Part shown: piece after piece, positions 1 to 57,545 of the stretch | Layout of the letters: each line of letters begins with the position of its first letter | Position numbering within the stretch: the first letter of the stretch is position 1 | From: a virus | Length of the DNA stretch: 57,545 bases | Virus record (IMG/VR): IMGVR_UViG_3300024243_000020 | Location: 1-57,545 of that record | Reading direction: 5' to 3' (one strand) | The notes under the pieces: generated by a model | The model's database searches: none | Told to the model about the DNA's origin: nothing | What the model saw: the letters and a program-made list of their open reading frames with translations, nothing else | Translations under genes and position numbers: made by a program

Positions 1-1718
1 CCACCACTTGTAACACCTAATAATATTCCATCACCAGCGGCCTGTCCTGTAACGTCATTTGATATTTTTAAATTAACAGCTGTTGTTGCAGTTGCTTCAT
101 GTAGATGTAATAACGTGTCTGGACTTGTTGTTCCAATTCCAACTCTTCCAGTATCTCTCATTATAGATATTCTTTCTGTTAAAGAATCAACACCACCTGT
201 TCCAGACTTTATAGCACCCCTATTTCCAGAAGCATTATATTCAAATGAAGCACCAGCACCCCCATCTTCTGTTAAAAAGATTTTTGAATCCTTTTCATTT
301 CCAATTCCTTGAATTTGTAAAACAGCATCAGTAGTACTTGATTGTATATGAAGAAGTTCTTGTGGTGTTGTCGTTCCAATTCCTACATTCCCATTTTCTT
401 GAATTGTTAACTCTTTAGTATTACTATCAGCATCCATACTAAAATGTAACTTTCCTGTTGCGGCCCCTGCATATGTATACGCTATTCCAGCTTTACCTTC
501 TCCACCACCAACCCGACGATTATGAAATGCTAATACTGCAGCACTCTCATCAGCCGCTTCAATTGGATTATCTAATAATAGATGTGAATTAGTCCACCAA
601 TCAGCACTATTATCTATTGAATTCTCTACTTCTAATTTAGCATTTGGTGTTGTTGTTCCAATTCCAAGATTACCATCTGAAATCCAATGATCACCTGATC
701 CTGATATTCTTATGCTACCAGAAAATTGATGAATATCATCACTTGTGTCACCAAACTTAGTTGATCCACTTGAGAACACAATTGATGCAGAAACATATTC
801 AGAATGAAACTCTTGAGCTGTTACAGTTCCTCCTACTGTTAGATCATCTACAATAGTTAAAGAATTAAATGAAGCTGAATTTGCTATATCTAAATTTGAA
901 GCTGATATTGTTCCATTTACATGAAGTTTTTCTGATGGAGTTGCTGTTCCAATTCCAACGTTTCCACCACCCATACCCAAATATACCTCATCACTTACAT
1001 AGTGATTTATGCTAGTGAATTGTGCATTTGAATCCATTATTAAATATGCACCGTAACTACTACCGCCTTTAATACTAGCATTTCCAGAAGCTCTACCAAC
1101 AGTTATAGTGTCACCAGACGCTGGATTTGCCACTTCTAATATAGTACCTGGTGTGGTTGTACCAATTCCTACATTACCACCACTATTAAAATAACTATCA
1201 GCATTAGTTCTTGAATCAATTCTAATATTTCCAAGAGAAAAATCAACACCTGTGGAAGTTGGATTAATATAAGCTTTTTCAGTCCCCGAAATTAACCACC
1301 CTTGAACTCCTTCTATACTTAAAGGTCTAGTAGGTGTTGTTGTTCCAATTCCTACATTTCCAATAAAATGACCTGAATCAAATGATCCTGTATAACCTAA
1401 TGTTCCAGATACATTTCCAGCAACGTGCAATAATGAACTTCCTGGTGCTTCACCAATTCCAACTCTACCACTTTGATTAAATGTGACATCTCCAGTTGTT
1501 CCAATTGTGCCTCTACCAAATACTAACGTTGGTGTATTTGTACCAATATTTCGCATCCACCATTGACTATTATTATTTGAATTATCAAACGATAATGTGT
1601 TATTGGATGGAAAATCAACTATACTGCTTGATACTGCAAATACAGGTGATGTGCCATGTGATATTGCATAATTTGCGCTACTACTTATTATTCCATTTTG
1701 AATTATTATTTTTGACAT
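1..1718 (-). CDS. Tail-fibre-like protein, C-terminus beyond window
   Basis: An open frame starts at ATG 1718 (MSKIIIQNG) and runs off the window, so at least 572 codons are present and there is no stop. About seven copies of an NVGIGTTTP-x-x-LHVxG-type module are visible, separated by beta-rich stretches. This module is typical of long trimeric phage fibres. The stretch encoded by 648-930 is nearly identical to a block in the upstream fibre (7494-7771), so the two genes are paralogues. The protein probably lies at the outer tail and contacts the host surface. It starts 3 bases after the stop of the GIY-YIG gene, so the three genes are probably co-transcribed. A purine-rich GAGAGAATG lies just upstream of the start. 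The receptor-binding end is not in this window. Confidence 0.85.
   Translation of the reverse strand, partial: MSKIIIQNGIISSSANYAISHGTSPVFAVSSSIVDFPSNNTLSFDNSNNNSQWWMRNIGTNTPTLVFGRGTIGTTGDVTFNQSGRVGIGEAPGSSLLHVAGNVSGTLGYTGSFDSGHFIGNVGIGTTTPTRPLSIEGVQGWLISGTEKAYINPTSTGVDFSLGNIRIDSRTNADSYFNSGGNVGIGTTTPGTILEVANPASGDTITVGRASGNASIKGGSSYGAYLIMDSNAQFTSINHYVSDEVYLGMGGGNVGIGTATPSEKLHVNGTISASNLDIANSASFNSLTIVDDLTVGGTVTAQEFHSEYVSASIVFSSGSTKFGDTSDDIHQFSGSIRISGSGDHWISDGNLGIGTTTPNAKLEVENSIDNSADWWTNSHLLLDNPIEAADESAAVLAFHNRRVGGGEGKAGIAYTYAGAATGKLHFSMDADSNTKELTIQENGNVGIGTTTPQELLHIQSSTTDAVLQIQGIGNEKDSKIFLTEDGGAGASFEYNASGNRGAIKSGTGGVDSLTERISIMRDTGRVGIGTTSPDTLLHLHEATATTAVNLKISNDVTGQAAGDGILLGVTSG
648..930 (-). repeat. 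Fibre repeat block, copy in downstream fibre
   Basis: This block encodes LHVNGTISASNLDIA, then GGTVTAQEFHSE, then TKFGDTSDDIHQFSGS and SGSGDHWIS before a GIGTTTP module. The same succession with only a few substitutions lies at 7494-7771, and a partial third version lies near 5360-5600. It is coding repeat DNA shared by two fibre genes and a natural substrate for recombination between them. Confidence 0.75.
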
Positions 1719-1720
1719 TC

Positions 1721-2692
1721 TTACATTCTCTCGGTTTTCTTAAATTTACAATTATCAAAGTGAAATCTATACATCACGGGTTTACCTCCACTTTTGTCAC
1801 AATGTGGACACGTAACTACTTCTTTAACTTCACCCATTTTAGAATTAGACATTTTAGCTCTAATCATATCAGCCTTTTCTTTACCAAATTTACATTCAAA
1901 AGATTTCCCTTTAAGTGATTTTGATATATTTTTTCTATGTTCATCACTAAAAATAATACCCTTTCTAGATTGACTCAATTTCTTTCTAATGATATTAGAT
2001 TTTTCTTCACCATATATGTCATTCCATGTTTGACCTTTAATATGTGATATTCGTCCTTTATGGCGTACACTTATCTTATCTTTAGATTCTTGTGATAATT
2101 TCGTTCCCAATTTAGCGATTCTAGAATTATTTTTCATTGTTTTAGCCTTTTTTTCACCATATAACTCTTCCCAATTTTTTCCCTTTTTACCATCGCTCAT
2201 TTTTTGCTTAGTTTCTTTAGTGTGTTTTCGACCCAACATACCAGAAACTTGTTTGCTTCTACCAATTCTTATTTTTTCCAAGGTTTCATCTGAATATATA
2301 TTTCTCTTACCTTTATTCCACGGTATATTACCTTTATGTGCATCACTCATTTTTTTACGTAACTCGTCTGAATATTCTATATACACACCATCACTTTTCA
2401 TATTACATAGTTTATCTAATCCAATATCTTTAATTGTCATACTTTCTAATCGTAACGCTTCACGTTCTTCTATATTTTCATGTAATTTAATATGCTTAAT
2501 ATCAATATCATTTTTTAACAATTTATTTATTTTATTAAACAAATGTCTATTATTATTAGATATTTTGCCAGATTTAGTGTGCTTAACATGATCATACATT
2601 CTATTATTTTTACCCTTACCAATATAAAACGATGTATTTGTAGATGAATCAATTAATGCATAAACATAATATATATTATTTACATTTTCCAT
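1721..2692 (-). CDS. GIY-YIG homing endonuclease with NUMOD3 repeats
   Basis: The 323-residue protein begins with a GIY-YIG nuclease core: YYVYALID at residues 8-15, then FYIGKGKNNRMYDH, with the second Tyr, Arg and His expected for catalysis. At least four NUMOD3-type DNA-binding motifs follow (SDELRKKMSDAHKG, SQESKDKISVRHKG, SDEHRKNISKSLKG and relatives). A C-terminal CPHC...HFDNC segment resembles a small zinc finger. Such proteins are free-standing or intron-borne homing endonucleases that cleave an allele lacking them. Its start lies inside the last codons of the upstream fibre gene (13-base overlap) and it ends 3 bases before the next fibre start. It is therefore a free-standing gene between two fibre paralogues, and the fibre reading frames are not split by it. 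Confidence 0.9.
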   Translation of the reverse strand: MENVNNIYYVYALIDSSTNTSFYIGKGKNNRMYDHVKHTKSGKISNNNRHLFNKINKLLKNDIDIKHIKLHENIEEREALRLESMTIKDIGLDKLCNMKSDGVYIEYSDELRKKMSDAHKGNIPWNKGKRNIYSDETLEKIRIGRSKQVSGMLGRKHTKETKQKMSDGKKGKNWEELYGEKKAKTMKNNSRIAKLGTKLSQESKDKISVRHKGRISHIKGQTWNDIYGEEKSNIIRKKLSQSRKGIIFSDEHRKNISKSLKGKSFECKFGKEKADMIRAKMSNSKMGEVKEVVTCPHCDKSGGKPVMYRFHFDNCKFKKTERM

Positions 2693-5600
2693 ATCATAGC
2701 CTTCAATAAATATTTATCACCATTACCATCTTCTAATGCTTGACCAATTATCTTTCCATGTAAATTTCTATTAAAAAGTCCAAATCGCTTTCCAGCTTTC
2801 ATACCACATCCAATTTTATCTGATGAAACTATATAGTCGCCCTCAGATATTTTACCAGTAATTAATATTTTTTCTGCTCCTTGAATCATCGGCTCATCTT
2901 TCCCATGCTTGACAATACCCATTACTCTATTGTCATATTCTTTATCACATGGTTGTAATTTATTATCTCTCCATATCACAACTGTTCCTGTTGGATTTGT
3001 TCCTATTTCTTTTGTTCTTAATCCTACTTCAAATACACCACCAGTTGTTGTTTGTACTGAATGAACATCTTTCCATCTATATGTTGTTGAACCTAAATTA
3101 TATGTATCATCTGCTGATGGTAATATATCTCCTGAGAATGATGCTGATGATGCTATCTCAATACTTGATGCTGATATATTTCCATTCACATGTAATTTAG
3201 TTTGTGGTGTTGTTGTGTTTATTCCAACATCACCAGCTGATGTCATTCTAACGATTTCACCATTAACATTGAACTCCATATAATCACCAGATTGTGTATT
3301 TAATACTATTTGTGATCTATTTGCTAATCCAATATATCTTTGATTATATCCAGAGCCACCAATATATAAATCATTTTGATTATCAAATTTCATCATATCA
3401 AAAACAGTACCTAGTGAGTTTACACCTTTGATACTTTGATTATTATCTAATAGAATGTCACCTGCAACATGTAATGATGCTGATGGTGTTGTTGTTCCAA
3501 TTCCAACATTTCCATCTTGTTGTATTATTACTCGATTAGCTAAAGTTGTACCAACATCATTTAATGTAGAAAAATAAAATTTACCACCAGATGTTGACAA
3601 TCTCCAATTCTCATCGGCACTACCATCAGTTTCCATAAACTGAACGTTTGGTTGTGTACTACTCAATTCAAACATACCTGTTGGATTTGTTGTTCCTACT
3701 CCCACATTTCCATTGAAATATCCCATTCCAAATGATCCTGTTGATGAATATGATTGGGATATATTTCCAGCCACTGTCAATGTTTCGACTGGTGTTGTTG
3801 TTCCGATTCCTACATTTCCACCACTCGTTGGAACTAAAGATACGTGGCTTGTTCCTTGAGGACTTGCTAATAAAATATTTCCCCCAGATTCAGCTAAAGC
3901 TAATTCATATGTTCCACCAACAACACCTGTTAACACAGTTCCTAAAGTACTATCAGTGTAAAGTTGACCAATATTTGAAGCAAAAGAATCTGTTCCAAAT
4001 CGTATTCCACCATTTACTTCTAATGATGCTGATGGTGTTGTTGTACCAATTCCAACATTTCCAGATGTATCTACAACGAAATCAGCATTATTATTTGTTC
4101 TTCCAATTTTAAATATGTCTGCTGGTGTTGAATCAACGCCTATTTCAAAATTAAGTGATCCAGCCGTTTTAAATTGAATCTTTGCATCTGCTCCTGATAT
4201 ACCTTTATCTAATATTAAGTTTGTGCTACTTGCACTTGAACTTATTTGTGTTGTTACACCACCAACTGAAGTTGAAAATGATGAATGTCCACCAGCTCCA
4301 CTTGACAATTCAAATAAGGCTGATGGTGTTGTTGTTCCAATTCCAACATATCCAGTTGTGGCTTTTACGGTCAATCTATCACTATTATCAGTTCTTAAAC
4401 TCATATCATGAGCTGTCATTGCTCCAGCGAATGCTTCACCTAAAGTACTTGTACCCATAACAAATTCAATATTATTTGTTACATCTCTACCCATGAAATA
4501 TGCACCACCATCACCTTGAACTGATACCATTCTTTTATTGGCTGATGTCCCTGTTGTTGATTCTTCATAAGTCACACCATTTTCTACAAATAATCCTGCA
4601 AATATGCCAGAGGTAGATGATCCTACAACATGTAATGATCCAGTTGGTGATGATGTACCAATTCCAACTCTACTTTGAACCACTAAACTATTTGATGAGC
4701 TTGGTTGTAATGGTGTATATGAACCACCAATAGCAACACTACTATTTGAATGTATTCCCATTGCATATGCACCAGCATAAAATCTCATAAAGTTATTGCC
4801 ACCAGTATATACATTTTGTATAAATGATTGTACACCACCAGTTGTTGAATTTGATAATCTTATTATTGGATTTGATGAGCTTATATGTAAATCATCTGAT
4901 GGTGATGTTGTTCCAATTCCTACATTTCCTGATGAATCAATTCTAACCCGTTCTGTTCCAGCTGTTGCAAATCTTAATGCTTGTGATTCTCTTAACCATA
5001 ATCCACCTGTACCAGACGCATCTACAAATACTGTCATACCATCTGTTGAACCACTACCCTGTCCATTTGATGTAATATGTAAATCAGTTTGTCCTGCTGA
5101 ATCTAAATGTAATAATCTAGCTGGATTATCTGTACCAATTCCTACAAGTCCTGATGAATCAATTCTCATTCGTTCTGTGCCTGATGTTGAAAAACCAATA
5201 TTTACAGCACTTGGGAAATACATTCCAATATTTCCATTTCCTGAATATGAGTATGAATTACCAGCAACGGTTCCAACTCCTGCTTTAAATTGATTTCCAA
5301 AAATAGTGCTAGTAGCACGTATAGTTCCAGTGATGTCTAAATTAAAAGCTGGACTTACTGTACCAATTCCCACGTTTCCACCACCTACAATCCAATGATC
5401 TCCTGATCCACTTACTCTTAATGAACCACTTATGCTTGTTATGTCTGTTGATGCATTTCCTAAATATGAATTACCATTTACTGTTAAATCATTTGTTATT
5501 GATATTGAATCATATGATGCTGAACCAGCAATGTCTAAATTTGAAGCAGATATTGTACCATTTACATGAAGTTTAGCTTGTGGTGATGTTGTGTTTATTC

Positions 5601-8600
5601 CAATGTCACCATCAGATTCAATAAATAATCTTGTATTTGCACCATCTGTTTGAAGTGCTATTCTTTTTCCTGATGATCCTTGCATATATGCATTACTTGA
5701 TCCATCATAACCAAATATTGCTCTTTGTCCAGTAAAAGATATTGTATTTGTTTCACTAGCTCCACCACCATTATTAACCCAAATATCATCACCTGCATAA
5801 ACATCATCTGTTGCTCTTAAATCATCACTTGCTTGTATAGTACCACTTACATCTAATTCATATGCTGGTGTTGCTGTTCCAATTCCTACATAACCAGATG
5901 CTGAAACTGTCATTCTTGTATCATCACCAACTCTAAATTTCATAAAATCATCATGTCTGTGATAAATCTGACCACTATTTAAATCACCAGTTGTTCCAAA
6001 ATTAATATATGAATCAAATGTTCCACCTGTACCTGTTAATTGAATTACACCACTAGTTCCTTCAATATCTAATAATTCGGCTGGTGTTGCTGTGCCAATT
6101 CCAACATTTCCATTACCTTGAACCGTCATTTTTATATTATCATCATCTTGTGAAACTTTTGTTGCAAAATGTATATCACCCGCATCATTATTATATTCAT
6201 TTCCTATGAATACTTCACCAGTTCCTGCATTTTCCCATATTGCCAATCCTTGTATAGAGCCAGCTGATACTCTAAAATAATCAGTTTCACTATTTAACCA
6301 ATTTGATCGAATATCACTTCTTACATGTAATGATGAAGATGGTGATACAGTTCCAATTCCTACATATCCATTTACATCTAATACTACTCTATGTAAAACA
6401 TCATCTGATCCAAAAGATAAAGCCCTATCTGTTTCACCACGAAATGTCAATGCTCGCTGACCATTACCCATGTTACCAGTCCAGCTTAATTTACCTTCAC
6501 TACCATTTCCAAATGATAATGTATCACCAAAGTCTCCTGTACCATCTACTTCTAATTTATATGATGGTGTTGTTGTGCCAATTCCTACATTTCCTGAAGA
6601 TAATATTGTTAAATTAGTTGCAGATATTGTATTTGCAAAACCTACATTTGCAGTTGATCCATTAGTAGCAACATATAAACTATCACTATTATCTTTTATT
6701 TCAAGTCCACAATAACCATCAGATGATTCTATTCTAACTGGGAAATCACTTGCATTATATACGTGAAGTGGAGCACTTGGTTCTACACCAATTCCAACTT
6801 GTTGTGATGAATTAATTATCACTGCCTCAGTTGCACCACTCGTATAGAATTTTAAATTACTACTACCATTTGTTGATAATATTCTTGATGATAATATTCC
6901 ATCAGCATAAAAATCTAAATTTGGATTTGCTGATGAATCTAATATTAATTCACTATCACCAGTACCACCAGAGATATGTAATAATCCACTAGGTAATGTT
7001 GTTCCAATTCCTACATTTCCTGAATTTAAATAAGTATATGTCGTTCCTGATTTTTCAGATGAGATTTGATTGACAATTGCACCATCACTATCTAACAATC
7101 TCCAAGTTGCACCGTCATCATCATCATTCCAAACTCGTAAAATATTGTTTCCAGCTGAATTCTTTAAAGTAAATAGTTGTTCATCACCTGAAGATTTCAC
7201 ATCTAATACTGAATCTGGACTTGTTGTTCCAATTCCTACATTTCCATCACTCCCTTGAACAAACAATGCACCATCTCCACCAGCCGTATCGACTTGAAAA
7301 TCAACATCAGCATTATCCCAATTAAAATGAATTATATTCTGTGTAGTTTCATCCAACTTTAAAAAATTAACAGCACCCGCTCTAAATTGCATTTCATCAG
7401 CAAGATAACGTAAATACGTATCTGTATCACCATTATGATATAAATATTGATCTAATCCAATATCTCCTGCAACATCTAAAGCATATGTAGGTGTTGTCGT
7501 ACCAATTCCTACATTACCATTTGAAATCCAATGATCACCTGATCCAGTTACTCTTAATGATCCACTAAACTGATGAATATCATCACTTGTATCTCCAAAT
7601 TTAGTACTACCACTTGAAAAGATTATTGATGAGGATACAAACTCTGTATGGAATTCTTGAGCAGTTACAGTTCCACCTACATCTAAATCATTTGTTATTG
7701 ATAAAGATGAATATGAAGCTGAACCTGCAATATCTAAATTGGATGCTGAAATTGTACCATTTACATGCAATCTTGCTTGTGGTATTTTTGTATTTATTCC
7801 AATTGAATTATCTGTACTAATCCATATTCCTGTTGGATTATTAGCTACTGGTAAATAACTCTGCATATGCCAACCATATTGACCATCAGTATTCAATCCA
7901 ATATCCAACTCACCAATATATTTGCCACCATCCAAGAACATTGAAAATTTATCAGGATATAATATCGACTTATTTACACCAGTAACGGTTTTATAATATG
8001 TAGTTGATGCTACCGATCCAGATAATATAATAAATGAGTTGTTTCCAAATTGATTCATTTCAATCAAATCTGTTGATTTATTATCTTGAGTGAAACTTAA
8101 TACATTTTTATCATTTTCGTATTTTATTTCAATTCTTTTTCCACCAGCAGATGTATTATGACCTACAAACAATGATCCAGTTAATAAATTATCTTCTTTT
8201 TCAATTACTAATGGTGCTCCTGCAAATGCTACATTTGAAGATGTTATTTGAACATCAATATCATTTAATTTTGTATAATCTTGAGCATATTCATTTAATT
8301 TATTTAAGAATCTTAATTTGAATACAACATCACCAGTTCTTCTTAATAATTGTGGCATTGGTATTGCCTGATTGTCTGATATTGGATTTAATCCCGATTG
8401 TGTGCTTGCTGATACTTCATATACTGAGCTTGATAATGGATATGTAGTAATAACAGTATATTCATTATTTATTGCTCTACCTTCATTATATGATAATTCA
8501 ATAAACTCTACTTTACCACCATATGTTTCTAAATGACTCGCACTTACATGAACATAACTTCTTTTATAATTATCATTATCTGTATCTAAATCGATACTTT

Positions 8601-9093
8601 CTGAAAAGCTCGCACTTAATTGAATTGCTGGTACATCTTTGAATACAATTTCTGATGTATTTGGTAATGATTTTCTAACTTCAATTGGAGCTGTTAATCT
8701 TACATTATAATTACCAACCCATTTATTTGGTACATTTTCTAATTCACCTACAACTGATAATGTTCCTAATCCATTTACTATTTGGTTGTGCGTTGATAAT
8801 GGATTTTCTTTAACCCACACATAACACATAACAACACCATCTATTTCATTATATGATGTTATATCAGAGAATATTACAGTGCCATTCGCATCTTTAAATT
8901 CGAATATTACCGTGCTACTGTCTTTTAGTATAAATTCAGTATCTGGATTGTTTATTGATATTTTAAAATGATGTTTACCGTATGTTAAGAAATTAGGTAA
9001 TTCTTCAATGATAAAATATTGAGGATTGCTAGCATCTTCTTCATGAAGTACTTGTATTGCATCTAAATTTAATATTTGTGGATATTCTGGCAT
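2680..9093 (-). CDS. Giant tail fibre protein (2137 aa)
   Basis: This is a virion fibre. The N-terminal ~320 residues have no repeats (FIIEELPNFLTYGKHHFKI, then a beta-rich part) and probably attach to the baseplate. Residues ~420-2000 carry about 20 copies of the motif (N/Y/D)VGIGTTTP-x-x-x-LHVxG, roughly every 60-110 residues. The last ~120 residues form a different globular domain (VVIWRDNKLQPCDKEYDNR, then MGIVKHG...ILITGKISEGDYIVSSDK...GKIIGQALED). This looks like the small beta domain that ends many phage fibres. No S74 endosialidase-chaperone catalytic motif was found. An AT-rich late-promoter-like sequence lies upstream at 9130-9147. Product class is confident; the receptor is unknown. 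Confidence 0.88.
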   Translation of the reverse strand: MPEYPQILNLDAIQVLHEEDASNPQYFIIEELPNFLTYGKHHFKISINNPDTEFILKDSSTVIFEFKDANGTVIFSDITSYNEIDGVVMCYVWVKENPLSTHNQIVNGLGTLSVVGELENVPNKWVGNYNVRLTAPIEVRKSLPNTSEIVFKDVPAIQLSASFSESIDLDTDNDNYKRSYVHVSASHLETYGGKVEFIELSYNEGRAINNEYTVITTYPLSSSVYEVSASTQSGLNPISDNQAIPMPQLLRRTGDVVFKLRFLNKLNEYAQDYTKLNDIDVQITSSNVAFAGAPLVIEKEDNLLTGSLFVGHNTSAGGKRIEIKYENDKNVLSFTQDNKSTDLIEMNQFGNNSFIILSGSVASTTYYKTVTGVNKSILYPDKFSMFLDGGKYIGELDIGLNTDGQYGWHMQSYLPVANNPTGIWISTDNSIGINTKIPQARLHVNGTISASNLDIAGSASYSSLSITNDLDVGGTVTAQEFHTEFVSSSIIFSSGSTKFGDTSDDIHQFSGSLRVTGSGDHWISNGNVGIGTTTPTYALDVAGDIGLDQYLYHNGDTDTYLRYLADEMQFRAGAVNFLKLDETTQNIIHFNWDNADVDFQVDTAGGDGALFVQGSDGNVGIGTTSPDSVLDVKSSGDEQLFTLKNSAGNNILRVWNDDDDGATWRLLDSDGAIVNQISSEKSGTTYTYLNSGNVGIGTTLPSGLLHISGGTGDSELILDSSANPNLDFYADGILSSRILSTNGSSNLKFYTSGATEAVIINSSQQVGIGVEPSAPLHVYNASDFPVRIESSDGYCGLEIKDNSDSLYVATNGSTANVGFANTISATNLTILSSGNVGIGTTTPSYKLEVDGTGDFGDTLSFGNGSEGKLSWTGNMGNGQRALTFRGETDRALSFGSDDVLHRVVLDVNGYVGIGTVSPSSSLHVRSDIRSNWLNSETDYFRVSAGSIQGLAIWENAGTGEVFIGNEYNNDAGDIHFATKVSQDDDNIKMTVQGNGNVGIGTATPAELLDIEGTSGVIQLTGTGGTFDSYINFGTTGDLNSGQIYHRHDDFMKFRVGDDTRMTVSASGYVGIGTATPAYELDVSGTIQASDDLRATDDVYAGDDIWVNNGGGASETNTISFTGQRAIFGYDGSSNAYMQGSSGKRIALQTDGANTRLFIESDGDIGINTTSPQAKLHVNGTISASNLDIAGSASYDSISITNDLTVNGNSYLGNASTDITSISGSLRVSGSGDHWIVGGGNVGIGTVSPAFNLDITGTIRATSTIFGNQFKAGVGTVAGNSYSYSGNGNIGMYFPSAVNIGFSTSGTERMRIDSSGLVGIGTDNPARLLHLDSAGQTDLHITSNGQGSGSTDGMTVFVDASGTGGLWLRESQALRFATAGTERVRIDSSGNVGIGTTSPSDDLHISSSNPIIRLSNSTTGGVQSFIQNVYTGGNNFMRFYAGAYAMGIHSNSSVAIGGSYTPLQPSSSNSLVVQSRVGIGTSSPTGSLHVVGSSTSGIFAGLFVENGVTYEESTTGTSANKRMVSVQGDGGAYFMGRDVTNNIEFVMGTSTLGEAFAGAMTAHDMSLRTDNSDRLTVKATTGYVGIGTTTPSALFELSSGAGGHSSFSTSVGGVTTQISSSASSTNLILDKGISGADAKIQFKTAGSLNFEIGVDSTPADIFKIGRTNNNADFVVDTSGNVGIGTTTPSASLEVNGGIRFGTDSFASNIGQLYTDSTLGTVLTGVVGGTYELALAESGGNILLASPQGTSHVSLVPTSGGNVGIGTTTPVETLTVAGNISQSYSSTGSFGMGYFNGNVGVGTTNPTGMFELSSTQPNVQFMETDGSADENWRLSTSGGKFYFSTLNDVGTTLANRVIIQQDGNVGIGTTTPSASLHVAGDILLDNNQSIKGVNSLGTVFDMMKFDNQNDLYIGGSGYNQRYIGLANRSQIVLNTQSGDYMEFNVNGEIVRMTSAGDVGINTTTPQTKLHVNGNISASSIEIASSASFSGDILPSADDTYNLGSTTYRWKDVHSVQTTTGGVFEVGLRTKEIGTNPTGTVVIWRDNKLQPCDKEYDNRVMGIVKHGKDEPMIQGAEKILITGKISEGDYIVSSDKIGCGMKAGKRFGLFNRNLHGKIIGQALEDGNGDKYLLKAMIWKM
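7494..7771 (-). repeat. Fibre repeat block, copy in upstream fibre
   Basis: This is the partner of the block at 648-930. It encodes LHVNGTISASNLDIAGSAS, GGTVTAQEFHTE, TKFGDTSDDIHQFSGS and GSGDHWIS before a GIGTTTP module, nearly collinear with the copy in the downstream fibre gene. Confidence 0.75.
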
Positions 9094-9129
9094 TTAATTT
9101 CTTTCTTCTCTGGTTATATAAAGAAAAAT

Positions 9130-9147
9130 CTTTATATATATAAATAT
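9130..9147 (-). promoter_or_regulatory. Candidate late promoter of the fibre gene
   Basis: On the minus strand the sequence reads ATATTTATATATATAAAG, about 40 bases before the fibre ATG. A near-identical sequence with one extra base sits at 50856-50874, upstream of a tRNA pair. It resembles the other candidate late sites (ATATTTATTATTATAC at 18066 and 40147). The assignment rests only on recurrence and position. Confidence 0.35.
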
Positions 9148-9213
9148 TTGTAATAAAGAATTTAAAGTGAAATAAGTGTTTTATCATGTATATATTATGT
9201 ATTATATTATCAC

Positions 9214-9495
9214 ATGAAATATTATGCAACATCAACGCCAAAAGATGAGAAGTTTGTTCTTACGAAGGATACATGTGTATTGGTTTCTAGTGATTCATTT
9301 AATGGTATATATGAAATGAGTTGGGAGCCAATTGAGCATCTTATTGAAAACCTTACAATAATTGAAGATTATATAGCATTTGATTCTATATATGATGCTA
9401 AAATGTGTGTTAAATACATATCCACTATACATTCACTTAAAAACTTTACGACCAATATTATTTCTGAAGCTGAAATATTGGCGGTTATATTATGA
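9214..9495 (+). CDS. Small-protein family member A1
   Basis: The 93-residue protein begins MKYYATSTPKDEKF, has the central IAFDSIYDAKMCVKYI segment and ends SEAEILAVIL. These are the three landmarks of a family with at least 14 members in this window: an N-terminal hydrophobic strand with MK-Y-Y, a central F-x-S-x-x-D/E-A helix start and a C-terminal acidic-hydrophobic tail ending in Leu. It is the first of five plus-strand genes joined by 4-base ATGA overlaps, and it lies divergently from the fibre gene with a 120-base gap. Function is unknown; the size, copy number and position suggest a fast-evolving accessory protein. Confidence 0.8.
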   Translation: MKYYATSTPKDEKFVLTKDTCVLVSSDSFNGIYEMSWEPIEHLIENLTIIEDYIAFDSIYDAKMCVKYISTIHSLKNFTTNIISEAEILAVIL

Positions 9496-9773
9496 AACAA
9501 TATTTTATTATAGATGATACTTACGATTATATATTGGGAAGTTTAGATGGTGATGAAGCAAGAGAGTTTTATTATATGTATTTTGACGATATAGATATTG
9601 ACGCTATCGATATAAAACAATCCGATAGATTAGAGGGTGATATTGCATCTTTCGGGTCTATGATTGCATGTGAGAATATTATTCAATATGTAATAAAACC
9701 AAAGACTTCAATTAATTGGATAATAATATCTGGTGAAGATTTAAAAGCATATATAATAGCATTGAAATTATGA
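9492..9773 (+). CDS. Small-protein family member A2
   Basis: The 93-residue acidic protein begins MKQYFIIDDTYDYILG and ends GEDLKAYIIALKL. Its start overlaps the previous stop by ATGA. The central motif is degenerate (ASFGSMIACENIIQYV), making it one of the more divergent members. The shared strand-helix-strand layout and Leu C-terminus place it in the family. Function is not recognised. Confidence 0.72.
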   Translation: MKQYFIIDDTYDYILGSLDGDEAREFYYMYFDDIDIDAIDIKQSDRLEGDIASFGSMIACENIIQYVIKPKTSINWIIISGEDLKAYIIALKL

Positions 9774-9994
9774 GTCGTTATTATATAGTATTTAAATCAT
9801 ATTTATACCTAAAAGATATTATATATATATCTACTAGTACAGAAACAGGAATAACAAGAGATATATCATTAGCACGAAGTTTTGATACCAAAGATGATGC
9901 AATTGAATATATTGATGATAGTACTAATAATATGGCATTACCATCAGCATGGCTTGTACTAACAGAACTAGAATTGGTGGTATATGCATTATGA
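9770..9994 (+). CDS. Small-protein family member A3
   Basis: The 74-residue protein begins MSRYYIVFKSYLYL. It contains ISLARSFDTKDDAIEYI, the central A-x-x-F-x-(S/T)-x-x-D-A motif, and ends LTELELVVYAL. It overlaps both neighbours by 4 bases in ATGA junctions. The pattern ARSF-DTKDDA with a terminal beta strand is common among small uncharacterised phage proteins. No function can be assigned. Confidence 0.78.
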   Translation: MSRYYIVFKSYLYLKDIIYISTSTETGITRDISLARSFDTKDDAIEYIDDSTNNMALPSAWLVLTELELVVYAL

Positions 9995-10218
9995 AATTTT
10001 ATATTAAATATATACATCACGTTGAATTACGCTCATATCTCAAACGTACAGAAAGTGATGCCTCAGATTTAACACAAAATGTCAATGAAGCAATTAGTTT
10101 TAAATCAATACTTGATGCTGAGAATTATTTAATCAAGCATAATTATCGATCTAAGCATTTTAAGCATGATGATTTTAAAATTATGTCTGAGATTGAAGTT
10201 GTCATTGATCAATTATGA
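9991..10218 (+). CDS. Small-protein family member A4
   Basis: The start is taken at ATG 9991, which overlaps the previous TGA; a longer frame from 9949 would run through the preceding gene. The 75-residue product has MKFYIKYIHHVEL, then ISFKSILDAENYLIKHNYRSK, and ends SEIEVVIDQL. It is a close tandem duplicate of the next gene: the central and C-terminal halves match almost residue for residue while the loop after the first strand differs. This pattern suggests that the N-terminal loop is the diversifying surface. Confidence 0.8.
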   Translation: MKFYIKYIHHVELRSYLKRTESDASDLTQNVNEAISFKSILDAENYLIKHNYRSKHFKHDDFKIMSEIEVVIDQL

Positions 10219-10451
10219 AATTTTATATTAAATTTTACCCCCCTCGTAGTAACAATTCAAATGCATATCTTATGTTCAGAGTTAATAGATACAATTCAGA
10301 TTTAACACGAAATGTTAATAAAGCACTCAATTTTAAATCAACACTCGAAGCTGAAAATTATCTTGTTAAACATAATTACCGTTCTAAGATATTTAAATCG
10401 AGTACTTTTAAAATCATGTCTGAAGTTGAAGTTGTTATTGATCAATTATAG
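10215..10451 (+). CDS. Small-protein family member A5
   Basis: The 78-residue product has MKFYIKFYPPRSN, LNFKSTLEAENYLVKHNYRS and SEVEVVIDQL. It is the tandem duplicate of the gene at 9991-10218. It is the last plus-strand gene, and its 3' end overlaps the convergent SbcD-SbcC gene by 10 bases. It keeps the C-terminal Leu although its stop is TAG and no gene follows, so the Leu is not purely a by-product of TTATGA junctions. Confidence 0.8.
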   Translation: MKFYIKFYPPRSNNSNAYLMFRVNRYNSDLTRNVNKALNFKSTLEAENYLVKHNYRSKIFKSSTFKIMSEVEVVIDQL

Positions 10452-13400
10452 GATATTTTACTAAAATCTCCATCTTCTTTATCAATTACTAGAAAATCAT
10501 CCATAAAATCACGTATTCCATCAATATGTGATATCACCAACACGAAATCAAATCTATTTCTTAGATATTGAAATAATCCACTCATATTAACAAGATTTTC
10601 AGGGTCTAACGTGCCCCATCCTTCATCAATAATGAAAAATGTTGGTTTTGGTAGATTGCATACATTGATTAGACCAACTCGTATCGCAATTGATGATACA
10701 AAACGTTCCATCCCACTTGATAATTCAAGAGGCCATTGTAAATCACCCCTACAGATGAATATATCAATATTTTTGGTATCCATTGCCAATTTAACAGTAA
10801 ATTCAACTGACATGCTATCAAGAATCTTATTTATCTCATATTCGATCAATGATATTGTGTCTTTTATCAATAAAAATTGAATTCCATCTTTTGATACTGA
10901 TTTTATATATAAATCATAGTCATTTACTCGCTGTTCTAATTTTATTAGATCATTAAGCTCTTTTTTTATTGATTTTATGCGTTCTTGCAATATGATAACA
11001 TCAGTGTCAGCTTTTTCTTTTTCAAGTGTCTTGATTGATGTGTCTTTTTTTGTATCTTCTATATTTTTCTTTATTGTTCCTAATCTAGAAGTTATCTTCT
11101 CATTAAATTTAATATTATCTTTATTTATTTTATATAAATCGATTTTATTAGATACAACATCAATTAAATTCGTGATTCTCTCTATATTATTTTTACTACT
11201 CTCCATCACATTCTTGGTATTTGTAGCATCTTGAGTTATTTTATCAAATTCAAGCTTTAATACCAAATATGATTCATATTCATCTACTACACCAATTAAT
11301 GAGGTATTTATTATATTCACCAAATTAATTATTTTGTTATTTTTTAATATATTAGCATCTAATAAATCTGAAATTTGTTTTGATGTGCTATCAATGCCTA
11401 ATATTTGAGTTTGACCATTCTCTACACAATATGCACAATCTGAATCATATTCATATGTTTCTAATTCTGATATATGTTTGTTCATTATTTCAATTTGTAA
11501 TTCATTTTTATGTTTTTCACTCTCAAGAGTCTCTATATCTTTAGTTATTTCACCAACTATGTTATATTTTTTCACTAATTCAGCTTCATTTACAGCTTTG
11601 ACTGTAGCATACGATTTCATATACTTATCTTTTAATTTAGCCATAGTATCTTGATGTGTTTTCAATGATGTTTCGTGTAATATTAAATCATTCTTATATT
11701 TTAATATTAATCTTTCTTCATCTTCTAATATTAACGTAGAAACAGCTTTATCAACTGGTTTAATATCTCTCAATAATAATTCTTTATCTTCATCAGCTCG
11801 AATTAACGCAGTTTCATTATCAAATAGTTGCAATCTTAATAATAATAGTACATTCTTTTCAATATGTGTTATTTCATCAGTTGCAGTATTTATTCTATCA
11901 TGATGATCTAATGTATTGAATCTTTTCAACAACACTTTATCATCTTTTATGTCCTGTTTTGCCAAATCGAACAGTTGTTCAAATATATCTATACCAATAA
12001 ACTGTGATAATATTCGTTTTCTATCACCTTGTTTCTTATCCAATAGATTTATTCCATTATTTTGTGATGATAGTGCTGTTAATACAAAGTCTGAAAATGT
12101 TCCTATTCGTTTTCTAATTTCTTCATTCGTTCCAGTACCATATGTTGTGTTTCTTCTTGATGCTCCAGCTAAATTCTCACCTACTTTTTCAAATCCAACT
12201 TTAACAGCACATGTTTTCTTCTTAACACCCTTTACTTTTCTTGTTCCTAATGTTCCATTTCTGGTTATAGTGTGATCTTCACCAGAAATGTTCAATACCA
12301 TCTTAGTTGAAAATTCTTCAGATTGAGTATTCAACACATCTATTGCAGACGATGTTCTTGAACACATATCATATCCAGTATAGGCTATAATATCTGGGAT
12401 GCTTGATTTTCCAGATGCATTTGGACCAATCAATCCAACAATGCCCTTTAATTTGTCAAAATCTATAGCATTACCTTTACCATATGAGAACATATTATCA
12501 AATTCTAAATGTTTCAATTTCCATTTAATATTTCGTTCCAATACTTCGTTCATATTTAATGAATTATTTAACGATTTGTTTATACTATATAATCGTTGCA
12601 TTGTATCTTCATCACTACATAGTAAGGCACTTGAGGCATAATCTTTTATTAATTCATTTTGATAATTTACATCATTTACATCTCCAATAGTTATAACCTC
12701 AACACCATCTTTTGTTATTGATGTTGAATTTTTATCATCTATTTCAAGATTTTTTAAATGTGGTCGTTTCTCTTTTATTTCTTTGATTATTTGATCTAAT
12801 TGTTGTAGTGATGTCTTTTCATATTTAATTTTCAATTTACCAAATATAGGTATGTTATCTAAATTAGCAACTGTTGCACCATTTATCACTTTAATATCAT
12901 GATATGCATAATCATTTGTTATTTCATGAAATGTTGAAGTTCTACTTTCTAAATCCCACATCAAAAATCCATGTTTTTCACCCTCACCATAATTTTGACG
13001 AATTAAACTACCAGGATATTTTATAGCGGCCGTATTCTTTTGTTTATCATACTTTCCAATAGTTTGTGGTAAATGAATATCACCAGCACAGACAATATCA
13101 TAACCATCAAAACTACTTGGCTTTATATTTTCATTTGTTAGTGTAATTCCACTATCTACAAAATATGATCCAATACCACCATGAAACAAACAAATCTTGT
13201 ATTCTGAATCCATATCATTTGGGTCGGGAATTAGACTCTCTGATTCCCCATCCATGACTGATAACACGCCGAATGAGACGTTATTTAGTGTCTTAACACC
13301 GCTTTCTTTCCAATATCGTATGTTGGGTGTAATTTCTTTTAAAAGGTCGTATATGGGTGATATTACGTCTTCTCTCTGAAGATTACCTAATAAACAATCA

Positions 13401-13654
13401 TGATTCCCAGGTATGATTATAGTTGTAGTTATGTTAGATAATTGTTCTAATACTTCAGCAACTAATCTCATTTCTTCTGGTGATGTCTCAATCTTACCAT
13501 GAACAACATCTCCTGTAACAGTTATTACATCAGGAGCTAATTCTTTTAATTTAGTATATGTTCTTTCAAAAACGTGTCGATATTCTCTATGTCTTTGCAA
13601 TCGGCGAATGTGTAAATCGCTCAAATGTGCTATTGTTGTTATTCTCTTATCCAT
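10442..13654 (-). CDS. Fused SbcD-SbcC (Mre11-Rad50) recombination nuclease
   Basis: The 1070-residue protein joins what are normally two subunits (T4 gp47 and gp46). Residues 1-~330 are a Mre11/SbcD phosphoesterase: LSDLHIRR (11-18), VTGDVVHG (46-53), PGNHDCL (82-88), FHGG (157-160) and AGDIHLPQ (190-197). Residues ~378-1070 are Rad50/SbcC: Walker A GPNASGKSS (410-418), a Q-loop-like SSQNNG, long coiled coil, zinc hook CAYC (740-743), ABC signature LSSGMERF and Walker B FFIIDEGWGTLD near 1018. The family processes DNA ends for recombination-dependent replication. The gene lies 3' of primase with an 8-base overlap. There is no internal stop or obvious restart, so the fusion looks genuine. All catalytic motifs appear intact. 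Confidence 0.92.
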   Translation of the reverse strand: MDKRITTIAHLSDLHIRRLQRHREYRHVFERTYTKLKELAPDVITVTGDVVHGKIETSPEEMRLVAEVLEQLSNITTTIIIPGNHDCLLGNLQREDVISPIYDLLKEITPNIRYWKESGVKTLNNVSFGVLSVMDGESESLIPDPNDMDSEYKICLFHGGIGSYFVDSGITLTNENIKPSSFDGYDIVCAGDIHLPQTIGKYDKQKNTAAIKYPGSLIRQNYGEGEKHGFLMWDLESRTSTFHEITNDYAYHDIKVINGATVANLDNIPIFGKLKIKYEKTSLQQLDQIIKEIKEKRPHLKNLEIDDKNSTSITKDGVEVITIGDVNDVNYQNELIKDYASSALLCSDEDTMQRLYSINKSLNNSLNMNEVLERNIKWKLKHLEFDNMFSYGKGNAIDFDKLKGIVGLIGPNASGKSSIPDIIAYTGYDMCSRTSSAIDVLNTQSEEFSTKMVLNISGEDHTITRNGTLGTRKVKGVKKKTCAVKVGFEKVGENLAGASRRNTTYGTGTNEEIRKRIGTFSDFVLTALSSQNNGINLLDKKQGDRKRILSQFIGIDIFEQLFDLAKQDIKDDKVLLKRFNTLDHHDRINTATDEITHIEKNVLLLLRLQLFDNETALIRADEDKELLLRDIKPVDKAVSTLILEDEERLILKYKNDLILHETSLKTHQDTMAKLKDKYMKSYATVKAVNEAELVKKYNIVGEITKDIETLESEKHKNELQIEIMNKHISELETYEYDSDCAYCVENGQTQILGIDSTSKQISDLLDANILKNNKIINLVNIINTSLIGVVDEYESYLVLKLEFDKITQDATNTKNVMESSKNNIERITNLIDVVSNKIDLYKINKDNIKFNEKITSRLGTIKKNIEDTKKDTSIKTLEKEKADTDVIILQERIKSIKKELNDLIKLEQRVNDYDLYIKSVSKDGIQFLLIKDTISLIEYEINKILDSMSVEFTVKLAMDTKNIDIFICRGDLQWPLELSSGMERFVSSIAIRVGLINVCNLPKPTFFIIDEGWGTLDPENLVNMSGLFQYLRNRFDFVLVISHIDGIRDFMDDFLVIDKEDGDFSKISYN

Positions 13655-14576
13655 AAATCCGCCATTTCATTATATCACTAAATGTGCATTGTTTAGTGGT
13701 GTTTCTTATTAATTCATTTATTTTTATATGTCCCAAATCACTTGGGTCTTTATCTTCAGGTAAATCAACCAAATATACATTTTTACCATTATCCATCAAT
13801 TCTGATGCAATTATTGATGCTACTTTTTTAGCATCAGAATCTAAGCACACATATATATCTTTATTTTTACTTGTTATTAACTTATTCATCAACATTGGTT
13901 GTATCATCTTTCCTAATATTGGTATTGCATTAATACCAACAGAGATAGCATCAAAAACTCCTTCAACCAATACAATTGGATCATCCCAATACAAAGTATT
14001 ATCAAACATAACAATATCTTTTGATACTTTTGGGTTTTTATATTTAAAACTTGAATTTGGGAAAATATCTCTTGCAATAAAATAATTTAAATTACAGTCT
14101 GAATCAAAACTTGGTACAATAACTCGATTTGCATATGGACCAGTTTCACAATATCCAATACTATATCGCATCATATGATTTGTAGTGATGCCTCTATCTG
14201 ATAGATATTTCTTCACATGTCTATATATAATATCTGTTTGTTTTATGTGTGCTGGTTTGCATTCATACGGTAAATGAATTGCAACTTCTTCATTATTTTG
14301 ATTACCATATTTTATTTTATTATTAGAGGTTGAATTAAATTCATCTACTAAAGTTCTTATGTATTCAGTATCAGTACTTAGTGCTTTCGCTAAATATAAC
14401 ACCGATCCGAATTTCTTATTACAAACCCAACAATGTGACTTTCCACTAAAAATATTTAATGTGAATTTCCTCTTATGATGATGACAAAATGGACAAAAGA
14501 ATGAACATTCACCATCTTCACTTACAATTCCATCATTTAATATTCGTTCTAATAATGTAACTATTTTATATTGCAT
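13647..14576 (-). CDS. DNA primase (T4 gp61/DnaG type)
   Basis: The 309-residue protein has an N-terminal zinc-binding domain (CPFCHHH at 28-34 and CWVC near 49-52). A TOPRIM domain follows, with LVEGVFDAIS (catalytic Glu) and DIYVCLDSDAKK (metal-binding Asp pair), and VDLPEDKDPSDLG near the C-terminus. It makes RNA primers for lagging-strand synthesis and would work with a phage helicase outside this window. Its length is close to T4 gp61. A strong promoter-like element lies immediately upstream (14596-14626), and its 3' end overlaps the start of the SbcD-SbcC gene, suggesting one replication-recombination unit. Confidence 0.88.
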   Translation of the reverse strand: MQYKIVTLLERILNDGIVSEDGECSFFCPFCHHHKRKFTLNIFSGKSHCWVCNKKFGSVLYLAKALSTDTEYIRTLVDEFNSTSNNKIKYGNQNNEEVAIHLPYECKPAHIKQTDIIYRHVKKYLSDRGITTNHMMRYSIGYCETGPYANRVIVPSFDSDCNLNYFIARDIFPNSSFKYKNPKVSKDIVMFDNTLYWDDPIVLVEGVFDAISVGINAIPILGKMIQPMLMNKLITSKNKDIYVCLDSDAKKVASIIASELMDNGKNVYLVDLPEDKDPSDLGHIKINELIRNTTKQCTFSDIMKWRIYG

Positions 14577-14595
14577 ATAACCTCATATATATATA

Positions 14596-14626
14596 TAAAT
14601 ATAGGCTAAAATCCCCAAAACAACAA
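14596..14626 (-). promoter_or_regulatory. Bacteroidetes-type promoter for primase unit
   Basis: Read on the minus strand, a TTGTTG is followed by GATTTTAGCC and TATATTTA, with 20 bases between the first TTG and the TATATTTA. Bacteroidetes primary-sigma promoters use a -33 TTG and a -7 TAnnTTTG at this spacing. The same layout with the same GATTTTAG block recurs at 43127-43157 and 47240-47270. It lies 20-50 bases upstream of the primase ATG. Confidence 0.7.
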
Positions 14627-14642
14627 CTTTTTTACATAAATG

Positions 14643-15167
14643 TTAAATTATTTGCTTTGTGCTCCATAATGCACACACAATTGCGTCATACATATCTGCA
14701 TTTCTGCGGTCCCAATTCTTTCTTTTATTCATTAAAGTGAATTTTGATGTATCATATAATCTTTCGATATTTTCCTTCACGAAATCTTTTGGCTTCACAC
14801 CCTTTATAAATGCTCTACCAAATGCATTTTTTCTAGCACTTCTTGGATTTACGTGTACAATATCAAGTTTTAACGCCTCTTCTAATATATATGTGAATAG
14901 TACATTGAACTTTATTAATTTTATAACGGTTTGTGCTCTTGTTCTACCAAATGCAAATCCAGATAGTGTATCCTCCAATACTATCGTATCAACTTTATCA
15001 TCTATAATATAAGACATATCTTCCAATATATCTAATACATAATATGATTTTTCTTTGATTGTTTTTTGTTTTGATATATCTATAAAACCACCTGTTAATA
15101 TCTTCTTATCTTCTAAAAATGCATATCCAACTACGTTTGTTGATGCATCTAATCCTAATGTTATCAT
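14643..15167 (-). CDS. RuvC-like Holliday junction resolvase
   Basis: The 174-residue protein has an RNase H/RuvC fold signature. It starts MITLGLDAST with Asp7, has TIVLEDTLSG with Glu65, and ends with NADMYDAIVCAL, giving Asp158 and Asp161 as the remaining metal ligands. The spacing and length fit RuvC-type endonucleases, which cut four-way junctions during recombination and before packaging. It lies just upstream of the primase promoter and downstream of a small membrane-protein gene. A general RNase H-fold nuclease is the alternative, but the four acidic positions match RuvC well. Confidence 0.82.
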   Translation of the reverse strand: MITLGLDASTNVVGYAFLEDKKILTGGFIDISKQKTIKEKSYYVLDILEDMSYIIDDKVDTIVLEDTLSGFAFGRTRAQTVIKLIKFNVLFTYILEEALKLDIVHVNPRSARKNAFGRAFIKGVKPKDFVKENIERLYDTSKFTLMNKRKNWDRRNADMYDAIVCALWSTKQII

Positions 15168-15179
15168 TTAACCTCTTAT

Positions 15180-15515
15180 TTAATTTTCATCATTTCTATC
15201 TTTATTATTTATTCCGTTTGGTAATAACTTTTCCAATACTTGATATTTTAGTCTACCATTTGGCATAATTATCTTTGAATTTGTTTTATACATAAAAAAT
15301 ACTGTATTTCTAAATCCTATTTTTGTTATTCTTGCTTTTCTACCATTAATATATACAATCTCATCTTCATTAAACTCTCTACTCATCCAAAATGACAATC
15401 CACTTACAGCAGATTCTATTGTAGTCTTAAACATTGACATACCCACTACGATTATAAGCAAGTACATATTATTACCTAAAAACTGAATTATTTCATATTT
15501 TGTTGTTGGGTCCAT
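15180..15515 (-). CDS. MscS-like mini membrane protein
   Basis: The 111-residue protein has one hydrophobic segment (about 12-30, MYLLIIVVGMSMF) and a short amphipathic stretch. A soluble part follows, FNEDEIVYINGRKARITKIG, then RNTVFF...IIMPNGRL. This matches the start of the MscS beta domain: F-x-x-G/E-D-x-I, G-x-x-G-x-V-x-x-I, T-x-h and (I)-(I/M)-P-N-x-x-L. MscS channels are far longer with three or more membrane spans, so this would be a minimal relative or decoy subunit. It sits between RuvC and virion genes. A link to osmotic control during infection or lysis is only inference. Confidence 0.55.
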   Translation of the reverse strand: MDPTTKYEIIQFLGNNMYLLIIVVGMSMFKTTIESAVSGLSFWMSREFNEDEIVYINGRKARITKIGFRNTVFFMYKTNSKIIMPNGRLKYQVLEKLLPNGINNKDRNDEN

Positions 15516-15524
15516 TTTATCATA

Positions 15525-16382
15525 TTACCAATCTTGTTTAATTTTAAAGGTAATATCAATATCTTTAGTCGTTTTAATCGGTTGTGAGTATCGAGTTACC
15601 ATTATTAATTTATTCTCATCGTCATATAACCCAATTGTACTAATATACGGTGACCATCCACTACCTGTTAAATTATTACTCAATAATGGTGATTGTGTTT
15701 TATCAGTACTTCCTAAAAAACCACTACTACTTATATATGCTCTGGATGTAACATTATTTGAAACGTTAAATTCATTACTTTTTATAAGCAATTTATATTC
15801 AGTTGAATATATTGTATGAGTCGAATCAAATTTTACATTAAACGAATTATCTACTAAATTCATATATGATAATGAAGATGAGAACGACCCAGTTTCAGTG
15901 ATATTTACAATACCTGTATTATAAAAAATGTTACCAACATAATTATTTGATGATGATGGTGAATTTATACTTTGTGATATTGAATTTCCAACTGGATATA
16001 AGTTACCAAACCCATCATCTTTAATTATGACTGAGCTTGATGTGAATGTAAAACTATTACGCTTAATCTCATCACCAAAATATTGTTGTGGTATTGAAAT
16101 CAATGATCCTGATGTAAAGAATTTATTCTTATGTTGTGGATTCTTACTATTCTCGATACCAAACACAAATGCTGGATTATTAAATTTAGTTTCTACATCA
16201 GAGCCACTTAAATAATAATTAACACGCAATGATGTCCAATAACTACCCGAGTTAATAGATGATCCTGATCTATAGTTAATAGCAACAAGACCATCATTAT
16301 TATTTGTTAAATTAACTGTTCTATTTACAGTTGATTCAGTTAATAGAATATCCTTTTTATTGATAGTTTTAAAAATTGACAT
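15525..16382 (-). CDS. Structural protein, paralogue of next gene
   Basis: The 285-residue protein is rich in Ser, Asn and Gly and predicted mostly beta. Its C-terminal ~45 residues (STIGLYDDENKLIMVTRYSQ, then PIKTTKDIDITFKI) align with the end of the neighbouring 330-residue protein (TTVGLYTSTNELVAVARLS, then TPVQKNY). The two are therefore paralogues by tandem duplication. Position between tail genes suggests a virion component. No specific function is recognised. Confidence 0.65.
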   Translation of the reverse strand: MSIFKTINKKDILLTESTVNRTVNLTNNNDGLVAINYRSGSSINSGSYWTSLRVNYYLSGSDVETKFNNPAFVFGIENSKNPQHKNKFFTSGSLISIPQQYFGDEIKRNSFTFTSSSVIIKDDGFGNLYPVGNSISQSINSPSSSNNYVGNIFYNTGIVNITETGSFSSSLSYMNLVDNSFNVKFDSTHTIYSTEYKLLIKSNEFNVSNNVTSRAYISSSGFLGSTDKTQSPLLSNNLTGSGWSPYISTIGLYDDENKLIMVTRYSQPIKTTKDIDITFKIKQDW

Positions 16383-16406
16383 AACATATCATTTATTTTA
16401 ATTTAT

Positions 16407-17399
16407 TTAATATGTTAAATTAACTTTTACTACAGTTTCAGATGAATAATTCTTCTGCACTGGTGTACTTAATCTAGCAACTGCCACAAGTTCATTTGTT
16501 GATGTATATAAACCAACAGTCGTTATGAATGTCTGTGGATTACCTTCAAATGATAAATTTCTAAATTCATTTGTCGATCCACTTGTGAATGTTGGATTAT
16601 TACTAAAGTTAAAATCTCTAGCTTTTAATCTACAAAAATATGATGTAGTTGCTTGATCTTCTTCGCTTCTAAATGTTTGTGATCCAGATTGTATTCCTGA
16701 AAAGAATGAAAAGGCATTGTCAGCTGTACCATCTGTAGCAGGATCGGGTGCAAATCCACTTGTTGAAGCAGCCACCGTTCCTGGAATACTTGCAGATAAT
16801 CTTGTAGCACTCAATAACATTATACCAACATTTGGATATAGCCATCCATATTTTGTCGTAGACGCGGCAACTGCAACTGCACCACCTGATCCACTCACAA
16901 CATTATATCTCGGTCCTACTGGTGTAGATACCGATGCAATTGTTGAACTATCATCAGTTAAATGTAATAATGAACCACCACCTGTTGTAGTTGAACCACT
17001 CAGTTGTAATGTCCAATTTTTCTTATTGATTCGATCAGTCATTCTAGCTCGTTCAAATGATATTGCATATACATCATTTTCAGCAGATGATCCAGTTAAT
17101 ATAAAATCATTATCAATTGTTGTTGGATCAAGTAATATTGTTTTTAATTGCCCATATATAGCTTGTGTTTGTCCAATTGTATCATTTGATCCTGATCCCG
17201 CCTTATGTCCATACGTTACTGATAATTGATCAGCAGAACTATATTGTAAATTGTAATAATATTCTTTTTGTCCTGCCGCTAACGATGCTGTTACTAAATT
17301 CGTACCAGCCAATGTGCCAACACCACCAGTAAAATAACCAGTAGTTACTTTAGACGTTTCGACAATTTTATCATCTTGTGTGAAATTTATATATTTCAT
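16407..17399 (-). CDS. Structural protein, paralogue of previous gene
   Basis: The 330-residue beta-rich protein starts MKYINFTQDDKIVETSK. It has Gly/Ser-rich loops and a C-terminus (FITTVGLYTSTNELVAVARL) shared with the 285-residue neighbour. It is encoded between two other structural genes with short gaps, which fits late tail or head decoration components. The repeated use of GSGS and STTTGGG resembles surface loops. Function is not recognised beyond probable virion protein. Confidence 0.65.
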   Translation of the reverse strand: MKYINFTQDDKIVETSKVTTGYFTGGVGTLAGTNLVTASLAAGQKEYYYNLQYSSADQLSVTYGHKAGSGSNDTIGQTQAIYGQLKTILLDPTTIDNDFILTGSSAENDVYAISFERARMTDRINKKNWTLQLSGSTTTGGGSLLHLTDDSSTIASVSTPVGPRYNVVSGSGGAVAVAASTTKYGWLYPNVGIMLLSATRLSASIPGTVAASTSGFAPDPATDGTADNAFSFFSGIQSGSQTFRSEEDQATTSYFCRLKARDFNFSNNPTFTSGSTNEFRNLSFEGNPQTFITTVGLYTSTNELVAVARLSTPVQKNYSSETVVKVNLTY

Positions 17400-17413
17400 T
17401 TTTTATATCTCCG

Positions 17414-18034
17414 TTAAACAGTTTTTACGTTCTTTTTAACCGTTAGGTCAACATATGCAACTGCACCTGTTTTTGTGCCAGTTACAATACATGAAACTGT
17501 TCTGTTAACACTCGTTGGTTTTGCTGTTATTGTTATTTCTTTACCAGTATATGCAGCCGCTTGTGGTATTTCTTGTCTCGCTAAGAAATTAACAGCACTT
17601 CCACCAATATCGATTTTCTTACCACCTATTACATTAATAAATGAAACATCCGTGAACATGAATTCATAACCATCATCCGTACCATTTTCAGTAGTAGGTG
17701 AAATTTTCTTTGAATCATCTTGTGTTTCTAATGATATTGGTGAGGTAATTCTAACTAATGGCATATAAACAGTATTTCTATCTAATGTTGTTAATTTATA
17801 TCTCATTATTGCAGAATCATCCGTCACTGCTTCTAACATTGGTAGATTGGTAATGGCTTCACCATAATATGCTGATCCCGACGCATGTGCCGTATTCCAT
17901 AATCCATAATCTACACCTTCATCGCTACATGCAAATTTGGTAATTCCTAAACCTTTACCTTCTGCAAGTCTTTTTCGTCCGTGCTTTGTTAGTATTGCAT
18001 CAACAATTACTGTTGCACCATTTAAATATCCCAT
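17414..18034 (-). CDS. Probable tail structural protein (206 aa)
   Basis: The protein starts MGYLNGATVIVDAILTKHGR and continues KRLAEGKGLGITKFACSDEG. A start with T-(K/R)-x-G-R-x-x-(L/M)-A-x-G is frequent in small tail-associated proteins of large myoviruses. The C-terminal ~60 residues (EITITAKPTSVNRTVSCIVTG) look like an immunoglobulin-like beta sandwich. It is the first gene after a candidate late promoter (18066-18081), which implies it leads a late unit that runs into the two paralogous genes downstream. Confidence 0.6.
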   Translation of the reverse strand: MGYLNGATVIVDAILTKHGRKRLAEGKGLGITKFACSDEGVDYGLWNTAHASGSAYYGEAITNLPMLEAVTDDSAIMRYKLTTLDRNTVYMPLVRITSPISLETQDDSKKISPTTENGTDDGYEFMFTDVSFINVIGGKKIDIGGSAVNFLARQEIPQAAAYTGKEITITAKPTSVNRTVSCIVTGTKTGAVAYVDLTVKKNVKTV

Positions 18035-18065
18035 TTAAAATTCTCCTGTATTATAACATATATCT

Positions 18066-18081
18066 GTATAATAATAAATAT
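18066..18081 (-). promoter_or_regulatory. Candidate late promoter
   Basis: The minus strand reads ATATTTATTATTATAC, identical over all 16 bases to the sequence at 40147-40162 upstream of another late gene. It lies 32 bases before the ATG of the 206-residue structural protein. A gp55-like sigma factor is encoded nearby, so this is a plausible recognition element. Evidence is recurrence plus position only. Confidence 0.45.
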
Positions 18082-18113
18082 ACATCATTTCACTTTATTT
18101 AATTAATTTCTTT

Positions 18114-21100
18114 TTATTTTTTTCTAATTACTTTCAATATTGCATCTGAATCCGAACCACCAACAGTTTTCGTGTATGCTGGGCTGTTTGGTAATGAATC
18201 TTGATGTAATGGGTCTTGTACTAATGTACCACTGACCAAATTTTGTGTACCATCATATGTTAGTTTACCTAACATTGTTTTAGATGTACCAGCAACAATA
18301 TAATGATTTGCTGGATATACGATATCACCAACACTTGATGTTGAAAAATATGCAGTTCTACCAATTTCAACCCCATTTGCATTATTCAAACTATTTAATA
18401 AATATCGTCTTTCAGTAAACTCCATATTTGGATTACCAACACCATTAAGTGATGATGATATTATTTCTAGATCACCAATCATATTAAATATGAATGTTCG
18501 TTCAACATATCCAGAACTATATTCACCATTAGCTCCTGCATATAATTCAGTTACAATATTATAATCATTACCATCAGAATCTTCCCAACTAACCTTCGAT
18601 GTTAAGTTGACATCCCTCACTTCAGTATCAGTTCCACTTCGAATTGGGAATATAGCATTTGTTGGTAATGTATATACACTTGTATAATCTATATCTGGAC
18701 TTATATATGTTTTATTATCATTTTGTGATACTATTGATACTGATGATGTGTACGATATATTAGATGGATATCCTACTTTATATTCAGATGCTGATCCCGT
18801 CATAAACCCAATCGCATTATATGTAGCAATATAATCCTTCTCATTATTAGTACCAACCACTGAATATACCGTTGTCATATCACTATTACCAATATGATCA
18901 GTATTAGCTGATGAATTTGTTATTGTAATCATATCTGGTATACTATATGATTCAGCATCACCAAGTAATGTTTGAATGGCTGTTGTAGTCATTCCATATA
19001 ATTGATCAATAACATCATAACTTCCAGCATAATTACCAGCATCAGCACCCGTTTTTCTAGTCATGCGCTTATGTTCATACTTATTTCTACTCAATAAATC
19101 TTGTTGTATTACTACACCTACAGTATCAAGCATTGATTTCGCTGGTATTAGTTTTTCAATTGAATTAACAATATCATTATTAAACACATTGCCTTGTTTT
19201 GATATAAATTTATTAATATCAACCGATACACCTTGTAAAATATTACTTCTGAATTTTTCAAGTTTATCATACGTCACAGAATAAACATTACTAGGCTCAC
19301 CAATCAATTCTGTGATACTTATATTAGATATATTATTTAATATATAACTATCTATTGCTGATGTTGGTGATGTGGTAATACTCAATTTTCTATTCACCAC
19401 TCTGTTGTTCAAAACACTACCATATATAGTATTATAACTACCCTGTAAGTGATTTAAATCATTGATTAACACATTTTGTGGATTAATTATAATCTTATTA
19501 CTATTAATTGAATACCCATCTGATATTAGAGAAAATATAATACGTATTATCGTATCTTGAATATATAATGCTCTATCAGCAACTAATGGTAATGGTTGTG
19601 TATAATTTTTACCAGTATTTGATGAATCTATAATTGTCATCCCAGTTGATCCAGATGCATAATTTTCATTTAATCTATATCTATATATTAAATCATCCAG
19701 TGATCCAGATATACCATTACCAACAATACTTTTTTTATCCAATACATGTTGTCTAAATGTAGATGCACTTAACGCAGTATCCCATGTTCGTATTTCAGCT
19801 ATTGATCCTGTTGAATCTTCCATAACAACTAAATTACCAGATACCGCAGTACTTAAACTACCACTAGAAATAAAGTTTTCATTTGTTGTGTCATCTAACA
19901 CATTCATATAAGATGTAGATGCTGATACCGCATTTACAAAACTAGGTATAGCATCTCCATCTTGGTCTGCAACGTAAAGTTTATAAGTCGTTTCATCAAC
20001 ACTTGAAGTCGTTCGTTGTAATAATACATTCCAATATTTATTGTTTTTTAGTGATAAATATGGAGTTTCCATAGTTATATTATTTGAATCAATACTTAGT
20101 GATCCTGTTTTTGATGTATTTAATCTAAACACCATTGAACCACTGATATTAGCACTTCCACTCGGTGATATTCTCAAATCCCACATTCGTTCATTACCAC
20201 TACCACTATTAATTAATAAAGATGATGTATATGAAGTCTCAACGTGTTTAAATACAAATTCAATTCCTTCAGCATCAGAGCTATTGGTACGCCAATCTAT
20301 GTTTAATTTTCTTGTACCATCCAATAGCAATGAATATAATGTATCTTCTTTTTGAACAAATGACACACTGCTTGTTAAATGTGATACTCCTCTTGTAATC
20401 GGCAACTCATCAACTGGTAATACAGAAGGATCGACGTTACCACCATATTCTGTTACATTCAACAAATCTGGTGGATAATTATATAAATTCAATAATGATC
20501 TAATACTATTTAATGTGCCTTTTGATTTATAAATGTGAATTAAGTTATTTAACACATTTCTATGCACTTCATCTTCTATATCTTTTAATGGAGCTCCATC
20601 ATTAAACGTTGAATAGTATTCTGCAAGACTCCCTGAATATATGTTTATGAAATCCCACCCTATCGAATTACCAATCATTGTAGTTAAATTCTTAGGTGGT
20701 GATTTATATGTAGAATATTCTCTGTTATGGAATGTAGTATACGTATCAATATAAGTTCGCAATAAATCAAAGTGTTCACCTAACATATTTAAAAATTTAC
20801 CAATTGTTGCATAATCAGTAGTAGTATCCATATATTCGGGTAAATTATTAGATAAGCTATGAATATTATTTGTATCATATGTTATTGATTGACTCAATTG
20901 ACCATTATACCATGAATTCCAATTGGTTGAAGCTGTACTATATAATTGAGCAAATGGTAGTGCATTTAATGGATTTTGAAGTGTCACTTTAACATCTGTT
21001 ACATATGATGAAGTTGTAGCCAACACATCAGAATAATATATAATGTCAAATGCACTTCCTCCTGGCACAATTGAACCAACAAATGGCGCTAGACTGTTTT

Positions 21101-22811
21101 CAACAACTGGAAATGTTGGATATACTCCAGTATTTGCAATAGAATATGATCCCGTTATATTAGCTCCATGTAATACTTCATATTGACTACTACCAGCAGA
21201 CCAATCTGATATATTTGATACATACCCAATGTCATTTACAACAGCACTTCCAGTTGGTCGCCAATGTGATTGTGATACTTGATAAATAAATCTTCTATAT
21301 GCACTTCCAGTTATTGATGGAGCTAATATCGTATTTTGATATTTAGCATCAGCTGGTATATTACCATATCCACTATACATTGAATTACCATATACTGAAT
21401 TTACATTTTGAACACCCAATCCAGTTGAAGAGTACGCACCATTACTCGCAATTGTTTCATCACCTTTAATTAAAAATGATAGATATATCGATCCACTATA
21501 ATTAGTAAATGGCATTTTATCAACATTATATTTATTTGATATTATTTTAATAAATGTTGAAGTTGTATTTTCATTTGTATGTTTATGAACAACATTAAAT
21601 CCTTCATATCTTTTTAATTTTGTATATACAGTTGGATTATCTATTATGTATAGATCACTATCATCACTTGTGACTGGAGCACTCTTAGCATAATTGATTC
21701 CAATTCCTGGAGCTGATCCTGTTGTTGTTAATTGATTATCATAATATAAATATTTTTCATATGGTGTAAATTTCTGAGTAATTTCATTAATTTTATTAAA
21801 AACAGTTTCACGTCGATTAGTAATATGAACACCATTTAAATATAATGATGCTGACAACTCAGTATAATAATTTTCAATATTTTTTGCTTTATCTCTAAAA
21901 TTTTCTAATTTAGATTGAGCTGATCCAAACACCACATGATTTGTAAATTCAGAATAATCAACATTTAAATTAATATCATTATTATTAATTGCATCAATAA
22001 TATTTAGACTATCATTTTCAGTCATTGATGCTGATGAATATAGATCATCATATGATTCTAATACATCCACTCCATCATATTCACCTTCATGTGAATTAAA
22101 ATCAACTTCTAACCCATCACCTGATAATATACCACCACTCGATCCAACATAATATATTTTATATAGTTGAGTAATTAAAACTTCTTGATTTATATGGGTT
22201 GAGCTTAATGTTTGAATATCTGAAAATAATGGTTCAGATAGTTTAACAATCATTGTTGTTAAGCCATCACCATTAGTATCAAATGTATAATTAACAATTG
22301 CTAAACTTCTACCATTTGAAAATGATAAAATATAATCAAACTTATATTCTAAATATGCATCGTCTTCAACTGTACCAATAGTGTTTTGAAGATTATTTTG
22401 CAATGTTGTATTCATAACAACACTATTATCATCATTTCTAATTAATAATCGTACTTCTTTCCTTGATGGTGATATCTCTTGTATTATAAATCTTGGATTG
22501 TTTGGTATTGATATTGCATCACTCAATAATGGATTTTTCCAATAATCTAATTTTAAATTATATATCCCTTGATTGAAATCATTTGCATCTAATATTTCAT
22601 TTGGCTTAACATAAGCATCATTGGATATATTATAATATATTGGAAGTTCATTTAATGATGATCGATATGATCCAATAAAAGTATTAACATCATTGTATAT
22701 AGACAATTGAATATAATCACCAGCTTCTTCATTAAATTCATAATTTGCTGAATCTGGATGTAAAATTAAATCTAGTTGAGTTTCGTTAAAGTTTTGTTCT
22801 AATATTGGCAT
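18114..22811 (-). CDS. Large baseplate/tail protein, gp7/gpI-like with LamG-like domain
   Basis: The 1565-residue protein contains, near its middle, a segment resembling P2 gpI/T4 gp7 tail proteins (NNLPEYMDTTTDYATIGKFL, then MIGNSIGWDF, then HIYKSKGTLNSIRSLLNLY; the K-G-T-x-x-S-I-R-x-L-L pattern is diagnostic). A LamG/concanavalin-like beta-sandwich region follows (VSFVQKEDTLYSLLLDG, IEFVFKHVETSYTSSLLINS, AEIRTWDTALSASTFRQHV). The gpI-like part would place it in the baseplate wedge and the LamG part may expose a glycan-binding face. It is located between other virion genes. I am confident of a tail role, less so of gp7 equivalence. Confidence 0.65.
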   Translation of the reverse strand: MPILEQNFNETQLDLILHPDSANYEFNEEAGDYIQLSIYNDVNTFIGSYRSSLNELPIYYNISNDAYVKPNEILDANDFNQGIYNLKLDYWKNPLLSDAISIPNNPRFIIQEISPSRKEVRLLIRNDDNSVVMNTTLQNNLQNTIGTVEDDAYLEYKFDYILSFSNGRSLAIVNYTFDTNGDGLTTMIVKLSEPLFSDIQTLSSTHINQEVLITQLYKIYYVGSSGGILSGDGLEVDFNSHEGEYDGVDVLESYDDLYSSASMTENDSLNIIDAINNNDINLNVDYSEFTNHVVFGSAQSKLENFRDKAKNIENYYTELSASLYLNGVHITNRRETVFNKINEITQKFTPYEKYLYYDNQLTTTGSAPGIGINYAKSAPVTSDDSDLYIIDNPTVYTKLKRYEGFNVVHKHTNENTTSTFIKIISNKYNVDKMPFTNYSGSIYLSFLIKGDETIASNGAYSSTGLGVQNVNSVYGNSMYSGYGNIPADAKYQNTILAPSITGSAYRRFIYQVSQSHWRPTGSAVVNDIGYVSNISDWSAGSSQYEVLHGANITGSYSIANTGVYPTFPVVENSLAPFVGSIVPGGSAFDIIYYSDVLATTSSYVTDVKVTLQNPLNALPFAQLYSTASTNWNSWYNGQLSQSITYDTNNIHSLSNNLPEYMDTTTDYATIGKFLNMLGEHFDLLRTYIDTYTTFHNREYSTYKSPPKNLTTMIGNSIGWDFINIYSGSLAEYYSTFNDGAPLKDIEDEVHRNVLNNLIHIYKSKGTLNSIRSLLNLYNYPPDLLNVTEYGGNVDPSVLPVDELPITRGVSHLTSSVSFVQKEDTLYSLLLDGTRKLNIDWRTNSSDAEGIEFVFKHVETSYTSSLLINSGSGNERMWDLRISPSGSANISGSMVFRLNTSKTGSLSIDSNNITMETPYLSLKNNKYWNVLLQRTTSSVDETTYKLYVADQDGDAIPSFVNAVSASTSYMNVLDDTTNENFISSGSLSTAVSGNLVVMEDSTGSIAEIRTWDTALSASTFRQHVLDKKSIVGNGISGSLDDLIYRYRLNENYASGSTGMTIIDSSNTGKNYTQPLPLVADRALYIQDTIIRIIFSLISDGYSINSNKIIINPQNVLINDLNHLQGSYNTIYGSVLNNRVVNRKLSITTSPTSAIDSYILNNISNISITELIGEPSNVYSVTYDKLEKFRSNILQGVSVDINKFISKQGNVFNNDIVNSIEKLIPAKSMLDTVGVVIQQDLLSRNKYEHKRMTRKTGADAGNYAGSYDVIDQLYGMTTTAIQTLLGDAESYSIPDMITITNSSANTDHIGNSDMTTVYSVVGTNNEKDYIATYNAIGFMTGSASEYKVGYPSNISYTSSVSIVSQNDNKTYISPDIDYTSVYTLPTNAIFPIRSGTDTEVRDVNLTSKVSWEDSDGNDYNIVTELYAGANGEYSSGYVERTFIFNMIGDLEIISSSLNGVGNPNMEFTERRYLLNSLNNANGVEIGRTAYFSTSSVGDIVYPANHYIVAGTSKTMLGKLTYDGTQNLVSGTLVQDPLHQDSLPNSPAYTKTVGGSDSDAILKVIRKK

Positions 22812-22813
22812 AT

Positions 22814-24583
22814 TTAAAATGCTCCGTCATCTGATGCTTTTTTTGGATAGTTGATTGATGAGTTTAATGTTAAATCATCTTCTACCGTTTCTTTAGATAG
22901 TGAATAATCACCTACGAATAATCCAAAATTATTATTACCACTTGTATCATTCGTCTTATTAATAAATATCTCACCACCGAAGAAATTCAATTCAATTATG
23001 CAGTTATTTTGTTCATTTACCATAATATTATCAATATTTGTTTCTAATACTGCACTATTACCTGGGATTGTTGTTATATCAGAATTTCCAGTCCAATAAT
23101 CTGAATTATATAATATATTAGTATTATTATTTTGAAATAATATTGATTGCATAGTAAACGATCCAGTGTTAAACATTCGTATTTGAGATAGATCAATATC
23201 ACCAACACTAACACCCATTTCATCAACATCGGTCGTTAATGCACTTTCAACTGAATCTTTTCTTTGAATATCAGATAACTCATCAAATGGATTTGACTTA
23301 TAAATATCATTTAATGAATTATAATATACACTATTATCATCAAATCCATTTATAATTAACGATGGATTATTCCACGGTATTGTTGTTTGATTGATACCAC
23401 CAAGATCAGAGAAATCTTCTTCAATAATTGTACTATCATATGTGTTGAATTTAATCGTAACATATTTTGAACGCCCAACTAAAGCATAAGATGGATCATA
23501 TTCATTTATACGCTCTATTCCATATGAGAACACTATCGCTTTTATAATCTTAATGCCATGTGTTTCATAAAAATGTGACATTGTATTATTATATATATCA
23601 TATGATGCATCTCCAATATTCACAACATTAAATACATCTTCAACTTTAAACAATCCTTGTAATTGTAATTCTGATAAATCACTATTAGTTTGGGGAAATG
23701 AGTACCCAAGACTACTAAAATCACCAGCATCTTCATCACCTTCTTCCCAATCCCAATTTAAAACAAAATATTTATATCCAACTCTACCAGTAGCACTAGG
23801 GTAATTTGCTATAGAATGCATAAAAATATCAAAATCACCAATACTTGATTCGTGATGCACTACCGCCCAATGTGAATCATCATAGTCTAATAACATATCA
23901 CCATCATTATGTGGACATCCAAGACCGTGAGCTATTTGATTATTTACATCTACATCAGAATCTTGTATTTCAGTATATACATCAATTAGAGCACTACATT
24001 GACCACCATCATCAATCAAATCAAGACATGCTGGATCAAAATTATTACTTGCACAACCCAACGCATTATTAATTAAATGTGAACAAAGTGCAACAGGTGT
24101 TGATGTATAATCAATACAAAAAGTAATATCGAAATTCAAATTAACAATAATTGGTGCTGATATATTTAATAAGTTTATATTATGCTCACCATAAAACTGT
24201 TGAATAAATGAATTATCAAAATTAGGTTCTTGAGTATATACATTTGATATTGGTATAAACGGTTGAACTATTTCACCATGCATCATAATCTCTCTAACAT
24301 CATTAGCTGAATGTGGTAAATTATCAATATGATCATATAACTCTGGAGCTATTCTAATAAAATCATCGTCTGGTATATGGTTATTGATATTGAACGGCAT
24401 ATCATTTATATTATTCATATCACCAAGCCATATTCTAGTATATGGTGATAAATAATGATAAGTATAATCTAAATATTCCGAATATAATCTATCATCAATA
24501 TCGCTACCACTAATAAACTGCTGTTTGTTATTTATTCTATATATTGGTTTTTCATCATTAATTAATAAATGTGATTGTGTCAT
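22814..24583 (-). CDS. Virion protein with shared GDYSLS C-terminus (589 aa)
   Basis: The protein has no overall family I recognise. Two parts are informative. Residues ~160-200 contain a degenerate Cys-rich repeat (CSHLINNALGCASNNFDPAC, then DDGGQC) like those in the neighbouring subtilisin protein. The C-terminus (DTSGNNNFGLFVGDYSLSKE) matches the C-terminus of that protein (DSSGNENVGVIIGDYSLSIS). The two genes abut by 1 base. They probably share an assembly partner through this end, such as a baseplate component. It is likely a tail or adsorption-apparatus protein. Confidence 0.6.
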   Translation of the reverse strand: MTQSHLLINDEKPIYRINNKQQFISGSDIDDRLYSEYLDYTYHYLSPYTRIWLGDMNNINDMPFNINNHIPDDDFIRIAPELYDHIDNLPHSANDVREIMMHGEIVQPFIPISNVYTQEPNFDNSFIQQFYGEHNINLLNISAPIIVNLNFDITFCIDYTSTPVALCSHLINNALGCASNNFDPACLDLIDDGGQCSALIDVYTEIQDSDVDVNNQIAHGLGCPHNDGDMLLDYDDSHWAVVHHESSIGDFDIFMHSIANYPSATGRVGYKYFVLNWDWEEGDEDAGDFSSLGYSFPQTNSDLSELQLQGLFKVEDVFNVVNIGDASYDIYNNTMSHFYETHGIKIIKAIVFSYGIERINEYDPSYALVGRSKYVTIKFNTYDSTIIEEDFSDLGGINQTTIPWNNPSLIINGFDDNSVYYNSLNDIYKSNPFDELSDIQRKDSVESALTTDVDEMGVSVGDIDLSQIRMFNTGSFTMQSILFQNNNTNILYNSDYWTGNSDITTIPGNSAVLETNIDNIMVNEQNNCIIELNFFGGEIFINKTNDTSGNNNFGLFVGDYSLSKETVEDDLTLNSSINYPKKASDDGAF

Positions 24584-27500
24584 TATAATACTTTCTCATC
24601 CTTTCCAATGATTGGTTCTTTCATATCACCATTTTTATCTACAATACCATCTGATATAGATAATGAATAATCACCGATTATTACACCTACATTTTCATTT
24701 CCACTACTATCTTCAACAAAATTATTTTCAAACTCATCAAAGTATAAATTAAAAATAAAATGTGTAGAATCAATTTTGTTTGTTATTATAGAATCTAAAT
24801 CTTCACCATCCCATTGTCTATTTGCACTACCAAACGGTATATTTTCTACATCGTTTATTTGTTGTAATCCTAATGTTTCATCAAAATTACCAAATTGATT
24901 AATCTTAGGTAATACTGGATAGTAGTATTCACCATGCCAATTCTGATTTGATTCTATATCTATATCATTATTAATTATACCATTTCTATTCACAACAGTA
25001 TAAGTATCTGGTATTATATTTTTCCAATATCTAATGTTATTTGGATTATCAAGTTCTTCATCTGTAAAGCCTAATAGTTCCCACATATTATATATTTTAT
25101 CAACATATAATGATGACTGATGAACATCAAACTGACCGAATGATTCACCAAGCTCACCCAATTCATTATACTCACCCGTATGTATCAAATATACTGGTTG
25201 AGTTATATCTAAATCACCAGAGGGTAGAAGTTCACCAACAAAATATCCAATAGCTGTTTCTGGGTCTAATTGATTGTTGTTTTCAAAATCATATAATTGT
25301 ACCGTAGATATATTACCATTATTAATATTATTAAATCGTTGAGATAATAATTCACCTTTATAATTTAAAAGAGTCTTACTTTTTTTATTATAATTCATAT
25401 TACTCAATGCTTCTAATGATTTAATTAATTTTGTATTATCATATATATCTTCAAATTTAGATAAATTTTCACCATATTTAGCAACATCTTCAACAGATTT
25501 ATAATATGTGCTTTGTTGTGAAATTCCACCCAATATCACATTTGTAATATTATTATGTGGGGTGCCATATGGTATAAATAAATAATCCAATCCACCAAAC
25601 TCTGTAAACTCATTATTTAATTTTAAATCATTATCATTAATATTAATCTTAACTTTAAAATTCTTAGCAAATGTTATTCTATATTGACTACCCTGTGTAA
25701 TAAATCTATGCACACCCATAATTAATCCACTAACAGTATAAATACCTGAATTTTCATATTTATGTGTTATCTCAGCAGTTGGATTACTTAATCCCATTTC
25801 AATATAATTGCTTGGATCGTTATATTCGCCTACTATATCTGAACCGTCACCAAAATCTAAATTAACCATGAATAATTTAAAATCAGTTAATTCTATATGA
25901 TTATTAATTAAATATGCATATATACTATCTAATGCTGTAATTTCATCAAAAATTGGAATCAATGGAAATAATGCACCTACTAAAAATGTTATTTCAACTG
26001 GTGCGCTAGTTATATCATATTCAACTAAAGATATTTTATTGTCATAATATCTATCCACAGACGTTGCAGATTGTATATTAGAAATAGTCATATCATCAAA
26101 TTCATTTAAAATTGTAGATGGTATTGGTTTCATTAATATTGTAAAATCATATAGATCCTCTGGATGTATATTTACATAATTAATGCTATTTTGAATTAAT
26201 TCATCTGATATGAATGTATATTCTTCTAATATATTTTTAAATACAGTTTGTGCATAAATTGCTTGATAATTATCTTGTTGGTCATCAAATGAGAATGTTC
26301 CTAATGCAACTCTTGTATCTCTATTACATTGTTCAAATACAACACTATTAGTTGATAATAGCTGAATGTTACAGCAATCATCTATATCGAAATTATAAAC
26401 GCACGTACCAATATCGACAGTAGAATATATATCATAATTTGTAGCTCTTGGATCAGTACAACCTAATGTTGGTTCTTGTGAATATGTGCAACTTCCATCA
26501 TCCCATGTAGCATCTGGATTGTAGTTTATCGCAGTTGGATTTGTACATCCACCAACACAAGTTGATCCATCACCACCACATATATCACATTCATCCAAAA
26601 CACTCCCTTCACAGTCACAATCACCATCTGGTATATCATTACAACCACATTCGTAAATGGCTCCGTCTCCGTCACATACACCACACTCATCAATTATCGC
26701 TCCACCATAACATTCATCATTACAATCAGGATATTCACATGATTCATCATCGATAGTAAATATAACATCATAATTACAAGCCGTTTCATCAGTACAGCCA
26801 TAACAAAAATCTTCATCTAATCCTGTTGTTCCACTTACACATCCACAATCACTTAAATAAGCATCACCATGACAAGTTCCTGAACAATCAACATCAAGAA
26901 AATTATTACCATTACAATCTCCACAATCATCAAGCCAATGTCCATCACAATCACAATATCCTGGTAAAATATCTGTACATCCACATTCATAAATATCTCC
27001 AGGACCATCACAAATACCACACACATCAATCTCAGCATCTCCACCCCAAACATCTAAACAATCTTGAACACACGGTTCATTATTTCCAGTATTCCCACCA
27101 ATACATATTCCACAATTATCTAAGTATGCTTGTCCAAAGCAATCATTATTACAATCTAATGCATAATTTTCTAATTGTCCAGTTAACCCTTCAACACAAT
27201 TACCACATGAATCAATAAAAGCATCACCAGCACATGTACCAAAACAATCTGGATCATTTGTAATGCATTCTGGAAATTCATCTCCAGTTATTAATACCCA
27301 ATTAACTGGCTCAGTTCCTGGGCAGAATAATACTCCAAAATCTCCACCGATCCCATCACCATCTAAGTCTAAATAATACATTTGTTCTGGTGGCTGATTA
27401 CATCCACAACCTACATCTAAATAATTCTCTACTAATCCAGTATTTCCACTAACACAAGCATCACAATCATCAATGAAGGCTGTACCAAAACAATCACCAT

Positions 27501-30500
27501 TACAATCTTTATTTGCATTACCACCATCACATATACCACAATCATCTATGATATTTGATTGACAGTTACAATTTGTTTCAAAATTATCATATGAAGTTAT
27601 ATCTTCAACGTATACATAATTTATTGGAATTGTATCTGGTGATGCGTTACATATTATTAATGGATTTTCAATACTAGAATCAACTAATAATGGATCACAT
27701 GGAATACCATCTCCATCTCCGTCATAATAAAAATAAACAGGATATTCACATAAATCATTGTTTACATGTTCTGGATTTAATACAAAATTACATGCTAATG
27801 GATCGTCACAATATTCATATTCACAACTACCATTATCTGTGTCACATGCTTGACAATAATTAATAGCGTCTGGATCAGTACATCCATAATGTAAACATTG
27901 ATCATGATTTAATACTTCATGTCCTTCATACGTATATACAATAGATATATCTGGTAAATGTAGACAATATGATTGATTTAATTCTAACGTTTGTAATGAA
28001 CCAACCCAACCATTTACTGTATACATTGTGGCTAATCCAAGTGTTGAAATTTGTGTACCAAGTGTTAATAATTGAGGACTAACAAAATATTCTGGATTCA
28101 TTACATCTGCTGTTGCATTTGAACCTGGAAAATAATTAAATGAAATAGTTATAATGTGAGGTTCACCAAATACACACATTCCATTATCTATTGTAGCATT
28201 TGGATCATAATTATTTGCCAATTCGTTTGTACAACCATAACACCAATTTTCAGTCAATCCTGTGTTTCCTCCTATACATCCACACTCACTTATAATGGCT
28301 TCACCGTCACAAATACCAGCGCAATCAAATTCATTTGAAATACAAGAATCATCAACATCATCACAGTTTTGTATATAATTATCTGGTTGTTCACCAGGAC
28401 ATACAAACATTTCAGTTGATGCATCTCCAAAACCATCACCATCAACATCTGCACAATAACGAGTAGTATATACGCAACTATCATTATCATATATTGCAGT
28501 ATCACTATAATTACATGCTCCTACATCAGTACAACCAAAACCATCTTCATTTGAAATGAATTCACAACAACCGTCATCGTTACAAAATTCAAATCCAATT
28601 GGCTCACCATCTCGTTCATTAAATTCAAACAACCCACTACATTCGGCATTATTTATACATGATATGCTATTTGGACATTGATCAAAATATTCACAATTAC
28701 CATCATCGTGTGTTGCATTTTCATTATAGTTCAATGCAAGTGGATCAGTGCAACCAAAAATCACACAACTACCATCATCAACATCAGCATCTGGATTATA
28801 ATTATTAGCTTCAGGATTAGTGCATCCATAAATAGTATATGTACATGAGCCATCATTATCAGTTGCAATTGGATCATAATTATTTGCATTTGGATCAGTA
28901 CATCCATAATATATACAACCAGTGTTAATAGTATAAATATCATCAAACGCTGGATCATAATTATCAGCATCAACTTCCATACAACCATAACAAAAATTCA
29001 CAACCAATCCTGTTGTTCCACCAACACATCCACATTCAGTTTCAAATGCAGAACCATTACATTCACCAGCACAATCTACAACAAATCCATCAAAACAAGT
29101 ATCATCTGGATCGTCACAATTCGATACAAAACCAATAGGTACATCACTTGGACAAAACATTTGTGGATCACCTGCACCATATCCATCACCATCTTCATCA
29201 TAACAATATTCAGCTTGATATGTACAGTTACCACCATCTTGAGTAGCTTCAGGATTATAATTACACGCTGTTTCATCCATACAGCCATATACTAAATATG
29301 TACATGAATCATCATCTATTTCTGCGTATTGATTATAATTCATAGCTAATGGATCAGTACAACCATAACAGAAAGTTTCTGGTAGTGTTGTTAATCCACC
29401 AACACAACCACACTCATTTACAAACGCTTCACCATCACAAATGCCAGCACAATCGTAAGTATTTGATGTGCAAGAGTCATCAACATCACCATTATTCAAT
29501 ATGTAATTCTCTGGTTGTGTGCCAGGGCAATATTCTTGAAAAATATCAGGATTTCCTAATCCATCTCCATCTAAATCTTCATAGTATGTTATTGGATATG
29601 TGCAACAATTATCGCATGGAGATGTATTATCATTATCATAGTTACATGCTGTTTCATCTTGACATCCAACATGCGCACATGTATTAGGTGATAATATATT
29701 TAAATCTGGATATGAATATTGTATCGATGTATCGGGTAATAATAAACAATATGATTTATTTAAATCTAATGTTTGAATATCTCCAGACCACTCACCATTT
29801 GAATAAGCAGATGATTCATTTGTTGTAAATAGGTGTGCATATGTCATTATATCCGAATTTGAAAAATATTGAATATCCAATACATCATTAATTAAATCTG
29901 TACTAACAAATGAATTAAACATAATAGTTTGTATATAAAACATTGCATATTCACAAGTACCATTATTAATAATAGCGGTAGGATCATAATTAATAGCCCC
30001 TGAGTCAGTACATCCATAACACCAAGTCTCAGAAAGTCCAGTTGATCCACCAACACATCCACATTCATTTATAGTAGCATCACCGTTACATGTACCAGTA
30101 CAATCAAATATATTGGAGAAACATTCATCATCTAAATCAACACAATTTAGCACATAGTTATCAGGAACATCATTTGGACAAAATGCTTGAGAATTATTAG
30201 AATCACCTAACCCATCTCCATCATTATCATAACAATATTCAACTTGCATAATACAACCTTGATTTATATTAGCATTAAAATTATAATTACAAGCAAGTGG
30301 ATTCATACATCCATATACTTCTATAATTTCTTCATTTTCATATATACAACTACCATCATCAATAGTCGCACTTGGATTATAATTTAATGCTGATTCATCC
30401 ATACACCCATATATCACAACATTATTATATAACGATGAAACTCCAGCATAAAAATTGGCTTTTGGTGGTAACATATCTGGAGTTATTTCATCTTGACTAT

Positions 30501-31641
30501 TAAAAAATGTTAAATTACTAATTTGATTGTCAATATTATCACCAGTGTTTACAATTATATTAATTAAATCTTCTGATGATAATGTATTATCATGTGACAA
30601 TAACAATCCAGCATACCCAGATATTAATGGAGTTGAATAACTAGTACCCACCCCAGTTTTCCATGAATCTTGATCGTCATCACACGTTTGAGTTGCATCA
30701 TCACATATATTTATACCTGAACTATTAAATAATTTCCCATGATGTCCAGCCCCACCACTCCAAGTATCACCATATGATTCATGTGGTTTTTTTGTATATG
30801 GATATAGTAATCCTGGGTCTTTACCGTGTGTTACTATATCAACATTTAAACCATAATTGAAATAATTAAGTGTACCAAATCCAAATCTGTCTATAATGTC
30901 AATTCCACTTACAGTGAATGTTATTCCCCAATGTGGAGGATTTACAAAATTACCTAATGGAGTCGGCTCATCAACATCTATGCCAGAATTACCTGCTGAA
31001 TTTACATATAATATACCAGAATCAATTGCATTTGTAACAGCCTCGTGTAATGATATATAAGAAGGGCTTGTCTCACTAATCGTAACCGTATCACTAACCG
31101 ATATTATATCAACGCCATTATCTATTGCATATTGAATAGCTAAATATGTACCTCTATATGAATTTGGAACTTTTAAAAACATAATTTTACAATTTGGACA
31201 TACACCATGTGTACCTTCTTCTGCATTACCAGATGATATTATACCAGCAACAGCAGTTCCATGAAAAAATGTTGGCTCCAAATTATCATTATTCTCACCT
31301 TCTGTAAAGTTCCAACCGTGCGTTCCATTGACACATGGGGCATCACCATTCATGAACTCACTAACAGTCCCACCATCTTCACATATCCATCTATTATTTT
31401 GAAAGCTAGGATGCTCTAAATCAAATCCAGTATCAATAACTGCAATAACAGGTGAATATTCACCAGCACCAAATTCATCTATTGATTGTTTCCATCCAGT
31501 AAGATTAGCATGATTCCTAAGCGAATCAAAATCTTCGTGTGAACATCCACCGTGTCTACACAGACCAGCATCTTCTATGTTATTTAAATACCATTCGTAC
31601 ATAAATAATGAACTACTTATTGTATAATTGTTAATTGGCAT
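24583..31641 (-). CDS. Virion subtilisin with Cys-rich repeat stalk (2352 aa)
   Basis: Residues ~60-380 form a complete S8 protease: Asp70 in AVIDTGFD, His127 in FHGTAVAGI, the oxyanion Asn218 in NSAGNSG and Ser334 in GTSYSTP. No signal peptide precedes it, so it is made in the cytoplasm, consistent with a virion part. Residues ~400-1600 carry many copies of GCTDPxAxNYNPxAxxDDGSC, interspersed with DxDGDGxG calcium-type loops and C-x-G-x-C-x-G-x-A modules. Two inserted modules of the form W-x-G-x-(I/L)-Q-T-L-(D/E)-L-N-(K/Q)-S-Y-C-L are also present. A PKD-like segment (LDFGDGSDIVGEY...KYENSGIYTVSG) and the GDYSLS C-terminus follow. The protease could digest surface protein during adsorption. 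Confidence 0.8.
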   Translation of the reverse strand: MPINNYTISSSLFMYEWYLNNIEDAGLCRHGGCSHEDFDSLRNHANLTGWKQSIDEFGAGEYSPVIAVIDTGFDLEHPSFQNNRWICEDGGTVSEFMNGDAPCVNGTHGWNFTEGENNDNLEPTFFHGTAVAGIISSGNAEEGTHGVCPNCKIMFLKVPNSYRGTYLAIQYAIDNGVDIISVSDTVTISETSPSYISLHEAVTNAIDSGILYVNSAGNSGIDVDEPTPLGNFVNPPHWGITFTVSGIDIIDRFGFGTLNYFNYGLNVDIVTHGKDPGLLYPYTKKPHESYGDTWSGGAGHHGKLFNSSGINICDDATQTCDDDQDSWKTGVGTSYSTPLISGYAGLLLSHDNTLSSEDLINIIVNTGDNIDNQISNLTFFNSQDEITPDMLPPKANFYAGVSSLYNNVVIYGCMDESALNYNPSATIDDGSCIYENEEIIEVYGCMNPLACNYNFNANINQGCIMQVEYCYDNDGDGLGDSNNSQAFCPNDVPDNYVLNCVDLDDECFSNIFDCTGTCNGDATINECGCVGGSTGLSETWCYGCTDSGAINYDPTAIINNGTCEYAMFYIQTIMFNSFVSTDLINDVLDIQYFSNSDIMTYAHLFTTNESSAYSNGEWSGDIQTLDLNKSYCLLLPDTSIQYSYPDLNILSPNTCAHVGCQDETACNYDNDNTSPCDNCCTYPITYYEDLDGDGLGNPDIFQEYCPGTQPENYILNNGDVDDSCTSNTYDCAGICDGEAFVNECGCVGGLTTLPETFCYGCTDPLAMNYNQYAEIDDDSCTYLVYGCMDETACNYNPEATQDGGNCTYQAEYCYDEDGDGYGAGDPQMFCPSDVPIGFVSNCDDPDDTCFDGFVVDCAGECNGSAFETECGCVGGTTGLVVNFCYGCMEVDADNYDPAFDDIYTINTGCIYYGCTDPNANNYDPIATDNDGSCTYTIYGCTNPEANNYNPDADVDDGSCVIFGCTDPLALNYNENATHDDGNCEYFDQCPNSISCINNAECSGLFEFNERDGEPIGFEFCNDDGCCEFISNEDGFGCTDVGACNYSDTAIYDNDSCVYTTRYCADVDGDGFGDASTEMFVCPGEQPDNYIQNCDDVDDSCISNEFDCAGICDGEAIISECGCIGGNTGLTENWCYGCTNELANNYDPNATIDNGMCVFGEPHIITISFNYFPGSNATADVMNPEYFVSPQLLTLGTQISTLGLATMYTVNGWVGSLQTLELNQSYCLHLPDISIVYTYEGHEVLNHDQCLHYGCTDPDAINYCQACDTDNGSCEYEYCDDPLACNFVLNPEHVNNDLCEYPVYFYYDGDGDGIPCDPLLVDSSIENPLIICNASPDTIPINYVYVEDITSYDNFETNCNCQSNIIDDCGICDGGNANKDCNGDCFGTAFIDDCDACVSGNTGLVENYLDVGCGCNQPPEQMYYLDLDGDGIGGDFGVLFCPGTEPVNWVLITGDEFPECITNDPDCFGTCAGDAFIDSCGNCVEGLTGQLENYALDCNNDCFGQAYLDNCGICIGGNTGNNEPCVQDCLDVWGGDAEIDVCGICDGPGDIYECGCTDILPGYCDCDGHWLDDCGDCNGNNFLDVDCSGTCHGDAYLSDCGCVSGTTGLDEDFCYGCTDETACNYDVIFTIDDESCEYPDCNDECYGGAIIDECGVCDGDGAIYECGCNDIPDGDCDCEGSVLDECDICGGDGSTCVGGCTNPTAINYNPDATWDDGSCTYSQEPTLGCTDPRATNYDIYSTVDIGTCVYNFDIDDCCNIQLLSTNSVVFEQCNRDTRVALGTFSFDDQQDNYQAIYAQTVFKNILEEYTFISDELIQNSINYVNIHPEDLYDFTILMKPIPSTILNEFDDMTISNIQSATSVDRYYDNKISLVEYDITSAPVEITFLVGALFPLIPIFDEITALDSIYAYLINNHIELTDFKLFMVNLDFGDGSDIVGEYNDPSNYIEMGLSNPTAEITHKYENSGIYTVSGLIMGVHRFITQGSQYRITFAKNFKVKININDNDLKLNNEFTEFGGLDYLFIPYGTPHNNITNVILGGISQQSTYYKSVEDVAKYGENLSKFEDIYDNTKLIKSLEALSNMNYNKKSKTLLNYKGELLSQRFNNINNGNISTVQLYDFENNNQLDPETAIGYFVGELLPSGDLDITQPVYLIHTGEYNELGELGESFGQFDVHQSSLYVDKIYNMWELLGFTDEELDNPNNIRYWKNIIPDTYTVVNRNGIINNDIDIESNQNWHGEYYYPVLPKINQFGNFDETLGLQQINDVENIPFGSANRQWDGEDLDSIITNKIDSTHFIFNLYFDEFENNFVEDSSGNENVGVIIGDYSLSISDGIVDKNGDMKEPIIGKDEKVL

Positions 31642-31643
31642 AA

Positions 31644-31964
31644 TTAAATTCTAAAGTCCCATGCTTTCCAAGCATCATAATATAAAAAACACGATGTTTC
31701 TGCATATTCACAACTACTATCATCCTCTGTTGCTGTTGGATCATAGTTTTCCGCTTCAGGATCAGTACATCCAAATATTTCATAAATACAGCAATCATTA
31801 CATAATATATTAGCATCTTCATTATAATTTAACGCCTCAGGATCAGTACACCCTACAGTATCATATTCACAACTACCATTATCTAATGTTGCGTCTGGAT
31901 TATAATTATTAGCTTCAGGATCAGTACATCCTGGTATTTCTTGATCTCTATTATTAACTGGCAT
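31644..31964 (-). CDS. Small Cys-rich repeat protein (106 aa)
   Basis: The protein starts MPVNNRDQEI and consists of three repeats (GCTDPEANNYNPDATLDNGS, GCTDPEALNYNEDANILC, GCTDPEAENYDPTATEDDSS) plus a short tail YYDAWKAWDF. Its N-terminus resembles MPINN of the subtilisin protein encoded 3 bases downstream. It may be a free stalk unit or a remnant of a shortened paralogue. There is no signal peptide and no frame disruption. Confidence 0.7.
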   Translation of the reverse strand: MPVNNRDQEIPGCTDPEANNYNPDATLDNGSCEYDTVGCTDPEALNYNEDANILCNDCCIYEIFGCTDPEAENYDPTATEDDSSCEYAETSCFLYYDAWKAWDFRI

Positions 31965-31969
31965 TTTAT

Positions 31970-34111
31970 TTAAATTTTATATCCTCTTGCTCTTAATAAG
32001 TTTGTTCTTGAAATAAATTCAACTTTACATTTTGATCCATATCCTGAATTAGCAACTACGTTACCATTTTCATCGATATGCCCCATCCAAAATTCTGGTG
32101 AAGTTTCGTATCCTTCGAAAAGATTACCACCCTCAATCACACCAAATGGATTGAACGTTGCTACAACATAATACCATTCTGATAAATCAACTGGTATTCT
32201 TGTGTAATTAAACATATAGTCTGGATTTTGTTCTAATGCTGGTAAACTTCCAGCTGTAGTCAATCTTGGCATATCAGGTAATCCAAAATGTGAATCTAAT
32301 AAATTGCCATCAATATCTCGAACCACTAATCTAATAAATCTTTCATTATTTTTATTTTGAAATAAATCATCAATTGGTAATTCTAACTCAGATTCATCTC
32401 TACATGTTCCATCTTCAACATTAAGTAATAAATCATCTTTATTCACAGTATATGTTTCCAACATAAAGCCTTTTGGATTTAAATCACGTAGTGGATTTCC
32501 AAAATTCAATATTGTTCCTCGACCTGTTTTATCTTTAAATCTTATCCACGTTGTAAATGTAAATCCATTCACTAAATATGACGGTCCTACCAATCCATCA
32601 GTATTACACACTTCTTCTTCAAATTTATTGATATCAATATCTCTATTTCTAACAATAACAAATTGATTTAAGTCTCTAATCTTTAAATATCCATCAGTCT
32701 TATTTACGTATTCTGGGCGTGAATCATCAATGTTGACAATAGAGTCACCTATATCAGTTAAGTGTCCGTCTAGGGTACTCCTCAGCGATTCTAGGGTCAA
32801 TCCTGACTGATCTGTACCATCAGCATGTCTATCTAATCGAGTTATATTACCATCCAACTCATTTGCAACAACATCACTATCATCAGAAAACTCATCTTGG
32901 TTTTCTTGTATGTCACTTTCCCACGTATCATTTATTGAATCATCATTTGAATCAAATGTATAATCTGGTATGTCACCTTTCAATGCTGATATCTCAGCAA
33001 ACAAATTTATAATTCTTTGCTTTCTTGTTATCTGATTAGATGTTAATTCGTGAATATTAATATCTAATATGTTTCTAGCTTTGAATGGATCAATCACCGT
33101 TTTAGTTTTATCTACTTGTAGAAACTGACTAACATTTAACGGATTCACTATGCTATCATCAAATACACCATCCTGCCCAATAAATACACCTCGTGATTCA
33201 CCACCATCTATAGCTTGTAATCCCGTAATAATGTAATATGAATAATCTAATTTTCTAACTGCAAAGTGAACGTTTATATGATCTTTTATATCGTTTAAAC
33301 TGGTCCATCCTGAAAATGGCTCACCTGTTTCAATATCGATAAAGCCTTCTGTAATCATAGTTATTATATTCATATCTTCTGAACTAGCATCTATGTCTTT
33401 TTTATATAACACTAACGTATCAGTATTTTCAACTCCAGATTGTACTTTACCACCTTTAATTGTTTTTTGACTTGCTTTTAAATCTATCTCATAATTAATA
33501 CTATTATTATCAGCATCTATTCCAGTTCCACTAATTAATAATTCAGATATTTTATCAGCTATATATTCTTTTATTATATTTACTTTTGTTTTAGTTTCAT
33601 ATTCACATGTATTGTCATCAGCAGTGGCATTTAAATTATAATTCAACGCTTCAGAATCGGTACATCCAAACACATTATATACACACGCTCCACTATCTTG
33701 AGTAGCCCCTGGATTATAGTTCAACGCAGCTGAGTCTGTACATCCAATCTGCAAATCACACTCTAAGCCAACTATTTCTTCAGTATATAATCCAGTATAT
33801 GAAAATACAGCATCATTTAATGTTTTTAAACAATATGTTGTATTTAATTCAAGCTCTGTTAATGTACCAAACCACTGACCAAATAATGGTCCAGGATATT
33901 CCGAAAATAAAACAGCATCTTTTAGAATTGAATTTTCTATGAGACCTGGAATAGTATTGTTATTAAATACATCACCAATTCCACTGTTACCAATAAATGA
34001 TTGAAATCGAATCTCTCTCCAATTAATACAACTACCATCATCGTTCGTAGCTTCTGGATTATAATTTGTTGAATTTTCATTTGTACATCCTAATATTGTA
34101 AAATCACCCAT
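31970..34111 (-). CDS. Virion protein with Cys-rich repeats and LamG-like end (713 aa)
   Basis: The N-terminal ~190 residues carry three repeats (GCTNENSTNYNPEATNDDGS and two relatives) around one module of the W-x-G-x-L-x-x-L-E-L-N-x-x-Y-C-L type. The same module occurs twice in the subtilisin protein. The C-terminal ~250 residues contain a LamG-like beta sandwich (VNGFTFTTWIRFKDKTGRG, then TILNFGNPL, and LSEWYYVVATFNP). It is probably a tail-tip or adhesin component carrying a glycan- or polymer-binding domain. Its gene follows the DNRLRE-like protein gene with a 10-base gap in the same late unit. Confidence 0.68.
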   Translation of the reverse strand: MGDFTILGCTNENSTNYNPEATNDDGSCINWREIRFQSFIGNSGIGDVFNNNTIPGLIENSILKDAVLFSEYPGPLFGQWFGTLTELELNTTYCLKTLNDAVFSYTGLYTEEIVGLECDLQIGCTDSAALNYNPGATQDSGACVYNVFGCTDSEALNYNLNATADDNTCEYETKTKVNIIKEYIADKISELLISGTGIDADNNSINYEIDLKASQKTIKGGKVQSGVENTDTLVLYKKDIDASSEDMNIITMITEGFIDIETGEPFSGWTSLNDIKDHINVHFAVRKLDYSYYIITGLQAIDGGESRGVFIGQDGVFDDSIVNPLNVSQFLQVDKTKTVIDPFKARNILDINIHELTSNQITRKQRIINLFAEISALKGDIPDYTFDSNDDSINDTWESDIQENQDEFSDDSDVVANELDGNITRLDRHADGTDQSGLTLESLRSTLDGHLTDIGDSIVNIDDSRPEYVNKTDGYLKIRDLNQFVIVRNRDIDINKFEEEVCNTDGLVGPSYLVNGFTFTTWIRFKDKTGRGTILNFGNPLRDLNPKGFMLETYTVNKDDLLLNVEDGTCRDESELELPIDDLFQNKNNERFIRLVVRDIDGNLLDSHFGLPDMPRLTTAGSLPALEQNPDYMFNYTRIPVDLSEWYYVVATFNPFGVIEGGNLFEGYETSPEFWMGHIDENGNVVANSGYGSKCKVEFISRTNLLRARGYKI

Positions 34112-34121
34112 TTAAAACTCC

Positions 34122-35246
34122 TTATTCCACAACATCAAATTCAAAATTCGAATCAAATATTTGCTGTTGCCCATTATCATATTTCAATTTATATAATATT
34201 TTATATTTTCTATTTGGGTATAATCCATTCATCCATTGAATGAAATAATTACTAGTTGAATCACAACTCAATTTAGTATAGCTATCTGAAAATGGTACAA
34301 CATTCTCACCCGTTGCAACATCTACGATTGAATATGATCCACTACCCTCTGGAATATATGAACCACTTATTGTATATATACTTCTAGAAAATGTTTTATT
34401 TACATATCTTTCACGAGTACCAATTCTAAATTTAACTTTATCAGTAGTTCTATATTTTGGTTGTAAATTCTTTGCATATATAATATTATCAGCTGATCCA
34501 GTAACATCAATTTGTAACAATGATCCAGTATTATCACCAGTACAAGCAACATGATCATCCCATCTCATTTCAAGTCTAGGTGAATATATTGTGTGTGTAT
34601 TTTTTGAAAAGAAATTCAATTTACCAAATGTTACATCATCTGTTTCTTGACTACCACTATACTTTAATAGTAATCCATAATTAGAAAATGTGCTATTTCG
34701 CCACCCATTAACCATACTAGTAATATCCATTTCAATGTCTGGAGACTCATATGAAAATGATTGAGATGATTCATAGCTTTGAGTTAAATTTAACGCTCCA
34801 CCTGGAGTATCCCACGCCGTATCCAATGTATATACATTATCACTGCTTGTTCTGTTTATCCAACTTACCTTTCGTTTTAAATTTGGTTCTTGCCCAAACT
34901 TTCCAATACCTTCATCCCATGATTGTGTAACTGGATTAGCTGTTAGTGTATATGCACTTGACATATCAGAATTTCCACTTGCTTCATATAATCGCAAAAA
35001 ATAACGTTGATTAGTTACAGCACTACCTGATAATGTGGTAGCATCTGTGACAGCATTATCTATTTCAGTTTTATCAAACTGAAGCAAAACTCGTGTTGGA
35101 TAATCAAATGCTTTATTCCAAAATACTTTTTTTAATTCTAATATTTCATCACCACCAAAGTTTTTTTCTTTTTCTGATTCACCAGTTATATGATTTGATC
35201 CACTTGAAATCCATGAATCTTTAGTTGGATACATTGCATATATCAT
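34122..35246 (-). CDS. Virion protein with DNRLRE/CBM96-like domain (374 aa)
   Basis: The N-terminal ~220 residues fit a DNRLRE-type beta sandwich: YPTKDSWISSGS at the start, NFGGDEILELKK, RVLLQFD, the VTQSWDEG that often follows, and MDITSMVNGW. Such domains act in attachment to polysaccharide or as structural units in extracellular proteins. The C-terminal part has a second beta domain (RKYKILYKLKYDNGQQQIFD). The start overlaps the gp6-like stop by one base (TAATG), indicating translational coupling with the baseplate genes. Confidence 0.62.
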   Translation of the reverse strand: MIYAMYPTKDSWISSGSNHITGESEKEKNFGGDEILELKKVFWNKAFDYPTRVLLQFDKTEIDNAVTDATTLSGSAVTNQRYFLRLYEASGNSDMSSAYTLTANPVTQSWDEGIGKFGQEPNLKRKVSWINRTSSDNVYTLDTAWDTPGGALNLTQSYESSQSFSYESPDIEMDITSMVNGWRNSTFSNYGLLLKYSGSQETDDVTFGKLNFFSKNTHTIYSPRLEMRWDDHVACTGDNTGSLLQIDVTGSADNIIYAKNLQPKYRTTDKVKFRIGTRERYVNKTFSRSIYTISGSYIPEGSGSYSIVDVATGENVVPFSDSYTKLSCDSTSNYFIQWMNGLYPNRKYKILYKLKYDNGQQQIFDSNFEFDVVE

Positions 35247-37156
35247 TATCTAACCACCCCCTTTACATTTTCATTTGATTTTTTAAGTTCAAATGTTGAT
35301 GGTGTTATTGATGGTAAAATCACACCATTAATAGTTGCAGAATTAAAATCATATTGCCATCCATATCCAGCAGTTCCAGCACCACCACTTTGATTATTGA
35401 CATTATAATCAAATAAGCCATTACCAAATATTGGTGTGCCATCTGTGCTATTATAATCTACTTGTTGTGTGACTGTAACATAATTAACTGATCGAACACC
35501 ATCTATTCCAGCTAATTCATATTCTAAATCTTTTATATAAATTGGTTGATGGAATTGCATTTTACTAATATCAAAGAATTCTTTTATTTTATTAATACAT
35601 CTGATTTTAACATCTTTTTTATTTGCTGATCTATGTGAAGTTACATCAAACACCACACCAAAATTAACAACCTTACCATTTGTGATTGATATTTCATCAG
35701 TCAATATTCTAAACTCATTTAAATAATTAGATAAGTTATTAAATATCAAATCTGGAGTATTTGTTAATGCTTTATCTTTATCATATGATAAAGTATATAT
35801 TGCAATTATATGTGAATTATCCGTATCTCGATCTACTATTGTTTTCGCAATATTTCCAAATTTAGCAGGCATTCCCATTATCCGTGCTTCATAATCTTCT
35901 TTAGTCACACATCTATTTTGAGATGCAAAAAATGCTAATGAATTATGTCTTATACTTTCAATATCTTCAGAACCAGCTCCACCAACTGCTGGTGACACAT
36001 TTGTAACTGATATTGAATTATTACCAGAATCATTTGTTATTAAATCACCACTTGGAACATTACTTAAAATACCACCACCGATTCTATATGTCACAGTTAG
36101 TGTAGTAGATGATGGTGCTTCACCCAACGTCATTGATTTCTCATTTAATAATGGATCAATCGTATCATCATAAGAATCTGATTCACCAGGAATGACAATA
36201 CCAACTTGCTCCAATTGTATAAATCCATCATCGATTGATGTATCTGATGGTCTTAGTACACCATTACCAAATATTAAAGATGTATTATCATCATTGTCAA
36301 CCAATACAACAAATCGTTTTTTAGTTTTAACATATTCTAATGTATATGGGATTGGAACATTCACAACATTACCATCAGCATCTATATATGCATTTGCTCT
36401 ACTATAATCAACTGAATAGTGTTTTTCAACTGGTAATTTATCTTGTGCTAAATATTTAGTTTCTCTCCATGTATTATTTTGTGAATCAACTACTGATATA
36501 ATATCAATGACATTCGTATCAGCTAAAGTTATTTTATAAAATTTACTTGGTTGTCCAACTATAAATGTAGCCGTTTTAGTTTCACCAGAAATAGCTTTTA
36601 CCTTTCTCTCAAATGTAAATTGAGATACCACATTAGTATTTGCATCCCACGCAGATTGAACAGGAGCTACATCATTTGATGAACTCATTGTAAAATCCAC
36701 AACCTCAAGTGTTTCAAAAATAATTGAAGAATCTACTGTTGACGTTATTTTCATTCCTTTATCGATTGTTGTTGCTTGAGAATATGTTGGTACAATATTA
36801 TTCATATCCGTTGTATTAGAATCAATAGTTTGTTTAACAGTTAAATCAACATATGCTGGTGTTATTGGCTTATGTCTATAACCCAGCATAGTTGCAATAT
36901 TAATAACATTCTTCTTTTCTCTTGCAAGTGGTGCTAACATTTCTTTATATTGTTGATCTATATAAAATGATAATACGTCACCAACATATGCTGACATTTC
37001 CATTAGCATCATACCTGGTGATGAGTCATTAAAATCTTTATATGAATTTGGGAAATAGGATTTAGCATAATCAATTAATTTAGCTTTTAATCCAATAAAA
37101 TCCTTATTTATATAATCAACATTTGATTGTTTATATTCTCGTTCTGGACTTGGCAT
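35246..37156 (-). CDS. Baseplate wedge protein gp6-like
   Basis: The 636-residue protein starts with the conserved gp6 N-terminus: DYINKDFIGLKAKLIDYAKS, then YFPNSYKDFNDSSPGMMLME and YVGDVLSFYIDQQYKE. A baseplate_J-like C-terminal part follows (NVSPAVGGAGSEDIESIRHN, then DYEARIMGMPAKFGNIAK, LAGIDGVRSVNYV). gp6 dimers build the inner ring of the contractile-tail baseplate wedge. The length equals T4 gp6 within a few percent. The gp25 gene lies 12 bases upstream, the usual arrangement in T4-like phages. Confidence 0.9.
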   Translation of the reverse strand: MPSPEREYKQSNVDYINKDFIGLKAKLIDYAKSYFPNSYKDFNDSSPGMMLMEMSAYVGDVLSFYIDQQYKEMLAPLAREKKNVINIATMLGYRHKPITPAYVDLTVKQTIDSNTTDMNNIVPTYSQATTIDKGMKITSTVDSSIIFETLEVVDFTMSSSNDVAPVQSAWDANTNVVSQFTFERKVKAISGETKTATFIVGQPSKFYKITLADTNVIDIISVVDSQNNTWRETKYLAQDKLPVEKHYSVDYSRANAYIDADGNVVNVPIPYTLEYVKTKKRFVVLVDNDDNTSLIFGNGVLRPSDTSIDDGFIQLEQVGIVIPGESDSYDDTIDPLLNEKSMTLGEAPSSTTLTVTYRIGGGILSNVPSGDLITNDSGNNSISVTNVSPAVGGAGSEDIESIRHNSLAFFASQNRCVTKEDYEARIMGMPAKFGNIAKTIVDRDTDNSHIIAIYTLSYDKDKALTNTPDLIFNNLSNYLNEFRILTDEISITNGKVVNFGVVFDVTSHRSANKKDVKIRCINKIKEFFDISKMQFHQPIYIKDLEYELAGIDGVRSVNYVTVTQQVDYNSTDGTPIFGNGLFDYNVNNQSGGAGTAGYGWQYDFNSATINGVILPSITPSTFELKKSNENVKGVVR

Positions 37157-37168
37157 CTATGTTCTCCG

Positions 37169-37600
37169 TTACACAGTTACGTTAATTGAATTTAACGTAT
37201 TTGGGTCTTTATTTATTTTAAATTGCATTTCAATATTGAATACATTAGCATCATTATTCTTACCAACTACAATATTCAGTGATAATATGCTAACGAATGG
37301 TAGCCAAAACTTAATTGTGCTAGTCAATTCATCTCTAATGATCAATTGTAATTCATCTGTTATTTGTTCAAACAAGAAGCTATGTAAATTTGTACCAAAT
37401 GTTGGTCTATATAAACGTTCACCTTGATTTGTTCTCAATAAATTAGATATGTTATTTTTAACTGCATCAATTGTATTATCAGTAGATGCAAAATATCCTT
37501 CAACTCCAGTTGATTTTCTAAATGGTAAATCAATACCAATGAATACGTTGTCATCTCTATCATTTATATATGGTTTTTTTGTTAAATCAATTATAGCCAA
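37169..37600 (-). CDS. Baseplate wedge protein gp25-like
   Basis: The 143-residue protein is of the GPW/gp25 family. It has LPFRKSTGVEGYFASTDN, then AVKNNISNLLRTNQGERLYR, with the T-x-x-G-E-R-x-(Y/M)-R-P-x-(F/Y)-G-(T/S) signature complete (NQGERLYRPTFGTNLHSFLF). It connects the baseplate inner ring to the tail sheath. Length and domain coverage are full. Confidence 0.92.
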   Translation of the reverse strand: MAIIDLTKKPYINDRDDNVFIGIDLPFRKSTGVEGYFASTDNTIDAVKNNISNLLRTNQGERLYRPTFGTNLHSFLFEQITDELQLIIRDELTSTIKFWLPFVSILSLNIVVGKNNDANVFNIEMQFKINKDPNTLNSINVTV

Positions 37601-37602
37601 TT

Positions 37603-38067
37603 TTATTCTCCAACTACATTTTCTTTTAATAATTTCACTTTTGTATTACTTTCATTTGTCTCATTTGAGACTGAATTTCTTCCTATATAAGCATGTCCAG
37701 TTGATTTCAATGCACCACCCTGTCCACCTTTTTTATTTAATTTTAACTTATCAAGTTTAGCACCCTTTTTTCCAGTAGCTGGTATAATCGGACCACCACC
37801 AGCAGCCGTTGCTACCGTTGGTTGCACATCAGCAAACAATGGCGCTGTAGTTTTTATCTCTTCTACTTCCAATATGGCTTTCATTTCAGTAATTGTAAAC
37901 GTTTGTTTTGTTAAAAATTCAATAAATGCTTTCGACATATCTGATGATAGTGATTTAAAAACTTTACGTTGATCATCTGTCAACTCTCCTACTGCATTAT
38001 TAACAAATGCAGAATATATGTCATTACCTAGACCCAACTTTAAACTTTCGTTTTTGCTTAACAGCAT
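37603..38067 (-). CDS. Hypothetical virion-region protein (154 aa)
   Basis: The protein has an N-terminal helical part (LSKNESLKLGLGNDIYSAFV) and a Gly/Lys-rich C-terminal half (GKKGAKLDKLKLNKKGGQGG). The gene overlaps the upstream 150-residue gene by 44 bases and ends 3 bases before gp25. I do not recognise a family. Its place between the spike and gp25 genes suggests a baseplate or tail chaperone role. Confidence 0.55.
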   Translation of the reverse strand: MLLSKNESLKLGLGNDIYSAFVNNAVGELTDDQRKVFKSLSSDMSKAFIEFLTKQTFTITEMKAILEVEEIKTTAPLFADVQPTVATAAGGGPIIPATGKKGAKLDKLKLNKKGGQGGALKSTGHAYIGRNSVSNETNESNTKVKLLKENVVGE

Positions 38068-38476
38068 CTAATACTGGTTTATGGTTTTTATAAATATTTT
38101 TCATTACCGCCTGAACCTCTGGTGATGCTTTTTGGAACTCAGCCACCTCATCAATAACTTGAACCTCACCATCTTTAAGTAGTGGCTCACCTATTGCCGA
38201 TTCGGCTGTTTCATTTAAAATTTTATTTAATACTGAATTTTTAGAAAACTCTTGTTGAATATATTTCACATCATCTTGTCGTGCTTGTGACGGTATATAT
38301 GGAACTTTGGGTTTTATTTTTTCTTGTATTATTGTAGGTTTTGTTTGTTCAAATAATGGAGTCTTTGTTGATGCCAATTCAATCTCTTCTCTAATTATTT
38401 TTCTCATTGTTGTTTCTGTAAGAGCTGATTGTTGCATTGCCTCTTTAATCAATTCTAATAATCTACGTACTTTCAT
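38024..38476 (-). CDS. Hypothetical helical protein (150 aa)
   Basis: The protein starts MKVRRLLELIKEAM and has TMRKIIREEIELA, a short basic-acidic helix pair that begins several small T4-like virion proteins. The remainder is helical, with low-complexity Pro/Lys patches (KPKVPYIPSQ). It overlaps the next gene by 44 bases in another frame. No domain is recognised. Confidence 0.55.
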   Translation of the reverse strand: MKVRRLLELIKEAMQQSALTETTMRKIIREEIELASTKTPLFEQTKPTIIQEKIKPKVPYIPSQARQDDVKYIQQEFSKNSVLNKILNETAESAIGEPLLKDGEVQVIDEVAEFQKASPEVQAVMKNIYKNHKPVLDAVKQKRKFKVGSR

Positions 38477-38491
38477 ATTATGTCCTTTGTT

Positions 38492-39715
38492 TTAATTATT
38501 ACTTTCAATAAAATGTGATTTACTTAAAAATGGTGCTGTATCTTTTTTTATTTTATTCGATAATGTTTGTATTTTTGATAATGTGTTTGGATCAGGAGGT
38601 CCTGATAATCCAGCTACACATGCAGTCATCTTAACTGACTTTAAAATATCCAATATATCAATTAATACATCTGATAATGTATTTCCTAATACTATTGGTT
38701 CAGTTTGTTCAAGTGCCATCTCACCCAAATATATATTTTTAGAAGTTATATGAGCATTTCTATTTGATACTATTTTAACAGAATCACCAGCACCAATATA
38801 TACATTTGAAAATGCTGATACAAATAAATCACCTTTTGAATTTATCGTAATCTTATTTGAAGTCGCTAATATCTGGTTATCTGAATATTTATAATCATAT
38901 GCTTCACTTCCTATTAATCGATCTGAATCTTGTATAGTATCTGATGATATAATGAAGCTCTGCTTTACTATTGAACCATCTACAAGTTGACCATCAAATG
39001 GAAAATGATCAGCCAATGTGCCTTGATTAGTAATAGAGATTATACTACCATCAGTTGTACTCTCTATTATCGATCCAACACGCCTACCATTGGATATTAT
39101 AACATATGGTGAATTACTTCTACTTCCAACTCTAATACTGTTACCATGTCTACCTTCCAATAACATATCACCATGTATATCTCTATATGTAGCACTAACT
39201 GAATTAGGATCATCTAATTTATCATTATATATTTTTTGTATTCGTGCATAATCTTCAGCTTGAAAATTTTCAGAATGTTGTGTTGATGTTTGCTCTCCTA
39301 CTAATTCAGCAACGTTTGTTAATCCAATATCAGCTCTCATATAATCAACATTGAAATTGGGACTATTATCAGTATTTAATGGTCCTAAATAATAATTAAC
39401 ACCACCGAATGAACATAATAATACTTGATCACCTTTCATTGGAGTATCAACAATACCACGTAATAATGGATAATATTTAACATTACCACTTTGTAAATTT
39501 AAATCATTACCAATATATGGCTTTGCAACTATAGAATTAATATCACCTTTGTGTGAATAAATAGCTGATTGCATACTTGTTGCAACATCAACAACTCTAC
39601 CAGGAATGAACTGAATTAATTGAGTATTTTCATTGCTCGTATTAAATATAGATTTATTATCTAAATACTTACGTGCTGAAACTTCAGTAATGTGAAATGT
39701 TTTTTTCTTACTCAC
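38492..39715 (-). CDS. gp5/VgrG-like baseplate spike protein
   Basis: The 407-residue protein has an N-terminal OB-fold-like part (GRVVDVATSMQSAI, YYPLLRGIVDTPMKGDQVLL, FGGVNYYLGPLN). A central region includes RDIHGDMLLEGRHGNSIRVG. A beta-helix-like C-terminal stretch follows (SNKITINSKGDLFVSAFSNV, YIGAGDSVKI). This order matches the baseplate spike of contractile tails. No lysozyme domain is inserted, unlike T4 gp5. It would form the membrane-puncturing spike below the tail tube. Its neighbours are baseplate genes. Confidence is moderate because the assignment rests on domain pattern. Confidence 0.65.
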   Translation of the reverse strand: MSKKKTFHITEVSARKYLDNKSIFNTSNENTQLIQFIPGRVVDVATSMQSAIYSHKGDINSIVAKPYIGNDLNLQSGNVKYYPLLRGIVDTPMKGDQVLLCSFGGVNYYLGPLNTDNSPNFNVDYMRADIGLTNVAELVGEQTSTQHSENFQAEDYARIQKIYNDKLDDPNSVSATYRDIHGDMLLEGRHGNSIRVGSRSNSPYVIISNGRRVGSIIESTTDGSIISITNQGTLADHFPFDGQLVDGSIVKQSFIISSDTIQDSDRLIGSEAYDYKYSDNQILATSNKITINSKGDLFVSAFSNVYIGAGDSVKIVSNRNAHITSKNIYLGEMALEQTEPIVLGNTLSDVLIDILDILKSVKMTACVAGLSGPPDPNTLSKIQTLSNKIKKDTAPFLSKSHFIESNN

Positions 39716-40131
39716 TAATTAGTTACCCTATCTGATTCAACAACTATTGTTGATAGTTTCTTTTCAACAACGCTTTCCACATTTCCATTCGTACCTGCAT
39801 CAATTTCTTCCATCAAATCCTCAATTTCACGCTGTGTTAGTGGACCATCATCTTCAGTTTTAGTTTTACTATTTAATCTCTGAATAACACTTGCCATTTT
39901 AACCAGCTGGTCATCATTTTTTATGGATGAATCATAAAATTCACGAATTATAGGACCCAACATTAATGCAGTATTTATACTATTATCACTATCAGTAATT
40001 ATCTTATTGAATGTATCTATAATTACAGTAATTTTTTTATTCTTACTTTTCGAATTGGTATAAATATCCTTAAACAAATCTTCTAATGTTTTTCCATCAT
40101 ATATTTTTATATCTTTATAATCATCTGACAT
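39715..40131 (-). CDS. Hypothetical acidic protein (138 aa)
   Basis: The protein starts MSDDYKDIKIYDGKTLEDLF and is mostly helical, with an acidic Thr-rich segment (KTKTEDDGPLTQREIEDLME). The start overlaps nothing upstream and has a strong AAGGAG ribosome site about 10 bases before the ATG. It is the first gene after the candidate late promoter at 40147-40162, and its stop overlaps the start of the spike gene. It may be an assembly factor for the spike; no family is recognised. Confidence 0.55.
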   Translation of the reverse strand: MSDDYKDIKIYDGKTLEDLFKDIYTNSKSKNKKITVIIDTFNKIITDSDNSINTALMLGPIIREFYDSSIKNDDQLVKMASVIQRLNSKTKTEDDGPLTQREIEDLMEEIDAGTNGNVESVVEKKLSTIVVESDRVTN

Positions 40132-40146
40132 CTTTACTTACTCCTT

Positions 40147-40162
40147 GTATAATAATAAATAT
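40147..40162 (-). promoter_or_regulatory. Candidate late promoter of the baseplate unit
   Basis: The minus strand reads ATATTTATTATTATAC, a 16-base match to 18066-18081. It lies between the terminator at 40185-40217 and the first gene of the baseplate cluster, 16 bases from the ATG. The close position and identical copy support it as a late start signal. Confidence 0.5.
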
Positions 40163-40184
40163 GTCGGTACTAACATTTATAGAT

Positions 40185-40217
40185 AAAAAAAAAGGACTGA
40201 AATCAGTCCTTTTTTTA
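40185..40217 (-). terminator. Intrinsic, bidirectional terminator
   Basis: A perfect GGACTG/CAGTCC stem with an AAAT loop is flanked by nine A on one side and seven T on the other, so it can terminate in both directions. It separates the late sigma gene (ends 40244) from the baseplate unit. It is the clearest intrinsic terminator in the window. Confidence 0.85.
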
Positions 40218-40243
40218 GTTTTTTTAGTTTTTTTTAGTTTATA

Positions 40244-40900
40244 TTATGACATTCTCTTAGCCAATGATAAATATTTGTCCCTAAATATGTTTAGCACTGA
40301 TGCTATTCTATATGATTGGAATCCAGTCATTTCCCTAACCAATAAAAACATAGTCTTTTTATTATAATTTTCTATAGAGGTATTATCTCTCAACAAATAT
40401 ATAATAGAATGTGCTATTTCACGATCACTCTCCTTACTAAATATAATATGAATATTATCATCAAAATATTTAGTTAATTCGGTTATAATATCAATCGCCA
40501 ACTCATCTTCATCAGTGGCATATAATATTTCCATCATACTTTTATCTATATTAATATTCCGTTGCTTTATTCGATAATTTTTATTATTCTCAGCAATTAA
40601 ATAATATTTTGTAGCAACTGAAAAATAACTAAATGCTTTAAATCCACGAGTCCCATCAAACTTATGCAAATGTAACACCAAATGAGATATCGTTTCATTC
40701 TTCACACTTGTAAATGAATAATCAAAATACATAAATTTATACGTATTGAGAATATTTTCAACCATTTTATCAAATGCTGGATGTATTTTATTAGAGTATA
40801 TTCTACTTCTTTGATTGAAACACGTACACTTATTATATTCAACTATAGCATCTTCAACAGTTTGATCAAAATAATATGATTTATTTCTCTTTTTTGCCAC
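40244..40900 (-). CDS. Late-transcription sigma factor (gp55-like)
   Basis: The 218-residue protein has the gp55/sigma region 2 signature KFDGTRGFKAFSYFSVATKY, preceded by a helical part (MVENILNTYKFMYFDYSFTS). NQRSRIYSNKIHPAFDKMVE is the early conserved segment. gp55 directs host RNA polymerase to phage late promoters together with gp33 and the clamp gp45, which are not in this window. The N-terminus overlaps the upstream membrane-protein gene by 20 bases. The strong terminator follows its stop. Confidence 0.85.
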   Translation of the reverse strand: MAKKRNKSYYFDQTVEDAIVEYNKCTCFNQRSRIYSNKIHPAFDKMVENILNTYKFMYFDYSFTSVKNETISHLVLHLHKFDGTRGFKAFSYFSVATKYYLIAENNKNYRIKQRNINIDKSMMEILYATDEDELAIDIITELTKYFDDNIHIIFSKESDREIAHSIIYLLRDNTSIENYNKKTMFLLVREMTGFQSYRIASVLNIFRDKYLSLAKRMS

Positions 40901-41198
40901 TCATATCTCCCATTAAATCGTATTCTCCATCTTCACCCTCGATTGATATAACAAACGACGAATCTAGCGTATTCTGAACCGTTTTAAGTGTATTAAAAAA
41001 GTATCCAACTTCATCATCAGCTTCAAATGATCCAGTGTCATCTAATTCCTTCAATGCTGAATGTGAAGTTTTAACGACATGATATAATTTTGAATAAATA
41101 TCATTATACACTTCAATTCTACTGGTAGCTCTATTTACACCAACCAATAATATGATATTAAAACTTACAGATAATATTAAAATTATTTCAATAATCAT
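40881..41198 (-). CDS. Small single-span membrane protein (105 aa)
   Basis: An N-terminal membrane segment (IIEIILILSVSFNIILLVGV) is followed by a soluble part with FEADDEVGYFFNTLKTVQNT. This last motif recurs in short proteins of T4-like marine phages; that recollection comes from memory and was not searched. It overlaps the HD-like gene by 4 bases and the sigma gene by 20. Orientation and role are not known. Confidence 0.65.
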   Translation of the reverse strand: MIIEIILILSVSFNIILLVGVNRATSRIEVYNDIYSKLYHVVKTSHSALKELDDTGSFEADDEVGYFFNTLKTVQNTLDSSFVISIEGEDGEYDLMGDMSGKKEK

Positions 41199-41809
41199 TT
41201 AGAATTCCTCTTGGATATGAAAATCGATATTATGTTACTAACAAACGATACCACTGCTAATGAGTTTTTATCCATACACTTATATATTTTATTAACATCA
41301 GTTGAATTACACAATGATATAGCTTCCCACGCATCTTCAGATAATTTAATATTAAATAAATTATTTAAGATAAACAATGAACGATCTGTTATTTCATATC
41401 CAAATGATACATCCTCATTAATTTTATACCCCTTACCATATTTTTGTTTAACCCAAACATCATCTTCAACTTGATAGTATTCATTATTCAAATCACCGAT
41501 TTTTCCAATATTATGAAATAAACACACCAACATCAAATCTGAGTTACTATATGTTACTTTCACATTAAAGAATTTTAAAATAGATGTTAATTTCATTGCA
41601 ACTTTAGCAGTCAACATCATATGACTTAACAATCCACCTGGTCTACTATTATAAAACTCTGTTTTAATAGAGGCTGGTGCTTCAACTAATCGTTGATCAA
41701 AATGTGCTATCATTGCTTTTATACTAATTAATTGATCACCCTCAAACATACTATCAATTGCGTTGATTAATGATTTATATTCTTCGATAATTTCCTCTGG
41801 CTTTACCAT
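41195..41809 (-). CDS. HD-like hydrolase with HN in place of HD
   Basis: The 204-residue protein matches the HD fold layout: RPGGLLSHMMLTAKVAMKL with His63 as the first ligand, then LFHNIGKIGD at 98-107. In active HD phosphohydrolases the second motif is H-D, while here it is His99-Asn100. The codon is AAT on the minus strand and is read clearly. The missing Asp suggests a catalytically weak or ligand-sensing protein. A nucleotide or (p)ppGpp-like substrate is possible for the family but cannot be read from this sequence. Confidence 0.7.
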   Translation of the reverse strand: MVKPEEIIEEYKSLINAIDSMFEGDQLISIKAMIAHFDQRLVEAPASIKTEFYNSRPGGLLSHMMLTAKVAMKLTSILKFFNVKVTYSNSDLMLVCLFHNIGKIGDLNNEYYQVEDDVWVKQKYGKGYKINEDVSFGYEITDRSLFILNNLFNIKLSEDAWEAISLCNSTDVNKIYKCMDKNSLAVVSFVSNIISIFISKRNSK

Positions 41810-41856
41810 AACTTATTCCTTTTTTTTTGATTAAAACTGTTGATTAAATTTATATA

Positions 41857-42147
41857 TTATAACTCTTTTAATTGTTCGATATGCGAATCTGAGTTTTTCT
41901 TTTCTTGTAGGGTTATACCATCATATTTTCGATTGGAGCTACACATAGAACAAGAACATGAACATAATCTATCGCTAAAATAACTAGCAAAAGATGCCAT
42001 ACCCTCTTCGAATGTTTCATCATCGACATGTTGCCAGTTGTTCCAATTACCTCGATTATTCCAAACATCTTTAAAAAGATGTTTAGCTTTGGCTTTCATC
42101 CGTCTACTATGAAATCTACGTAATGCACGTTTAGGTTTGCTTATAAT
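41857..42147 (-). CDS. Small CSCxMC zinc-binding protein, probable AUU start
   Basis: The product ends with the metal-binding signature LCSCSCSMCSSNRKY; a CSCxMCxxxRK(Y/W) motif marks a small family known in phages and bacteria. The first in-frame ATG is at 42099, giving 80 residues. The conserved basic start of the family (PKRALRRFHSRRMKAKAKH) extends upstream of it without a stop. No ATG, GTG or TTG lies there before the TAG at 42154-42156. A GTAGGAT ribosome site precedes AUA and AUU codons, so AUU at 42147 is the most likely start (96 residues). Function of the family is unknown to me. Confidence 0.6.
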   Translation of the reverse strand: MISKPKRALRRFHSRRMKAKAKHLFKDVWNNRGNWNNWQHVDDETFEEGMASFASYFSDRLCSCSCSMCSSNRKYDGITLQEKKNSDSHIEQLKEL

Positions 42148-42174
42148 TATATCCTACTTTTTTATACTAATATT

Positions 42175-42195
42175 GTGATGATTTTTTATCATCAC
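42175..42195 (-). other. Hairpin at tmRNA 3' flank
   Basis: An 8-bp perfect stem GTGATGAT/ATCATCAC with a 5-base loop lies 8 bases after the tmRNA CCA. There is no U tract after it, so it may guide 3' processing or exonuclease stalling and not terminate transcription. Confidence 0.5.
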
Positions 42196-42202
42196 GTTTA
42201 AT

Positions 42203-42572
42203 TGGTGGAGGTGGGGGTATCGAAACCCCGTCCTGAATACTCTACATATATAGTCGTTCACAAGTTTTGATTATTTTTTTTTGCAACCTATGCGAAAAAA
42301 TTTAACTAAAAAAACGCATTTTTTTTAATGTTGTTGTACATCCAAAATAATAAAACAAACAATCCATTATATTTCGCCAAATGAACATGGCTATCAGATT
42401 AATGTCCCTTAATGCATATCTGAGTCAAACATTAAGAGTGCTGTTTATACGTATTACTACGCTACAGCGTGATAGTTATAATCGTTTCCAATTACTTTTG
42501 TTGTGATTGTTAAGTCAATCAATCTACTTGCACTACATATTTCAAAAATCCAGTCGAAACCAAGTCACCCCC
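42203..42572 (-). ncRNA. ssrA: Phage tmRNA (ssrA)
   Basis: The 5' end GGGGGTGACTTGGTTTCGAC pairs with the 3' end ACCTCC-A-CCA through a 6-bp acceptor stem (GGGGGU/ACCUCC). The tmRNA T-arm GGACGGGGTTTCGATACCCC precedes it. The mRNA-like part at 42487-42489 begins with GGA and reads GNDYNYHAVA, followed by TAG TAA (42454-42489). A Gly resume codon is the Bacteroidetes habit (their tags begin GE...). The tag ends AVA, where host tags end LAA. The total length of 370 nucleotides is normal for a one-piece tmRNA. It rescues stalled ribosomes; the altered tag could change which protease takes the product. Confidence 0.93.
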
Positions 42573-42582
42573 AATTATTTTT

Positions 42583-42828
42583 TTACCAGCTTCTTATCAT
42601 ATCCAATGTTTCTTTGTCAATCAGTTCACTGGTATCAGATATGTCTATCCGATCATCTAATTCTTCCTCGTTAATATTTTGTTGAATATTAATTTTAGCT
42701 TCTGATACTAATCGTAATATACCCAACACATCTTCTAATGTAGTATAATCATCATCAGCCAACATATCTTCAATCAATGTTATTGATGTATTAATATTAT
42801 CAAAAATATTTTCCATATCATATCGCAT
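42583..42828 (-). CDS. Hypothetical acidic helical protein (81 aa)
   Basis: The protein starts MRYDMENIFDN and ends with acidic helices (NEEELDDRIDISDTSELIDK). GGAGATT precedes the ATG by 6 bases; the second Met at residue 5 is a possible alternative start. It abuts the 96-residue gene (stop to start 1 base apart) and ends 10 bases before the tmRNA 5' end. No family is recognised. Confidence 0.55.
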   Translation of the reverse strand: MRYDMENIFDNINTSITLIEDMLADDDYTTLEDVLGILRLVSEAKINIQQNINEEELDDRIDISDTSELIDKETLDMIRSW

Positions 42829-43119
42829 TTATGAATCTCCAATTGTTGTAGATTTTAAATCAATATTATTTTCTTTTAAAAATTCATTCATTTCATCAAA
42901 TGATTCTGATTCATTCATATCATCATGTAATGGTATATCCAACTCTGATTCTATCATTTCATTTAATTCATCCAATTGTGCATCAAATTCAACTTTCAAA
43001 TTATCCTTACCATTTATGATTAATGTATCAACCAAAGCTTCAACTACAATTGTCATGTTCTTAACATGATTAAATAATATTCGTTGTCTATTTTCTAGTT
43101 CTTTAATTTTCTTTTTCAT
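42829..43119 (-). CDS. Hypothetical coiled-coil protein (96 aa)
   Basis: The protein starts MKKKIKELENRQRILFNHVK, an amphipathic helix likely to form a coiled coil, and has an acidic C-terminal half (HDDMNESESFDEMNEFLKEN). The gene follows directly after the strong promoter at 43127-43157, so it should be among the first products of its unit. Function is not recognised. Confidence 0.6.
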   Translation of the reverse strand: MKKKIKELENRQRILFNHVKNMTIVVEALVDTLIINGKDNLKVEFDAQLDELNEMIESELDIPLHDDMNESESFDEMNEFLKENNIDLKSTTIGDS

Positions 43120-43126
43120 ATACTAA

Positions 43127-43157
43127 TAAATATAGTCTAAAATCACTAAAACAACAA
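43127..43157 (-). promoter_or_regulatory. Bacteroidetes-type promoter
   Basis: On the minus strand TTGTTG is followed by GATTTTAGAC and TATATTTA with 20 bases from the first TTG to TATATTTA. The layout equals 14596-14626 and 47240-47270, including the GATTTTAG block. It reads into the 96- and 81-residue genes and then the tmRNA. Confidence 0.72.
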
Positions 43158-43167
43158 CTTTTTCATT

Positions 43168-43737
43168 TTAATCAGCAATTATTATCCAATCGTTCAATAA
43201 ATATTGAGATGCCTTTTTATATTTTATTACTTTTGTCTGCACACCATCTGATATTGTTATCTTTTCATTTGGTTTATATTTCGTCTTCACTGTTCTCATA
43301 ATTGTCTTAATTCGTCGATCATACATGGTTTTACCATCCAAGTGATCTATCTCATGTTGAATTGCAATACATTCTAAAGTCTTGTGGTGATTGTTTGGCA
43401 TTACTTCAAATACCATATCATCATAATTATCTGATGATACTGTTACTTTTGAAAATCTTTCAGTTTTAATTTTTTTATTTTTAAATGATAAACATGATTC
43501 TAAATATATATATTTTCCAGATGATTCAATAATTTCTGGATTTATAAAATATAATGGTTCATCGATATTTAAAACACATACTCGTTTATTTATTCCAATT
43601 TGATTTGCCGCTAATGCCACTCCAGTTTTATGTAATTTTAATTCATTTAATAATTTAGCCGATATTTCTTCACCTTCAATTATATCATTGACTTTTTCAC
43701 ATTCTTTTGATAATCTATATTTGTCTGTTACTATCAT
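43168..43737 (-). CDS. def: Peptide deformylase
   Basis: The 189-residue protein has all three deformylase motifs: GVALAANQIG (39-48), ESCLS (80-84, metal-ligand Cys82; bacterial enzymes usually have EGCLS) and QHEIDH (127-132, His128, Glu129, His132). It removes the formyl group from new proteins. Phage versions are known, mainly from marine T4-like phages, and are usually shorter at the C-terminus; this one keeps a further ~45 residues. It overlaps the Zn-finger gene upstream by 4 bases. Confidence 0.92.
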   Translation of the reverse strand: MIVTDKYRLSKECEKVNDIIEGEEISAKLLNELKLHKTGVALAANQIGINKRVCVLNIDEPLYFINPEIIESSGKYIYLESCLSFKNKKIKTERFSKVTVSSDNYDDMVFEVMPNNHHKTLECIAIQHEIDHLDGKTMYDRRIKTIMRTVKTKYKPNEKITISDGVQTKVIKYKKASQYLLNDWIIIAD

Positions 43738-44183
43738 TTTAATTTACCATTTAGTTTTTCAATTTTTTTAAAGAGTCTTGTTTTATAAGACTTTCTGTGT
43801 TCTTTCGCTAATTCTTTTTTTAGCTTTGAAATTTCAACCAATATCACATCATCATCAGTTTTAGATTTTTTCTTTTTCCGTTTTATTTTAGTTGGTTTCA
43901 ATGTGCCTTTTAATTCTGGCTGTTCAACTCCTTTATGAAATACCTTTCCAGTTTTATCAACATACTCTGCCATAAAATGCCATCCAACTGGTCGTTTAAA
44001 ATTTACTTTTTTCAAATACAATCGTTCTAAAAGTTCAGTAGGCCAAGTTTCTCTACAAACACATCTCCAACATATCACTGCATGTGTATCTCCAGCACAC
44101 TTCTCATTGTGACAATCACATAGTTTACAATAAAGATATTTATCAGCCAAGTCTCGTAATTTAGCTGTTATTTTTGTTTTCAT
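43734..44183 (-). CDS. Zn-finger protein with basic helical end (149 aa)
   Basis: Cysteine pairs CKLCDC, HNEKC and CWRCVC (residues ~19-43) suggest a zinc-binding fold. A conserved-looking segment VGWHFMAEYVDKTGKVFHKG, then VEQPELKGTLKPT, follows. The last ~50 residues are Lys-rich helical (KIKRKKKKSK). It sits just upstream of deformylase in one operon. RNA or ribosome binding is an inference from the charge only. Confidence 0.6.
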   Translation of the reverse strand: MKTKITAKLRDLADKYLYCKLCDCHNEKCAGDTHAVICWRCVCRETWPTELLERLYLKKVNFKRPVGWHFMAEYVDKTGKVFHKGVEQPELKGTLKPTKIKRKKKKSKTDDDVILVEISKLKKELAKEHRKSYKTRLFKKIEKLNGKLK

Positions 44184-44187
44184 TTAA

Positions 44188-44727
44188 TCACTTTACCAAT
44201 TTAAATTCATTCCCACCAAATCTAACTGTTTTGATTGATGATAATTTCACATCTCTAATAATAACTTCACGGTCAACATCTTGTCTTGAATCATATCTTT
44301 TTGGTAAAAATGTTTTCAATTCTGATAAGTTATTCTTAACAACCGTTTTACCAGCTACAGTACATGTTTCATCAATAACTTCTTCACCATTTAAAACATA
44401 TTTAATGTCTTTGGTGCCTTCAACTTTTAATTGGAGATAGTAATTTCCTTTATGTTCAACAAATTTTCTACCTTCCATTAATGTTCCCCATTTACGAGGT
44501 TTTGCATCAAATACTTCAGCAATCTCTTCACGATTTCTTTGACTGTTTACTGAATTCTCATAATCAAAACCAATACAGCCATTTAATGTCTGAGTTTTCA
44601 TTGCACCCAAATATGGATTATTTGTTTTTAGCATACGTGGATCAGTCTCAGTGGAACATGACACAAATGTAGTGCCTTTATAATTATTTATTTGTTCAAC
44701 AAATTCTTTATGTGTCATTTCATTCAT
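44188..44727 (-). CDS. Hypothetical protein (179 aa)
   Basis: The protein starts MNEMTHKEFVEQI. It has a central KPRKWGTLMEGRKFVEHKGN and a C-terminal IIRDVKLSSIKTVRFGGNEF. It is predicted alpha plus beta, with no signal peptide and no membrane span. A TTG-N21-TATATTTA promoter lies upstream. I have seen similar short proteins in large phages but cannot name a function. Confidence 0.55.
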   Translation of the reverse strand: MNEMTHKEFVEQINNYKGTTFVSCSTETDPRMLKTNNPYLGAMKTQTLNGCIGFDYENSVNSQRNREEIAEVFDAKPRKWGTLMEGRKFVEHKGNYYLQLKVEGTKDIKYVLNGEEVIDETCTVAGKTVVKNNLSELKTFLPKRYDSRQDVDREVIIRDVKLSSIKTVRFGGNEFKLVK

Positions 44728-44772
44728 TTTGTTGCCTCATCAATTGTTAAATTCTTGTCTCTCATAACTACT

Positions 44773-44804
44773 TAAATATACGAAGAAGTAAGTAGGTAAT
44801 ACAA
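44773..44804 (-). promoter_or_regulatory. Bacteroidetes-type promoter (variant)
   Basis: On the minus strand TTG and TATATTTA are separated by 21 bases. The GATTTTAG block of the other three sites is absent. It lies about 45 bases before the ATG of the 179-residue gene. Confidence 0.55.
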
Positions 44805-44811
44805 GAAACAT

Positions 44812-45384
44812 TTAAATTATTTTTCTAATCTCTTTTAATCTGTTGATTTCATATTTCATATGCCGATAATTTTCATGCATATTATATGCAGTCACAAATC
44901 TGATAGCTTTTTTACCTGAGTCTTCAACACTATATAATACCTGATTATTATCATCGATCATCCAATCAATATCAAAATCCTTTTTAGTATCATGTCCACT
45001 TGACCAATATACATCATCAAATCTTAAATTGTGTTTATCTATCCAATATTTAGAATATTCCATAACTTCTTCAGTTGGCTGATATGAAACTAAACATAAT
45101 TCATGTCCATTATCATGTAGATATTTTCGTATTTTATTAAAATCTACAATTGAAGTAGCTATTGGTGGAGCTTGAGTATAAATGTATTCCGTAATGTCTC
45201 CACTACGGAATACATAATCATCACTTTCTTTTTCAGTCCAAAATGGCAACCACTGTGTGAAACTATATCCCAACATTGGTAATTCTACTTTGTGTATTAA
45301 TGATGGATTGTGTATCGCTATTGCTTGTACAACACCAGAAACAAAATCTCTCAATACACCATCTAAATCTATACCAATTCTCAT
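44812..45384 (-). CDS. HAD-type 5'(3')-deoxyribonucleotidase-like
   Basis: The 190-residue protein begins MRIGIDLDGVLRDFV, with the nucleophile Asp6 and general acid Asp8. It has LCLVSYQPTE with a motif II Ser, a Lys in HDTKKDFD and the motif IV acidic pair WMIDDNNQVL. Length and motif spacing suit the NT5C (mitochondrial deoxyribonucleotidase) branch. A role in adjusting the deoxynucleotide pool is likely but rests on family knowledge. It lies 16 bases from the beta-barrel gene. Confidence 0.8.
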   Translation of the reverse strand: MRIGIDLDGVLRDFVSGVVQAIAIHNPSLIHKVELPMLGYSFTQWLPFWTEKESDDYVFRSGDITEYIYTQAPPIATSIVDFNKIRKYLHDNGHELCLVSYQPTEEVMEYSKYWIDKHNLRFDDVYWSSGHDTKKDFDIDWMIDDNNQVLYSVEDSGKKAIRFVTAYNMHENYRHMKYEINRLKEIRKII

Positions 45385-45400
45385 GAAAAATATACTTTAT

Positions 45401-46183
45401 TTAAAATAAAGTTTTAGTGAATCGAATTGTCCAAACATCACTGTCTGAGCAATCTACAATGAAAAACAAATCTTTTTCTAATTTGTATCCAACACCATAT
45501 TCAAAATCTTCATCTGAATTATATCCACCTGTGAAAATGAAATTATTTGGTGTATTCAATGTAGCTCTTGTCCAATATGAATCCTCATCTGAATCCAAAT
45601 CGTATTCACCCATCACATTAAGTGACAATGAATCACCAAAGACAATATCAGTTTTCCAATCAAATGTTTTATTATTTTGATTGTCAAATGAAACTCCAAA
45701 CATACCAGAGCTTACTCTATATGCTAGATATTCTTCATAAGGATTGATGTCATTAGAATAAAACACATCCAATGTTGCCAACCACAAATCAGTGCTTAAT
45801 CCAATACCATTTGCAGTACCATCAGTCACTGTTGAACTAATAGTTCCTGGTACAGTACTAAACATATTGACTGTTGGTTTTCTCAAGTCCCATGTAATAC
45901 CATATGGTGTTGGTTGTAGTCCAAATATAATATCAGTATTTAACATACCCATATTATATGTGAAATTCATCTCTTCAACTTTAAATGTTAAATCAGATGA
46001 TACATTAATACCTAATTTCCAATCATTTACACCAACGTCGATACCAACATATGGCATCGTAACATCAGTTTGATTGTCTTGATTGATGATTGCTGTACTC
46101 ATCTCACCATTAAATTGAGTTTGAGCGGTTACAATCGATGTAAACATGATTAGCGTTACAAGCAATGCTGTAAGTTTTTTCAT
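45401..46183 (-). CDS. Exported outer-membrane beta-barrel candidate (260 aa)
   Basis: A classic signal peptide (MKKLTALLVTLIMFTSIVTA, cleavage after TA or TAQ) is followed by alternating amphipathic strands such as YVGIDVGVNDWKLGINVSSD and SSGMFGVSFDN. The protein ends TIRFTKTLF with a terminal Phe, the hallmark of BAM-inserted porin-like proteins. There are few long hydrophobic helices after the signal. An outer-membrane barrel made by the phage during infection could change receptor access or host permeability. A strong ribosome site (AGGGAAG) precedes the ATG. The family could not be named. Confidence 0.75.
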   Translation of the reverse strand: MKKLTALLVTLIMFTSIVTAQTQFNGEMSTAIINQDNQTDVTMPYVGIDVGVNDWKLGINVSSDLTFKVEEMNFTYNMGMLNTDIIFGLQPTPYGITWDLRKPTVNMFSTVPGTISSTVTDGTANGIGLSTDLWLATLDVFYSNDINPYEEYLAYRVSSGMFGVSFDNQNNKTFDWKTDIVFGDSLSLNVMGEYDLDSDEDSYWTRATLNTPNNFIFTGGYNSDEDFEYGVGYKLEKDLFFIVDCSDSDVWTIRFTKTLF

Positions 46184-46212
46184 ATTCTTCCCTTTCTTTT
46201 GTTTTAATTTAT

Positions 46213-46231
46213 CTTGTTGATCTTCAACAAG
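46213..46231 (-). other. Leader hairpin before the beta-barrel gene
   Basis: An 8-bp stem CTTGTTGA/TCAACAAG with a 3-base loop lies 30 bases before the start of the exported barrel gene. On the minus strand no U tract follows, so an mRNA-stabilising or processing role is more likely than termination. On the opposite strand it is followed by T-rich sequence. Confidence 0.5.
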
Positions 46232-46263
46232 AACTTTCTTTCAGTTTTTTGTTTTATATACTT

Positions 46264-47127
46264 TTATACCTTAGTGCCACATCCAGAACAATATGTCCAT
46301 TTTGGGTGTATTTTGCGACTACAGCTAGTACAATATCGTCTTAATCTACTGTCATTTACAGTTAATAACTTTTCAGATTCTGGTAATAATTTATATCTTA
46401 TTGTTTCAAATGAATAAGAATTAAATTTATTATATGCATTAGTGAACTCTTGTTTTGAAGTTCCACCCATCTCAACTCTACCAGTTTCAATTAAATCATC
46501 ACCACTATCATCATCAGCAACTTTATCACCAATAGATATAGAATCATTTAATACGGTAGCTTTAACTCTTGCACCCCTCGCCTGTGATAAAGATGATGCT
46601 GAAAATGATGTATTAGTAGTTAATGTGCCACCTGTGCCACAATCTCGTTCAAATAATAAGCCACGTTTATTCGTAGTACCATGATTATTGAACCAATCAG
46701 ATTCAAACGTGTGTGTACCACCTATCCAAGTTATTGGAAAGTCTGGTACTTGTTCCTTATAATAGATAATTTCAACATTTCCATTATTCTTTATTGCTTC
46801 TTTTGATTGTTCATTTTTTGCTTCTATATTATACGTATTGAAAATAAACTTTCGTTGATCTTCTAAATATCTATCTAGAAATACATGCTCACCAGGTTTC
46901 AATACAATACCAGATGCTGATATTAAATTATCATCTAACTTGATTCGTGCTAATACAGTACCTCTTGTGTTATTTGATAATTCAATTTCAAATTCAGTTC
47001 CATCTTTTAAATAAATTATATTCTTATCGTATTTTGGTCTTCTATTTTTATTAACTGTTATCTCTGCTAAAACGTGTTCTTTGAAATCATAAGTCGTATT
47101 AACGCTTATGCGTCTTGTTGTTTTCAT
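46264..47127 (-). CDS. Virus protein with C-terminal zinc ribbon (287 aa)
   Basis: The N-terminal ~110 residues form a beta domain (GTEFEIELSNNTRGTVLARI, then GIVLKPGEHVFLDRYLED, then RKFIFNTYNIE), a pattern I associate with small proteins of giant viruses and jumbo phages. The centre is Ser/Thr/Gly-rich with no known fold. The C-terminus is a compact zinc ribbon (YCTSCSRKIHPKWTYCSGCG). A 104-base leader with a folded three-way junction lies between its promoter and ATG, so this gene is probably post-transcriptionally controlled. Function is unknown. Confidence 0.7.
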   Translation of the reverse strand: MKTTRRISVNTTYDFKEHVLAEITVNKNRRPKYDKNIIYLKDGTEFEIELSNNTRGTVLARIKLDDNLISASGIVLKPGEHVFLDRYLEDQRKFIFNTYNIEAKNEQSKEAIKNNGNVEIIYYKEQVPDFPITWIGGTHTFESDWFNNHGTTNKRGLLFERDCGTGGTLTTNTSFSASSLSQARGARVKATVLNDSISIGDKVADDDSGDDLIETGRVEMGGTSKQEFTNAYNKFNSYSFETIRYKLLPESEKLLTVNDSRLRRYCTSCSRKIHPKWTYCSGCGTKV

Positions 47128-47157
47128 AATAATAAACTCCTATTTATATTAATATAC

Positions 47158-47221
47158 GTGCAGTCTCAATTCATATAATCGAAGTTATATTCAAATGTTA
47201 CCATAACACTTGAGATAGCAC
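47158..47221 (-). ncRNA. Structured 5' leader, three-way junction
   Basis: On the minus strand this 64-base leader folds by eye into three helices. P1 is GTGC/GCAC plus TCTCAA/TTGAGA with a 2x2 internal loop. P2 is GTGTTA/TAACAT with triloop TGG. P3 is ATATAA/TTATAT with loop CTTCGA. Unpaired TTGA and GAA sit in the junction. It lies just after the promoter at 47240-47270 and ends about 30 bases before the ATG. The AGGAG ribosome site and ATG are outside it. No known riboswitch class was recognised; protein- or ligand-binding control is possible. Confidence 0.6.
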
Positions 47222-47239
47222 AATTAGTCTATACATATA

Positions 47240-47270
47240 TAAATATAGTCTAAAATCGGTAAGTCAACAA
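47240..47270 (-). promoter_or_regulatory. Bacteroidetes-type promoter with structured leader
   Basis: On the minus strand TTGTTGACTTACC is followed by GATTTTAGAC and TATATTTA. There are 20 bases between the first TTG and TATATTTA. It shares the GATTTTAG block with the sites at 14596-14626 and 43127-43157. It drives the leader at 47158-47221 and the Zn-ribbon gene. Confidence 0.72.
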
Positions 47271-47291
47271 GTTTTTTTATTTTTTTTTATA

Positions 47292-47459
47292 TTAGTCACT
47301 TAATCGTTCTGCTAATCCAAAAATCCAACTTGCAAAAAATCCAACTCCTGCAATTATAATTGGTGTTGATTCTAATTCAATTCCACCTGAAATTACAAAT
47401 ACAGATGTAATGAAATTTAGAAATAATCTTAATACTCCATATTTATTTAATGTTGACAT
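47292..47459 (-). CDS. Two-span small membrane protein (55 aa)
   Basis: The reading frame starts at ATG 47459 behind a strong AAGGAG and encodes two hydrophobic segments (LRLFLNFITSVFVISG and STPIIIAGVGFFASWIFGLA) separated by a short acidic loop, with an ending AERLSD. This size and topology are compatible with a holin or a small membrane modulator, but charge and context give no proof. It follows the AAA gene by 12 bases. Confidence 0.65.
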   Translation of the reverse strand: MSTLNKYGVLRLFLNFITSVFVISGGIELESTPIIIAGVGFFASWIFGLAERLSD

Positions 47460-47471
47460 GATTCTCCTTTC

Positions 47472-48509
47472 TTATCTTTTTCGTTTAATTTTAAAACCAA
47501 TCACATTATCAGCACCATCCTCAGTCGTATCAAATCCAATTCGATTTTGATCATCGGATGATCCACCCACATCATGTAATTTAGCTTGATATGATTTTGC
47601 TGATAATCCTTTTCCACTTCGCATTTTATTTATGCGAGCTTTTACTGCATCATAACCCTTTTCATAAATTTTAAATGCAACTAACAACTCACGCATGTGA
47701 GCAAATGTCCAATCTTTTGTATCCTTTACAATATTGTCCAAATCTCGTTTTTTAATTTTTGGTATTTTACTTCTTACAAAAATACGTCTGTCTGCATCTG
47801 ATGGGAAATCTATATTTAATATCACATCAAATCTACCTGGTCTGTTTATTATTTTATCAGGCAACAATTCAGGATTATTCGTGGTTGCTATGAAAATCAT
47901 ATTACTTGATGCACTATTACTATCTAAAAAGTCCATCAATGCATCTTCCCAACCATCATGAAATACTTTCTCAATATCTTCAGCAGTCACTATGAATGGC
48001 CTATTTGGTTCAATTTCTCTAAAAGCAGCTATTGCAATCTTTGCTTGCTCACCCCATTTAAATACAACTCCACCTTCTGCTATGAATGCATTTACTATTT
48101 CTAATATGGCAACTGTTTTTCCAGTTCCAGGTGGACCCCATAATAAAAATCCACGATTGTGATCTTCATTCATTTCTAAATATTTGTCACGAAGATTAAA
48201 AAATTCAAAGCATTCTGATTTTAAAATGTTTATCTTTGAATCTTTTAGTTGTAAAATGTTTTTAGTCTTACTGGATATTTTAGAAAAATAAGCATTACCA
48301 GTTTGATGATTAAATATACTTTCATAATATCCAGGACTTAATCTATCTACTGAATCTTCTATTGGATAATATTTACCATATCCATCTACTTGATATTTAC
48401 GTAATTTTTTATCATTATTAGTTTTCTCTTCAGTGTTCGATGGATATGCTACCTCTGGCTCGTCTAGGTTAAACAACTCCTCAAGTAATCTCACTCTATG
48501 TGCTTTCAT
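47472..48509 (-). CDS. AAA+ ATPase (345 aa)
   Basis: A single AAA module follows a ~110-residue N-terminal part. Walker A is GPPGTGKT (125-132). The Walker B position is PFIVTAEDIE. A second region of homology IFIATTNNPELLPDKIINRP with GRFD supplies the arginine finger. The Walker B reads T-A-E-D where D-E-x-D is usual, so ATP hydrolysis may be altered. This resembles AAA proteins encoded by large phages, which remodel protein complexes. The partner may be the 151-residue protein encoded upstream. Confidence 0.85.
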   Translation of the reverse strand: MKAHRVRLLEELFNLDEPEVAYPSNTEEKTNNDKKLRKYQVDGYGKYYPIEDSVDRLSPGYYESIFNHQTGNAYFSKISSKTKNILQLKDSKINILKSECFEFFNLRDKYLEMNEDHNRGFLLWGPPGTGKTVAILEIVNAFIAEGGVVFKWGEQAKIAIAAFREIEPNRPFIVTAEDIEKVFHDGWEDALMDFLDSNSASSNMIFIATTNNPELLPDKIINRPGRFDVILNIDFPSDADRRIFVRSKIPKIKKRDLDNIVKDTKDWTFAHMRELLVAFKIYEKGYDAVKARINKMRSGKGLSAKSYQAKLHDVGGSSDDQNRIGFDTTEDGADNVIGFKIKRKR

Positions 48510-48532
48510 ATAATCATATTTCCGTATTTAAT

Positions 48533-48988
48533 TTATTTTTTATTTTTTTTCCAAAACTCTTGATGAAACCTGTAATCAATTATCTTTACACTTTTTATCT
48601 CTTTCATTTTATATGTTCGATATACACTATTTGTTATTTTTGATTTTAAAACCTTCTTTAAACGTGAATAATAAAACTTCTGTGAATTTGATATATCAAC
48701 CTTAAAAAAAGGTAGTCTTAGCTTATCTAAAAATTTACTTCTCTTGGTTAATGTCTCACCCGTTATTTTTATTATCGTCTGTAATTGATCTTCACTGACA
48801 TAATTTATATTTAAGCCATGTAATAAATTCTTTTTATCTTTTCCTAAATATAATACATATGGATTTTTATCATGTACGTTTTTTCCAGAATATGAAAAAC
48901 GAATGATATGTCCAGGTTTAAATTTACCTTTGACTTTTGATCTTTTTTCTGATATAATGTTCTTTTTATGTTCTCTTAAATATTTCAT
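48533..48988 (-). CDS. Basic phage protein of unknown function (151 aa)
   Basis: The protein is Lys-rich. Its best landmark is FKPGHIIRFSYSGKN, then PYVLYLGKDKKNLLHGLNIN, a (P-G-x-I-x-F-x-Y)...(G-L-N-x-N-Y) pattern that resembles an SH3-like barrel conserved in short proteins of large phages. A C-terminal SVKIIDYRF follows. The gene lies between AAA ATPase and tRNA genes. DNA or RNA binding is possible from charge alone. Confidence 0.6.
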   Translation of the reverse strand: MKYLREHKKNIISEKRSKVKGKFKPGHIIRFSYSGKNVHDKNPYVLYLGKDKKNLLHGLNINYVSEDQLQTIIKITGETLTKRSKFLDKLRLPFFKVDISNSQKFYYSRLKKVLKSKITNSVYRTYKMKEIKSVKIIDYRFHQEFWKKNKK

Positions 48989-48994
48989 ATTTTT

Positions 48995-49070
48995 GTACTC
49001 CCGAAAGGATTTGAACCTTCATGTGTCGTTAGCCTTTCAACGGGATCGAACTCCGAGGGCATACGGGAGC
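48995..49070 (-). tRNA. Irregular tRNA candidate, isotype unclear
   Basis: A 7-bp acceptor stem (GCTCCCG/CGGGAGT), a normal T-arm (GAAGG TTCAAAT CCTTT) and a typical ACA 3' end give a 76-base tRNA-size element directly after tRNA-Ser. The middle does not fold normally: the expected anticodon arm pairs only as CGTTG/TAACG around a 6-base AAAGGC. The D-arm position holds a second T-loop-like GTTCGATCC. It could be a decayed or rearranged tRNA. Confidence 0.4.
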
Positions 49071-49072
49071 AT

Positions 49073-49165
49073 TGGCGGAGGATAAGAGATTCGAACTCTT
49101 GCAACGTATTTCTACGTGTTAGTCGGTTAGCAACCGAGCCTCTTAGACCACTTGAGTAATCCTCC
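49073..49165 (-). tRNA. tRNA-Ser(GCU)
   Basis: This is a 93-base class II tRNA with acceptor GGAGGAT/ATCCTCC. The anticodon arm CGGTT-GCTAACCG has anticodon GCT. It has a long variable arm (ACACGTAGAAATACGTTGC) and a TTCGAAT T-loop. G73 and a fully encoded CCA are present; it is the only tRNA here with a complete CCA. Confidence 0.93.
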
Positions 49166-49184
49166 ATTTATTTTTTTATATTAA

Positions 49185-49316
49185 TCAATAATCGAGTTGA
49201 GCTTTGATTTTAAGTCTTAATAATGCAATTTCAACCTGTTGTATTAAATCTTCATGACTATCTTCAACCAAACCATTTTTAACAAGTTCAATTATGTCGA
49301 TTGCGTCAGTTCTCAT
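49185..49316 (-). CDS. Hypothetical small protein (43 aa)
   Basis: The frame starts at ATG 49316, one base after the stop of the Zn-ribbon gene, and encodes MRTDAIDIIELVKNGLVED, then LIQQVEIALLRLKIK. It is predicted all-helical. The tight spacing supports translation. There is no recognised domain. Confidence 0.55.
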   Translation of the reverse strand: MRTDAIDIIELVKNGLVEDSHEDLIQQVEIALLRLKIKAQLDY

Positions 49317-49317
49317 A

Positions 49318-49581
49318 CTACCCATTAGTTGTTCCTTTTATTTTAATTACTTTTATGTCTTTGATATCTTCATTATTTTTTATTGTACTATTTTCAATGC
49401 GTTTTATTTTATTCACAATTAATTCTTGACCACAATCACATATGAATCTGGTAATGTTTTTACCAATACCACTTCCAATAAACGTTGTACGACATGATGG
49501 ACAAACATATTCTGATCTTTCAGCTGTCACGGTTTTATATGTGATATCAACTTTTTTTGCTCGTTTTGTTATTCGTTTCAC
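49318..49581 (-). CDS. Zinc-ribbon protein (87 aa)
   Basis: Cysteine pairs in YVCPSCRTTF and FICDCGQEL (residues ~26-52) form a zinc ribbon. The N-terminus is Lys/Arg-rich (MKRITKRAKK) and the C-terminal half is acidic-basic. Such small ribbons in phages bind nucleic acid or host polymerase; here only the motif is visible. It lies between two very small genes on the same strand. Confidence 0.65.
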   Translation of the reverse strand: MKRITKRAKKVDITYKTVTAERSEYVCPSCRTTFIGSGIGKNITRFICDCGQELIVNKIKRIENSTIKNNEDIKDIKVIKIKGTTNG

Positions 49582-49585
49582 AATA

Positions 49586-49792
49586 TTACCATTTTATTGT
49601 TAAATCTTCTACACTCTCAATATCTATTTCATACTGACCTTCAATGTGTTTTCGTTGAATGAGGGTGCTTCTAGCATTATTAAACGAAGCATCATCTGGA
49701 ATTTTTATTAAAGCATAACCCTGTCCTTCATCAGCTGTACCTTGACAATATGTTACATATGTATATGACAATAATCTATATTCCCAATTCAT
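49586..49792 (-). CDS. Hypothetical protein (68 aa)
   Basis: The protein starts MNWEYRLLSYTYVTYCQG and ends ESVEDLTIKW, predicted a small alpha-beta fold. It overlaps the upstream gene by 4 bases. No family is recognised. Confidence 0.55.
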   Translation of the reverse strand: MNWEYRLLSYTYVTYCQGTADEGQGYALIKIPDDASFNNARSTLIQRKHIEGQYEIDIESVEDLTIKW

Positions 49793-50022
49793 AAATTGTT
49801 TAATCCTCTATCTTCAAATTCATCGTCCATCAATTGAAAATAATTTGTTTTTTTAATGCGCTCACAACATGACTTTTCTGACTCCATAAAATCAAATATA
49901 TTTAATGTTCTTAAATCTACAAGTTCATTAAAGCATTCGTAACAGATATATCCATGTATATAACTATATCTATCACACATAATGTTATCACATCCATATC
50001 TGGCACATGCTAATACACTCAT
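49789..50022 (-). CDS. Cys-rich small phage protein (77 aa)
   Basis: ATG 50022 is chosen as the start because it lies one base after the stop of the RNase-H-like gene; longer starts at 50040 or 50127 would overlap that gene's coding end. The product begins MSVLACARYGCDNIMCDRYS and continues GYICYECFNELVD, with four metal-type cysteines. The pattern R-(Y/R)-G-C-x-N-(I)-M-C-D-R-Y-S...GYIC-x-E-C-F is familiar from many phage genomes. It is likely a small zinc-binding protein; role unknown. Confidence 0.65.
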   Translation of the reverse strand: MSVLACARYGCDNIMCDRYSYIHGYICYECFNELVDLRTLNIFDFMESEKSCCERIKKTNYFQLMDDEFEDRGLNNL

Positions 50023-50023
50023 A

Positions 50024-50518
50024 CTATCTAACTCTCGCATCTGCAACACAACTTGAAGCCCATGCTTCTGGTTTTGCTTTTCCAACAAATCCCATACCAA
50101 CAATATAACCAAGACATAGTTGTACAACTTCTGATGAAGCGTATTTTGAATTTGGATTTACATCAGCATGAATTTCATTAACTTCCAATCCTACTTTTTC
50201 AAGTATTGGATTAATCTTAACAGCAACATCAACCGCTTGATATGTTTCCATAAATAATCGTTGTCTTCGGCTTACATGTTTATCAATTTTATTATCACTG
50301 AAATAGATTCTTCCACCTTTACCTTCATTGATAACGATAATCACGGCAACATATTTAATGAATTTTCTATGCACTTGTGAATCAGCACCAACAATGACTT
50401 TTAATTTAGTATCATTTCGTTCTGCATTTGCGATATCAGTTAACAACGTTTCTTCGATATTTTCAATCTTTTCATTTGTTCCGAATCGCTTCCACTTATG
50501 TTCTATGTAATTTGACAT
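50024..50518 (-). CDS. RNase H-like protein of the YkuK/DUF458 type
   Basis: The 164-residue protein has VIVGADSQVH, KYVAVIIVINEGKGGRIYFS and EIHADVNPNSKYASSEVV. It also has CLGYIVGMGFVGKAKPEAWA with SSCVADA. This series matches the DUF458 family (YkuK), an RNase H fold with acidic residues D, D and E in place. A nucleic-acid hydrolase or sensor role is expected for the family. The upstream neighbour is the 49-residue zinc protein. Confidence 0.75.
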   Translation of the reverse strand: MSNYIEHKWKRFGTNEKIENIEETLLTDIANAERNDTKLKVIVGADSQVHRKFIKYVAVIIVINEGKGGRIYFSDNKIDKHVSRRQRLFMETYQAVDVAVKINPILEKVGLEVNEIHADVNPNSKYASSEVVQLCLGYIVGMGFVGKAKPEAWASSCVADARVR

Positions 50519-50522
50519 TTTC

Positions 50523-50672
50523 TTAACCTTTTCTTCCTGCTAAACTTTGATATTTAGGTTTAATTTTTTTAAAACTATTACATCCACAGCAATGACATTT
50601 AGTTGGTTTGTTACCATATTCAGTATCACACTCTAAACATTTATAGTTTAAATAATAATGTGGAGTATTCAT
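50523..50672 (-). CDS. Rubredoxin-like zinc protein (49 aa)
   Basis: ATG 50672 (MNTPHYYLNY) is preferred, because the longer frame from 50726 would run into tRNA-Val. The product holds YKCLECDTEYGNKPTKCHCC and GCNSFKKI, a two-pair zinc-ribbon or rubredoxin-like knot. No function is recognised. Confidence 0.62.
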   Translation of the reverse strand: MNTPHYYLNYKCLECDTEYGNKPTKCHCCGCNSFKKIKPKYQSLAGRKG

Positions 50673-50696
50673 TTTTCTTAACCTTTTCTTTTTGTG

Positions 50697-50769
50697 TGAG
50701 AGCAGAGGGACTTGAACCCACATCATGCTGAATGTAAATCAGTTGCTCAGCCAATTGAGCTATACTCCC
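50697..50769 (-). tRNA. tRNA-Val(UAC)
   Basis: Acceptor GGGAGTA/TGCTCTC, D-arm GCTCAATTGGCTGAGC and anticodon loop TTTACAT with anticodon TAC are present. T-loop TTCAAGT. A73 is followed by CA, not CCA. Confidence 0.9.
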
Positions 50770-50779
50770 ATTATTGTTG

Positions 50780-50850
50780 TAGCCCCACCCAGAATCGAAC
50801 TGGAATCACATGCATATCAGGCACATATTCTACCGTTGAACTATAAGGCT
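50780..50850 (-). tRNA. tRNA-Ile(GAU)
   Basis: Acceptor AGCCTTA/TGGGGCT, D-arm GTTCAACGGTAGAAT and anticodon arm TGTGC-CTGATAT-GCATG with anticodon GAT are present. T-arm CCAG-TTCGATT-CTGG. A73 is followed by CA. Confidence 0.9.
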
Positions 50851-50855
50851 ATATT

Positions 50856-50874
50856 CTTTATATAATATAAATAT
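50856..50874 (-). promoter_or_regulatory. Candidate promoter for the tRNA-Ile/Val pair
   Basis: The minus strand reads ATATTTATATTATATAAAG, one base longer than the site at 9130-9147. It lies 6 bases upstream of tRNA-Ile. Recurrence and position suggest a phage promoter; no -35 was recognised. Confidence 0.35.
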
Positions 50875-50888
50875 TGAGATGCTATTAT

Positions 50889-51029
50889 TTATATATCATA
50901 TTTATCTTTTAAAAATTTTCTGTATTCAGGATTATGCTTTTCTATTTCTTTTAAATCATGTTGAAAACATAATCCAAAAAGTAAATGCATTATTATCACT
51001 ATTGCTATTAATAATAATAATCCCCACAT
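50889..51029 (-). CDS. Small membrane protein (46 aa)
   Basis: The frame starts at ATG 51029, overlapping the previous stop by one base (TAATG). The product starts MWGLLLLIAIVIIMHLLFGL, then CFQHDLKEIEKHNPEYRKFL. One membrane span is followed by a charged tail. Function unknown; probably translated by coupling. Confidence 0.55.
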   Translation of the reverse strand: MWGLLLLIAIVIIMHLLFGLCFQHDLKEIEKHNPEYRKFLKDKYDI

Positions 51030-51244
51030 TATCTATTTTTCCAGCGTATTTTAAGTTTCTTGTAATGTATACCAACTCCAACAATTAACACGACTAAAGT
51101 AAATAAAGCTACCCTAACAGCAAGTTCGATATAAGTTAATGGTGTCGTTCCTATGAGTGCTATTATATACAGTACAATAAATGCTTGTATATAAACCCAT
51201 TTTAAATCTGAGACGATCTCCATTATAAATTTTAAATGTTTCAT
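51029..51244 (-). CDS. Two-span membrane protein (71 aa)
   Basis: Two hydrophobic segments (WVYIQAFIVLYIIALIG and AVRVALFTLVVLIVGVGI) are followed by a basic C-terminus (HYKKLKIRWKNR). The orientation is inferred from the basic end, which should be cytoplasmic. The role is unknown; inner-membrane proteins of this size are frequent near phage tRNA clusters. Confidence 0.6.
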   Translation of the reverse strand: MKHLKFIMEIVSDLKWVYIQAFIVLYIIALIGTTPLTYIELAVRVALFTLVVLIVGVGIHYKKLKIRWKNR

Positions 51245-51257
51245 AATCTTTATATAA

Positions 51258-51446
51258 TTAAGAAACCAACTTAATCACAGATGATCTAACATCAGCTGGT
51301 TGTATTTCATACTGAATGGCGTGATATATCAATATCACAGATACATTTTCAGACATTGCAAGTATTATCGCTTCATCAATACACTCCGCTTTAGTCGTGC
51401 CTACATTTGCCGTTACAATTATTTGATCTTTTTCAATATGTTTCAT
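51258..51446 (-). CDS. Hypothetical protein (62 aa)
   Basis: The protein starts MKHIEKDQIIVTANVGTTKA and has EAIILAMSENVSVILIYHAI, a compact alpha-beta pattern. A purine-rich AAGGAAGA lies about 6 bases before the ATG. It lacks the F-x-S-x-x-D-A motif, so it is not counted in the small-protein family. Function unknown. Confidence 0.55.
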   Translation of the reverse strand: MKHIEKDQIIVTANVGTTKAECIDEAIILAMSENVSVILIYHAIQYEIQPADVRSSVIKLVS

Positions 51447-51534
51447 TTATCTTCTTCCTTTTATTTTAACATGTCATAACTTAATACATTTTTATCATAT
51501 AAAAAAACATTTATTTTTTTTTATTTATTTCATG

Positions 51535-51619
51535 AGGAGGGGACAGGACTCGAACCTGCACGTCCTTGCGGACAACGGTGTTCAAAACCGTGGCGATACC
51601 AATTACGCTTTACCCCTCC
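51535..51619 (-). tRNA. tRNA-Ser(UGA)
   Basis: A class II tRNA with acceptor GGAGGGG/CCCCTCC, anticodon arm ACGGT-TTTGAAC-ACCGT with anticodon TGA and variable arm TGTCCGCAAGGACGT. T73 stands where most bacterial tRNA-Ser have G73. CA follows in place of CCA. Confidence 0.88.
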
Positions 51620-51635
51620 ATTTTTTTATTTTTTG

Positions 51636-51708
51636 TACTCTGGCCCAGAATCGAACTGGAATCTGAAATTTATAAGATTTCGGTTCTTGACCATTGAACT
51701 ACCAGAGT
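51636..51708 (-). tRNA. tRNA-Ile(UAU)
   Basis: Acceptor ACTCTGG/CCAGAGT, anticodon arm GAAAT-CTTATAA-ATTTC with anticodon TAT and T-arm CCAG-TTCGATT-CTGG are present. A73 is followed by CA. Reading AUA by U34 without lysidine is uncommon for bacteria but matches the phage's AT-rich codon use. Confidence 0.86.
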
Positions 51709-51713
51709 GTTGT

Positions 51714-51857
51714 TTAAAACTTATTTCTTCTCACTTGTTTTAATATCTGTTTTAATTCTTTTTTATTTAACTTAGAAAATCTATAAGAAAATAATGGTGT
51801 ATCAGTATACCAAAATGGTACTGTCCAACCTTTTACTTTTTTTTGCCACCACTTCAT
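51714..51857 (-). CDS. Small basic protein (47 aa)
   Basis: The start overlaps the preceding family gene by 4 bases (ATGA). The product begins MKKWWQKKVKGWTVPFWYTD and ends KELKQILKQVRRNKF. It is Trp- and Lys-rich with no known domain. The 4-base overlap in the same chain of genes supports translation. Confidence 0.6.
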   Translation of the reverse strand: MKWWQKKVKGWTVPFWYTDTPLFSYRFSKLNKKELKQILKQVRRNKF

Positions 51858-52108
51858 AATATATACGCTATATATTCATTTTCATTTATAATTTTAAATG
51901 CACTAGTATCATATGTAAAATGTTCCCAAGCTTTCTTTTCATTCTTTAACGCAAGTTGAGCATCTTTGTATGATTCAAACGGTATTATATCACCATCTTC
52001 ACTATAGTTAATATCATACCAATAATAACGAGGATTTCTATCATTAGGATTATGCATATCATTACTTAATATTTCATTATGATTAGTATCTATAATATAA
52101 TATTTCAT
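51854..52108 (-). CDS. Small-protein family member B1
   Basis: The 84-residue protein has MKYYIIDTNHNEILS, a variable stretch RYYWYDINYSEDGDI, then IPFESYKDAQLALKNEKKAW and the tail INENEYIAYIL. It shares the strand, F-E-S-Y-K-D-A helix start and terminal acidic-hydrophobic segment with the next three genes, which are linked by ATGA overlaps. Function is unknown. Confidence 0.8.
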   Translation of the reverse strand: MKYYIIDTNHNEILSNDMHNPNDRNPRYYWYDINYSEDGDIIPFESYKDAQLALKNEKKAWEHFTYDTSAFKIINENEYIAYIL

Positions 52109-52371
52109 AATATATACGCTATTAATTCATTTTCATCTACTACCTTTAACTCATATAGCATATCATCGTTACCCTCATTAAGGTACTCCAGTTCTATTTT
52201 CATTGCGGTTTCTGCTTCTTCATATGAGTCAAATGGCTCTACTGGATTATCTTCAGATAGATCACCCCAAAGGTATCCTATATCTGCATTTATTCCATTA
52301 TACAACACACTACTCATTATAGTATTTTCATATGGCACGGCGCCAGTATCTACTACATAATAACGTTTCAT
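52105..52371 (-). CDS. Small-protein family member B2
   Basis: The 88-residue protein has MKRYYVVDTGAVPYENTI, then VEPFDSYEEAETAMKIELEY and VVDENELIAYIL. It is close to B1 and B4 in the helix and tail, while the region after the first strand is unrelated. ATGA overlaps connect it to both neighbours. The isoelectric character is acidic. Confidence 0.8.
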   Translation of the reverse strand: MKRYYVVDTGAVPYENTIMSSVLYNGINADIGYLWGDLSEDNPVEPFDSYEEAETAMKIELEYLNEGNDDMLYELKVVDENELIAYIL

Positions 52372-52622
52372 AATAAAAAAGCCACCAATTCAGTTTCTGA
52401 TAATACTTTCAAGTTATTTGAACTAGAAATTGTTTTTAATCTAATATCAATTTCATATTGTGCGTCTTGTCTTGACTCATATTGTTTAGCATATTTCGTA
52501 TTCTCTGTCCAATATTCGTTCCAACCATTTTTAGACTTTCCAATCAAATCACGCTTATACCAAATCGGTACTTTATTACGATCACCTATATATTGAAAAT
52601 ATGTTATAATATAATATTTCAT
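52368..52622 (-). CDS. Small-protein family member B3
   Basis: The 84-residue protein has MKYYIITYFQYIGD, then AKQYESRQDAQYEIDIRLKT and VLSETELVAFLL. It is more basic than B1, B2 and B4, with a longer insertion RDLIGKSKNGWNEYW between strand and helix. It is overlapped by 4 bases on both sides. Function unknown. Confidence 0.8.
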   Translation of the reverse strand: MKYYIITYFQYIGDRNKVPIWYKRDLIGKSKNGWNEYWTENTKYAKQYESRQDAQYEIDIRLKTISSSNNLKVLSETELVAFLL

Positions 52623-52861
52623 AATATATACGGTATTAATTCATTCTCTGTTAATATCATAAATGATCTTGGTACACTATTTTTCCAATATTCATTTTCA
52701 ATCTTTAATGCTGATTGTGCGTCACTATACGATTGAAATGGTGTAACATCATCAATTCGCTCAATATCATACCACGTATATCCGTCGTTAATATAGCCGT
52801 TATTAAATATTTCATTGCTTACTATTTGTAAATCATTTAAATCTATAATATAATATTTCAT
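52619..52861 (-). CDS. Small-protein family member B4
   Basis: The 80-residue protein has MKYYIIDLNDLQIVSNEIFN, then VTPFQSYSDAQSALKIENEY and ILTENELIPYIL. It is closest to B1. The start lies 3 bases after the tRNA-Phe 3' end, so a processed transcript would begin almost at this ATG. Confidence 0.8.
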   Translation of the reverse strand: MKYYIIDLNDLQIVSNEIFNNGYINDGYTWYDIERIDDVTPFQSYSDAQSALKIENEYWKNSVPRSFMILTENELIPYIL

Positions 52862-52863
52862 TG

Positions 52864-52936
52864 TGGTGCGAGTTGGGATCGAACCAACATATCTTGGGCT
52901 TCACTCAAGTACCTTAACCACATCGGACTCCGCACC
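52864..52936 (-). tRNA. tRNA-Phe(GAA)
   Basis: Acceptor GGTGCGG/TCGCACC, anticodon loop GTGAAGC with anticodon GAA (one mismatch at the base of the loop stem) and T-loop TTCGATC are present. A73 is followed by CA. It divides two runs of small-family genes. Confidence 0.85.
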
Positions 52937-52946
52937 TTATTTTTTT

Positions 52947-53171
52947 TCATAATAACATTGCAATTAATTCTAATTCAGATACCACTATATCACAATTATC
53001 AGTATACTCATCATCATGGTTGAATTCATTTGCATCTTCTCTCGTTTCAAATATCATAGCTCTTGATATATGTGTTGTTAAATTATTAGTAGCATCAAGT
53101 TCACTACCACGTCTAATGTATCGAACATATCTACCATCTGAATGATCTTTGCATATAATATAATATTTCAT
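52947..53171 (-). CDS. Small-protein family member B5
   Basis: The 74-residue protein has MKYYIICKDHSDGR, then ISRAMIFETREDANEFNHDD and VVSELELIAMLL. The central motif is F-E-T-R-E-D-A. Thr-His-Ile-Ser before the motif parallels T-x-(N/H)-(V/I)-(N/S/K)-x-A in A4, A5 and B6. Its start overlaps the next upstream gene by 4 bases. Confidence 0.78.
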   Translation of the reverse strand: MKYYIICKDHSDGRYVRYIRRGSELDATNNLTTHISRAMIFETREDANEFNHDDEYTDNCDIVVSELELIAMLL

Positions 53172-53434
53172 AATTCTGTAATAACTTTTAGTGCTTCATA
53201 TTCTTGTTCTGTCATTTTAATAATCGTACACATATATTGACGCTCAAGATCATAAAATTTTTCTTTAGTATTAAATATCTTTCTATAATATTTAACGCCA
53301 GATATACCCGAATCACAATATACAACAGCATCTTTAACTCGTGTTGTTAATCTTGCTGTACGATCATCATCATCGATTGATATATACACTGCTGAACTAT
53401 CATATGGTCTATCGAATAATGCTAAATAAATCAT
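53168..53434 (-). CDS. Small-protein family member B6
   Basis: The 88-residue protein has MIYLALFDRPYDSSAVYISI, then TTRVKDAVVYCDSG. A longer middle (YYRKIFNTKEKFYDLERQYM) carries the F-N-T-K-E motif without the usual D-A. The tail is KMTEQEYEALKVITEL. It is a divergent member placed by context, ATGA overlaps on both sides and the terminal Leu. Confidence 0.68.
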   Translation of the reverse strand: MIYLALFDRPYDSSAVYISIDDDDRTARLTTRVKDAVVYCDSGISGVKYYRKIFNTKEKFYDLERQYMCTIIKMTEQEYEALKVITEL

Positions 53435-53643
53435 AACATTAACGCCACTAATTCTTCTTCTTTTAATTTAACAACAATCTCTTCACTAGCCATTATTGCA
53501 TATGCAACGTCTTCGGTATCACATATAAACGCATTATTAATATTTTTTGTATATCCCATTTCATCTTTATGTACATATTCACCAACACAACCATTTACTG
53601 TATCAGTACTTACAATTACATATTTTACAATTCGTTCTGACAT
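53431..53643 (-). CDS. Small-protein family member B7
   Basis: The 70-residue protein has MSERIVKYVIVSTDTVNG, then NINNAFICDTEDVAYAIMAS and VVKLKEEELVALML. The motif is shortened (FICDTEDVA). This is the smallest member. The next upstream gene ends 4 bases before its ATG. Function unknown. Confidence 0.74.
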   Translation of the reverse strand: MSERIVKYVIVSTDTVNGCVGEYVHKDEMGYTKNINNAFICDTEDVAYAIMASEEIVVKLKEEELVALML

Positions 53644-53647
53644 GATA

Positions 53648-53884
53648 TTATAACATTTTTATAATATACTCAGCTTCAGTTAATATAAAAATCTTCTCAT
53701 CATCACCAATACCATGATTATCAATATTTTTCTCAGCATCAATTACTGAATCAAATACTTTAGCGTTATCAATGTCTGGTGTATAATCATCATAACAATC
53801 CACATATTCGCTAAAACTTTCATCACTTTTACATATATTTTGAATTACAATATATGATTTCTTTTTATTTTTTTTGCTTTGCAT
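53648..53884 (-). CDS. Small-protein family member B8
   Basis: The 78-residue protein starts MQSKKNKKKSYIVIQNI, with a Lys-rich extension before the first strand. It then has IDNAKVFDSVIDAEKNIDNH and ILTEAEYIIKML. It overlaps the basic protein gene at 53865-54089 by 20 bases. All three family landmarks are clear. Confidence 0.78.
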   Translation of the reverse strand: MQSKKNKKKSYIVIQNICKSDESFSEYVDCYDDYTPDIDNAKVFDSVIDAEKNIDNHGIGDDEKIFILTEAEYIIKML

Positions 53885-54089
53885 TCTTCTTTTTTGAAGA
53901 TGTATTATTTTTCTTCTTGTTCACCTGCTCGATAATTAACGCAGTTAATTTGGCTCGTTCTTTTTTTGCACCTTTATCTTTTCCAAACATCCCGTCTAGT
54001 CGTTTCAACTGCTGAAGTGGACTTCGTTTCGATCTTGTGCTTTCTCGCATAATAGCCTCATCTTGCTTTCTTTTTTTATTTGCGTTCAT
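53865..54089 (-). CDS. Highly basic small protein (74 aa)
   Basis: ATG 54089 is preferred over 54095 because it is closer to the GGTTTGG purine stretch; both are possible. The product is Lys/Arg-rich (MNANKKRKQDEA, KRLDGMFGKDKGAKKERAKL) with a KK-rich tail. It is likely disordered with a helical centre. Nucleic-acid binding is suggested by charge only. It overlaps its upstream gene by 14 bases. Confidence 0.55.
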   Translation of the reverse strand: MNANKKRKQDEAIMRESTRSKRSPLQQLKRLDGMFGKDKGAKKERAKLTALIIEQVNKKKNNTSSKKKNAKQKK

Positions 54090-54480
54090 TTCCAAACCTT
54101 TTATTTAATCGTTTCCATGTTTTGTGATCTCGATCATCTTTCTTTAATAATCTTTCTGCATTTATTTTTTCTGTTCGCTCACGTTGTTTTTTATTTCTTT
54201 CCATTCTATTTTCAAATTCTTCATCAGTTTCTTCTCGATTACCATACACCATCAGTGATCTAGTATCTTCATACCTATGCCATTCAGTTGTAACTTCAAT
54301 ATTAGTATAGCCAAGTTTTTTACCAGCAACATCTATTTCATCTAAATAAGATTTTATTTTATCAACTGATCCATCGATAAGTTCAACAGATACATATATG
54401 AAATTATCATTTTCATTTTTAAGTATGCCACTTAAATTTTCTCGTAACATTTTTTTCTTATCTACTTTATTTTTTTTCAT
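54076..54480 (-). CDS. Phage small protein with RxETDEEFExR motif (134 aa)
   Basis: A beta-rich middle (NFIYVSVELIDGSVDKIKSY) leads to VYGNREETDEEFENRMERNK and a long basic helix ending KTWKRLNKRFG. The motif (G-x-R-x-E-T-D-E-E-F-E-x-R) also occurs in the 112-residue protein at 56606-56944, so the two are paralogues. This helix-capping motif is frequent in unnamed phage proteins. Function unknown. Confidence 0.68.
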   Translation of the reverse strand: MKKNKVDKKKMLRENLSGILKNENDNFIYVSVELIDGSVDKIKSYLDEIDVAGKKLGYTNIEVTTEWHRYEDTRSLMVYGNREETDEEFENRMERNKKQRERTEKINAERLLKKDDRDHKTWKRLNKRFGNERK

Positions 54481-54494
54481 TTTTTCTTCTATTT

Positions 54495-54581
54495 TGAGGG
54501 ATGAGTCAGATTCGAACTGACGTGAGAATTTCTTCTAATGGCTTTGCAAACCACCCTATTCAACCACTCTAGCACCATCCC
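54495..54581 (-). tRNA. Class II tRNA with Cys anticodon (GCA)
   Basis: Acceptor GGGATGG/TCATCCC, anticodon arm GTGGT-TTGCAAA-GCCAT with anticodon GCA and T-arm GTCAG-TTCGAAT-CTGAC are present. A 16-base variable region (TAGAAGAAATTCTCAC) forms an AGAA/TTCT stem with a GAAA loop. T73 is the normal tRNA-Cys discriminator, but tRNA-Cys is normally class I with a short variable loop. CA follows T73. Confidence 0.8.
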
Positions 54582-54591
54582 ATTGTTTATT

Positions 54592-54846
54592 TCATAACTT
54601 TAATATAACAGCTTTTTCATCTGATATTGATCTTATTTCTAATACATATCTACCAGCCACATCATATAACCAATCTGCATCAGTTGATATCGGCCATAAC
54701 ATTTTTATACATTTCATTGCAAAATATCTTGATTTAAATAGTTTTATATTACGATCTAATACATCTATCCAATAGTCACAATGTCCATCGTTTCCTGTAT
54801 AATAAGCTTCGTCGTGATTGCACTTATCATAAATATAATATTTCAA
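54592..54846 (-). CDS. Small-protein family member B9
   Basis: The 84-residue protein has MKYYIYDKCNHDEAYYTG, then IKLFKSRYFAMKCIKMLWPI and a tail SISDEKAVILKL. The helix start is F-K-S-R-Y-F-A, a variant of the F-x-S-x-x-D-A motif, and the protein has more basic and aromatic residues than the others. It lies apart from B1-B8, on the far side of tRNA-Cys. Confidence 0.7.
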   Translation of the reverse strand: MKYYIYDKCNHDEAYYTGNDGHCDYWIDVLDRNIKLFKSRYFAMKCIKMLWPISTDADWLYDVAGRYVLEIRSISDEKAVILKL

Positions 54847-54853
54847 ATTGTAG

Positions 54854-55105
54854 TCATTTCAATTTTTTCCAAGGATATGACCAACCTCTAGCTGGATTTT
54901 CATTCCAACCGACTGCGTATCCATTTTCTAATTTACACCAATTATATACATATTTTTCTTTAAATATATTGTGCTTAATTTCACCAGTTTCAAATCCATG
55001 TGTAGATACAACATTAACATTCAACCACGTTTCAAGCTTTTCATCTGATTTTGTGATTGGATTAAACTCTTCACCTGTTGACTTGAGCCAATCTTTTAAT
55101 ATCAT
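54854..55105 (-). CDS. Small phage protein (83 aa)
   Basis: The C-terminal half (ENGYAVGWNENPARGWSYPW) is a compact aromatic-rich beta motif that I recognise from many small phage proteins of unknown role. The N-terminus MILKDWLKSTGEEFN is a helix. The start overlaps the upstream gene by 4 bases (ATGA). Function is unknown. Confidence 0.6.
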   Translation of the reverse strand: MILKDWLKSTGEEFNPITKSDEKLETWLNVNVVSTHGFETGEIKHNIFKEKYVYNWCKLENGYAVGWNENPARGWSYPWKKLK

Positions 55106-55413
55106 ATTATAATTTTACCGTTTACGATCTTTGCTAATTGTCCAGAATATTTCAACATCTTCTTTCTTGCAATCATCATCTGTTTAAGTGTGATGAATCC
55201 ACGCTTATGATAAAACTTAACAAAACTCGACATGATCATTGCATCAGCACCTGTAAATCCTACACCATTATCATGATTTGTACTATCAGACTGTTGTTCA
55301 TCAAAAGTCTGCAACTCAAAAATCTTACACATTCCACGTAGAACTGCTTCATCTCGTGTTTCTAACAGTTTACGAATTTCTTCTTTTTTCCAAATTCTTT
55401 TTGTGTTCGTCAT
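55102..55413 (-). CDS. Small phage protein (103 aa)
   Basis: ATG 55413 is chosen: AAGGA lies 8 bases upstream, while the longer frame needs a TTG at 55440. The product has MTNTKRIWKKEEIRKLLETR, then EQQSDSTNHDNGVGFTGADA, then KFYHKRGFITLKQMMIARKK. The succession T-x-H-D-N-G-V-G-F and (K/R)-G-F-(I/L)-T-x-K-Q belongs to a widespread phage family without assigned function, possibly a DNA-associated regulator. Confidence 0.65.
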   Translation of the reverse strand: MTNTKRIWKKEEIRKLLETRDEAVLRGMCKIFELQTFDEQQSDSTNHDNGVGFTGADAMIMSSFVKFYHKRGFITLKQMMIARKKMLKYSGQLAKIVNGKIII

Positions 55414-55499
55414 GTGTGTTTCCTTATGTATTGTTGTCAATTAACTATGTAAATTTAAGAATAAATACACATATAAAAAAACACTTATTTTCATTCATT

Positions 55500-55577
55500 T
55501 GCGGAGCATAAGGGTTTCGAACCCTCCTGATATTCTACGTGACAGGCAGATGACCACACCAAGCAGTCCCATACTCC
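55500..55577 (-). tRNA. tRNA-Asp(GUC)
   Basis: Acceptor GGAGTAT/ATGCTCC, anticodon arm TCTGC-CTGTCAC-GTAGA with anticodon GTC and T-arm GAGGG-TTCGAAA-CCCTT are present. G73 is followed by CA. Confidence 0.9.
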
Positions 55578-55587
55578 AAATAATACA

Positions 55588-55692
55588 GTAGATGTTCTTA
55601 ACCGATATTCAACTATGCCGAAGATATACGAATTATATCCCAAGCTGAGATTCGAACTCATTAAAGCCAGTGAGCTCCCACATGGCATCTAC
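55588..55692 (-). ncRNA. tRNA-like structured RNA of unknown type
   Basis: The 105-base segment between tRNA-Trp and tRNA-Asp is closed by GTAGATG/CATCTAC (7 bp). Inside lie CCA-T-GTG/CAC-TGG, TGAG/CTCA with a TTCGAAT T-loop-like loop, and GATATA/TATATC with loop ATTCG. This gives a cloverleaf-like fold in which a T-loop sequence occupies the anticodon position (CGA if read as anticodon). No acceptable T-arm precedes the 3' strand, so it does not fit a normal tRNA. Confidence 0.42.
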
Positions 55693-55694
55693 TT

Positions 55695-55768
55695 TGCGCG
55701 TACTGAAAGTTTCGAACTCTCCCATCGGGGTTTGGAATCCCAATCGCCACCAAGGAACATTAGCACGC
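55695..55768 (-). tRNA. tRNA-Trp(CCA)
   Basis: Acceptor GCGTGCT/AGTACGC, anticodon loop TTCCAAA with anticodon CCA and T-arm GAGAG-TTCGAAA-CTTTC are present. G73 is followed by CA. Confidence 0.87.
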
Positions 55769-55845
55769 AAATTATGATTGATATATTATTTTGTTTCTTA
55801 TGGTGTTTGCTGGTTGTTTCCAGAAATAATATATTATATGATTTC

Positions 55846-55871
55846 ACATACAATGTATCGTCATTGTATGT
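55846..55871. other. Strong 10-bp hairpin in gene-less stretch
   Basis: The 375 bases between tRNA-Trp and tRNA-Met (55769-56144) hold no supportable gene. They contain this perfect ACATACAATG/CATTGTATGT stem with a 6-base loop and the rRNA-like RNA at 56001-56140. No U run follows on either strand. It may be the 3' part of a longer structured RNA or a processing signal. Confidence 0.5.
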
Positions 55872-56000
55872 CCAATATATAATCCACAGTTCTCTACTAC
55901 ATATACAATGAATAACCAGTTCGATATCCAACTATTCGTTACTATATATTTCAATGAAACCTACCCTCCACGGATAGTGTGTCTATTATCAATCAATTAT

Positions 56001-56140
56001 ATGTGAATAGTGTGTTATTACACCAAAGGGATGCAGTTTCTTTCACCTGTCACTCAGTTTATAAACTCTGATCATTGAACTTTCGTTCTTTCCCCACTCA
56101 TTAAAAGATGGCTACCTCTAAGCCAACTTCCTATTCACAT
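56001..56140 (-). ncRNA. RNA with a 23S rRNA GTPase-centre-like segment
   Basis: On the minus strand this 140-base segment is enclosed by a perfect 10-bp stem ATGTGAATAG/CTATTCACAT. Directly inside, GTTGGCTTAGAGGTAGCCAT and TTTTAATGAGTG follow the bacterial 23S rRNA L11-binding region (E. coli about 1058-1090: GUUGGCUUAGAAGCAGCCAU and UUUAAAGA). Differences are few. The A1067-equivalent stays in the hairpin loop. The second hairpin of that region is replaced by GAAC-GAAA-GTTC with a GNRA loop, then TCAATGATCAGAG (cf. UCACUGGUCGAG). The comparison is from memory. It lies right after tRNA-Met in the tRNA cluster and has no coding potential. Confidence 0.62.
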
Positions 56141-56144
56141 TTGT

Positions 56145-56222
56145 TGCGGACACGGGAGTCGAACCGCGTTATTTCCGGGTTATGAGCCCAGCGTGATTTA
56201 TGTGTCCATTTCACTCGCCCGC
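56145..56222 (-). tRNA. tRNA-Met(CAU)-like
   Basis: Anticodon arm CTGGG-CTCATAA-CCCGG has anticodon CAT. The GGG/CCC stem resembles initiator tRNA, but position 1 pairs with 72 (G-C), unlike initiators. The D-stem is GTGA/TCAC with a 14-base loop. The T-stem pairs best with an 8-base loop (TTCGACTC). The end is A73 then ACA. Elongator Met or AUA-decoding Ile is possible. Confidence 0.78.
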
Positions 56223-56293
56223 TATTTTTTTCTTCAATTGGTAGCTCTCCACCAACAGCTCATGACACTGTGGTCGTATACAAGAGAGCAATT

Positions 56294-56437
56294 TTAATCT
56301 TTTGTTACTTTATATTTTATACCATTTATAAATATTATACCTGACTTATTAGTACTATTTACAAATTTCATATATTGAATTTTAGCGTTTCTATCATTCA
56401 TTATATTTTGTATTAATTTATATCCTGATGGTTTCAT
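56294..56437 (-). CDS. Small protein (47 aa)
   Basis: The start overlaps the previous stop by ATGA. The product starts MKPSGYKLIQNIMNDRNAKI and ends IIFINGIKYKVTKD. It looks like a short alpha helix plus a beta hairpin. The coupling by 4-base overlap supports expression. Unknown role. Confidence 0.55.
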   Translation of the reverse strand: MKPSGYKLIQNIMNDRNAKIQYMKFVNSTNKSGIIFINGIKYKVTKD

Positions 56438-56625
56438 TTCATCCATTCTTTCACTCTATGATAGAAATCTTCTGATGTTGCATGTTTTAAAATTTCTCGA
56501 TCTTCTTTTCTCATTTTCTTAACCAATGCACCAGGTTTCTTTCTATCTGCATCCACAAAAACAACTGACATTAGTAATCTGTGAATGACTTCTCTTATTC
56601 TTCGTTTAGATGGTTTTTTCATCAT
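56434..56625 (-). CDS. Small basic protein (63 aa)
   Basis: The protein starts MMKKPSKRRIREVIHRLLMS and has ADRKKPGALVKKMRKEDREI. It is helical and basic with a hydrophobic patch, without a known domain. It overlaps the upstream gene by 20 bases and the next gene by 4. Confidence 0.58.
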   Translation of the reverse strand: MMKKPSKRRIREVIHRLLMSVVFVDADRKKPGALVKKMRKEDREILKHATSEDFYHRVKEWMK

Positions 56626-56944
56626 CTTTCTCTAAATCTTTAAGTTTTTCATATAGCTTTTTATCTTTGTTCATTCTATTTTTCAATCTTGTCAGCTTAC
56701 CATCTGCTTTCCGTTTTCGTTTTTCAAATTCTTCATCTGTTTCAAGTCGTTCGCCCCATATTTCAACTGCACAATATTCATATTCCTCTATCCATTTAAA
56801 TTGAATATCAGTCACGCCTTCAGCTGTCAAATCTTTTTTAATGGTTTTTATTATTGCAATAGTACCATCTATCTCACAATTCAATATTATGTCTGGATCA
56901 AAATATCCCATGCCTTTGTCTGTAAAAATTCTTTTCTTTTTCAT
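56606..56944 (-). CDS. Phage small protein with RxETDEEFExR motif (112 aa)
   Basis: This is a paralogue of the gene at 54076-54480. It has EYCAVEIWGERLETDEEFEK, then a basic helix (KADGKLTRLKNRMNKDKKLY) ending EKLKDLEKDD. The N-terminal part is beta-rich. Both proteins carry the motif (G-x-R-x-E-T-D-E-E-F-E-x-R) at the same place. Function unknown. Confidence 0.68.
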   Translation of the reverse strand: MKKKRIFTDKGMGYFDPDIILNCEIDGTIAIIKTIKKDLTAEGVTDIQFKWIEEYEYCAVEIWGERLETDEEFEKRKRKADGKLTRLKNRMNKDKKLYEKLKDLEKDDEKTI

Positions 56945-57052
56945 TTCATTTCATCTCTTTCATTTGTCTGGTACATTGAGTCTGAGTCAATCAGTCCATG
57001 TTTCCAAAACACAGATGCCACCGTAGGTCAGTACCAGTTAATTTATTTTTTG

Positions 57053-57124
57053 TGGAGGATACGGTGATCGAATCCGTGACGCTGACTTGCAAGGCCAGTG
57101 CTTTCCCATCTAAGCTAATCCCCC
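57053..57124 (-). tRNA. tRNA-Ala(UGC)
   Basis: Acceptor GGGGGAT/ATCCTCC, D-arm with GATGGGA, anticodon arm CTGGC-CTTGCAA-GTCAG with anticodon TGC and T-loop TTCGATC are present. A73 is followed by CA. The G3-T70 pair that alanyl-tRNA synthetase needs is present. Confidence 0.9.
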
Positions 57125-57134
57125 ATGTTTTATT

Positions 57135-57335
57135 TCATTCTTCTACATATTTCATATACCATTCAGCGTTATTAGTTCTGATATATCCTATTACCCATAT
57201 AAAAGCTGTTACTATCAATCCTTGCACCATAACTGATGGTAATGTAAATATACACCATAATAGTAAATTGAATAATACTCCAACACAAAATACTACAACA
57301 GCAAGTGCTATTAGTTTTTCTTTTAGATCAGTCAT
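57135..57335 (-). CDS. Two-span membrane protein (66 aa)
   Basis: Two hydrophobic segments (LIALAVVVFCVGVLFNLLLW and VMVQGLIVTAFIWVIGYI) are followed by an acidic tail (NNAEWYMKYVEE). AAAAAGGA lies about 5 bases before the ATG. It lies between tRNA-Ala and tRNA-Thr. Similar two-span proteins are encoded at 47292 and 51029. Function unknown. Confidence 0.6.
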   Translation of the reverse strand: MTDLKEKLIALAVVVFCVGVLFNLLLWCIFTLPSVMVQGLIVTAFIWVIGYIRTNNAEWYMKYVEE

Positions 57336-57351
57336 TTTTTTCCTTTTTATT

Positions 57352-57444
57352 TGAGCTGACAGTAGGATTCGAACCTACGTGGGAGAACTTATCTATCCAC
57401 CTGATTACAAGTCAGGACCTGTCGACCGCTTAGGTAATGTCAGC
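57352..57444 (-). tRNA. Class II tRNA with Thr anticodon (UGU)
   Basis: Acceptor GCTGACA/TGTCAGC, a 3-bp D-stem CCT/AGG typical of class II tRNAs, anticodon arm CCTGA-CTTGTAA-TCAGG with anticodon TGT and T-arm GTAGG-TTCGAAT-CCTAC are present. The variable region is 21 bases. tRNA-Thr is normally class I. T73 is followed by CA. The architecture resembles tRNA-Ser or tRNA-Tyr. Confidence 0.8.
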
Positions 57445-57545
57445 ATAATTTTTTATTTTATTCAGATAATAACACATCATCTAGCTTTCCATCCATAGGA
57501 AATATTAAAGTCATTGGAATTGACTACTAGACAATATATTATTAT

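Follow-up and report, generated by a model that had tools for sequence, protein, structure and literature searches.

The window analyzed here comprises an entire IMG/VR record (57,545 bases), itself a fragment, and encodes an intact, covarying phage tmRNA. The tag peptide of this RNA ends in Ala-x-Ala, and the comparison of related sequences shows that the phage group as such conserves this changed end. The phage tmRNA is probably functional, rescuing ribosomes with its own selected Ala-x-Ala tag and altering the handoff of tagged products to the protease. Phage tmRNAs are present in hundreds of genomes, and the literature consulted offers only proposals for their role. A C-terminal degron that is changed uniformly and under selection makes one question testable: do phages want rescue without degradation? 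The virus may be changing the fate of tagged proteins.

Gene and RNA structure

The one-piece tmRNA gene (ssrA-like) is located at 42203..42572 (-), has a length of 370 nt and is complete with its tag. ARAGORN reported the tag as GNDYNYHAVA followed by two stops, with the coding part at RNA positions 84-119. The Rfam family RF00023, whose gathering score is 47, matched with 105.2 bits (E 4.3e-40); the match covers model positions 1-374 and is not truncated, with the downstream part aligned at low posterior probability. Both programs agree on 42572-42203 (-), and the complete phage-encoded one-piece tmRNA described in the sequence-only reading is thereby borne out. The folding energy of the RNA is 3.8 SD lower than that of dinucleotide shuffles.

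The 5' acceptor strand GGGGGUG (42566..42572, (-)) forms 7/7 pairs with CACCUCC at 42207-42213 and keeps G3.U70. The 3' acceptor strand is followed by the discriminator A and an encoded CCA (42203..42213, (-)). The T arm GGGGUUUCGAUACCCC (42214..42229, (-)) shows a single-base deletion relative to the RF00023 model; it is 16 nt long, with the 6-nt loop UUCGAU, versus 17 nt in 11 aligned relatives. A PK1-region hairpin, UGAUUG/CAAUCA (42504..42521, (-)), is located upstream of the tag. Directly 3' of the tmRNA follows an 8-bp inverted repeat, GUGAUGAU-AAAAA-AUCAUCAC (42175..42195, no strand assigned), without a U-run, which is possibly a processing or terminator hairpin.

Genomic neighborhood

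A peptide deformylase gene (43168..43737, (-); Pfam PF01327, E 1.5e-26; PHROG 2890) lies about 0.6 kb upstream of the tmRNA on the same strand. The sequence-only reading had placed the tmRNA in one region with the deformylase and the tRNAs; the tRNAs of the window (about ten) lie at 49-57.5 kb. One tRNA, at 52864-52936, was identified by Rfam (38 bits) without an ARAGORN call. Adjacent small minus-strand ORFs at 51854-54846, several with an MKYYI start and an EL-xx-LL type end, apparently represent a tandemly duplicated family.

Searches with the baseplate protein and the deformylase yielded 160 viral loci. In relatives the tmRNA is found downstream of the deformylase on the same strand, followed by a beta-barrel-like gene. 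The conserved neighbor downstream of the tmRNA in the window is an HD-type phosphohydrolase-like gene (41195..41809, (-)), syntenic with a 'phosphohydrolase' gene of Flavobacterium phage immuto. The phage group is marked by a baseplate wedge (gp6-like) protein (35246..37156, (-); PHROG 219, E 7e-23; tblastn). By this protein the closest named records are Microcystis phage Mel-JY01, the uncultured phage LR756508 and immuto, with 31-36% identity in tblastn. Other large minus-strand genes encode a gp25-like baseplate protein, an SbcC-like nuclease subunit and a DNA primase. The order HD phosphohydrolase - small protein - sigma-like - gp5 - gp25 - gp6, in which the labels sigma-like and gp5 are our own reading without a family match, is common to the window and immuto.

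An AAA+ ATPase (Pfam PF00004, E 4e-14) is encoded near the tmRNA at 47472-48509; no ClpP partner was found for it. Searches of the window and of 15 related contigs, all of them fragments, gave neither SmpB nor ClpP. Host SmpB and host alanyl-tRNA synthetase would therefore have to serve the phage tmRNA, unless such genes are located outside the fragments.

Related tmRNAs and selection on the tag

The tmRNAs of relatives were identified by RF00023 searches of whole related records and by a DNA pattern scan. Eleven further tmRNAs were found in the phage group besides that of the window. RNAalifold on the twelve phage tmRNAs gave 47 consensus pairs, 19 of them with compensatory change, in an alignment that is not independent of the tmRNA model, as its members were partly found with it. 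In all twelve the 7 acceptor pairs are intact and G3.U70 is invariant; acceptor columns 5 and 6 are altered on both sides in relatives, and the closing pairs of the PK1-region hairpin are compensatory (G-C, C-G, U-A). The T loop GGCAGUA replaces UUCGANU in the tmRNAs of L169, L174 and L175. It was considered as a novelty and dropped, as the pattern matched more than 120 viral stretches; GGCAGUA-type T loops occur in alphaproteobacterial tmRNA. DNA searches of 50,697 phage records, with the tmRNA region as query and with just the tmRNA, gave no match.

The tag frame of the window with its tandem stops TAG TAA occupies 42454..42489 (-), as determined by ARAGORN and from the sequence, and consists of the codons GGA AAC GAT TAT AAC TAT CAC GCT GTA GCG. 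The tags of the relatives are GNEYQYMAVA (L162 and L220, with identical tag codons), GNEYQYMAAA (L167, L216 and L217), GEYQYMAAA (L174), DNNYSYMAAA (L218), GNYNTYNVAYA (L165), GNYTNYNVAYA (L170), GNYNTQVAYA (L169) and DNYNTQIAYA (L219). With L162 and L220 counted once and the window included, the distinct tag sequences number eleven, and 11/11 have an Ala-x-Ala end (AVA, AAA or AYA). The relatives conserve both this end and the stop codons, as expected of the tag frame that had been proposed from the window alone. Comparison of the tags within groups of equal length gave a pS of 0.56 and a pN of 0.16. The Ala codon at -3 shows 43 pairwise synonymous and 0 nonsynonymous differences, with GCA, GCC, GCG and GCT all in use, and the Ala codon at -1 shows 39 and 0; both residues are invariant across 3-4 different Ala codons. 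Since pS is well above pN and the Ala codons vary only synonymously, the tag is a translated peptide kept by purifying selection.

The compensatory changes, the invariant G3.U70 and the selection on the tags show this to be a working gene. In roughly half of the examined close relatives RF00023 detected no tmRNA in the whole record, and several of these have the same genes; the tmRNA is therefore dispensable. This patchy presence, together with the use of the host ssrA as a known phage integration site (PMC9004378), would fit a passenger gene that was taken from the host and kept without function. Such an origin without function is considered extremely improbable, since the compensatory changes and the excess of pS over pN indicate maintained function; in addition, no integrase was recognized among the window proteins scanned, which are part of the full set. 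We have counted the missing copies, and the T arm that is one nucleotide short, as points that may weigh against a functional tmRNA with its own selected tag.

Tag ends in Bacteroidota and the likely host

RF00023 was run over 198 genomes spread across Bacteroidota and identified a tmRNA in 189. For the comparison of tags 119 loci were taken, 80 of them drawn and the rest from earlier searches. ARAGORN gave tags for 116 loci, of which 113 are credible; three calls (DQVDKLNSVP, GETQQAIT... and GTVKIDL...) were treated as misreads. The credible tags end in LAA (71), MAA (41) or FAA (1), and an Ala-x-Ala end occurs in 0/113. The earlier statement that AVA stands in place of LAA is thus confirmed, the HAVA end of the window being unlike 113/113 credible Bacteroidota tags. 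The phage tags keep a host-like N-terminal half, (G or D)N..Y.Y. A Gly start, which had been taken to be as in Bacteroidetes, is compatible with the 116 ARAGORN calls (G 52) but is not diagnostic, because A (44) and D (20) are also frequent. The pattern GENNYALAA matches almost only Bacteroidota (119/120 loci); as 9 of the 119 loci taken for comparison came from genomes first picked by this pattern, GENNYALAA is over-counted among them.

A Bacteroidota host was first assumed on the basis of the tag and the synteny with immuto, and was doubted after Shine-Dalgarno-like motifs had been counted. With start codons set mechanically at the first ATG, which lowers the counts in all groups, the window has such motifs ahead of 50% of its genes, with a background of 4.5%, and nine relatives with a tmRNA have them ahead of 56%, with a background of 6%; the corresponding values are 4% for 537 Bacteroidota genes and 5% and 9% for the Flavobacteriia phages immuto and phi38:1. 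Shine-Dalgarno-type motifs are used by a few lineages placed in Bacteroidota. The simplest reading of these counts is a host outside typical Bacteroidia. The affinity to Bacteroidetes is weakened accordingly, and so is the view of a tag that departs from the one of its own host, since Shine-Dalgarno use points away from Bacteroidia.

These counts would fit an ordinary rescue supplement, in which the phage tag would match the host in its type of end and add rescue capacity late in infection. The length, the start and the Y.Y core of the tag are otherwise host-like. Canonical phage tags also exist, for example ANSNVAFALAA in Streptomyces phage Jay2Jay. We regard this explanation as unlikely, because no Ala-x-Ala end was found among the 113 tags spread across the phylum and because the LAA rule is also broken in phage G (...LQVA) and in phi38:1. 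That the tag of the host may itself end in Ala-x-Ala is nevertheless counted against the preferred reading of a selected phage tag with altered protease handoff.

Predicted function of the tag

Under the preferred reading, the phage tmRNA would be charged by the host alanyl-tRNA synthetase via G3.U70, would work with host SmpB and would free ribosomes that stall during infection, adding its own ten-residue tag to unfinished proteins. Selection would keep the Ala-x-Ala end instead of the Leu/Met-Ala-Ala degron of the sampled Bacteroidota. Most likely, ribosomes would be freed as usual, and the host protease of the ClpXP type would receive the tagged products less efficiently or in a different way. 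In ssrA tags the three terminal residues are the critical ones, and changes of LAA slow or redirect degradation (PMC9382460). As ClpX of E. coli depends critically on the terminal LAA (PMC9382460), Ala in place of Leu or Met at -3 is expected to weaken the handoff to ClpXP while leaving rescue intact.

The tag could instead have switched its specificity, so that products are not protected and are read by another protease, for example host Lon, comparable to the NYAFA tags of Mollicutes. A C-terminus that is conserved and not drifting fits recognition by something, and the AYA sub-group (..VAYA) resembles the NYAFA ends that are read by Lon (PMC9382460). The window itself ends in HAVA, without an aromatic residue in the last three positions, only a sub-group of relatives ends in VAYA or IAYA, and neither the window nor 15 related contigs yielded a phage ClpP. 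On balance a switch of this kind is held to be rather unlikely.

Reduced tmRNA-derived RNAs

One related record contains an RNA of 121 nt (L086:2911-3028, = L176; IMGVR_UViG_3300030419_003143, 29775-29895) with both tRNA-like halves and no recognizable tag. It is located about 500 bases downstream of the deformylase, which is the usual tmRNA site of the phage group. Similar RNAs were searched for with a pattern in which the tmRNA 5' end and 3' end are only 40-70 bases apart. The first scan gave 44 viral stretches (L604-L646), corresponding to 34 distinct sequences with at least 6/7 acceptor and 5/5 T-stem pairs, part of which are fixed by the pattern. A second scan, with position 70 left free and a tmRNA-like D region demanded, gave 40 stretches, all within the first set and 40/40 with U70. 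As U70 is present in all of them with position 70 left free, alanine identity is kept in these tRNA-like-domain-only RNAs, which are widespread in viral contigs. The record LR756508 carries both a full tmRNA and an RNA of this form (L212, LR756508.1 414804-414915).

The 2025 tmRNA database paper names mycobacteriophage DS6A as the one phage example of such an RNA, which inhibits the endogenous tmRNA in E. coli (PMC11915505). With the equivalent RNA of L086 at the same site downstream of the deformylase, it raises the question of interference, in which the phage tmRNA would mainly compete for SmpB and alanyl-tRNA synthetase and lower host trans-translation, the tag being secondary. For the window this is judged very unlikely, as the window and ten distinct relatives keep the full tag frame under purifying selection, which would be needless for a pure decoy. 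A broader proposal is offered tentatively and is somewhat improbable: the Ala-x-Ala tag of the group would uncouple rescue from host degron proteolysis or reroute it, while in some members the gene would have shrunk to its tRNA-like domain, with an RNA product that would block trans-translation in the host. These would be two alternative takeovers of one pathway at one site. To judge from the tRNA-like-domain-only RNAs, viruses may commonly interfere with trans-translation, DS6A being no isolated case.

Long tags are probable in other viral tmRNAs. In the tmRNA L210 (LR756508.1 92434-92880) a reading by eye gave a tag of probably 36 residues, GVNNADYESAGFTAEDFAQMDGESLYHGSERKPAAV; the ARAGORN tag GRRKPLSW, from another short frame, was treated as a misread. 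The tmRNAs of another viral lineage (L221-L225 and L173) have long tags as well, which probably read DNDRVGNGEVIPAYVDSYQPTYAYA and DTDSAPFIGAESAYQPTYAFAA.

Comparison with known systems

In comparison with the bacterial one-piece tmRNA/ssrA (RF00023), the window RNA shares the full-length model, G3.U70, helix 2, the PK1-region hairpin and a tag with stop. It differs in its Ala-x-Ala end, where the bacterial tag has Leu/Met-Ala-Ala, and in its T arm, which is present but shortened by 1 nt.

The Mollicute NYAFA tags read by Lon are alike in that their C-terminus departs from the LAA rule, there together with a protease switch (PMC9382460). They are cellular, longer and belong to bacteria that have no active ClpXP; the YAFA motif does not occur in the window tag. 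The DS6A RNA is likewise a tmRNA-derived phage RNA, and its form recurs in L086, but it consists of the tRNA-like domain only, whereas the window RNA keeps the mRNA-like domain and the tag.

Phage tmRNAs and non-LAA phage tags are already known. A tmRNA was reported for 402/18,146 phage genomes (PMC9004378), and tmRNAs are known in mycobacteriophages and phage G (PMC4131195), in huge phages (PMC7162821) and in Cellulophaga phage Calle (PMC8776804). The window resembles these systems (Bacillus phage G, mycobacteriophages Bxz1 and Wildcat, Cellulophaga phages phi38:1 and Calle, Melnitz and pelagimyophages, huge phages) in its phage-borne gene, often accompanied by tRNAs; the tmRNA of Melnitz is two-piece, that of the window one-piece. 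Like the window tag, those of phage G (AKLNITNNELQVA) and phi38:1 (most likely frame GNNTNAVNAQIEANMEAVNAILNLEVAVGV, with the end AVGV and a later ARAGORN start in the same frame) have no LAA end. What is new are the short, uniform and selected Ala-x-Ala ends in a phage group, for which no earlier description was found in the literature, the tmRNA database lying outside that search. The window belongs to a different phage group from the known phage tmRNAs, and the changed end of its group, short and uniform, is kept in all eleven distinct tags.
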